Shown here: positions 1 to 32,421 of the stretch, piece after piece | Layout of the letters: the number at the start of each line of letters is the position of its first letter | Position numbering within the stretch: position 1 is the stretch's first letter | Virus record (IMG/VR): IMGVR_UViG_3300032046_000127 | Coordinates: 1-32,421 of that record | DNA from: a virus | Length of the DNA stretch: 32,421 bases | Direction: 5' to 3' (one strand) | The notes under the pieces: model-generated | Database searches by the model: none | What the model was told of the DNA's origin: nothing | What the model saw: only the letters and a program-made list of their open reading frames with translations | Made by a program: the position numbers and the translations under genes

Positions 1-200
1 AATCATAGTCGATCTCTTTATCAAATGGCTTAGGGCATTTTCGTGACGTTGCGAAAAAGGTAGAACCCCTTGAAAACAAGAGTAATCGCATTCCCGGAAT
101 TCCATATTGAGTGTTTGTTTTGTATAATTATAGATAATGATTTCAAATGTACGGGCGATTTAAGAAAGACAATTATAAAAAACCCGAACAAAAGAATCGA
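1..200. other. Left-edge region without a recognised gene
   Basis: I see no supported gene here. A TATAAT hexamer at 123-128 could be the -10 of a plus-strand promoter for the gene at 242, but no good -35 stands 16-18 bp upstream. The open frame antisense to the next gene has no ribosome binding site and is taken as a shadow. Confidence 0.4.
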
Positions 201-241
201 TTATGACGAGTGTCCAATTTGGGGGAAGATCAAAGAAAAAT

Positions 242-676
242 ATGGATAATAAATCTGACAAAAACAAAGAAAAATCAACAGGAATGACGCTTGAAGAGCA
301 GGGGAGGCGTATTACTGAGGCGATTAAACTTTTCTTGCAGATTATTGGATTTTTGGGAGTTATCGCCTCACTTGCTTTTGCGACCATGGAGTTTTACCAT
401 GAGACGAAATTTAATGATCTTATTTTTAAGCAGGAAATCACTCAAAAAAACGAAGAAATCAAAGAAGTAAGGTTAAGAATGGACGATAATTTTAGAGAGC
501 ACATGGAGATAAGAAAAAAAATAGGTCAAATGCATTATGATGTTAAGTTGATAAAGCAATTTCTTTTAATGAATCCGAATATGCCGGATAAAATGCCGCC
601 ATTAAAAAAGAAAGCTGGAAGAAATCAGCAAGCTACAAAATTAGCAAATAACGATCAATATCAGGCGCAGCCATAA
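242..676 (+). CDS. Small single-pass membrane protein with coiled coil, unknown function
   Basis: About 144 residues. A charged, lysine-rich N-terminus is followed by one hydrophobic segment (around residues 27-49, IIGFLGVIASLAFA) and then a long charged helix with heptad-like spacing, so it is probably anchored in the inner membrane with a cytoplasmic or periplasmic coiled coil. The tail is rich in Pro, Lys and Gln. An ATG at 203 in the same frame has no ribosome binding site; the ATG at 242 has a G-rich GGGGGAAG upstream, although the spacing is long. The gene converges on the minus-strand regulator and overlaps its 3' end by 44 bp. Superinfection exclusion or a lysis accessory role are possible but unsupported. 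Confidence 0.6.
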   Translation: MDNKSDKNKEKSTGMTLEEQGRRITEAIKLFLQIIGFLGVIASLAFATMEFYHETKFNDLIFKQEITQKNEEIKEVRLRMDDNFREHMEIRKKIGQMHYDVKLIKQFLLMNPNMPDKMPPLKKKAGRNQQATKLANNDQYQAQP

Positions 677-1022
677 TTCTTTCCCCGGCCAGATAGCTGT
701 AGAACGTACGTTCGGAAATTTCAAATTTGTCTTGAAAGAATTTTTTATTCATTCCTGTGGACTTCTCGAACATTTTAAACGCCATTTGCCTGTTGAGGCG
801 GAACGTTGTGAAGTAGACATTTACAAAACTTTCTATTCTTGCCTGTGTAGGTACAGGCAGAGATTCTAACTCTATTTCATCGTTTTCGAGGCATTTATAA
901 AGCTCGGGACTGATGTTGAGTTTTTTCGCCATTTTATCCGGTGTTTCCTTTATTTCATCCCGGATTGATACGAGCATTGACGCAGGGCTATATAACCCTG
1001 CGAGTTTATTAAATATACTCAT
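633..1022 (-). CDS. Helix-turn-helix regulator-like protein
   Basis: 129 residues, last gene of the leftward recombination operon. Residues about 28-45 (DKMAKKLNISPELYKCLEN) resemble a Cro/CI-type helix-turn-helix, and a second similar segment lies near the C-terminus (KKFFQDKFEISERTFYSYL), so it may carry two DNA-binding helices or one real and one degenerate. The ATG overlaps the TGA of the zinc-ribbon gene upstream (ATGA), with GCGGGG as ribosome binding site. A role as phage transcription regulator is inference from the motif; target sites are unknown, though the GTGCA palindromes in this window are candidates. Confidence 0.6.
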   Translation of the reverse strand: MSIFNKLAGLYSPASMLVSIRDEIKETPDKMAKKLNISPELYKCLENDEIELESLPVPTQARIESFVNVYFTTFRLNRQMAFKMFEKSTGMNKKFFQDKFEISERTFYSYLAGERIMAAPDIDRYLLIL

Positions 1023-1162
1023 TGTATTACCCCGCTATATTTGCAAGCTAAATTTGAACAGACGTAATACATTTCTTCAGCATTTTGAAGCAAAGTATAG
1101 CCGCAGAAACTACACTTGACCTCAGAATGTACCCATGTTTTCCTATCGTTGTAATTAGGCAT
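1019..1162 (-). CDS. 47-residue zinc-ribbon micro-protein
   Basis: A short gene, MPNYNDRKTW to YSGVIQ. It has two cysteine pairs, CSFC and CSNLAC, about 17 residues apart, which is the pattern of a zinc ribbon or knuckle. It starts inside the 3' end of the RecE-like gene (8-bp overlap) behind a good GAGG site, and its TGA overlaps the ATG of the regulator gene, so translation is coupled on both sides. Such small zinc proteins are common in phage operons; the function is unknown. Confidence 0.65.
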   Translation of the reverse strand: MPNYNDRKTWVHSEVKCSFCGYTLLQNAEEMYYVCSNLACKYSGVIQ

Positions 1163-2717
1163 TTTGTGCCTCGTTTATAATAAAGATCTCGATGTTCTCC
1201 GAGATCAGTAGTTTTTGCTCATCTGTTAATTCATCGAGCTTTATCAAGGCCATATCTGGCCAGAAATTGAGGATCAAACACAGTTTTTTAACTGCATATA
1301 AACCACTTGCAAAAAACTTGATGCTGTTCGCTCTTGTGATGAGGTCTTCAATCTCTATCTTTTTTAATGTCTGTTCAGGCTGTTCAATTGGTGCCGGGAT
1401 TTGTTCAGGCTCAACAGGTTGTTCAGCTGGAGTTTCAGCTGGAGTTTCAACCGGTAAAGGCTGTTCGCTTGGAGCCTCAATAGTTGTTTGAGGGGGATTA
1501 GTATCAACGGCTTTCGCAGCTTCTATCTCTTCTTTTGTTCTTCTTTTGCGCTTAACAGCGCCTGAATCTTCATTTACTACCACGGCAGATGTTTTTGATT
1601 CAGGCGCCAAATAGGGGACTCTGTTGCTCTCAATATGACTAAAAATGTTAACTATGTCAACATTGCAGGACGGTTTTATAAAATCCAGATCGAGTTCTTT
1701 CTCAATCATAAATTTATCAAATCCATTTTGAGCCAGATCATTCTTGTAGATCGATCTTTTTTCAGATTCTTTAAACTCTTGTTTTTGCCAACCGGAAGGA
1801 TTGACATAAGTAACCCCTTGATTTATCCCAAAAAAAAGTTTTTCCGGCTCGTTTTGCAGAGTTTTAAATATCTTGATCGCTCTCACTATTTCATTTTTGG
1901 CAAGATCGTCATAATCTAAACCAAATGAAACTATATGGGTATCGTACGGGGCAGAGTCTCCCTGAAATATGTAAAAAACCGGGATCTCGATTTGATTTGC
2001 AGGTTTTTGAATCAAACCGGTCTTGATATAAACTTCAATAGCCTTACGGTACAAAAAAGCTTGAATATAGTACTTATAATCCCTGCACGATTTTTCGATG
2101 TCGCTTGTTTCTATACTGTTAGTCTTTTTTATGTCCACGATATAGACATGTCCTTCTGGGACGATTAATTGACCGTTAACATAGATGTTTTCAGTGGCGA
2201 CGGCTAATATATCCAGATAGCCGTGAATGTCGACACCGTCAACAGTTAACTCGAATTTCTTTTGCAGCTCATCTTTTTGGGTTATTAATGAAAATGCCAG
2301 AGGATGTCTATAACAGGCTGACGTCATGTTATGAGCCTGCATAAACATTTTTCTGGTTATGAGTATTTTTCCCCCGGCTTGCTCAGTTATCAATTTTACC
2401 CATACTGCTTTTTGTTCTTCAATGCTGACCGGCTGCAGACTGCTTTTTTTCTTTTGCTCGGCGATGCTTAAAAACTTTGGCATATCCGGAATTACAAAAT
2501 ATCTCGCATCGACCGTAGCAGGCTCAAGTAGCAAGATTTCAAATAAGGAGCCGAGTTTCATTGCTTCGGTCGGCTCCTTTGGATTCGCGACGTTATTGAC
2601 ATACTCCTTTACGGAGATGAGGAGATCCTTTATGCGGCTGTATGACAGTTTTTTGCTTTTCACATCAAAAGGTATTTGCGAGTAAATGTGCGCTCTAATT
2701 ACATTTACATCTCTCAT
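1155..2717 (-). CDS. RecE-like PD-(D/E)XK exonuclease with extra C-terminal domain
   Basis: 520 residues. The N-terminal 300 residues match the RecB-like/RecE exonuclease fold (exodeoxyribonuclease VIII-like, DUF3799 type): a GSLFE motif near 56-60, the first metal-binding Asp in GYLDIL (D169), the DIK core (D195, K197) and the QAFLY motif (Q219, Y223). It would resect linear double-stranded DNA for annealing by the neighbouring RecT-like protein. Residues about 395-450 form a Lys/Arg then Pro/Glu-rich linker with short ETPAETPAE repeats, leading to a 70-residue helical C-terminal domain of unknown role. The start overlaps the recT-like stop (ATGA) and has an AAAGGTGG site. Confidence 0.8.
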   Translation of the reverse strand: MRDVNVIRAHIYSQIPFDVKSKKLSYSRIKDLLISVKEYVNNVANPKEPTEAMKLGSLFEILLLEPATVDARYFVIPDMPKFLSIAEQKKKSSLQPVSIEEQKAVWVKLITEQAGGKILITRKMFMQAHNMTSACYRHPLAFSLITQKDELQKKFELTVDGVDIHGYLDILAVATENIYVNGQLIVPEGHVYIVDIKKTNSIETSDIEKSCRDYKYYIQAFLYRKAIEVYIKTGLIQKPANQIEIPVFYIFQGDSAPYDTHIVSFGLDYDDLAKNEIVRAIKIFKTLQNEPEKLFFGINQGVTYVNPSGWQKQEFKESEKRSIYKNDLAQNGFDKFMIEKELDLDFIKPSCNVDIVNIFSHIESNRVPYLAPESKTSAVVVNEDSGAVKRKRRTKEEIEAAKAVDTNPPQTTIEAPSEQPLPVETPAETPAEQPVEPEQIPAPIEQPEQTLKKIEIEDLITRANSIKFFASGLYAVKKLCLILNFWPDMALIKLDELTDEQKLLISENIEIFIINEAQNA

Positions 2718-3550
2718 AGTACACCACCTTTTACGCTGGCGTTTGAAAAGAGATCATCATTGACCACGTTTTCTTTAACTTTTTCAGCTTTCTGAAAACC
2801 TGTGCTATTTCCGCGGCCGTCTTGAACTTCAATTGCCGGCTCCAGTTCTCTCAATTCATCCGGGTTGTGAACGCCTGCAAAAACAGCCGGGAAAGATGAT
2901 CTGCACGCTTTGCTATCCGAGCGATGTTTGAGCATGTTTTCCGTGTCTGAAATCCACTGAGGAAATGTACCAAAACGGTCGATTGACATTTCCACAGTGT
3001 GATATCTTTCAAAAACCTTTTCTTTACCATTTGGCATTTTTCTTGTTATCCTAGTAATACTTTTCAGGTTTTTAACCTTGATCTTTTTCCAGTTAGGACC
3101 GTCACCCTTTTTTGATGTGTTTACATCCGCTTCGACGAAAGTACCAAGGTCTACAATTTCTTGATCATAGTCCAAAAATTCAGGCTGTACCATTACGCAC
3201 CCAAGCATGCAGTCAGCGCTTGTAGATGGGCGGCCGCCCACTATGTAGATGTTGTGAAAACATGACATCGGATTATTTATCCCTATCATTTCTCCGAAAG
3301 ATAAAGCAATAAAACAGTTTTCCGGCTTTCCTTTGTAGACTTCCGGCACCATACTGCTTTTCGCAAATTGATCAGCTAAGGCCATTTTCCCAGATAAGCT
3401 TTTCGGCACTTTACCAGTGTCTTCCAGATCTCTTAACGCTGCTATATTTTGCTGCAAAGAAAGTTCTTTTCGCATTAACAGCAACCTCTTTTCTTCCTGT
3501 TCTAGATTTTGCAGTGCAATTTCTTGCACTACTGTTTTTTCTTCACACAT
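2714..3550 (-). CDS. RecT-like single-strand annealing protein
   Basis: 278 residues, the usual length for RecT. The coiled N-terminus is followed by the RecT core: LADQFAKSSMVPEVYKGKPENCF, then a run around GGRPSTSADCMLGC, and the conserved region MLKHRSDSKACRSSFPAVF near residues 207-225. The last 40 residues are low-complexity and probably bind a partner. It would anneal strands exposed by the RecE-like nuclease encoded next to it with a 4-bp overlap. The ribosome binding site is AGAGGT. The first codons lie in a duplicated palindromic element (3513-3530). Confidence 0.82.
   Translation of the reverse strand: MCEEKTVVQEIALQNLEQEEKRLLLMRKELSLQQNIAALRDLEDTGKVPKSLSGKMALADQFAKSSMVPEVYKGKPENCFIALSFGEMIGINNPMSCFHNIYIVGGRPSTSADCMLGCVMVQPEFLDYDQEIVDLGTFVEADVNTSKKGDGPNWKKIKVKNLKSITRITRKMPNGKEKVFERYHTVEMSIDRFGTFPQWISDTENMLKHRSDSKACRSSFPAVFAGVHNPDELRELEPAIEVQDGRGNSTGFQKAEKVKENVVNDDLFSNASVKGGVL
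3513..3530. promoter_or_regulatory. Palindromic element, copy 1 (GTGCA-N6-TGCAC)
   Basis: AGTGCAATTTCTTGCACT is an imperfect palindrome with arms GTGCA/TGCAC spaced by 6 bp. It sits inside the first codons of the RecT-like gene. The same arms and spacing recur at 3573-3590 and 8759-8774. It may be an operator of a phage repressor; here it would block elongation or act together with copy 2. Confidence 0.45.
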
Positions 3551-3607
3551 TTAAGACCTCTTTAAAGTATGCAGTGCAAAATTTTGCACTATTATTTTTT
3601 TACACAT
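3551..3607 (-). CDS. 18-residue micro-ORF upstream of recT (duplicated gene start)
   Basis: Encodes MCKKIIVQNFALHTLKRS and stops directly before the recT ATG. Its start overlaps the end of the upstream 111-residue gene. Its DNA is a diverged copy of the recT start (MCEEKTVVQEIALQ), including the palindrome, so it arose by a tandem duplication of about 60 bp. It may be only a remnant, or a leader peptide coupling recT translation to the gene upstream. AGAGGT near its 3' end serves as the recT ribosome binding site. Confidence 0.4.
   Translation of the reverse strand: MCKKIIVQNFALHTLKRS
3573..3590. promoter_or_regulatory. Perfect 18-bp palindrome, copy 2 (GTGCA-N6-TGCAC)
   Basis: AGTGCAAAATTTTGCACT is its own reverse complement. 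It lies 60 bp from copy 1 and just upstream of the RecT-like gene. A related site with the same arms and 6-bp spacing stands 72 bp upstream of the -35 of the promoter at 8846. This fits a dimeric repressor operator; an RNA hairpin is the alternative. Confidence 0.55.
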
Positions 3608-3935
3608 TTTTATGCTCCTTACAAATAATTCGGGTCACTCCTACAATTTGACCTTTCTCGTTTCTTATTGCCGTTTCACCCGTATCCGGTGCTATTACGT
3701 CAATTCTTTTATCATCGACAGCACTAAAGGCCATGCCTGAGACAACCAAAAAAACCCCCGGTTTTGGTTCAGGTAGTCCGACAACTGACACCCGAAACTG
3801 AGCAATTGCCGGAAAACCGGCATATTCACCCATATCAACTGTTAGCATTTCCACTCGGGGAATTATCCCGCATGGTTCAAAAGTTTTTCCGCACACTGTC
3901 AGTGCGTGAGGTGTGCAATTTAAGATTTCAATCAT
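3600..3935 (-). CDS. Conserved phage-type small protein, unknown function
   Basis: 111 residues. The opening ILNCTPHALTV, a central LPEPKPGVFLVVSGM and a terminal NEKGQIVGVTRI resemble a family of small phage and actinobacterial proteins that start with an LTPH motif and carry a PxPG turn. I do not know a function for that family. The ribosome binding site is a strong AAAGGAG, and the ATG overlaps the TGA of the 42-residue membrane protein upstream. It belongs to the leftward recombination operon. Confidence 0.65.
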   Translation of the reverse strand: MIEILNCTPHALTVCGKTFEPCGIIPRVEMLTVDMGEYAGFPAIAQFRVSVVGLPEPKPGVFLVVSGMAFSAVDDKRIDVIAPDTGETAIRNEKGQIVGVTRIICKEHKNV

Positions 3936-4060
3936 TTTTTTCTCCTTTTTTTTGCAGATATAAAATTTTCTGCATTTGTTTTTTCAGTGCGATATAAAAA
4001 ATAACCTATGGACAGATAAGCCACAGCCAAGATTGAACCTGCTATAATATCTAATATCAT
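3932..4060 (-). CDS. 42-residue single-pass membrane micro-protein
   Basis: Starts MILDIIAGSILAVAYLSIGY and ends in a basic tail SAKKRRKK. One transmembrane segment (residues about 4-23) is followed by a positive stretch, so the C-terminus should face the cytoplasm. Start and stop each overlap a neighbour by ATGA, which is strong support that it is translated. Function unknown. Confidence 0.6.
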   Translation of the reverse strand: MILDIIAGSILAVAYLSIGYFLYRTEKTNAENFISAKKRRKK

Positions 4061-4140
4061 TGCCAGTCACCGTATAGCAACCCGAGTATAAAAAACCCAG
4101 CCGCCAGCAAACTGGCTATGTCTACAAGATCGAAAATCAT
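4057..4140 (-). CDS. 27-residue membrane micro-protein, first gene of leftward operon
   Basis: MIFDLVDIASLLAAGFFILG followed by LLYGDWQ. It is almost entirely one hydrophobic helix. An AAGGAAA site lies 6-7 bases upstream of its ATG and its TGA overlaps the next ATG. It heads the operon that carries recE and recT. With its partner it forms a pair of tiny membrane proteins; holin-like, toxin-like and anti-defence roles are all possible. Confidence 0.5.
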   Translation of the reverse strand: MIFDLVDIASLLAAGFFILGLLYGDWQ

Positions 4141-4165
4141 CTAGTTTCCTTAAAAAAGTTACTTT

Positions 4166-4194
4166 ATGCTATATCAAAACAAGGTATATTGCAA
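4166..4194 (-). promoter_or_regulatory. Possible promoter of the leftward recombination operon
   Basis: On the minus strand TTGCAA (4189-4194) is followed 17 bp later by TAGCAT (4166-4171), with TATAGC two bases away as an alternative. The match is weak. It lies 26 bp upstream of the first micro-gene, where a promoter is needed. Several TTGCAA/TGCAA words nearby (around 4189, 4211, 4230 and 4255) could be regulator sites. Confidence 0.3.
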
Positions 4195-4266
4195 TATTAT
4201 TTTTAACATTTTGCAAATAGTCAGCAATCTGCAAGCAATACACGTTGATATCATTGCAAAATATAT

Positions 4267-4294
4267 TTGACAATTTTTTAAAATTGACTATGTT
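4267..4294 (+). promoter_or_regulatory. Sigma-70-type promoter of the secreted repeat protein
   Basis: TTGACA (4267-4272), a 16-bp spacer, then TATGTT (4289-4294). It stands about 60 bp upstream of the start codon at 4355. The same -10 hexamer is used by the replication-region promoter at 8846-8874. An own promoter suggests that this gene is expressed independently of the phage late operon. Confidence 0.6.
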
Positions 4295-4354
4295 TATCAA
4301 AACGATTGTTAGCCTTATCAAGATGGTAAGGCGATGAAAAAAAAAGGAGATCAG

Positions 4355-6190
4355 ATGAGAAAAACAGTTATTTTTTTTGTTTTATTGGGACTTTTGCCGG
4401 GATTTATGACAGGGCAGGGAAGAAAAGAGGTCAAACTTGAGATCTTTACGGCAAGATTTCAATCAGAAAGCTTTGAATCGTGTATTAGAGCTATTTTAGG
4501 TAAGGATCCAGGGTCGATTAAATTATCAGAGATTGCCAGAATTAAAGAGTTTTCGTGTTCTGAGGACGTTTCTTTGAACGATTTAAAACTCCTATTCGAT
4601 GGCACCAAGGTTTTTATCGGCAAAGATGGGGATACTTTCCAGATTTCTGGAAAAATCTTAAGCGGTGCTTTTGTCCCGGGCATTTTTGACGGTGATAATT
4701 TCAAAGCAGGTATTTTTAAAGACGGAAAGTTTGTTTATGGTATCGACTGGGCAGGCAATTTCATGGAAGGCGTTTTCGTCGGAGAAACATTTTTCCCGGG
4801 CATTCAGTGGGCTGGTCGTTTTGTTCCGGGACTTTACCGTGATGGCGCTTTTATCCCGGGCATTGTTGTCAATGCTAAGTTAGTTCCGGGGCTTGTAATT
4901 CAAGACAAATTTGTTCCGGGAACTTTTATCACAAAAAACAATTTTATCCCGGGAGTTTTTAAGGCAAATGGATTTGTTCCCGGAGTTTTTTATGACGGCA
5001 CATTCATTGGAGGCGTTTTTGAAAATGGAGTTTTTATTGACGGAACATCCGACGCATTAGGCGACGGTTTAACGTCTGAGGGTATTTTGAATTTAGATCA
5101 AAGGCAACAGATGGGCGGATTGATTGAAAAAGATTATACATCTGAGAAATTAGGTGGGCATTACATCCCGGGAATCGGTCAGGTCGGGGGAATCAGTGAC
5201 GGCAAAGGATCTAACGGCCGAGGAAATGACGGCATGGGATATGTGCCGGGCATCGGGAATGTACCAACGGGTGAAATTGGCAACGGAAATGTTGATCATG
5301 GAAACGGCAATGGGTCAGTTGGATATACGGGAGGCAGTATTGGAGGCAATGATGGTTATTATAATGGCGGTGGTTATGTCGGGACAGCGAGACCGGACAG
5401 AGAAGATTCAGGTGGAATTGGTTTACCACCGGGCACAGCGGGCGAATACGACCCGGCAACAGGTAAATTTATGCCAAATATTCACGGAAATTATGCCGGG
5501 CGAGTAGGGGCAAAAGGCGATAAAAGCACATCAAAGGGGAGCTCTACAACAAATAACAAAGACGGGGGAAAGACTGAGGTTAAAACAAGTTCAGAGACTG
5601 TTGACAACGGAGACGGCACATCCACAACGAAAACAAAAACCGACACTACAACCACTGACAAAAGCGGGAAAGTAGTTTCGTCCTCAACAAATGAGACTAC
5701 AAAAACAGAGAAAAACGGGAATGCTCCAGATAGCAAGCAATGTGGAATGAAAGACCCGAACGCTGCGTTTAATGTCGGGAACAACGCTTGGGGCGCGATA
5801 GCCGGATGTGCAGTTCTCGGGGCAGTGTTTTCTATTTTAGGCCCGATTGCTGGATATGGTGGGTGTGCTGTTGGGTCTGTATATGGTTCCAACTACTGGA
5901 AAGGTTGCGGAAACTATCCGGCCGATCCATGGTATAACGCACCGGGAATACCTGAGGCAATCACAAGCGATTTCTACCCAGCTGATGTTGATGGGCCGGG
6001 TGGAGATGTTTTCCTTGATTTGATCGCATATCCAGCCGACATTGATGGGCCGGGCGGAGATGTTTTCCTTGATCTTAATGGTTACCCGTCTGATGTAGAT
6101 GGTAGAGGCGGCGACGTATTTTTAAAAATTGACGCGGCACCTTCAACATTGTTAAATAGTGGAGTTTTATTAATTCCGGCCATGAGGTAA
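4355..6190 (+). CDS. Secreted or surface repeat protein, 611-612 residues, unknown function
   Basis: I choose ATG 4355: AAAGGAG stands 6-7 bases upstream and the protein then opens with a classic signal peptide (MRKTVIFFVLLGLLPGF); ATG 4334 would add seven residues and has a poorer site. Residues about 106-230 are twelve tandem repeats of ten residues with consensus F-V/I-P-G-V/I-x-x-x-G-x (one unit has eleven), likely a beta-solenoid or hairpin array. A Gly/Asn-rich stretch (about 250-385) and a Thr/Ser/Lys-rich stretch (about 390-465) follow, then a cysteine-containing glycine-zipper hydrophobic segment, then three 18-residue repeats YPADVDGPGGDVFLDL whose DxDGxGGD cores could bind calcium. 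It looks like cargo altering the host surface, or a secreted matrix or adhesin. No family recognised. Confidence 0.75.
   Translation: MRKTVIFFVLLGLLPGFMTGQGRKEVKLEIFTARFQSESFESCIRAILGKDPGSIKLSEIARIKEFSCSEDVSLNDLKLLFDGTKVFIGKDGDTFQISGKILSGAFVPGIFDGDNFKAGIFKDGKFVYGIDWAGNFMEGVFVGETFFPGIQWAGRFVPGLYRDGAFIPGIVVNAKLVPGLVIQDKFVPGTFITKNNFIPGVFKANGFVPGVFYDGTFIGGVFENGVFIDGTSDALGDGLTSEGILNLDQRQQMGGLIEKDYTSEKLGGHYIPGIGQVGGISDGKGSNGRGNDGMGYVPGIGNVPTGEIGNGNVDHGNGNGSVGYTGGSIGGNDGYYNGGGYVGTARPDREDSGGIGLPPGTAGEYDPATGKFMPNIHGNYAGRVGAKGDKSTSKGSSTTNNKDGGKTEVKTSSETVDNGDGTSTTKTKTDTTTTDKSGKVVSSSTNETTKTEKNGNAPDSKQCGMKDPNAAFNVGNNAWGAIAGCAVLGAVFSILGPIAGYGGCAVGSVYGSNYWKGCGNYPADPWYNAPGIPEAITSDFYPADVDGPGGDVFLDLIAYPADIDGPGGDVFLDLNGYPSDVDGRGGDVFLKIDAAPSTLLNSGVLLIPAMR
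4670..5044 (+). repeat. Twelve 30-bp coding repeats
   Basis: Within the secreted protein gene, 30-bp units encode FxPGxxxxGx. The word CCCGGG or CCGGG recurs in many units. Units are diverged in codons but kept in residues, which indicates selection on the protein rather than a recent expansion. Confidence 0.75.
5975..6136 (+). repeat. Three 54-bp coding repeats
   Basis: Three 18-residue units, each beginning YPxD and carrying DGxGGDVFL. Units 1 and 2 are nearly identical in DNA, so they duplicated more recently than the ten-residue repeats upstream. Confidence 0.75.
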
Positions 6191-6193
6191 AAG

Positions 6194-6562
6194 ATGATTT
6201 GTCCGAACTGTGGTAAAAAAATGAGCAAATGGGTATATTTCCACCCATTTTTGATCAAACATAAAGCATGCGGTGCTGATCTGCAATTTAAAAGCTACTA
6301 TTTTTTAGATGTTTCTATGGTTTTTGCATGTGCATATTTATTTTCTATCTTAAATTTTCCTTTCAGATCGGCTATATTGTTTTTGGCGGTTTATTATCTT
6401 GTTTTTGCAATCCCACTTGCATTTTTAAGACTTTTTATAAAGTTTGAAATCAGTGATCTGAGCGAGAACAAGCGGCAATGGACTATCGTTGTAGGCTATC
6501 TTGCCATAGGCATTGTGATTCTAGCATTCATCCGAGACCTGTATTTTCTTCAATTCGGGTAA
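6194..6562 (+). CDS. Zinc-ribbon membrane protein with three helices
   Basis: 122 residues. An N-terminal CPNC with a further His/Cys pair (KHKACGAD) forms a short zinc ribbon, followed by three hydrophobic segments (about 36-55, 58-80 and 95-115). It begins 4 bp after the secreted repeat protein, with GAGG inside the end of that gene, so the two are probably co-translated and may work together, for example in export or anchoring. It converges on the Lar-like gene and overlaps it by 35 bp. Confidence 0.65.
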   Translation: MICPNCGKKMSKWVYFHPFLIKHKACGADLQFKSYYFLDVSMVFACAYLFSILNFPFRSAILFLAVYYLVFAIPLAFLRLFIKFEISDLSENKRQWTIVVGYLAIGIVILAFIRDLYFLQFG

Positions 6563-6809
6563 AAAGTAGTATCTCATCAAACAAAGTAGACTGAGTAGGT
6601 TTTGCAGGTTTTACCTTAAAACTCTTTTTCCCATTCCATATGTCAATTGCCTCTTCAATAGTGTCACAGAGTGAGCCACGCGCTTTACAATCAATGCAAT
6701 AGACGTAACACCTAAAAATACCTGTTTTAGTTGATTTGTTCTGAATCGGCTTTAAGTTTGACGAGCTGCACTGTGAGCATTTCTCGAAAAATATCACTTT
6801 CGTAGTCAA
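6528..6809 (-). CDS. Lar-like restriction alleviation protein
   Basis: 93 residues with the Lar family layout: CSQC near the N-terminus, then C-x2-C followed by ARG (YCIDCKARG) and a closing EEAIDIWNGK, matching the usual ARG...EAI..WN pattern. Lar of Rac prophage modulates type I restriction-modification so that unmodified DNA survives; that is known for E. coli Lar and inferred here. The start is uncertain: TTG at 6809 or GTG at 6797, both without a good ribosome binding site. It overlaps the upstream gene by 71-83 bp, which is unusually long for neighbours on the same strand. About 35 extra C-terminal residues exceed the core motif. Confidence 0.7.
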   Translation of the reverse strand: MTTKVIFFEKCSQCSSSNLKPIQNKSTKTGIFRCYVYCIDCKARGSLCDTIEEAIDIWNGKKSFKVKPAKPTQSTLFDEILLFTRIEENTGLG

Positions 6810-7188
6810 TCGCTAACCCCAGATCTATGAGCCCAAAAATATCTATTTTTTGCTTTGATAGCAACAAAACTTCAAAAGCCAGAAACATTTTATTTTTCTG
6901 ATAGACGTTGTCTTTCAGTCTTTCAAAACTTTCCAGATAGTCATTATTGTCTACAGCCGGGACAAGTGCCAATTGACTTAGATCGTCATTTTTTAATGAC
7001 TCATACCGGTTCAGTACTAGTTTAACCTCATGTGCTTCGTAATATCTGTTCATGTCAACGAATTCGACTGATACCATATTCAGATGGTAGTTAGTTTCGT
7101 AAATTGAACCAAGGCCGTGTGGCGTGACTACGTCGCAGCCTTGATATAATCCAAGTATATTAATTGTTACTTTTTTCATTGGCGTCAT
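6727..7188 (-). CDS. Hypothetical protein of the lysis operon
   Basis: 153 residues, not recognised. The N-terminal 60 residues read as a compact beta-rich domain (VTINILGLYQGCDVVTPHGLGSIYET, then MVSVEFVDMNRYYEAHEVKLVL), resembling the short SH3-like modules that bind variable ligands. The rest is helical and acidic. It overlaps the spanin-like lipoprotein gene by 29 bp and the Lar-like gene by up to 83 bp. ATG 7188 is taken; another ATG three codons on is possible. Confidence 0.55.
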   Translation of the reverse strand: MTPMKKVTINILGLYQGCDVVTPHGLGSIYETNYHLNMVSVEFVDMNRYYEAHEVKLVLNRYESLKNDDLSQLALVPAVDNNDYLESFERLKDNVYQKNKMFLAFEVLLLSKQKIDIFGLIDLGLAIDYESDIFREMLTVQLVKLKADSEQIN

Positions 7189-7534
7189 TTTTTTCTATTT
7201 CTTCCTTGTTTTTGATTAAATATAAAAGGCATTTTGCGTACTGGAATTGCTCCAATGCATGTATTTCGCACAATTCCTGTTGTTCAAGTCTGTTTTTGAT
7301 TTTTGCAAGCAGGTATTGGCTTAGATAATCCGGCCACTCTTTAACTCGATCATAGATTTCGTCGTTATATTGCCTGTTGTTTAGGTCGACGTAGTCAATT
7401 TTGTCTGGCTCAATACAGCTGTTTTCAGTCTGACGATAATATATAGTTTTCCCGGTACATGCTACGATGATCAAGACTATTAAAAATGCAATTGATTTAT
7501 AACTCGTTGAGAGCTTCGTTGATATCCATTTCAC
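7160..7534 (-). CDS. Putative outer-membrane spanin (Rz1-like lipoprotein)
   Basis: 124 residues starting at GTG 7534, with AAAGGTG 6 bases upstream. A hydrophobic N-terminus ends in a lipobox-like IIVAC (Cys near residue 26), fitting a lipoprotein. Its start lies inside the 3' end of the coiled-coil membrane gene, the arrangement typical of embedded or overlapping Rz/Rz1 pairs. It is longer than classical Rz1 and not proline-rich, so the role rests on position, lipobox and partner rather than on sequence family. Confidence 0.55.
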   Translation of the reverse strand: MKWISTKLSTSYKSIAFLIVLIIVACTGKTIYYRQTENSCIEPDKIDYVDLNNRQYNDEIYDRVKEWPDYLSQYLLAKIKNRLEQQELCEIHALEQFQYAKCLLYLIKNKEEIEKNDANEKSNN

Positions 7535-7769
7535 GGATCACCTTTATTCTTGATTGCAATCTTTTTTGTATCTCTTTATTCTCGTTTATTTGTCTGATTA
7601 AAGCAAGTCTGGCCGTTTCTTGTTGGAGAGATCGCATTCTAAGATCTTTATTCTCTTTTTCCAGTTTTTCAATATGATGCTTATCCATTTTCTGCATGAT
7701 CAAAAAAACGCCAAGGGTCAGGATGTTGGTAAAAACAAGTATTAAAATTATATAGATTGACGTAGTCAT
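7497..7769 (-). CDS. Putative inner-membrane spanin (Rz-like)
   Basis: 90 residues: one N-terminal transmembrane helix (about 5-25) followed by a continuous coiled coil rich in Lys, Glu, Gln and Arg. This is the i-spanin plan: anchored in the inner membrane with a periplasmic rod that meets the lipoprotein partner to fuse the membranes in the last step of lysis. It begins with an ATGA overlap with the holin gene and ends 38 bp inside the lipoprotein gene. Confidence 0.65.
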   Translation of the reverse strand: MTTSIYIILILVFTNILTLGVFLIMQKMDKHHIEKLEKENKDLRMRSLQQETARLALIRQINENKEIQKRLQSRIKVIREMDINEALNEL

Positions 7770-8032
7770 TCAGATTTTTCCTTGTTTTTGTTGATTTCAT
7801 CTTCGACCCCGGCGTCAAGAGATATGCCAAACTGCTTATTATCAATTTTTATGCTTTTGACAAGATTCCTGCAAAGGACAAAGATCATCATGCCGGAAAA
7901 AAAGTATAGTGCTCTATCCAGATAATCAATATTGCCATTTTTCCAGCTGATATAGAGTATTGCTGCTGTGATTATTACGGTCAGAATCATGATTATAGCC
8001 GTTCTGAAACGACTCAAAAATTCTTGATTCAT
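7766..8032 (-). CDS. Putative two-helix holin
   Basis: 88 residues with two hydrophobic segments (about 11-29 and 41-57) and a charged, Lys/Glu-rich C-terminus, the plan of class II holins. It would form inner-membrane holes that release the endolysin encoded just upstream. AGGA stands 9-10 bases before its ATG. The assignment rests on topology and position. Confidence 0.6.
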   Translation of the reverse strand: MNQEFLSRFRTAIIMILTVIITAAILYISWKNGNIDYLDRALYFFSGMMIFVLCRNLVKSIKIDNKQFGISLDAGVEDEINKNKEKSE

Positions 8033-8097
8033 GGCGTTTCATTCCTGCAAATTGTTAAGTATAACACATCATATCATTTTTACTTAAAAAGCGCAAA

Positions 8098-8544
8098 TTA
8101 TGTTTTGCTAAGGATGAGTATCCCTGATTTTTCCTTGTACCGAGGCCGAACGTCAATGTGAGTTTTTTCTACACCCGGTTCTTTTTCTAGGCACGTGATG
8201 TATTGAAATGCTGCATCGAAAGGGTGTTTCTGGATATCCGCTTGCACTTCAGCGGCTGAAATCCCGTCTACATTAAAATCAATAGCATTGCCGAGCTTAT
8301 GTTGTGACATTTCCGCTCCGACGCTGCATCTTGATTGCCTGAAACCACGGTAGCTGAAAACAGGCATCCCGGGAAACATCCATGTATTAACAAACAGGGG
8401 TTTTTTATACCTCTCTCTTATACTGTCCGCTGTCCACAGGATCGCCGGGTTCATAAACCATTCCAGTTCTACATTTCTAAGTTTTGCAATATTCGGGGGA
8501 AAGAATTCAATAATTTTAAATCTTTTTAAATCGTAGTAAAGCAT
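8098..8544 (-). CDS. Peptidase M15-type endolysin
   Basis: 148 residues. It carries the M15 zinc peptidase signature: SQHKLGNAIDF with H82 and D89 (HxxGxAxD) and the third ligand in THIDVR (H129). Single-domain enzymes of this size (Peptidase_M15_3/4 type) are common phage endolysins that cut peptidoglycan cross-links. No signal peptide is seen, so it needs the holin. It is first in the leftward lysis operon, with GAGG about 8 bases upstream. Confidence 0.82.
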   Translation of the reverse strand: MLYYDLKRFKIIEFFPPNIAKLRNVELEWFMNPAILWTADSIRERYKKPLFVNTWMFPGMPVFSYRGFRQSRCSVGAEMSQHKLGNAIDFNVDGISAAEVQADIQKHPFDAAFQYITCLEKEPGVEKTHIDVRPRYKEKSGILILSKT

Positions 8545-8582
8545 TTAAAAACCTCACTATATGCGGTTTTATGATCAAATTA

Positions 8583-8615
8583 GGCGACCCGGCAAATGCG
8601 GTAAGTCAGGTCGCC
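8583..8615. promoter_or_regulatory. Inverted repeat in the lysis operon leader
   Basis: GGCGACC (8583-8589) and GGTCGCC (8609-8615) are perfect 7-bp arms around a 19-nt loop. They lie between the likely lysis promoter and the endolysin start, so they would be in its 5' untranslated RNA. It may be an attenuator, a protein-binding hairpin or an operator. Confidence 0.4.
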
Positions 8616-8653
8616 ATCGTAAAGCTTAGCACAAAATCAAGGAACTCGAAATA

Positions 8654-8682
8654 ATTATAAGTTTTTTAATCTTTAATGACCA
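8654..8682 (-). promoter_or_regulatory. Probable promoter of the leftward lysis operon
   Basis: On the minus strand TGGTCA (8677-8682), a 17-bp spacer and TATAAT (8654-8659). A perfect -10 with a 4-of-6 -35 is a credible promoter, giving a leader of about 100 nt before the endolysin gene. Confidence 0.5.
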
Positions 8683-8713
8683 GTAAAGTTTCCCGAATCA
8701 TCATTAAAGTTTC
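8682..8713. repeat. Two direct repeats 21 bp apart at the lysis promoter
   Basis: AGTAAAGTTTC (8682-8692) and ATTAAAGTTTC (8703-8713), 10 of 11 identical, start 21 bp apart, which is two helical turns. They lie directly upstream of the -35 of the lysis promoter, the place for an activator dimer or late regulator. Confidence 0.4.
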
Positions 8714-8758
8714 TTTAACTGATATTAGAGAGTTTAAAAACACCACTACATCTTGATG

Positions 8759-8774
8759 GTGCAAAAAAATGCAC
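8759..8774. promoter_or_regulatory. Palindromic element, copy 3 (GTGCA-N6-TGCAC)
   Basis: GTGCAAAAAAATGCAC has the same arms and 6-bp spacing as the two elements at the RecT-like gene. It stands 72 bp upstream of the -35 of the strong plus-strand promoter at 8846. A shared operator would link control of the recombination operon and the replication operon. Confidence 0.5.
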
Positions 8775-8780
8775 TACCAG

Positions 8781-8812
8781 CAAAATGCCAAAATGGCAAA
8801 ATGGCAAAATCA
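8781..8812. repeat. Four tandem 8-bp units (CAAAATGG type)
   Basis: Units at 8781, 8789, 8797 and 8805 read CAAAATGC, CAAAATGG, CAAAATGG and CAAAATCA. They are followed by AT-rich DNA. Their place upstream of the replication-like genes would suit iterons or a multi-site operator, though 8 bp is short for either. Confidence 0.45.
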
Positions 8813-8845
8813 TTAATTAAATTATAGGTTTTTTATGATATTTTG

Positions 8846-8874
8846 TTGACAAAAAAAAGGCCTCAATTTATGTT
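8846..8874 (+). promoter_or_regulatory. Strong sigma-70-type promoter of the rightward early operon
   Basis: TTGACA (8846-8851), an exact 17-bp spacer and TATGTT (8869-8874). It drives the winged-helix and replication-like genes. It is flanked upstream by the iterated repeats and the GTGCA palindrome, so it is likely to be a repressed early promoter. Confidence 0.7.
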
Positions 8875-8913
8875 GTTAGCTGCAAAACAAAACAAACTTA
8901 AAAGGAGGCTCTT

Positions 8914-9453
8914 TTGATTCTTGTTAATGTCAAAGATCAGCAACACAAAAACGCAAGGCGCTTTTGTTTGAACCCCAAAATGATCAAATGGAGATATGAT
9001 CAAAAAGGGACATCGTGCAAATTGAAAGAACACAAAAACACAAGGAGTTTTTGTAGTGAACTTAATCCAAACATGGACACAAGGAGTAACCATGAGTGGA
9101 CTAATTTTGCATCCATGAGTGGACTAATTTTGCATCATACACGAACGTTCACAGATGTCAAGCGTTTATATAAGATTTTTCTAAACAAAAGCCATAAATT
9201 TCATAAGCTTGAATGTTGGGAAATTTATTCATCGATACGAAGTATATCAAAATCTTTGTCGAGCAATATTGCTTGCAATTATCGTTTCTTCAAAGAATTA
9301 GTTACAAAGCATCTGTTAACCCCTGAAAAAGCGGGTAATACGATCATAAAATATGTTTGGTCGGTTTTTATTAATAGCAATAAAGACAATGATTCGCTAA
9401 TAGAAAAAGAGAACATTCCGACCACTGAAAAAAAATATAAAAAAAATAATTAA
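8914..9453 (+). CDS. Small DNA-binding-like (winged-helix) protein with repeated N-terminus
   Basis: 179 residues from TTG 8914, which has a near-perfect AAAGGAGG 5 bases upstream. The first 67 residues hold two in-frame copies, 29 residues apart, of HKNxRxFC...LNP. The LNP part is kept with different codons, suggesting real translation. The C-terminal part (WEIYSSIRSISKSLSSN...RFFKELVTKHLLTPEKAGNTIIKYVW) resembles a winged helix-turn-helix of replication or regulatory proteins. Alternative start: ATG 9115 (112 residues), coupled to an 8-residue leader peptide at 9092 that has its own AAGGAG. Both starts may be used. Basic tail. Confidence 0.5.
   Translation: MILVNVKDQQHKNARRFCLNPKMIKWRYDQKGTSCKLKEHKNTRSFCSELNPNMDTRSNHEWTNFASMSGLILHHTRTFTDVKRLYKIFLNKSHKFHKLECWEIYSSIRSISKSLSSNIACNYRFFKELVTKHLLTPEKAGNTIIKYVWSVFINSNKDNDSLIEKENIPTTEKKYKKNN
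9092..9118 (+). CDS. 8-residue leader peptide coupled to the winged-helix gene
   Basis: ATG 9092 behind AAGGAG (9081-9086) encodes MSGLILHP and ends at a TGA overlapping ATG 9115. The DNA is a tandem copy of the following 23 bp, which open the downstream protein (MSGLILHH). It may be an accidental duplication of a gene start, or a working coupling device. Too short to judge by composition. Confidence 0.35.
   Translation: MSGLILHP
9092..9137 (+). repeat. Tandem 23-bp duplication at a start codon
   Basis: Copies at 9092-9114 and 9115-9137 differ only in the last base. Each starts with ATGAGTGG. As 23 is not a multiple of three, the two copies are in different frames: the first closes after eight codons, the second continues as the gene. 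Confidence 0.8.
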
Positions 9454-9455
9454 AA

Positions 9456-9515
9456 ATGGGGAAAAACGTGAAAAAGATTCAAAGATTTAACTTGAAAAGG
9501 AAAGACCCCCAATGA
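9456..9515 (+). CDS. Micro-ORF coupled to the replication-like gene
   Basis: From ATG 9456 it encodes MGKNVKKIQRFNLKRKDPQ; from GTG 9468, which has GGGG six bases upstream, it has 15 residues. Its TGA overlaps the ATG of the next gene (ATGA). Very basic. It could be a leader that couples translation, or chance. Confidence 0.25.
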   Translation: MGKNVKKIQRFNLKRKDPQ

Positions 9516-10597
9516 AATTCGAAAAAAACAAAAATTACATTAGTTACAACCCTTTAACGCGAAAGATTGTAACCGAAAAAGCCAAAAAATACAATATAGT
9601 CATTGATGATGAGATCTTCTCAATGCTTATTGCTGAACATACTGAAAATTTTGGCAATATCAAACAGATTCTTGTAAACAAACACAAAAAATCAATTTTT
9701 GTTGATCGAGGCGTTATATATTTAAGTATCAGGCAATTAGCCAAACTTTTAAAAACTACAAAAGAGCGAATAGTTAGATTATTTAAAGAATTGACGCAAG
9801 AAGGCGTTTTAATGAAAATTAATTTCATAGGGTCGCAAATTAAATATGCATGGACATACATTTATTCGACAGTTAAAAACAAACAAGGTGGATTATCTAA
9901 AAAAATAAAAAATAATTTAAAAAATAAAAGCGCAGAAACAAACGATATGGAGAATCACTACAACCGGGAACCAGCTGATTTACAGCTAATTAGTGAAAAA
10001 CTGGCAAAACGAGGAATTTTAACACCCCGATATATCAAAGAGCATTCCGGGAGTTCGCTACAACCAAAATCGGGGTCTACTAATTATTATATTAATATTA
10101 AGACCAAGAAAGATAAAGAGAAGAAAATATTAAATACGTGTGGTGTCTCTGAAAAAAGGGATGAAAAATCAAAAAATTCTACATCTCAGGTAAATAATCA
10201 ATATCCTTTTGCTTGTGGCAATCAAAACAAAGAGGGGAAAAATGCAATAGACAGCGATTTAAAATCTGCTTTATCGGGAATGTTTTCAATCCCGGAAGAT
10301 AAACCGATGCCCAAAGCATATTTTAACAAACCTGTAGAACGAAAAGTCAGACAGCTGGAACCGGAAACACCGGAGAGGAGCGCTAGAAAGAAAATGACTG
10401 AGACTTTTGAGTATATTTTTGGGATTGCTTGTGTTAAGCCATTTAAGAAATTCATTAAGACCTATACTGAGACAAGGGCAATAGAGTTATTTTTCAACCA
10501 CGGGCAAAACTCGAAGCGTAGCGTAATAATTAACGCCATTGCCGAGGTATTGCCTGAATATGAATATTTAATAAAAACTAAAATGAACCAGATTTAA
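9512..10597 (+). CDS. Replication initiator-like protein with winged helix
   Basis: 361 residues. Residues about 64-115 (DRGVIYLSIRQLAKLLKTTKERIVRLFKELTQEGVLMKINF) form a clear winged helix-turn-helix like those of phage replication organisers and DnaD/RepB-like proteins. The middle (about 130-270) is polar linker rich in Lys, Asn and Ser. A C-terminal helical domain (about 290-361) could bind a helicase or loader. It lies just downstream of the strong early promoter and iterated repeats. A role in origin binding is inferred; no helicase or primase gene is in this window. AAGG lies 11 bases before the ATG. Confidence 0.6.
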   Translation: MKFEKNKNYISYNPLTRKIVTEKAKKYNIVIDDEIFSMLIAEHTENFGNIKQILVNKHKKSIFVDRGVIYLSIRQLAKLLKTTKERIVRLFKELTQEGVLMKINFIGSQIKYAWTYIYSTVKNKQGGLSKKIKNNLKNKSAETNDMENHYNREPADLQLISEKLAKRGILTPRYIKEHSGSSLQPKSGSTNYYINIKTKKDKEKKILNTCGVSEKRDEKSKNSTSQVNNQYPFACGNQNKEGKNAIDSDLKSALSGMFSIPEDKPMPKAYFNKPVERKVRQLEPETPERSARKKMTETFEYIFGIACVKPFKKFIKTYTETRAIELFFNHGQNSKRSVIINAIAEVLPEYEYLIKTKMNQI

Positions 10598-10612
10598 GAA
10601 AAAAGAGGAATT

Positions 10613-10891
10613 ATGAATAGAGAGCTTTTAAAATTTCCTAAAACTTATGCAAAATTTCAAAAATATATGGCAGGCTTTTACTGCCAAGACATAAACAACC
10701 TGCCAGATCAGTTTTTAATAGGCTGTTTGTTAGATTTTTGCGCTAAAAACTCAAAATTGATTTTAACGATTAGCAATGGAAGTTCAAACATTTCGTCGAT
10801 TTGCAACAGCGAAATAGAAGATTTTATTTATGTGTACGGTTATCAAAAAATTTTTATTAAAGCTTTTGAAATGATGGAGACGGAAAAATGA
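10613..10891 (+). CDS. Hypothetical small protein
   Basis: 92 residues, not recognised. Mixed alpha/beta in appearance with four cysteines spread through it (YCQD, GCLLDFC, ICNS) that do not form a clear zinc motif. AGAGGAA precedes its ATG. Its stop overlaps the next start by ATGA, so it is part of the early operon. Confidence 0.5.
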   Translation: MNRELLKFPKTYAKFQKYMAGFYCQDINNLPDQFLIGCLLDFCAKNSKLILTISNGSSNISSICNSEIEDFIYVYGYQKIFIKAFEMMETEK

Positions 10892-11127
10892 CTGAAGAAT
10901 TATCAAAAAAATTTAAGGAAGTATTACAGGGGAAAATCAAATTATTGAAAATGTCTTTATGCCATTTAAAGGCAAAACGAGATGATTTAGATGCCAAATA
11001 TAATCAGGTGCAAAAACAGATAAAAGAACGAGCTAATATGCTGGACGAATTAAGCAATATTCTCGAAATTATCAGCAAAGAAGATATAGTTGAAATTTTA
11101 ACAGGAGAGGAGAAAGAAGAATGTTAA
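10888..11127 (+). CDS. Small coiled-coil protein
   Basis: 79 residues, almost wholly helical: residues about 5-60 have regular heptads (LKMSLCHLKAKRDDLDAKYNQVQKQI) and an acidic C-terminus. It overlaps the genes on both sides by 4-7 bp. It may be an oligomerisation or clamp protein; function unknown. Confidence 0.55.
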   Translation: MTEELSKKFKEVLQGKIKLLKMSLCHLKAKRDDLDAKYNQVQKQIKERANMLDELSNILEIISKEDIVEILTGEEKEEC

Positions 11128-11495
11128 CGAAAAATGTAAATGTTGATATTTTATGGGACTGGAAAGAAATACAAAACACAAATGTAGACAAATTTGAAAA
11201 CCCAATATGGGGAGTTGATTGCGGGTGGGTCGTAAATTATGCGGGACCGCTGTTAAATGTTTCTGCTATTTTTTACCCGTTTTTTTTGGGCACAGCCACA
11301 GAAGAATGCAAAGGTGAGCATGTAAAATACGAAGGGATCGTTAATATTTATTGCGGCAACTCAGAGCCTATTATTGAGGAATATTTTTGTGAGGAAGATC
11401 TGGATGTTTTAAAGCAGAAAGTCGACGGTTTTATTATTAAAACTAGACACGAAATTATGATTTTTTTAAAAAATGGGTATTTTATAGATATTTGA
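11121..11495 (+). CDS. Hypothetical protein, acidic and aromatic
   Basis: 124 residues, not recognised. Rich in Trp, Tyr and Phe in its first half (ILWDWKEIQ, WGVDCGWVVNYAG), with a cysteine-containing acidic middle. It overlaps the coiled-coil gene by 7 bp behind AGGAGAGG. No transmembrane segment or signal peptide. Confidence 0.5.
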   Translation: MLTKNVNVDILWDWKEIQNTNVDKFENPIWGVDCGWVVNYAGPLLNVSAIFYPFFLGTATEECKGEHVKYEGIVNIYCGNSEPIIEEYFCEEDLDVLKQKVDGFIIKTRHEIMIFLKNGYFIDI

Positions 11496-11534
11496 AAATA
11501 AAGACCTATAAAAACTAAAAACGGAGTAATTACA

Positions 11535-12161
11535 ATGGGATACAATAAAGAGCAAATTTACGAAAAACTTAAAGTTATCTTTAAAAGTCCGATCGATGCT
11601 GATTATATGATAAACGAATATAGCAGGGATCTATTAGACCATTGCATCAGGCAGTACGACATCTGGAGAGAGAGAAATCAGGGAAAAGATCATTCCGTTA
11701 ACTATTTTAAAAAAATCCTTGAAACAAGCTTTAATGCTCACAGATCGAAAAAGGCGGAGGTAGCAACTAAGCGAGAAGACGATGGGAAAGCATTCCAAAA
11801 TCAGATAGCAAAAAATGAAAAAATGCACCTTGATATCGATCAAAATATAGGCATAAAGTCTTTTTTAGTTCAGACGCTCGCAAACATGCCAGCGAATGAA
11901 ACATATGTAGTCAGACACAGGGCGCGGAATCATCTGTGTTATTCGAAAAATGCCGACCTTTTGGATGCTGAATTAAGAGAAAAATTGAAAAAAGGCGAAA
12001 AATCAGATATCGTTGTTGAGGATATCAACAAGAAATTTGATAAATTGGAGGAAATGTGTATGCTGGTTGAGATCAGAAGTCAATTGATTTCAGGCCATTA
12101 CTGGAATTATACCGGAAAGGCGGAGACTAAAGAAGAGATCAGGAAATTGATAGAGGTTTAG
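11535..12161 (+). CDS. Hypothetical helical protein of the early operon
   Basis: 208 residues, mostly charged helix. No catalytic motif seen. The C-terminal half (VEDINKKFDKLEEMCMLVEIRSQLISGHYWNYTG) suggests a coiled interaction domain. GGAG about 11 bases upstream of ATG 11535. Its stop TAG shares a base with the GTG of the next gene. A replication accessory role is possible from position only. Confidence 0.5.
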   Translation: MGYNKEQIYEKLKVIFKSPIDADYMINEYSRDLLDHCIRQYDIWRERNQGKDHSVNYFKKILETSFNAHRSKKAEVATKREDDGKAFQNQIAKNEKMHLDIDQNIGIKSFLVQTLANMPANETYVVRHRARNHLCYSKNADLLDAELREKLKKGEKSDIVVEDINKKFDKLEEMCMLVEIRSQLISGHYWNYTGKAETKEEIRKLIEV

Positions 12162-12466
12162 TGAAAGAATATCCAGCAATTCAAGTGTTGTTTAAGTCGA
12201 AAAAAGAGCGGGATAAAATGCATGAACGTGCCAAAGAATCCGGCTTTAATTCAGTCAGCGAGTTTCTTAAATTTTGTGGTTTTAACGCCAGAATATCAAT
12301 TGAAGTTGGCAAATATTCAATCGTAGAAAGCATGAAGCACCTTCGGGATCTCTACAAAGACGGCTTAATCACGCACACGGAGTTGACTGAAATAAAAAAA
12401 GAAGTGTTGGCGGGAGAATCAAAAACAATGATTGCGATGAAAAACAAAAAGGAGTTTAAAGTTTGA
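12161..12466 (+). CDS. Small protein with ribbon-helix-helix-like N-terminus and SHOCT-like C-terminus
   Basis: 101 residues from GTG 12161, which overlaps the upstream TAG by one base behind GAGG. The N-terminus (IQVLFKSKKERDKMHERAKESGFNSVSEFLKFCG) has the strand-helix-helix order of ribbon-helix-helix DNA-binding or mobilisation proteins. Residues about 57-88 (YSIVESMKHLRDLYKDGLITHTELTEIKKEVL) match the short SHOCT-type helical hairpin. It may be a small regulator. The next gene starts by a TTGA overlap. Confidence 0.5.
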   Translation: MKEYPAIQVLFKSKKERDKMHERAKESGFNSVSEFLKFCGFNARISIEVGKYSIVESMKHLRDLYKDGLITHTELTEIKKEVLAGESKTMIAMKNKKEFKV

Positions 12467-12867
12467 AGATTTTAGAAATTAACGGCGAGTATAAGCCACT
12501 TTTAAGAATGGCCGGAATCGTTTTCCCGGAGGATCATTATCATTGTGTCACGATGGACACGATTGAAAACAATTGGTGGAGAGGCACTAGAGAGGACGTT
12601 CAGAATGCAGTTGATAAATACGGTGATTATTACCCTGGGTCAGAAATCTATTATGTTGCGACTTGGATCAATCCCAAGGTTAGGGCTAACAATCACCTGC
12701 TTTATAAAGCGGCAATTAATCAGCCTATCACTATCATTTTTGACAAAAGGCAGATAAAATATTGTAGCGAGAAATATAGTTTTAAAAATGAGGACGATTT
12801 TATTGATGTTTTTATTGAGGTCTTGCTTATGTGCGCGAATACTTTAGAGACGGCGAAACTTATATGA
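12463..12867 (+). CDS. Hypothetical protein upstream of the DNA-modification pair
   Basis: 134 residues from TTG 12463 with AAGGAG 8 bases upstream; the TTG overlaps the previous TGA. Notable clusters are HYHCVTMDT, NNWWRGTRED and YYPGSEIYYVATW. Not recognised. It ends in an ATGA overlap with the zinc protein, so it is translationally tied to the modification genes and could serve them. Confidence 0.5.
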   Translation: MKILEINGEYKPLLRMAGIVFPEDHYHCVTMDTIENNWWRGTREDVQNAVDKYGDYYPGSEIYYVATWINPKVRANNHLLYKAAINQPITIIFDKRQIKYCSEKYSFKNEDDFIDVFIEVLLMCANTLETAKLI

Positions 12868-13049
12868 CCAATAACCAAAACAAAAAATCGTGTATAAATT
12901 GCGATTTAAGAAAGCCGAACACGACGGCTTTAAAATATGTTTTTAAAAAACCCAAGTTTCGATGTGATGGGTACGCACAACCGAGGTTTAATAACCGGTA
13001 TAATTGCCCGAAATGGAAACCTATATCAAATGCGGAGACAGAAAATTGA
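12864..13049 (+). CDS. Small cysteine-rich (zinc-binding-like) protein
   Basis: 61 residues from ATG 12864, which overlaps the preceding TGA. Four cysteines (CINC, then single Cys near residues 34 and 48) with many Lys, Arg and Asn suggest a zinc-stabilised nucleic-acid-binding protein. Its TGA overlaps the preferred TTG start of the ParB-like gene. Confidence 0.5.
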   Translation: MTNNQNKKSCINCDLRKPNTTALKYVFKKPKFRCDGYAQPRFNNRYNCPKWKPISNAETEN

Positions 13050-13846
13050 AGATAGATTTAATTAATATTGAGGAAATTAAACCTTACAGGAACAATGCGA
13101 AATTGCATCCTGAAAAGCAAGTTGATCAAATCGCAGTATCAATCAAGGAATTTGGTTTTAATGTTCCAATCTTAATTGACGAAAATAACGTTATTATTGC
13201 AGGTCATGGGCGCTACTACGCTGCGCAAAAGCTGAACATGGACACAATACCAGCAATAAAGCTTGAACACCTTACAGAGGCTAGAAAGCGGGCTTTTATC
13301 ATTGCTGATAATAAGCTTAATATGAATACGGCTTTCGATATCAATATTCTTAAAGCCGAGCTCGAAGAAATACAAAAAAAATTTGAAGAAACAGGAGAAA
13401 ATTTTAATTGCTACAGCTTAGGATTCGATGAAGCGGAATTCCGAGATTTAATAAATCAATGCAGTCCAGATATTTATGAAAATGATGAGAATAATGCATA
13501 TACAAAAAAAATCAAAGCGCCTATTTACGAGCCAATTAATGAAAAACCGCCAATTGAAGAATTGTTTTCCTCAGAGAAAACAGAAGAGCTAATTGATAAA
13601 ATTAAAAAATCAAACATTCCGAAAGAAACGAAAACTTTTTTAATCAATGCCGCTTATAGGCATATAGTTTTTAACTATGCTAAGATAGCTGATTTTTACG
13701 CACATAGCGACAAGGAGACGCAACAATTAATGGAAGAGTCAGCACTCGTTATAATTGATTTTGATAAAGCTATTGAAAATGGTTTTGTGGAATTAAGCCA
13801 GGATATCTATAATCAATATCTCGAAGAATATCCAGATGAAGAGTGA
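13046..13846 (+). CDS. ParB/sulfiredoxin-like domain protein
   Basis: 266 residues from TTG 13046, chosen because GGAG lies 8 bases upstream and the TTG overlaps the preceding TGA as in two other genes here; ATG 13013 and TTG 13004 in the same frame lack a clear site. The N-terminus is a ParB-like domain: IEEIKPYRNNAKLHPEKQVDQIAVSIKEFG, then the signature IIAGHGRYYAAQKL and LTEARKRAFIIADNKL. In many phages this domain is fused to a DNA methyltransferase; here the methylase is missing and a helical acidic C-terminus follows. The next gene is a glycosyltransferase, so a guiding or accessory role in DNA modification is likely. Confidence 0.75.
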   Translation: MKIDLINIEEIKPYRNNAKLHPEKQVDQIAVSIKEFGFNVPILIDENNVIIAGHGRYYAAQKLNMDTIPAIKLEHLTEARKRAFIIADNKLNMNTAFDINILKAELEEIQKKFEETGENFNCYSLGFDEAEFRDLINQCSPDIYENDENNAYTKKIKAPIYEPINEKPPIEELFSSEKTEELIDKIKKSNIPKETKTFLINAAYRHIVFNYAKIADFYAHSDKETQQLMEESALVIIDFDKAIENGFVELSQDIYNQYLEEYPDEE

Positions 13847-14699
13847 AATTGTAATTTTTATTTTGACGCATGGCCGGCCGGATAACGTTATAACTTATAA
13901 CACTTTAAAGAAAATGAACTATAAGGAAGATATTTATATAATTATAGATAACGAAGATAAAACAGCAGAAAAATATTATGAAAATTTCGGCGATAAGGTT
14001 GTGATGTTTAACAAGGAAAAAATTGCTAAAACTTTCGATACAGCGGACAATTTTAAAGAACGACGGACTATAGTTTTTGCGAGGAATGCGTGTTTTGAAA
14101 TAGCTGAAAAATTAGGTTATAAATATTTTATCGAATTCGATGACGATTATGAAGAGTTTTATTTTTCATTTAAAAAAAACATGGAATACAACAGCGCGCA
14201 TAAAAGAATTAAAGATTTTTATAGGACACTTCAATTATTTTTGAAATGCTTCAAAAGCATGCCGATTAAAAGTTTAGCGTTTAGTCAGGGCGGCGATTTT
14301 ATAGGCGGATCGAATAGCACGGCATGGGAAAAACTGATTTTAAGAAAATGTATGAATTCTTTTATATGCTCAATTGATCGGCCATTTAAATTTGTAGGTA
14401 AAATTAATGAAGATGTTAACACGTATGCGGGGCATGCTAAAACGGGTGATTTGTTTTTCACGTCTGCATTGATTCGATTGAAGCAAAAAGCAACACAATC
14501 AAATCAGGGCGGAATGACTGATGTGTATTTAGACAAGGGAACGTATATTAAAAGTTTTTACACGATCATATTCGCGCCCAGTTGTTGTAAAATAGGATTA
14601 ATGGGAGTTGCGCAAATGAGATTGCACCACAAAATAAGATGGAATAACGCGGTTCCGGTAATAATAGATGAAAAATACAGAAAGTCGCAAAACGGTTGA
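13836..14699 (+). CDS. TET-associated glycosyltransferase-like (GREB1/TAGT type) protein
   Basis: 287 residues. It shows the features of the GT-A type TAGT family: the opening strand and HGRP (IFILTHGRPDN, 6-17), a second strand YIIIDNEDKTAEKY (34-48), the DN...VFARNACFEIAEKLGYKYFIEFDDDY block (71-105) with the D102-D104 metal-binding triad, a GGxxIGGSN loop (about 151-158) and NEDV plus a FFTSALI segment. Known members are linked to phage DNA base hypermodification, where they put sugars on hydroxylated bases. Here it overlaps the ParB-like gene by 11 bp and lies just before terminase. No hydroxylase or hydroxymethylase is in the window, so the acceptor base is unknown. Confidence 0.75.
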   Translation: MKSEIVIFILTHGRPDNVITYNTLKKMNYKEDIYIIIDNEDKTAEKYYENFGDKVVMFNKEKIAKTFDTADNFKERRTIVFARNACFEIAEKLGYKYFIEFDDDYEEFYFSFKKNMEYNSAHKRIKDFYRTLQLFLKCFKSMPIKSLAFSQGGDFIGGSNSTAWEKLILRKCMNSFICSIDRPFKFVGKINEDVNTYAGHAKTGDLFFTSALIRLKQKATQSNQGGMTDVYLDKGTYIKSFYTIIFAPSCCKIGLMGVAQMRLHHKIRWNNAVPVIIDEKYRKSQNG

Positions 14700-14720
14700 A
14701 CAATTAAAAAGGGGAAAATA

Positions 14721-15275
14721 ATGAGTAAAGAACCCAAAGAAAAAGGCCAGACCGGACGAAGACGTTTTTCTCCACAGAAAACCATACTCGATAAAATCTT
14801 TCAGCTTGCACAAAGGGGGTGCACAAATGAGGAAATATTTAAGGCCGTCGGGATGGCGAAAGACCTGTTTTACCGGGAAATGAAAAAAAAAGGCGCCTTG
14901 TATGAATCGGTAATAAAAGGCCGGGACAGGTCAATCGAAGAAGTTGAAAATGCTCTGTTCAAAATCGCTGTCGGTTTTGATCAAGAGGAACTGACAACAA
15001 TTATCAAGGATGTTGATGGAAAACAGACAAAAGAAGTGAAGAAAGTCAAAAAACACTTTCCGCCTTCAGCGGCTGCAATCTGTTTTATACTCAAAAACAG
15101 GTGCAACGATAAATGGAATGACAGAAGAGACATCGAACACAGCGGCAATATAGATCTCAGCCACACAGCAACACAGATCATTTTTCAGGATATCAAAAAA
15201 GCCGTCGACAAAATAGTCGAAGAGGAAGAACTTGATGCGCTCGATATGGCCGAAATCAAAGAAAACGATGAATGA
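14721..15275 (+). CDS. Terminase small subunit
   Basis: 184 residues. An N-terminal helix-turn-helix (LAQRGCTNEEIFKAVGMAKDLFYREM, about 30-55) recognises the packaging site; the middle has the typical ALFKIAVGF and the C-terminal PPSAAAICFILKNRCNDKWNDR pattern of phage small terminases. The acidic tail likely contacts the large subunit. It overlaps the large-subunit gene by ATGA. AAAAGGGG precedes its ATG. Confidence 0.82.
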   Translation: MSKEPKEKGQTGRRRFSPQKTILDKIFQLAQRGCTNEEIFKAVGMAKDLFYREMKKKGALYESVIKGRDRSIEEVENALFKIAVGFDQEELTTIIKDVDGKQTKEVKKVKKHFPPSAAAICFILKNRCNDKWNDRRDIEHSGNIDLSHTATQIIFQDIKKAVDKIVEEEELDALDMAEIKENDE

Positions 15276-16543
15276 ACAAAACTGTCAAAATAGAGACTCT
15301 AAGTTATCAAACTAAATTCGCTGACAAAGCATTAAATGACCCAACAGTTAAATATTTAGGTTTTATTGCAGGTACCGGCACGGGTAAAACCTATTTGCTG
15401 CCACGCCTTCTTTACGCAATGATGAACAAATATAAAGGGGAAGAATGGATTGTTTCAGCGCCTTCTATCCAGATGCTTAAAAACAACCCAATTGCCTACA
15501 CAGCTAGGTTTTTTCATTCCATTGATCTTGATTTTTATGATTGTTTTCACAAATCCGATAAAGTTTACGAATCTGCACTTGGCAAGGTTCATTTTATTTC
15601 GGCTGAAACTCCTGATAGAATGCAGGGTATTCACGCTAAAGGAATATTTGGAGATGAGGCAGGGCTTTTTAAAATCCTGTGGTGGTTGACGGCTGTTCAG
15701 AGAGTATCATTTAAAAAAGGAAAGATTTTACTTTTCACAACGCCATATAACTTAAACTGGCTTAAAACTGAGGTTTACGATAAGTTTTTACAGAGAGACC
15801 CTAATTTTTACATCATCAATCCCAGATCAATTGACAACCCCTTTTATCCGATTGAGGAGTATTATAATGCTCAGAAGCGATTGCCTGAATGGAAATTTAA
15901 AATGCTTTATGAGGCAAAGTTTTCAAAACCTTATGGTCTGATTTATCCTGAATATAAAACTTGCAGACCTTTTGAAATACCGGCAAACTGGCCTAGATAC
16001 GGGGGCGCAGACCATGGATATAATGACCCCTTTACTGTTATCAAAGTTGCGCATGATCTCGATAACGATCAATATTATGCGTATGAGGAGTTTTACAAAA
16101 CGGGCATGATGCCGGATGAGATGGTTGATATTTTGCAGGCTGAAGACATTCCATACTATATTGACCCGGAAAATAAGACACTTAACGAGTATTTCAAAAG
16201 AAAATCAATCAATGTCCGAATACCGGACAAGTCTGTCATGGCTGGGCTTATTGCAACAAATGCGATTTTAAAAACGGGTAAACTTATTATTTTTGATAAT
16301 CTCATAAATACCATTGACGAAATGAACAGCTATCAATACGCAATCGATAAGAATGAAAATCTGATAGATAAACCTCAAGATGGACATGATCACCTGATGG
16401 ATGCGCTCAGGTACGTTGTGAATACGGCAATTACTCTCAAGGACAACAGCAAAGGAGTCGCTAAAGGTTCGGGAGATTTAGATCATAGAGAAATTGATAT
16501 TTATCAAGGCGTTAACGATGATCCTTTGAAAGGTTTTATGTAA
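15272..16543 (+). CDS. Terminase large subunit (packaging ATPase/nuclease)
   Basis: 423 residues. Walker A AGTGTGKT (33-40), Walker B IFGDEAG with D128 and E129, the coupling segment LLFTTP (153-158) and the nuclease domain with D247 in GGADHGYNDP and a late DGHDHLMDALRY cluster near 385. It pumps DNA into the prohead and cuts it. Complete, of normal length. A palindromic intergenic region follows. Confidence 0.92.
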   Translation: MNKTVKIETLSYQTKFADKALNDPTVKYLGFIAGTGTGKTYLLPRLLYAMMNKYKGEEWIVSAPSIQMLKNNPIAYTARFFHSIDLDFYDCFHKSDKVYESALGKVHFISAETPDRMQGIHAKGIFGDEAGLFKILWWLTAVQRVSFKKGKILLFTTPYNLNWLKTEVYDKFLQRDPNFYIINPRSIDNPFYPIEEYYNAQKRLPEWKFKMLYEAKFSKPYGLIYPEYKTCRPFEIPANWPRYGGADHGYNDPFTVIKVAHDLDNDQYYAYEEFYKTGMMPDEMVDILQAEDIPYYIDPENKTLNEYFKRKSINVRIPDKSVMAGLIATNAILKTGKLIIFDNLINTIDEMNSYQYAIDKNENLIDKPQDGHDHLMDALRYVVNTAITLKDNSKGVAKGSGDLDHREIDIYQGVNDDPLKGFM

Positions 16544-16550
16544 TAGCGTA

Positions 16551-16566
16551 TGGGTAAAATTACCCA
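16551..16566. repeat. Palindrome TGGGTAA-AA-TTACCCA
   Basis: Perfect 7-bp arms around AA, 8 bp after the terminase gene. A near-copy stands at 16763-16778, and the four or five bases before both are also similar. Operator pair, terminator hairpin or borders of an inserted segment are possible. Confidence 0.55.
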
Positions 16567-16570
16567 GCCA

Positions 16571-16618
16571 TGTAGGGGGATTTATCAGCTGATTACTGTA
16601 GATAAACCTGCCCCTACA
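16571..16618 (+). terminator. Long hairpin after the terminase genes, possible terminator
   Basis: TGTAGGGG (16571-16578) pairs with CCCCTACA (16611-16618), and TTTATC pairs with GATAAA inside, giving 14 pairs with a small internal loop. A T-rich stretch (TTTGTTTTTAATTT) begins about 10 nt after it, so it may end the packaging transcript. Confidence 0.45.
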
Positions 16619-16942
16619 CCATAGTGTGTTTGTTTTTAATTTCTAAAATTTTTATGCGAAATCTTATGGCGCAAAATTGTGCCGTCATCCATTTGACTTT
16701 TTTTAAAAAAAAGTGAACCGTTTTTACCGTTTTTATTAAAACAAATTATACTTAATTGCTTATGGGTAAAATCACCCACTGTTTTTTCCATACCAAAATT
16801 TGAAAAAATAAAATCATTAAAAATCAGTTTTCGCTGAAATAACCTCTTTTTAATTAGAAAAATTTTAGCTTTTCAACAATAAAAACAAATAAAACTAGCT
16901 AATGATATCAAACACTAGCAGCAATGAACATAAAAATGTGCT
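16619..16942. other. AT-rich intergenic region of the accessory island
   Basis: No gene supported. It contains a low-complexity A/T palindrome (16696-16714), the second TGGGT palindrome (16763-16778) and two ACTAGC words at about 16895 and 16914. The base composition is more AT-rich than the flanking genes. Confidence 0.4.
16763..16778. repeat. Second copy of the TGGGT palindrome
   Basis: TGGGTAAAATCACCCA differs from the copy at 16551 in one base. It is followed by CTGTTTTTTCC, so in RNA it could be a short terminator; as DNA it could be an operator. Confidence 0.5.
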
Positions 16943-16978
16943 GTTATTGGTTGACCAATAACGATTTGTGAGTATGAT
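16943..16978 (+). promoter_or_regulatory. Promoter with overlapping palindromic operator
   Basis: The palindrome GTTATTGGTTGACCAATAAC (arms of 9 bp around TG, 16943-16962) contains the -35 hexamer TTGACC (16951-16956). A 16-bp spacer leads to TATGAT (16973-16978). A protein binding the palindrome would compete directly with RNA polymerase. The small HTH protein encoded at 17786 is a candidate regulator. Confidence 0.65.
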
Positions 16979-17003
16979 TATATTATGTGGTTGTGAGTTT
17001 TTT
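16969..17003 (+). repeat. Promoter-leader module, copy A
   Basis: 35 bp matching 17470-17504 in 32 positions, covering the -10 hexamer and the start of the transcript (TATTATGTGGTTG and a T-run). Both copies are followed by a G-run ribosome binding site. Confidence 0.75.
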
Positions 17004-17030
17004 GAGGTTTTTTTTGGAAAGGGGGATAAC

Positions 17031-17429
17031 ATGAATTCAATAATTAATGCAAAAAATGTATCGTCGTACAAAGTTGTCACGAACAAAACATTTTCTATAG
17101 AAATACTACACGAAGTTTCCGAATCGTATGCTTGCATAAGTTCTTCGATCACCGTAGTTTTTGAAGAAAAATTTATTGTGACGTATCCTAATGTCAAAGA
17201 GTTTTGGCAGTGGATGACTCAGTGCCACGGAGCCGGAAAAATTGTGGTTTTTAGAACCACCGTAACAAGAAACGAAGAAAACCTCCTCGAAGTTGTGAAA
17301 AGAACTGTTTTTCACAAAGACGAAGCAGTCACTTCCAGAAAGTTCATTGTAGTTTCCGACTATATAAAAGAATATGTGGACGCTAAGCTTGCAAAAGCAA
17401 CAGATCAAGTTAGGTTCTCCGATCTTTAA
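17031..17429 (+). CDS. Hypothetical protein of the accessory island
   Basis: 132 residues from ATG 17031, chosen over an in-frame upstream start at 16968 because AAAGGGGG stands just before it and the upstream part is promoter DNA. It looks like alternating strands (SYKVVTNKTFSIEILHE, KIVVFRTTVTRNEENLLEVVKR) with an end helix (DYIKEYVDAKLAKATDQV). No transmembrane segment. No family recognised. Codons end in C or G more often than in neighbouring phage genes, hinting at separate origin. Confidence 0.55.
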   Translation: MNSIINAKNVSSYKVVTNKTFSIEILHEVSESYACISSSITVVFEEKFIVTYPNVKEFWQWMTQCHGAGKIVVFRTTVTRNEENLLEVVKRTVFHKDEAVTSRKFIVVSDYIKEYVDAKLAKATDQVRFSDL

Positions 17430-17469
17430 AAAGTCGTAATCCCTTCATTCAGGTCAATGATTCCAGCTA

Positions 17470-17504
17470 TGAGTATAATTGTATTATGTGGTTGAGAGTT
17501 TTTT
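17470..17504 (+). promoter_or_regulatory. Promoter-leader module, copy B
   Basis: Contains a perfect TATAAT (17474-17479) at the place of the -10 in copy A, with the same GTATTATGTGGTTG leader. The -35 is weak (AGGTCA at 17451-17456, 17 bp away) and the palindromic operator of copy A is absent, so the two copies should differ in regulation. Confidence 0.6.
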
Positions 17505-17528
17505 TGGGTTTTTAAATGGGGGGCGATT

Positions 17529-17774
17529 ATGAAAGTGCTTAATGGTTTTTATAGGGTTTTTATTGGCAGTGTCGAGAACGACATTGTCCAGGCTTCGAGT
17601 ATGCTCGAGGCCGCAAAAATTTCTGCCTCAAAAAGAGGCTACGAGCTTGGAGCTGTAGTCATAGAGTACGACGACTATTTGTCCGTAGTGACAAAAGTCG
17701 TCCCGGGAGATTGGTTCTTTGCTGAGAAATCAGCGGAGTTGATCTTCGTCAAACCACTCTCATACGAAGAATAA
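17529..17774 (+). CDS. Hypothetical 81-residue protein of the accessory island
   Basis: Starts at ATG 17529 behind a GGGGGG run. Short alpha/beta protein (FYRVFIGSVENDIVQASSMLEAAKISASKRGYELGAVVIEYDDYLSVVTKVVPGDWFFAE). Not similar to the product of 17031 although both use the same leader. GC-rich codons (GTC, CTC, TCG) compared with the phage core genes. Function unknown. Confidence 0.55.
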   Translation: MKVLNGFYRVFIGSVENDIVQASSMLEAAKISASKRGYELGAVVIEYDDYLSVVTKVVPGDWFFAEKSAELIFVKPLSYEE

Positions 17775-17785
17775 GGAGAAAAATC

Positions 17786-18037
17786 ATGACCCGACAAGAA
17801 ATCATAGAACTCGCTAAAAAACAGTGCGGCGGCAGTGTCGCACTGCAACAAGCTTTGCGCAGCCTCGGTTATAGTTACCAAGCGATTGGGGATTTCGTGG
17901 GCGTTTCAAAGCGCACCACGTGGCAGAACTGCAATGGCGTTTACGGCTGTAAACGCTGGGACGAAAGAATCGGAAAATCTGAGTTGCGGGAGTTCGCGGC
18001 TCAGATGGTAGAAATTTTGAGTATCTTGACCATCTGA
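17786..18037 (+). CDS. Small helix-turn-helix protein
   Basis: 83 residues from ATG 17786 with AAGGAG 8 bp upstream, 11 bp after the previous gene. A helix-turn-helix occupies residues about 29-46 (YSYQAIGDFVGVSKRTTW). It may regulate the island promoters. Its coding DNA holds two strong inverted repeats (17832-17846 and 17937-17956), unusual in a gene of this size. Confidence 0.6.
   Translation: MTRQEIIELAKKQCGGSVALQQALRSLGYSYQAIGDFVGVSKRTTWQNCNGVYGCKRWDERIGKSELREFAAQMVEILSILTI
17832..17956 (+). repeat. Two perfect hairpins inside the HTH gene
   Basis: GCAGTG-TCG-CACTGC (17832-17846) and GCGTTTAC-GGCT-GTAAACGC (17937-17956). Both are tight, GC-containing stems with 3-4 nt loops that could fold in RNA or act as operators in the gene. 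Confidence 0.55.
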
Positions 18038-18319
18038 AAAAAATCTAAAATAATCTGAAAAAATCTGAAAAATCCCGGGCACCTTCTTTTTCAAGCAAGC
18101 ACCCGGCTAAAGTCGATTGTTCCGAAAAATCACAAGAGAATCAGTCATCCTAAGTCGTCGTTTCAAAAACACCGCGAGTGGAGAAACTCGCGAGAAAAAT
18201 AACAAGCAAAGCAAGGGAATCTAATTTAAAACTATCAGAAATCTATAGCAAAATCAAAAGTATTTGCAAAAAAAACATAAATACTGTTATTATTGCCTAA
18301 AATTTGTGAGGTAAAAAAG
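18031..18319. other. Intergenic region with short tandem repeats and a hairpin
   Basis: Four imperfect ATCTGAAAAA-like units lie at about 18034-18075. A hairpin CGCGAGT-N6-ACTCGCG follows at 18173-18192. On the minus strand that hairpin is followed within 3 bases by TTTTT, the form of a terminator for that strand, but no minus gene is nearby. The head operon promoter follows at 18264. Confidence 0.5.
18264..18293 (+). promoter_or_regulatory. Possible promoter of the head operon
   Basis: TTGCAA (18264-18269), an 18-bp spacer and TATTAT (18288-18293), 27 bp before the portal start. The same TATTAT -10 occurs before the protease gene (20745-20750). Confidence 0.45.
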
Positions 18320-19663
18320 ATGTTTGAACGTTTCAGAAAAATATTCAATGCCGGCCTTGAAGAAAAGATCACGCCACCTAACGCCGTTGAACCCATGCCG
18401 AATGTTGAGACTCTATCAAGTAGATTTCTCTCAATGATGGAAAACACGAGCCTTGACTTGTTACCAACGGGTACGGATCTCGAAGATTTTATCCTTGAAA
18501 TGGAAAAAGACCCGGATATTGAAACAGAACTTAAAAACTTTAAATCATTCGTTACGCAAGGTCGAATTAACTTTGTCCCGGCTAATGAAAAACCTGACTC
18601 AATTAATGCGGCTGAGATATGTAACAGTGTTTTAAATCCAACAGTTATCAAGGATTTTTATAATAAAGCGCTTCATTGTATGGATCAGGGATTTTCGGTC
18701 ATTTGGGCAAAATTTAAAAACAGTGATGGGATTTTTGCAATAGATAGTTTTTCAGAACCTAAGTTTTCGTATTTTGATTTTAATCAGGCCGGAACTTTGA
18801 TGAATGCGACCTCACAAGAGGAGCTTAAACAACCTAATTGGATGGTGACGACATATAATGAGCGTTACGGTGACAAACACGGCCGCTCTGTATTTCTTAC
18901 TTTATACTGGATTGCAAAATTTGAGAAACTTGGATATAAGCAGATCGTCACACTGTTTGATAAGCTGGGAGTTCCTTCTTTTGCGGCACTTATCGCACCC
19001 AGTGGAGACGATGGAATTGACCAAAAAAGAGCAAATGCAATTGCAACGGCAATTAAAAATATTAGATCACATTCGGGTATCGCATTGACTGCAACGGATA
19101 TTAAAAAACTTGAAGCAAGTTCCGGAGCAATCAAAGAAATAGATGATTTTTTGAGGCACCTGAAGGAATCAAAAACACGTGTTATCATGGGCGCTCTTCT
19201 CACATCCGGGACTACTGGAAGTTCCGGAACCTACAATCTCGCAGCAAATCACAAAGCAATCACCGAAATGCGAGTTAACGATACTGGCGAACTTATCGCC
19301 TCAACTATCTCAAATCAGCTGATACCGCTCATTTGCCAGCTCAATATTAATGCGTATTTTCAAGCCGCTGATATGCCAAAAGCTATATATTCACTACCTG
19401 TTTTTTCAAATCTTGATGATTTCTTAAAAATTGTAGATAGGTTCGAGAATATCGAAATTAAGGCGAGTACGATAAAATCAATTTATAAAATGCCAATTGA
19501 AAATCAGGACGATGAAACGATGGTAATTAAAAAACAGGTAGCGCCGGCTGGCCAGTTTTCCGAAGAAGACGCCGACTTTGATAATTTTTTTTTTCAGAAA
19601 ATGAATTACAAAAACAAAAGGATGCAAACACCAATTTCGGAAAAAACACGAACGATGCAATAG
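18320..19663 (+). CDS. Portal protein, Mu gp29-like (DUF935), 0-frame product
   Basis: 447 residues from ATG 18320 with GAGG 8 bases upstream; a TTG at 18293 in frame lies in the promoter. It has the DUF935 portal layout: DPDIETELKNFKSFV near 70-85, the FSVIWAKF and FDFNQAGTL region, ERYGDKHGRSVFLTLYWIAKFEKLGYKQIVTLFDKLGVP (about 190-230), then AIKNIRSHSGIAL and GALLTSGTTGSSGTYNLAANH. It forms the ring through which DNA enters the head. The 0 frame ends soon after a run of ten T, and the usual C-terminal helical region continues in the -1 frame, so this product looks truncated unless a frameshift joins it to the next gene. Confidence 0.85.
   Translation: MFERFRKIFNAGLEEKITPPNAVEPMPNVETLSSRFLSMMENTSLDLLPTGTDLEDFILEMEKDPDIETELKNFKSFVTQGRINFVPANEKPDSINAAEICNSVLNPTVIKDFYNKALHCMDQGFSVIWAKFKNSDGIFAIDSFSEPKFSYFDFNQAGTLMNATSQEELKQPNWMVTTYNERYGDKHGRSVFLTLYWIAKFEKLGYKQIVTLFDKLGVPSFAALIAPSGDDGIDQKRANAIATAIKNIRSHSGIALTATDIKKLEASSGAIKEIDDFLRHLKESKTRVIMGALLTSGTTGSSGTYNLAANHKAITEMRVNDTGELIASTISNQLIPLICQLNINAYFQAADMPKAIYSLPVFSNLDDFLKIVDRFENIEIKASTIKSIYKMPIENQDDETMVIKKQVAPAGQFSEEDADFDNFFFQKMNYKNKRMQTPISEKTRTMQ
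19585..19594 (+). other. T10 slippery run, predicted -1 frameshift joining portal and MuF
   Basis: Ten T in a row; the 0 frame reads AAT TTT TTT TTT CAG. Slipping back by one (T TTT TTT), or adding one T in transcription, moves translation into the frame that stays open through to 20682. The -1 frame after the run (SENELQKQKDANTNFGKNTN, then DAIDNLIQTSYDQFQAALLK) resembles the normal C-terminus of DUF935 portals. A sequencing error in the homopolymer would give the same picture. Confidence 0.6.
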
Positions 19664-19740
19664 ATAATCTGATTCAAACCTCATACGATCAATTTCAGGC
19701 AGCACTTTTAAAAGAGTTTAATCATTACCTTGATAATGAT

Positions 19741-20682
19741 TTGGAACCAACGGAACCCAGCAAAGAGTTTTTAAAAGAAGTCAGAGAATCTTTGCTTAAC
19801 ATTCATGCGATCTCTTTTCTGGCAGGTCAGTATTTTGTCAGACTGAAAACAGAAATAGATCAAACCACAGCAAAAAAGATTAAAAAAAGTAAAAAGTTCA
19901 ATGAGCCTATTTTCGATTTGAAGATTGAAGATATTGCCGCCTACAACGTTTTTCTTATGCAGTTTGCAAAGATACCGGATAAGAACAGTTTTATGAAAAT
20001 AAAGCCAATTACGGCGATTAAGTGGCTAAGTTCGAAGCTGATGAAAAAAACGTTTGAATATTTAAAGAAAATTGAGGATGCCGTTGGAGATAAAATTGAT
20101 ATTTCTGCAAAACTTGCATTTTACGACAACGCAAAACATCTTACGGAATTTATCACAAATTCTCTGGATAAAGGTGAAAGTCTCAAAAAGACAATTAAAA
20201 AGCTGGGAAAACAAGAGCTTTTGGATAAAATCGGAATTACCGATAATAACAAATACTATCTCGAAACTGTTGTCAGGACAAATCAGGTTACTGCTATGAG
20301 CGCCGGTGAGCGTGTTGAATCTCTCGCTAGCCCTTATGTTGATTTTTATGAATATAACGCAATTATCGATCCCCGGACTACAGATATTTGCTCATCGCTT
20401 AATGGAATTGTTATGAAAAAAGATGACTCTTTTTGGGATACGCATTTGCCGCCGAATCATTTTAACTGTAGATCGCGTGTTTTAACTTTGAGCAAAGATC
20501 TCGCAGACCTTTTGAAAATCAAAGAAACAGGCACTGAAGGCGCTAAAATGCCAGCTGAATCATTTGCCGTAGATCCATCCAAAACATGGAGTCTTCCGAC
20601 TAAAGACATGCGGCAGAGACTCGCTGATCATCTTGATGTCCCTTACAAAGAAATACCGAAAGGCGCTAAATTCAAAGAGTAA
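19741..20682 (+). CDS. MuF-like head morphogenesis protein, likely expressed as portal fusion
   Basis: The frame is open from 19585, but before 19741 has no ATG or GTG; TTG 19741 has no ribosome binding site, so a frameshift from the portal gene is more likely than independent initiation. Residues up to about 40 belong to the portal C-terminal helices (EFLKEVRESLLNIHAISFLAGQY). The rest is the Mu gpF/SPP1 gp7-type domain: VRTNQVTAMSAGERVE, then YNAIIDPRTTDICSSLNG and LPPNHFNCRSRV, the typical D-R-T-C and HFNCRS signatures. The full fusion from 18320 would be about 788 residues. It acts in the prohead near the portal. Confidence 0.8.
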   Translation: MEPTEPSKEFLKEVRESLLNIHAISFLAGQYFVRLKTEIDQTTAKKIKKSKKFNEPIFDLKIEDIAAYNVFLMQFAKIPDKNSFMKIKPITAIKWLSSKLMKKTFEYLKKIEDAVGDKIDISAKLAFYDNAKHLTEFITNSLDKGESLKKTIKKLGKQELLDKIGITDNNKYYLETVVRTNQVTAMSAGERVESLASPYVDFYEYNAIIDPRTTDICSSLNGIVMKKDDSFWDTHLPPNHFNCRSRVLTLSKDLADLLKIKETGTEGAKMPAESFAVDPSKTWSLPTKDMRQRLADHLDVPYKEIPKGAKFKE

Positions 20683-20684
20683 AA

Positions 20685-20709
20685 AAAACTATCATTATCA
20701 TATAGTTTT
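20685..20709 (+). terminator. AT-rich hairpin after MuF
   Basis: AAAACTAT and ATAGTTTT are perfect 8-bp arms around a 9-nt loop, with a longer A-run before and TTTT at the end. A weak two-way terminator or an RNA-processing site is possible. It abuts the tandem TTTCGTCCAA repeat. Confidence 0.35.
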
Positions 20710-20750
20710 CGTCCAATTTCGTCCAATTTAATCAAAAATGCCAGTATTAT
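20707..20750 (+). promoter_or_regulatory. Tandem 10-bp repeats upstream of a TATTAT -10
   Basis: TTTCGTCCAA occurs twice in a row (20707-20716 and 20717-20726), followed after 18 bp by TATTAT (20745-20750). No good -35 is present, so the repeats may bind an activator that recruits polymerase to the protease-scaffold-capsid genes. Confidence 0.45.
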
Positions 20751-20776
20751 AAACTAATTAACCGGAGGTTCGGAAC

Positions 20777-21841
20777 ATGTCAGCAGATAAAATCGACAAG
20801 AAATACATGACTTGGCAATTGATAAGGAAAGGCAATTACTATAATGGAGCAGTTACGGACGATATGCTTAAAGATCTTAGTGAGACTTTCGGGAAAAACG
20901 GCGATGTGCCCATCGGGATAGGCCATGTAAATTATTTTTTTGATGATTCAAGGCCGGCTGAAGGGTGGATTGACACAAAGAAAGATTACGGTATTGATAA
21001 GAAAGGTAATTTTGTCACAAAGGGCGTCTCTCTTTTCGAACCGTTAAAAACAATGTATGAAGAAGGCCGGTACAAAAATTGGTCAGTGGTTATCGCCCGA
21101 CCCAGAATCTATAATGAGAAAAAAGATGCTTTCGATCTTGGCAAGTGGGAACTTCGAGCAGTTGATTTGTTAGGCCGGGCTACACCTGCCGTTAAGAATC
21201 TCAAAGATCTGACAGAATCCAACAAAACAAGCGAACTATCAAAATTTACCGTTGATCCTGATGATGAAAATATCATTAAATTCACTGAATCCGGCACTGA
21301 GCTTGAAATTATGCATTTTAGTCTTGCGGGAGAAATAGAAATGACAGACTCCAATATAACAGATAATAAAGAGGAAGAAAAAATGAATGAACTTGAGAAA
21401 CAAATTGAATCGATGAAAGCTGAAATCGAGGCGCAGAATGCCAGTTTCGCCGAGATTCAGAAAAAGAATGAAGAGGAGATACAGAGACTCACCGCTGAGC
21501 GCGACAAAGCCGCTGCAAAGTCGACTGAAACAATGAAAAAGTTTACCGAGATTGAAGAGGCAAAATTGCAGGAATCAACAAAATCACTTCCTGTCGAACT
21601 GAGGAACAAGCTTTTTTCTGCAATTAAAAAAACGCTTAATTCGGAAATGCTTTTTTCTGAGGAAAACGGAGAGACAACCAGTATTTACGGTATTCTTTCA
21701 GACTGCTTTACTCAGTGCGCTTTTACGCAAAAAACATTAAGCAGTAACGAAATGCCAGCTGAGTTTAAAACCGGCGACTCAACGCCTCATATTTATTCAG
21801 ACGGGCGCAAATTAACAAAGAAAATGTTTTCGCAAAAATAA
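20777..21841 (+). CDS. Prohead protease-scaffold, Mu gpI-like
   Basis: 354 residues with CCGGAGG 8 bases upstream. The N-terminal 170 residues match the Mu I-type protease: IGIGHVNYFFDDSRPAEGWI (His near 50), VTKGVSLFEPL, then NWSVVIARPR (Ser near 103) and WELRAVDLLGRATPAVKNL. Residues about 203-270 are a coiled-coil scaffold (NELEKQIESMKAEIEAQNAS). It cleaves scaffold and perhaps capsid in head maturation. An internal start makes scaffold alone. Confidence 0.82.
   Translation: MSADKIDKKYMTWQLIRKGNYYNGAVTDDMLKDLSETFGKNGDVPIGIGHVNYFFDDSRPAEGWIDTKKDYGIDKKGNFVTKGVSLFEPLKTMYEEGRYKNWSVVIARPRIYNEKKDAFDLGKWELRAVDLLGRATPAVKNLKDLTESNKTSELSKFTVDPDDENIIKFTESGTELEIMHFSLAGEIEMTDSNITDNKEEEKMNELEKQIESMKAEIEAQNASFAEIQKKNEEEIQRLTAERDKAAAKSTETMKKFTEIEEAKLQESTKSLPVELRNKLFSAIKKTLNSEMLFSEENGETTSIYGILSDCFTQCAFTQKTLSSNEMPAEFKTGDSTPHIYSDGRKLTKKMFSQK
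21383..21841 (+). CDS. Nested scaffold protein inside the protease gene
   Basis: ATG 21383 in the same frame has its own GAGGAAG 8 bases upstream and begins exactly at the coiled coil (MNELEKQIESMKAEIEAQN), giving 152 residues. This copies the gpI/gpZ arrangement of Mu and the C/Nu3 arrangement of lambda, in which the scaffold is made separately in excess. Confidence 0.65.
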   Translation: MNELEKQIESMKAEIEAQNASFAEIQKKNEEEIQRLTAERDKAAAKSTETMKKFTEIEEAKLQESTKSLPVELRNKLFSAIKKTLNSEMLFSEENGETTSIYGILSDCFTQCAFTQKTLSSNEMPAEFKTGDSTPHIYSDGRKLTKKMFSQK

Positions 21842-21860
21842 AACCTAAAGGAGGCCAAAA

Positions 21861-22475
21861 ATGGTTGTAACTTTATCATCGACTCTTAATACCGCAACGC
21901 TCAACAGCAAACTGCTCATAGCAGGAATTGAGCAGCAAACAAAAACAAAAATATTGCTTGCTACTTCGGGATATACTCCAAGAGTTGGCGACGTATTGGT
22001 TAAAAACCTTGCAGATTCAGGATCGGATAATATTTTTGATTATGACGACATCGCAACGAAAACCTATGGAACTGCTAACACAGTTTCCGCTTTCACTTTC
22101 GCAAATACGTCACCGATTATTTGGGACACGCTGAAAATATATAGTGACACTGCGTATGCAACTAAAATATCTAATAGTACAATTGGCTATACCGACGGAG
22201 TGCCGGCAAAAATTAACGCTCTTGCAACTGGGACAGCTACTCTTACAGCAACTAACGTTTTTACTTATGAATTCTGCGAACAGTCAGATCAGGTTATTCT
22301 TGGCGTTATTATCGAAATCGATCAGACTGACACAACTGATATCGTGTTGACATATATGCATCGTGGAGGCGTACATTTCAGCGCGCTCGGAACAGATGGA
22401 ACAGCGTCAACTACGAGCAAAGGCGTGCTTGTAGAAAAGCTCGAAGATCTTGGCGTAACAGTAGTTGGTAATTAA
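21861..22475 (+). CDS. Putative head decoration protein
   Basis: 204 residues, beta-rich with many Thr, Ser and Ala, between scaffold and capsid genes, where decoration proteins usually lie. AAAGGAGG before the ATG suggests high expression. Motifs: TKTKILLATSGYTPRVGDVL, and a C-terminal FEFCEQSDQVILGVII-like part (TYEFCEQSDQVILGV). No certain family; position and strong site are the evidence. Confidence 0.6.
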   Translation: MVVTLSSTLNTATLNSKLLIAGIEQQTKTKILLATSGYTPRVGDVLVKNLADSGSDNIFDYDDIATKTYGTANTVSAFTFANTSPIIWDTLKIYSDTAYATKISNSTIGYTDGVPAKINALATGTATLTATNVFTYEFCEQSDQVILGVIIEIDQTDTTDIVLTYMHRGGVHFSALGTDGTASTTSKGVLVEKLEDLGVTVVGN

Positions 22476-22501
22476 ACAAATAAAAATAAGAGGTAATAAA
22501 A

Positions 22502-23533
22502 ATGAGTTGGTCACAGACACTTGATACTTTAGTCAAAATCAAACCCGAGTTGGTTGCACAGGAAATCGCAGATATTGAGACTATTAAAGCCGGCTTTGAA
22601 ATGCAAAACGTCTTTAAGACCGTCAGGAACATTGATGATGAGGCGTTAGATGTAAGAACAATATCCAGAGATATCCTGTCTATTCCTTATGTTGCAAGCG
22701 GAAGTAAGGGAGTTGCTAAGGAAAGCCCTACATATGTTGACAAACGTATAACCGTTCCGCCAATGAAATTTTACACGCGAATTATGGCCAAAGATCTTAA
22801 AAAAGCCGGCCGCTATAAACAGCAGGATTTTATGGTATGGATGCGGGAAAATTATCTTGAGGAAATGAAGAGAGATATGGATCACTCGCTCGAATATCTT
22901 AAAAGATCTTGTTTGACTACTGGTGATTTATCATATCCATACTATATAGACGGCGCTTGGAATTCAGTTGCATTAGATCTTGGCGCGCAGATTGATGGCG
23001 GTTCTGTTTCCCCTTTATGGGCGGCAAGCGGCACTACAGCAAGCCAGATACATGCTGAATTGCAGGCGCTTGTTAATGCAGGCAGAGCAACAAGCGGAAG
23101 TTATGCATATTTTCAGAGAGCATCAGATCTTAAAATATATTGCACCGAGGAAGCGTGGATGGCGGCTTTCGCCACTCTTAACACACGCAATACTTTTGAT
23201 GTTGTTTCATCCAGAGTTCTTGCGGAAGATGAGCTTCAGATCGGTCAATTTACGCTTAAATCTTTCGGCGCAAGCTGGAAGAATCCACAGACACAAGCAT
23301 CTGCCGATGCTGTGACGAATCACGAAATCAGAATTGTTGACGCAAGCGTTAACGCAAGACATACACTTGCTTTCCTCGAACTCGATAATGTAAACGCCAG
23401 CGGATCAAACAAACATATACTTATTCAGGTTATTCCTGATAATTACGGCGAATACGTTGACGTTTGCCTGCAGATGAGACCTGTTCCACTTTTCAATGCG
23501 AACGCCAGCATGAAAGCAATAGTGTTAAGCTAA
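22502..23533 (+). CDS. Major capsid protein, lambda gpE-like
   Basis: 343 residues. Motifs of the Phage_cap_E family: RDILSIPYVASGSKGVAKESP, then YVDKRITVPPMKFYTRIMAKDL, an E-loop and helix MRENYLEEMKRDMDHSLEYLKRSCL, and the C-terminal QVIPDNYGEYVDV with MRPVPLFNANASM. Forms the icosahedral shell (HK97 fold). Mu-type portal genes normally go with a gpT-type capsid, so this head is mosaic. AAGAGG precedes its ATG. Confidence 0.85.
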   Translation: MSWSQTLDTLVKIKPELVAQEIADIETIKAGFEMQNVFKTVRNIDDEALDVRTISRDILSIPYVASGSKGVAKESPTYVDKRITVPPMKFYTRIMAKDLKKAGRYKQQDFMVWMRENYLEEMKRDMDHSLEYLKRSCLTTGDLSYPYYIDGAWNSVALDLGAQIDGGSVSPLWAASGTTASQIHAELQALVNAGRATSGSYAYFQRASDLKIYCTEEAWMAAFATLNTRNTFDVVSSRVLAEDELQIGQFTLKSFGASWKNPQTQASADAVTNHEIRIVDASVNARHTLAFLELDNVNASGSNKHILIQVIPDNYGEYVDVCLQMRPVPLFNANASMKAIVLS

Positions 23534-23556
23534 CCCAAACCTTAGGAGGTGAGAGC

Positions 23557-23745
23557 ATGTTCACATTCAAGGTTCATTGCCGGGACAAGGCGAGCCATAG
23601 CAACGTAATAATTTACGTTCAAATCCCGGAAAACAGCGAAAAACTCGCTATTGTTGAGGCTGAAAAAACGGGGTTGTTAAAAGCGCGCAAGGTCTATTTC
23701 GCTGGAGTTTCTGACGCTCCTCAATACAAAAGAAATGAGGATTAA
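23557..23745 (+). CDS. Small hypothetical head protein
   Basis: 62 residues from ATG 23557 with TTAGGAGG 8 bases upstream; the open frame extends upstream into the capsid gene without a site there. Beta-rich with N-terminal FKVHCRDKASHSNVIIYVQI. Placed between capsid and connector genes. Function unknown. Confidence 0.6.
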   Translation: MFTFKVHCRDKASHSNVIIYVQIPENSEKLAIVEAEKTGLLKARKVYFAGVSDAPQYKRNED

Positions 23746-23748
23746 AAA

Positions 23749-24366
23749 ATGACCGTAACTCCTGAATTAATTGTGGAATATTTGGTTAAAACAAAAATCA
23801 GGCGGTACGACTACACCAATGCAACGGGAGAGGATCCGGTTGACGAATCCTTTCCCATTGGTGCTGATGTTTTCATGACTGCGCTTGTTAATTGCTCAGG
23901 TGATTTCACAGAGGCGGCTACAGAGTATAAAAAAGATATGTCGACCTTGTGGAATAACTTCAGCGATGCTCTTTTCGCAATGGCGGAGGCTAACCTTGCC
24001 GACTATACAGCAACACGAACTTATTTTATCGCTGCTTTTGAGGCTGATTATCCAAGTACCGACGATGAAGATTTCGCAAAACTAAAGGAAATCTATAATC
24101 TCATATATCAGGCGGTAGTTTTCGGGTGGTTATATCAGCTATATGCACGCGCCGAATCTGAAAAGCAGGCTGAAGACAAGAAAGACGCATCGATTAAACT
24201 GATTTATGATGTTGTAGGTAAAGCCGCAATATCACCAACACTTGCAACAGATCTCGGCAAAGAGCAGGCAAGTAATAGCTCTTCAGCGGCAGCCTGTGAG
24301 CTGGGGGATCAATCAAGTGCTATATTGACAGGATTTTTTGATTTTTTCACAGATCTCGAAGATTAA
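23749..24366 (+). CDS. Putative head-tail connector
   Basis: 205 residues, acidic and mostly helical. Its place between capsid and tail-completion genes is that of the adaptor that docks on the portal. N-terminal VTPELIVEYLVKTKIRRYDYTN and a DDEDFAKLKEIYNLIYQAV helix. No firm family. GAGGATT precedes its ATG, 3 bp after the previous gene. Confidence 0.5.
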   Translation: MTVTPELIVEYLVKTKIRRYDYTNATGEDPVDESFPIGADVFMTALVNCSGDFTEAATEYKKDMSTLWNNFSDALFAMAEANLADYTATRTYFIAAFEADYPSTDDEDFAKLKEIYNLIYQAVVFGWLYQLYARAESEKQAEDKKDASIKLIYDVVGKAAISPTLATDLGKEQASNSSSAAACELGDQSSAILTGFFDFFTDLED

Positions 24367-24371
24367 TCACC

Positions 24372-24863
24372 ATGATAATAGTAAAAACAGTTGACGAAGT
24401 TTCAATTGTTCTGAAGAATAAAATCAAAAAACTATCTGAACAAAAAGCACTTAACGAAATCGGTCAATATATGGTCAGGCGCATTATGCAAAGGTTCGAC
24501 CGTAATGAAATTAAGCCGAAAACGAAGAGAGAAACTTTTTTAGAAAGAAGAGCAAAAGGCTATAAGCATATACAAAATGCAAAAAAAGAAAGCACACGAA
24601 ATAGATTAATTGGGTCGTCAATCACGCTTGTGGATACAGGCGCATTGAAAAGAAGCATTACTTTTAATATTTCTGAATCTCAAGATGGAATTGTCTATAT
24701 TGGGACAAACCTTGAATATGCGGCTATTCACCAATTCGGAGGAAAAGCAGGAAGAAACAAAAGTGTTAAACTCCCCGCCAGACCTTTTCTTTTTTTTACT
24801 GGAGTTGATCGGATTCAGATTATGCGGATTTTAAAAAAATACTTCGAAGCAGCTGGATTATAA
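24372..24863 (+). CDS. Tail completion / virion morphogenesis protein (Mu gpG, P2 gpS type)
   Basis: 163 residues. Matches the Phage_tail_S family: basic helical N-terminus, LVDTGALKRSITFNIS (about 95-110), then YIGTNLEYAAIHQFGGKAGR and the closing ARPFLFFTG. It joins tail to head. Its stop overlaps by six bases the end of the first gene of a block on the other strand. Confidence 0.85.
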   Translation: MIIVKTVDEVSIVLKNKIKKLSEQKALNEIGQYMVRRIMQRFDRNEIKPKTKRETFLERRAKGYKHIQNAKKESTRNRLIGSSITLVDTGALKRSITFNISESQDGIVYIGTNLEYAAIHQFGGKAGRNKSVKLPARPFLFFTGVDRIQIMRILKKYFEAAGL

Positions 24864-25028
24864 AGGTAATTTCACAAGACAATCTTTTTCAATTTTTATC
24901 CCTGATATTTGGCCGGTTTTTTCGTTATAAAACAGAGCCATTGTAGTATTTCCGCAAATACTTTCAATGGTCATCCGTGGCGAACCTGATTTTAAGGTCA
25001 CAACATCGCCGGTTTTTAAATCTTCCAT
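24858..25028 (-). CDS. YodC-like small protein (DUF2158)
   Basis: 56 residues: MEDLKTGDVVTLKSGSPRMT, IESICGN, then LVKLPL at the end. The GDVVxLKSGxPxMT opening is typical of the YodC/DUF2158 family, small beta-barrel proteins of unknown function. It is last in the leftward block inside the tail region, behind AAAGGAAAAA. It converges on the tail completion gene. Confidence 0.7.
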   Translation of the reverse strand: MEDLKTGDVVTLKSGSPRMTIESICGNTTMALFYNEKTGQISGIKIEKDCLVKLPL

Positions 25029-25043
25029 TGTTTTTTTCCTTTT

Positions 25044-25355
25044 TTATTTATATTTTTTAATAAACTCATCAAGTGTTTTTGCCACAGCCGCGAGTTTATC
25101 CGTTGCAAATCTTACTTGATTTTCGAGCGACCTTACATTGTAGGTAAAAAACAGAGTATCTTTCAATTCCATTGGTTCAGATTTTTCAAGGAGCTCTTCA
25201 AATTTTGTGTTTAGTTTTATGTCGTTGAAAAATGATCTGTCAATACACCGGGCAAACTCTGTCGATACTACGTATTTTCCATCGATTTCCTGAAAGAGCG
25301 CGCCTATTTTGAACATCTTATAATCTTTTTTTAATTTATAGACTTTTATTTTCAA
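25044..25355 (-). CDS. Hypothetical protein of the leftward block
   Basis: 103 residues from TTG 25355; AAAGGAG is 7 bases upstream and the TTG overlaps the TGA of the gene before. Basic N-terminus (KIKVYKLKKDYKMFKIGALF), acidic middle, C-terminal helix (LENQVRFATDKLAAVAKTLDEF). No family recognised. Confidence 0.55.
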   Translation of the reverse strand: MKIKVYKLKKDYKMFKIGALFQEIDGKYVVSTEFARCIDRSFFNDIKLNTKFEELLEKSEPMELKDTLFFTYNVRSLENQVRFATDKLAAVAKTLDEFIKKYK

Positions 25356-25615
25356 TTCGATTCTCCTTTTTCGTTGTCTGTTATGTCGGCTGTATAACTG
25401 GCAGTTAACATATATTTTTCCTCTTCTGTTACGCCGTTTAAACTGTGGTTAGTCCTTGCGTAGTAAAGCGGGCAATTATCATTGTAGGCCTTAGTCCCGT
25501 CATATTCAAGGCCGGTTTTCTCGCAGAAAAAAACGCCTATATGTTCGTATAATGATGGACACATTCCACAGCCAGCTACTATTTTTCTGTAAATCCTCAA
25601 ATCGTTATAAAGCAT
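25352..25615 (-). CDS. Small cysteine-containing protein of the leftward block
   Basis: 87 residues from ATG 25615 with AGGG 6 bases upstream; the frame extends ten codons further but into the previous gene. Four cysteines (CGMC, FFC, NCP) could bind zinc. Tyrosine-rich. Acidic C-terminus. Function unknown. Confidence 0.55.
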   Translation of the reverse strand: MLYNDLRIYRKIVAGCGMCPSLYEHIGVFFCEKTGLEYDGTKAYNDNCPLYYARTNHSLNGVTEEEKYMLTASYTADITDNEKGESN

Positions 25616-25622
25616 TTTTTCC

Positions 25623-26126
25623 CTAAATAAAGTTTTTAATTCCAATGTCTCTTATTTTTTGTTCAAGTACTTTTCTAAATTCTTTTTGTAAAAACGTGGC
25701 GCATTCGTTGCAGACGTATTTAAGCTGGAAGACATTTTTCTCGTTGTCGATTGTCGCTTGTATTGTCTTTTTCAAGGTTTCATCTGTTTCTGTGTTTAGC
25801 TGGGCTTCCAACGCTTCGATCTTGCTTTGATCAGGTGCGAGACCACAGCAGCTGTTGACTATATTTGCCGCGATAAAATGCATACAGCCTTGATATTGAA
25901 CCCGATCGAGATTATCTGTAAAATGTTCTTTATTGCAAAGCTGACAGGTAATCTTAGCAAAAAAATGCACTTTTCTTTTTTCATCTGAAAACATCTTGCC
26001 GATATGTGCATCGATGGTATCACCCCATTTATTGATGGCCGAATCGAGTAGCTCTCTTTGTTCTTTCAGCATGAACTCGATTTCATTTTGTGCTAGAATT
26101 TCACTGTCTTTTACAATTATTGACAT
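25623..26126 (-). CDS. Zinc-binding helical protein of the leftward block
   Basis: 167 residues. CQLC near residue 61, a CC pair near 93, and CNEC near 139 suggest one or two zinc sites linked by helical hairpins with charged coiled-coil stretches (SKIEALEAQLNTETDETLKKT). AAAAAGGAG before the ATG. It overlaps the preceding gene by 10 bp. May bind nucleic acid or a host protein; not recognised. Confidence 0.6.
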   Translation of the reverse strand: MSIIVKDSEILAQNEIEFMLKEQRELLDSAINKWGDTIDAHIGKMFSDEKRKVHFFAKITCQLCNKEHFTDNLDRVQYQGCMHFIAANIVNSCCGLAPDQSKIEALEAQLNTETDETLKKTIQATIDNEKNVFQLKYVCNECATFLQKEFRKVLEQKIRDIGIKNFI

Positions 26127-26452
26127 AGTTTTTTCTCCTTTTTAAGTTTATTGTTCTCTTTTTCTATCTCGTTTATACGTCTTGTCAGTAGTTTGTTTTC
26201 TCTATCCAGCTGCTTTAATTGCTCAGACCTAAACTTCATTATTTCGTTTTCCCTTTTGATTTCTTCCAGCTTATAGAGATTGTGGAAAAACTCAGGCTCA
26301 GCAAATGCCATAAGCAGTGTAAATGCGCCTTTTGAGATACCGCCAAAATGCCTTATAAGTGACGATCTTATCTTTTCATCTAGCTCTTTGTTTCGTGTGC
26401 AGACGAAGATTTTATATAGATTTTTGTTTGATTCTTTAATCTTATCAGCCAT
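26117..26452 (-). CDS. Coiled-coil protein heading the leftward block
   Basis: 111 residues. The first half (DEKIRSSLIRHFGGISKGAFTLLMAFAEPEFF) is a compact helical domain somewhat like small DNA-binding or toxin-neutralising proteins. From about residue 60 it is a continuous coiled coil (LDRENKLLTRRINEIEKENN). First gene after the likely promoter at 26478. Confidence 0.55.
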   Translation of the reverse strand: MADKIKESNKNLYKIFVCTRNKELDEKIRSSLIRHFGGISKGAFTLLMAFAEPEFFHNLYKLEEIKRENEIMKFRSEQLKQLDRENKLLTRRINEIEKENNKLKKEKKLCQ

Positions 26453-26477
26453 TTTTTCAACCCCGCATTTTTAAGAA

Positions 26478-26506
26478 ATACTATCAAATTATGAGAGTAA
26501 AAACAA
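26478..26506 (-). promoter_or_regulatory. Likely promoter of the leftward block
   Basis: On the minus strand TTGTTT (26501-26506), a 17-bp spacer and TAGTAT (26478-26483), ending 25 bp before the first start codon. Moderate match. Own promoter implies expression apart from the late tail operon. Confidence 0.4.
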
Positions 26507-26567
26507 ATAAAGCGGCAGAAAAAATCAGAGGACTGATAGAATACCTTAAAATTATAAAGGAATTGCC

Positions 26568-27020
26568 ATGTATCAAATGCTCAGGAACATAGCAACAGAG
26601 CTTGAAACCGCTCTTGATATTACGTGCAATGTTTTTCCCTATTTAAAGACTGTAATGGAGCCACAAATCACATTAATTCCAACGGGTACTAGTTTATATT
26701 TGAGGGGAGCTGGGAAAAGTGCAGAGAATAATGATGACGCTGAGATTTTTTATACTTTCCGGCTTGAATTAAACGCGCTTGGGAACTCTGAAGAGCTGGT
26801 CGAATCTTTTTATCTGGCCGATGAAAAATGCGACAAACTTTTTTCTAAAAGGCTCGGCATGATGATCGTCAATTCAAAACCATCCTGCACCGTAGAGTTT
26901 AAGAAAAAAGTTAACGGTGGCACTTATGGGTCACCGCTGCCAGAACAAGAAACAGGGAACGCGGTTTATGTTTTTACAGAAATTTGGGAATGCATTATCA
27001 AATATTTAACTTATGTTTAA
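26568..27020 (+). CDS. Putative tail terminator protein
   Basis: 150 residues with AAAGGA upstream. It stands directly before the sheath gene, where Mu-like phages encode the tail terminator/completion protein. N-terminal LRNIATELETALDITCNVFP helix then beta strands (QITLIPTGTSLYLRG; AEIFYTFRLELNALG) fit the alpha/beta fold of terminator proteins such as lambda gpU. No diagnostic motif, so this is inference from position. Confidence 0.5.
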   Translation: MYQMLRNIATELETALDITCNVFPYLKTVMEPQITLIPTGTSLYLRGAGKSAENNDDAEIFYTFRLELNALGNSEELVESFYLADEKCDKLFSKRLGMMIVNSKPSCTVEFKKKVNGGTYGSPLPEQETGNAVYVFTEIWECIIKYLTYV

Positions 27021-27035
27021 AATGAGGTGGGGAAA

Positions 27036-28475
27036 ATGACTTTTACGCATGGTGTTACATCGACCGAATTAGCTGCGCCAACGCGCGCGCTCGGGACTTT
27101 ATCAAATCCGATTGCTTATGTAGGCAAGGCGAAAATATCAGGCAAAAAAGCGGGCACATATGCCGCTACAGCTGGGCAATGGACAAGACTCGAAACAAGA
27201 GCTGAGGCCGTCGCTTGGTTAGGGCTTGACTCCGATGCCGCACAGATAGGTTTTGATCTGAGTTCCCGAACATTGGGTTATTCAATACCCGGTTTTTTGG
27301 GCGAGTTTTTCGATACGACAAAATTGAAAGATATTTTCGTTTATAATGTCGCAAATTTTACGACTGTTACTGATACTGTGGTTGCGTCTGCTTCTGGAGT
27401 TTATGCACTTGCGAATGGATATATTAAAGATGTCACATGCACAGACACTACAGGCACGACGACTTATGTTTTAGATAAAGATTACACATACGTTCACAAA
27501 ACAGGCGTAATCACCAAAATAACAGCCGGCGCAATTGGCGACACTGTGGCGCTTCAGATTGATTATAAATTTGCAAAAGAAACCGCCTCATCTGTAACTT
27601 TTGGCGATATCCAGTCAGCTTTCACAACAATTGATTCAATATTTCAATCTGATGGCGTTGTTCCTTCAATTCTACTTGCACCGAGACTCACAGATTTAAC
27701 CGCAGATACAGCAAACGCAGTTATTAAGGCCATGAAGACAGCAACCGACTTAATGGATGACGTTTACGAATGCCGGGCTATTGTCGGGACAGAACAGGCG
27801 AGTAAAGCAGCTATTGCAGACAGGATTTTATCAGCAGTTGCAACCGCTCATGTTGATCTTGATTATGTTGGCCATTTCCCGCTTAGTCCGACCGGTTTAG
27901 CGCCTGATGAGGTTTACGCTCTCAAATGGATGGAAAACGCCGCGCAGACTAACGGAATCATCGGAATTAATCCGGCATCCAATGAATTTGTTGATATCGC
28001 AACACCTGCTTCACCTTTTGGCGATGCTGACGCAAATACTTTGAACGATGACGGAATCAATACTTTCGTGTCACATAACGGCATGAAGACGTGGGGGAAT
28101 TATACAAGCTCATATTCAGAGACTGGCGAATTTTTAGATAATTTCTCTTCAATCCGATTTATACTTATTTGGATAAAAAACAACTGTAATTACTATACCC
28201 GTACTTACATGGTCGACAAAGAGACGAACCCCCGGAAAATACAGTATCATTTGAGTAATATGCAAAAAAACTACATTGACAAGGCAATTCGGGCGGGCGC
28301 TCTTCTTAAGGGCTCAAAGATTACTTTCAGCATTGACGACAATCCGATTGCCGACATGCTTGCCGGGAAATACGTTTACGGCTTCAGCCTTGGATTTATC
28401 CCACCGGCGACCTCTATTACCAATGAATATTGGTATAACGAAGACCTTATCGTAAATTTATTTAGTGGAGAATAA
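27036..28475 (+). CDS. Tail sheath protein
   Basis: 479 residues from ATG 27036, chosen because GAGGTG is 5 bases upstream; GTG 27027 would lie in that site. The N-terminus is beta-rich; the middle (SVTFGDIQSAFTTIDSIFQSDGVVPSILLAPRLTD) and C-terminal parts (WGNYTSSYSE, FSSIRFILIWIKNNCNYYTRTYM, then GSKITFSIDDNPIADMLAGK) have the core pattern of contractile phage sheaths. Contracts to drive the tube through the envelope. Confidence 0.85.
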   Translation: MTFTHGVTSTELAAPTRALGTLSNPIAYVGKAKISGKKAGTYAATAGQWTRLETRAEAVAWLGLDSDAAQIGFDLSSRTLGYSIPGFLGEFFDTTKLKDIFVYNVANFTTVTDTVVASASGVYALANGYIKDVTCTDTTGTTTYVLDKDYTYVHKTGVITKITAGAIGDTVALQIDYKFAKETASSVTFGDIQSAFTTIDSIFQSDGVVPSILLAPRLTDLTADTANAVIKAMKTATDLMDDVYECRAIVGTEQASKAAIADRILSAVATAHVDLDYVGHFPLSPTGLAPDEVYALKWMENAAQTNGIIGINPASNEFVDIATPASPFGDADANTLNDDGINTFVSHNGMKTWGNYTSSYSETGEFLDNFSSIRFILIWIKNNCNYYTRTYMVDKETNPRKIQYHLSNMQKNYIDKAIRAGALLKGSKITFSIDDNPIADMLAGKYVYGFSLGFIPPATSITNEYWYNEDLIVNLFSGE

Positions 28476-28476
28476 T

Positions 28477-29001
28477 ATGCGTTTAAACGTACCGTTAAAT
28501 TATAACTGGCTCGAAGTTTACATCGATGGTGAAATTGTTGAAGCTGTTCAAGGCAAGGTTGAAATCCCGCCCATGCTGAGAAAAAGAGTTGAAATTGAAT
28601 TGCCGGGCGGATCCTCTGAATATAATGGAAAAAGATATGAAAAATTCGATGGCCAGCTTACCGTAATGATGCCGACGTCAGCCGCTATTATTGCAGCATT
28701 GCAGTCAAACAACACAAAGAGACTATCAATTCAATGCGCTTTTCAGGAAGACAATATAGCAACTGGAAATCTTGAGGATCACAACCTTGTTTATGATATG
28801 GATGTTACTTTTTTCGGCATGGACAGACAAAACATAGAGCCAGACACGCAAGCGGAAATCCCGATACCGTATGAAGCAAAATCAATTAAAGTATCTCTTG
28901 ATCTTGTGACGATAGTTGATATTGACAAAAGAACGGGGAAAGATGAAGTTAACAGCGAAGATCTTAGCGCTCTGATGAGAGTCGCTTACGGTCAATTATA
29001 A
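28477..29001 (+). CDS. Tail tube protein (P2 FII-like)
   Basis: 174 residues from ATG 28477 with GTGGAG 6 bases upstream, one base after the sheath stop. Beta-rich with EVYIDGEIVEAVQGKVEIPPM at the start and YDMDVTFFGMDRQNI; KSIKVSLDLVTIVDIDK near the end, as in the FII family. Stacks as hexamers inside the sheath. Confidence 0.75.
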   Translation: MRLNVPLNYNWLEVYIDGEIVEAVQGKVEIPPMLRKRVEIELPGGSSEYNGKRYEKFDGQLTVMMPTSAAIIAALQSNNTKRLSIQCAFQEDNIATGNLEDHNLVYDMDVTFFGMDRQNIEPDTQAEIPIPYEAKSIKVSLDLVTIVDIDKRTGKDEVNSEDLSALMRVAYGQL

Positions 29002-29010
29002 AGGTGATTT

Positions 29011-29343
29011 ATGAAGGAACTTCTTAAAAAATACGGTCAAAAAATCAGTTTCAAAAAATCTGAAAACCTTATCAAAGAAAAAGATTTCAACAGCATCGAA
29101 CTTACTCAAGAATACGACGCCCGGACGCTTAGAAACATTCAACGGCAGTGTACCGTCAGAAAGAAAGATGAAACTGGCGAATGGGTCGAATCGTTCGACA
29201 AAGACCAGTACAATACTGTCATGATTTTGAATCTTTGTAAATTTGACGGAAGGCAATTGACCCGGGATGAAATTGATAGACTTGAGAGTAGTTTTATGAT
29301 TGACCTTGTAAAGCTACTAGCCGCTCAGGAAGCGGTCGATTAG
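29011..29343 (+). CDS. Tail assembly chaperone (gpE-like)
   Basis: 110 residues, charged, with the TRDEIDRLESSFMIDLVKLL C-terminal helix usual in these proteins. It lies after the tube gene with AAAGGTG upstream. In P2-like phages a -1 frameshift extends it with a second domain that binds the tape measure. Here a -1 frame is open from 29304 and encodes a matching extension. Confidence 0.65.
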   Translation: MKELLKKYGQKISFKKSENLIKEKDFNSIELTQEYDARTLRNIQRQCTVRKKDETGEWVESFDKDQYNTVMILNLCKFDGRQLTRDEIDRLESSFMIDLVKLLAAQEAVD

Positions 29344-29360
29344 GTAACGATTTCTTGCTT

Positions 29361-29486
29361 ATGCTGACTGATATTGCAACTCATACGAGAGGCGGTTTAA
29401 CCGTTTCAGATCTTTTGGATATGACGCTTGATGAAATATTTTTTATTGCTGATACTTTTAAAAAAAGGATGAAAGTTAATGACTAG
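29361..29486 (+). CDS. gpE'-like tail chaperone extension, in the -1 frame
   Basis: 41 residues from ATG 29361 (or TTG 29355), MLTDIATHTRGGLTVSDLLD then MTLDEIFFIADTFKKRMK. It matches the pattern of E' (a helix with DLLxMTLDE...). The frame is open from 29304, overlapping gpE, so it may be made by frameshift near the end of gpE. No classic slippery heptamer is seen, so internal initiation is possible. Overlaps the next start by 8 bp. Confidence 0.6.
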   Translation: MLTDIATHTRGGLTVSDLLDMTLDEIFFIADTFKKRMKVND

Positions 29487-29784
29487 ACGGTACTTAAATA
29501 TTGATTCAACCGGTGATTATCTTACATCTGAGACGGCAAGATTCAAGCAGCGTGTACGGCATGGTTTAGACCGGCCACTTGTCGCACAGCCGTACAATGT
29601 CGAAAGAGGCACGCGGATTGAAGAAAGTCTTGATAAGCCTGTTAATTTTGCACAAGCTCAGATTTTTTACTATGTCCGGCAATATATCGATAAATATTAT
29701 CCTGAAATCACAGCGGACAATTTTAACGTTGTCTCGACTGACCCGCTACAGATAGAATGGCAATTTGACGTTAAGAGGATTTAG
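29479..29784 (+). CDS. Baseplate wedge protein W (gp25-like)
   Basis: 101 residues of the gp25/W lysozyme-like baseplate family: DYLTSETARFKQRVRHGLDRPL, then ERGTRIEESLDKPVNFAQ and a closing LQIEWQFDVKRI. It starts the sheath from the baseplate. AAAAGGATG precedes its ATG. Confidence 0.65.
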   Translation: MTRRYLNIDSTGDYLTSETARFKQRVRHGLDRPLVAQPYNVERGTRIEESLDKPVNFAQAQIFYYVRQYIDKYYPEITADNFNVVSTDPLQIEWQFDVKRI

Positions 29785-29787
29785 CAA

Positions 29788-30972
29788 ATGGTTTACAAAT
29801 ATGTGAAATTTGTCAGCCCTGATTTTACGGCTGAAATTAATGCGCTTGTTGCATCCTACAAAACAGGTAGCATAACAGCTACTGATACGGCAGGAATCAC
29901 GTTACAGGCCGATGATGTTGAATATGATATTATGACCGCTTTCGCCGCTGCAATGACGCAGTATAAGCACCTTGTAAATGATAAAGGCAATAATAATTTT
30001 TTGCAGTTTATGAGCGGAGAACAACTTGATATTTATGGCGAGGCGCATTCTGTAGTCAGATTATCCGGTCAAGAGGCGCTTACTACCGTAAGATTTACGT
30101 TCACCGAACCGCTTTTAAGCACTAAGACAATACCCGCGAACACATCCGTCTATAACAGTGTTGGAACGGCAGCCGCATTTTATACCGATGAAACTGAGGT
30201 AATTACGGCAAGTCAGACATATTTTGATATTGATTGCCATGCCGCAGATGTTGGCACCGCTTATAATAATTATGGTGCGGGCGAGATTGACACATTATCA
30301 ACAGCAATACCTTATGTCCAGTCCGTTGCAAACACAATTATAACTGGAGGGGGTGGAGATATTGAAGATGATCTGAGATATAAAATCAGATTACAACTTG
30401 TTGATTCGGCTCCGGCCGCTGGAAGTGAAGATCAAATCAAGTACCTTGCTTTAGGCGTGTCAACTGAATTGATCGACTGTAAAACCATTGACGCAAATAA
30501 TGGAGCGGCTCCGGGCAATGTAGACGTTACCATACTCAAAAGAGATGTGACAAACTATCTGTTGCATTCAGCGGCTGATTATGCGGCAGTCATTACGCAG
30601 GTGTCAAATGAGCTTAACCAGACTTATAATCGTAGTCTTAATACTAGAATTAATGTATATTGTCCCGATGTTTTGACCTTCACTATGACCGTTGCGCTCG
30701 ATGTCTGGAAAAACAGAGATCTTACAAGCCTTGTTGCGGACGTTCAAGACGTGATCACTGAGTGGAGAAACGAACTTAGAAACACGCTTGGAGCGGTTTT
30801 TTATGCGTCAGTTATCACCAACAGGATTGAAAAAATCAGTGCAGTTGTCCAAGCAACAGTTGTTATCATGTGGGGCGGCGTTACTCCAACACTGCCAAAA
30901 CTGGAAAAATCTGCTATTGCGTTTTTAACGGCTATTCCAACCCCGACAATATCATCATATATCGAGGAATAA
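29788..30972 (+). CDS. Baseplate protein J
   Basis: 394 residues of the baseplate J family (P2 gpJ, T4 gp6-like): LQFMSGEQLDIYGEAHSVVR near 75, TVRFTFTEPLLSTKTIPANTSV, then FTIDCHAADVGTAYNNYGAGEIDTL-type region (YFDIDCHAADVGTAYNNYGA) and SAPAAGSEDQIKYLALGV. It forms wedges with W and I. Ends one base before the I gene. Confidence 0.85.
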   Translation: MVYKYVKFVSPDFTAEINALVASYKTGSITATDTAGITLQADDVEYDIMTAFAAAMTQYKHLVNDKGNNNFLQFMSGEQLDIYGEAHSVVRLSGQEALTTVRFTFTEPLLSTKTIPANTSVYNSVGTAAAFYTDETEVITASQTYFDIDCHAADVGTAYNNYGAGEIDTLSTAIPYVQSVANTIITGGGGDIEDDLRYKIRLQLVDSAPAAGSEDQIKYLALGVSTELIDCKTIDANNGAAPGNVDVTILKRDVTNYLLHSAADYAAVITQVSNELNQTYNRSLNTRINVYCPDVLTFTMTVALDVWKNRDLTSLVADVQDVITEWRNELRNTLGAVFYASVITNRIEKISAVVQATVVIMWGGVTPTLPKLEKSAIAFLTAIPTPTISSYIEE

Positions 30973-31509
30973 ATGACAACACTAAAAGCAGACAAGCTTT
31001 TTGCTTTTAATATGATTAACGATCGCAGGATTGCCGGTTTTGCCGAGGCAATAGGTGTTGCTTTTAACAACGTCGGTGGTGTTATTGATGATCTCAATAT
31101 TTATGATCTTGAGAATTGCCCAGAAGAGGTTCTTGACGTTTATGCCGAGATGAAAAAAATCAGAGGTTATGAATATTGCGCAAACGCTACGCAAAAACGA
31201 GCGCTGGCGAAACTTGGTGTTTTGCTGAAAAGACGGGGCGGCACTGTTTATGCAGTCAAGACGATATTAACGACATTAGGTTTTGCAAACGTTATTATTT
31301 GGGAAAATGTAGATCCCGCAGGAAGTGTTAAAGCAGATGGAACATTCAAGGCGAACGGCTGGGTTAAATCAAATGGCTCGCTTTTATACGATACATATTT
31401 TTTTGAAGTATCCGCTGACAATATGACGGGCAATGAAGAGAAAGCGCGCAACCTGATTTATCACTATAAAGATGCAAAAAGTTATTTATTCAGAGTTTTT
31501 AATAATTAA
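30973..31509 (+). CDS. Tail protein I
   Basis: 178 residues of the P2 gpI family: R-A-L helices then LKRRGGTVYAVKTILTTLGF and a strand-rich C-terminus. Builds the wedge with J and attaches the fibre. Starts within GAGGAATAA. Confidence 0.8.
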   Translation: MTTLKADKLFAFNMINDRRIAGFAEAIGVAFNNVGGVIDDLNIYDLENCPEEVLDVYAEMKKIRGYEYCANATQKRALAKLGVLLKRRGGTVYAVKTILTTLGFANVIIWENVDPAGSVKADGTFKANGWVKSNGSLLYDTYFFEVSADNMTGNEEKARNLIYHYKDAKSYLFRVFNN

Positions 31510-31520
31510 GAGGTTTTCGA

Positions 31521-32369
31521 ATGGCAATACCAACAACAGGCGTGACCGGGGCAACGGCTTATAGTCCCACAAGCGCTTGGAACGCATCAATTACGCTTAT
31601 TGGCGATTCCGAATCAATGATCGGAGAAAATGCAAGTGGCGAAACTGCTACACTTAACAGGTCGGAAAAACAGCTTGCTCAGAATTCAAAATATCTTTAT
31701 GATCTTACCACGCACGCAGCAGTTACAACAAGTATATATACATTGGGCTCGTCTACCGATTTTAATACTTATCTTGCTCAGTATTCAAGACAGATTCAGC
31801 GACACAGGTTGACGTTGACTTTGCAGGAAAATCTAACGATGAATGCTGCTTATGACGAATTTTTTGCTTTTAATTATTTGTGCAATTTCCAGGAAATAAT
31901 AATTGATTTGAACAACAAGGCCATAACTTGCGATGCGACATACGGAATATATCCAGCTCTTTTTTATTTTTACAATTGTATGTCGCCTAAAATTACGTTA
32001 AAAGATGGGACGATTATATGTACGGCAGATGATAAGATAAGCTCAGTCGCTAAGTTTGAAAACTGCATAGGTCAAATTTTGGTCTATAATGTAGACACTG
32101 ATTTGCACAAAGACATAGACCACTATAATTTTATTGGCAGTTCCGGCATTGTTGAAAATTGCAATATGACATTAGGAAAGAGCGGAGTATATGCGCAAGA
32201 ATTAAGCCAAGTTTATGTCAAAGGAGTTGTGTCTCTCGTAAAATGCGATGATTATGGTTTATTCGCTACCAGCGGATCGACAATAAAAAAATATGCTACA
32301 AATGCTGCTAACGTTCCACAGGGCAATATTTCAGATGAAAATGCAACATATGGCGGAGTAATAGTATAA
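31521..32369 (+). CDS. Tail fibre-like, beta-helix protein
   Basis: 282 residues after gpI, where fibre genes lie. The N-terminal 65 residues would attach to the baseplate; the rest (IIIDLNNKAITCDATYGIYPAL, then ITLKDGTIICTADDKISSVAKFENCIG, and SSGIVENCNMTLGKSGVYAQ) shows short repeating strands like a right-handed beta-helix. Short for a fibre, so probably one part of a several-gene fibre. Stop overlaps the next ATG by one base. Confidence 0.65.
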   Translation: MAIPTTGVTGATAYSPTSAWNASITLIGDSESMIGENASGETATLNRSEKQLAQNSKYLYDLTTHAAVTTSIYTLGSSTDFNTYLAQYSRQIQRHRLTLTLQENLTMNAAYDEFFAFNYLCNFQEIIIDLNNKAITCDATYGIYPALFYFYNCMSPKITLKDGTIICTADDKISSVAKFENCIGQILVYNVDTDLHKDIDHYNFIGSSGIVENCNMTLGKSGVYAQELSQVYVKGVVSLVKCDDYGLFATSGSTIKKYATNAANVPQGNISDENATYGGVIV

Positions 32370-32421
32370 TGCCGTACGGAATTGTAACACAGACAAAGGC
32401 CGGATATATTAAGGCCGAAAT
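32369..32421 (+). CDS. Start of a further gene, cut by the window edge
   Basis: ATG 32369 overlaps the TAA of the fibre-like gene and reads MPYGIVTQTKAGYIKAE to the edge. It is probably a fibre-chaperone or second fibre subunit. Too short to classify. Confidence 0.5.
   Translation, partial: MPYGIVTQTKAGYIKAE

Follow-up and report, generated by a model that had tools for sequence, protein, structure and literature searches.

The portal gene of an uncultivated virus ends shortly after a run of ten T, and the reading frame reached by a −1 shift at this run continues into a MuF domain. We consider it likely that the locus is a productive gene with two products, a short portal and a portal–MuF fusion, obtained through either transcriptional or ribosomal slippage. 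On balance, we think that the two products would arise from RNA polymerase slippage at the T10 run, although we hold this only a little more firmly than its opposite; expression of both is predicted from comparison of related loci. The original prediction that slippage joins portal and MuF gains support from this comparison, in which a pattern of runs shared by 17 contigs would be hard to obtain from sequencing error.

The window, by which we mean the whole stretch of DNA analysed (32,421 nt, 38% GC), comes from IMG/VR virus record IMGVR_UViG_3300032046_000127. It has a myovirus-type head-gene order, with terminase, portal, MuF, a major-capsid-E-like gene, sheath and baseplate J (Table 1). Scans of the viral collection with single proteins (portal, −1 ORF, terminase) returned no close relatives.

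Table 1. Features of the portal–MuF locus and of the upstream terminase gene in the window.
Feature	Position	Strand	Evidence and remarks
Terminase large subunit	15272..16543	+	Terminase_3C, E 2.2e-07; tblastn matches to many phage terminases; upstream of portal, same head-gene order
Portal gene (DUF935/Portal_Mu), short product	18320..19663	+	ORF of 447 aa, the last 22 of them beyond the run
FSE motif (CAG TTT TCC GAA) and codons up to the run	19553..19584	+	Codon listing; matches the place of F[ASQ]E and run in relatives
T10, putative slippage site	19585..19594	+	Codons AAT TTT TTT TTT CAG; T TTT TTT in phase
−1 frame ORF	19585..20682	+	365 aa, open throughout; N-terminal part helical, probably the portal C-terminal region, followed by the MuF domain
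Phage_Mu_F (MuF) domain	20137..20481	+	−1 ORF residues 185–299; PF04233, E 2.9e-20

The 0 frame runs from ATG 18320 to TAG 19661–19663, and its product is a member of the DUF935/Portal_Mu family, covering the profile nearly end to end (PF06074, residues 60–388, profile positions 6–333 of 336, E 1.9e-34). An AlphaFold2 model, built with 60 relatives in the alignment, had pLDDT above 90 across much of the portal core. Its top Foldseek matches were the portals of JBD30 (8rka, E 5.8e-17), P7-1, Mu (9khx) and G20c (4zjn), with E values from 5.8e-17 to 1.6e-11. As modelled, the short product is a complete portal fold. Missing from it is the helical tail that lies between the core and the MuF gene in DUF935 portals.

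The position given for the T10 run in the original prediction, shortly before the portal stop, was exact, and the −1 frame does carry the whole MuF domain, scoring 73.5 bits against a curated cut-off of 29.6; this ORF also matches PHROG 220 (minor head protein and DNA pilot) at E 6.5e-28. Among the homopolymers of the window T10 ranks first in length, ahead of two A9. About 1.2 runs of T10 or longer are expected by chance in the window under a first-order model; because long runs are common at this GC content, T10 by itself proves nothing, and what makes it notable is where it lies and what the relatives show. A net gain of one base in the run joins the frames into a fusion of 787 residues, and a net loss of two into one of 786; the originally predicted length of about 788 residues was very slightly too high. 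The loss of a single base leads to a stop six residues downstream. The −1 frame had also been said to have no ATG, GTG or ribosome binding site of its own ahead of MuF, and up to ATG 19957 we found the same. Between the run and MuF, its start codons are TTG at 19741, 19792 and 19918; the first ATG, at 19957, stands six codons ahead of the domain match, no GTG precedes it, and none of these four codons has a Shine-Dalgarno sequence.

What the −1 frame encodes ahead of MuF is less sharply defined. A model of the −1 ORF, of moderate confidence, has three helices in residues 5–101; a fold search with it gave no matches. The region had been taken for the missing portal C-terminus, and its position makes this plausible. 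A profile of portal C-termini scored 2.6 bits against the −1 N-terminus of the window, which is not significant given shuffled controls of up to 3.4, and hhalign likewise gave no significant match; the profile did match two related loci (L124, 44.5 bits; L185, 34.7 bits). We retain, from position, the plausible assignment of the first ~100 residues to the portal C-terminal helical tail.

To place the run in context, we compared 309 loci (239 of them distinct) that encode both domains, taken from public phage records and viral contigs. The typical locus consists of two ordinary genes, a portal with its own C-terminus and a MuF gene that starts near the portal stop, and a scan of genome contigs yielded only such ordinary separate portal/MuF loci. 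Alignment of the portals of distant relatives contained no stretch conserved enough for scanning. The stretch from portal core to MuF held an A/T run of at least 9 in 18 loci: ten with portal and MuF in two frames, seven one-frame fusions and one with separate genes (L361). The ten two-frame loci are distinct contigs, the window included, and in all of them MuF lies in the −1 frame and an F[AS]E motif stands just before the run (window, T10; L052, L089 and L093/L094, A10; L061, L090, L092, L095, L185 and L287, A9). One of them, L287, was found solely through a DNA pattern for motif and run, with MuF not used. The window alone has a T run; all the other runs are of A, and A9 or A10 occurs at the homologous place in 16 other distinct joined loci, conservation of the kind expected of programmed transcriptional slippage.

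The seven one-frame fusions with A9 or A10 (L124, L103, L121, L188, L179, L325 and L330) are mirror images of the window. Insertion or deletion of one base leads to a stop after 5–14 residues, that is, to a short portal, and the run lies at the F[ASQ]E motif in six of the seven (in L325 it is not directly behind the motif). One-frame relatives lacking a run had been named in advance as evidence against slippage. We found 15 such fusions (e.g., L009, L053, L059, L083, L084 and L177), so the run is not obligatory and not every such phage requires two products, but the ten two-frame and seven one-frame contigs do keep it.

Some loci were left out of these counts or fall beside them. Ordinary genes spaced slightly further apart are among the 61 loci of a loose two-frame class, of which we counted only the ten whose run reaches at least 9. 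L072 (MuF in +1), L210 (−1 with G7) and L125 were not counted, having no A/T slip site at the motif. In L072 (1490–3902), MuF with a long N-terminal extension lies in +1, with a short overlap with the portal and no homopolymer there; a +1 arrangement or a separate start is possible. L361, which sits in AT-rich sequence (run at ~3147), and L170 (Thermodesulfovibrio sp. N1, ~3791) have separate portal and MuF genes, and an A8 or A9 lies within the portal gene near the homologous region, in L170 directly behind TTT GCC GAA. This layout, in which a slip would truncate the portal, is possibly an intermediate state.

Long runs follow the joined layouts closely. Scoring the longest A/T run in the 81 nt after an F[ASQTV]E motif, with a few duplicate contigs among the loci, we found at least 9 bases in 10/11 two-frame loci, 6/16 fused loci and 0/93 separate-gene loci. 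The longest run was at most 5 in 91 of the 93 separate-gene loci and 7 and 8 in the other two; joined genes had runs of at most 5 or at least 9 and none in between. In run-bearing genes, which reach 68% GC, the site is mostly the sole A/T run of at least 7. A tree of portal core plus MuF implies six changes of run state, with runs in several lineages; the branch of the window is long (2.86) and its placement unsure.

Constraint on the −1 frame could be followed in a clade of seven two-frame loci (L052, L089, L090, L061, L092, L094 and L095), with portals 43–73% identical to that of L052. From the run to the portal stop, differences per −1-frame codon position were 0.39, 0.33 and 0.54; past the stop they were 0.49, 0.46 and 0.73. 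Third positions of the −1 frame coincide with second positions of the 0 frame, which means that it is not the 0-frame tail that is conserved. As differences peak at −1 third positions, the −1 frame is constrained, and hence translated, right from the run, upstream of any start codon.

The original prediction held that T TTT TTT would suit both ribosomal and transcriptional slippage, and it does: the heptamer is in phase and the run is long enough for RNA polymerase. Bacterial RNA polymerase is reported to slip on at least 7 T, a threshold that T10 passes, to need more A and to be biased towards T (PMC6260861). The comparison leans towards RNA polymerase because runs longer than 5 but shorter than 9 are missing from joined genes, the phase of the run and its last codon vary, the base changes from A to T, the downstream fold is not unusual and no consistent Shine-Dalgarno sequence lies upstream. 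On these grounds the comparative data favour RNA polymerase slippage over ribosomal frameshifting.

The same two products could instead come from a −1 shift of the ribosome on T TTT TTT (in relatives, on A AAA AAA or A AAA AAG), a reading that we regard as unlikely. It is consistent with the in-phase X XXX XXX heptamer inside every run, with a GAGG/AGGA-like sequence 5–16 nt upstream at a few sites, and with A AAA AAG in several A runs. A AAA AAG is a classic strong bacterial frameshift site. Seven bases would nonetheless be enough for a ribosomal slip, yet joined-gene runs are of 9–10 bases with none between 5 and 9, and the last codon differs among loci (AAG, AAA, AAC, ACT, AGC and ATC), as does run phase. 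No site shows a downstream stem-loop (fold z between −1.9 and 1.25), and no upstream Shine-Dalgarno is consistent among them; in the window, z is −0.16 and no Shine-Dalgarno-like sequence lies upstream, so that the usual, although not universal, stimulator is absent there. A published precedent is the portal–MuF pair of phage Emery, with T TTT TTA in phase, described as putative ribosomal slippage (PMC4168068).

An error of sequencing or assembly, in which the ten T stand for a true 11 (or 8) and portal and MuF are fused in one frame, appears quite improbable. The T count of the window is that of the IMG/VR record, ten-base homopolymers are error-prone and run-less one-frame fusions do occur (L009, L053, L059, L083 and L084). 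Against this, nine other contigs from different samples have the same layout with runs of 9–10 bases, among them the L052 clade, which kept it while its portals diverged to about 44% identity, and T11 would still be a slippage site like that of L124 or L330, with the default frame swapped. The matching A runs at the same spot in distant phages make the site in the window look like a working switch.

It is highly improbable that MuF is made separately, by re-initiation at TTG 19741, ATG 19957 or ATG 19996, with no fusion. Most relatives do encode MuF in a gene of its own that overlaps the end of the portal gene, and the two ATG codons are near the MuF gene starts of relatives; but none of the three codons has a Shine-Dalgarno, the TTG lies inside the helical region, an internal start leaves the run unexplained, and constraint on the −1 frame of the L052 clade sets in before any start codon. 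A broken or phase-variable copy, in which MuF of this individual lost its frame through a real replication slip in the DNA, is very hard to credit, since the neighbouring head and tail genes appear intact and the −1 layout is fixed across the L052 clade as a stable arrangement, even if long homopolymers do mutate in length and one-frame fusions with runs are known (the L124 class).

Under RNA polymerase slippage, the polymerase would sometimes add one U on T10 (or drop two). Unslipped mRNA would give the 447-residue portal, and slipped mRNA the fusion of 787 (or 786) residues, in which the portal is followed by the C-terminal helical region and MuF. Both products could enter one portal ring, so that only a fraction of the subunits would bear MuF, which would be brought to the head in few copies and by covalent means. 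In SPP1, the MuF-family protein gp7 enters the procapsid in few copies through portal binding, and virions form without it, but only about 25% are infectious (PMC6316719). The proposed device resembles SPP1 in supplying few MuF copies via the portal; there, however, portal (gp6) and MuF (gp7) are two separate genes and their association is non-covalent.

We further propose, tentatively and with a little less than even confidence, a recurrent head-building device: homopolymer slip sites would have been gained in several portal–MuF lineages, in either frame order (short portal or fusion as default), and polymerase slippage would set the MuF-bearing fraction of a mixed ring of two subunit types. 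If true, this would be a simple answer to how few MuF end up beside a twelve-fold portal, a question of head assembly, and it would predict a mixed portal ring. Gene callers would cut off or miss the MuF part of such genes, and a long run in a GC-rich phage head gene should not be taken for an error and "corrected".

Parts of this arrangement are already known. Portal and MuF share one polypeptide, as in the predicted fusion of the window, in Microbacterium phages of clusters EA and EB, where the parts of the paper available to us describe gene fusions and mention no portal/MuF slippage (PMC7302621). A predicted −1 frameshift is known from Brevibacillus phage Emery (KC595516, described as a Paenibacillus larvae phage), whose gp4/gp5 are annotated as a joined CDS with putative slippage and predicted products of 58.9 and 82.5 kDa (PMC4168068). 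Like the window, Emery has a portal-like protein (520 aa) in the 0 frame and MuF (PF04233, 3.8e-12) at the end of the −1 product, but its portal is T4-like (weak PF07230), not DUF935, and its heptamer is T TTT TTA, not a 9–10 base run. The authors treated gp4 as a head morphogenesis protein, not as portal plus MuF (PMC4168068); gp4 (3171–5350 of the record), annotated as SPP1 gp7-like, is better read as a T4-like portal, with MuF only in the frameshifted gp5.

In other genes (Shigella spa13, IS elements and lambda G/GT), slipping at a homopolymer or heptamer has been described as the source of a minor protein with a C-terminal extension, made in a useful ratio; in the sections of the review consulted (PMC5009743), portal proteins are not mentioned among genes with transcriptional slippage. 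A partial literature search found no report of slippage in DUF935 portals, which is weak evidence of absence. Portal–MuF fusions and the predicted frameshift from a T4-like portal to MuF in Emery are thus known, and the predicted slippage variant in DUF935 portals would be new.

Other genes of the window also deserve mention. A ParB-N-like gene followed by a TET-associated glycosyltransferase (TAGT) gene at 13004–14699 suggests hypermodified DNA bases in this phage, and the minus strand encodes a DUF3799 PDDEXK-like nuclease of 520 aa at 1155–2717. Among the contigs L254–L322, L257, L268, L271, L275 and about 20 more have a conserved GTTTTTTTTTAC (T9), on the reverse strand, at the overlap of two ORFs, one of ~220 aa and the other, in another frame, with YGWLYN..EFE.ISINEVWDL..FLNDLSYLKMK. 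This overlap looks like a frameshift gene of the tail-assembly-chaperone type, likewise at a nine-base run.
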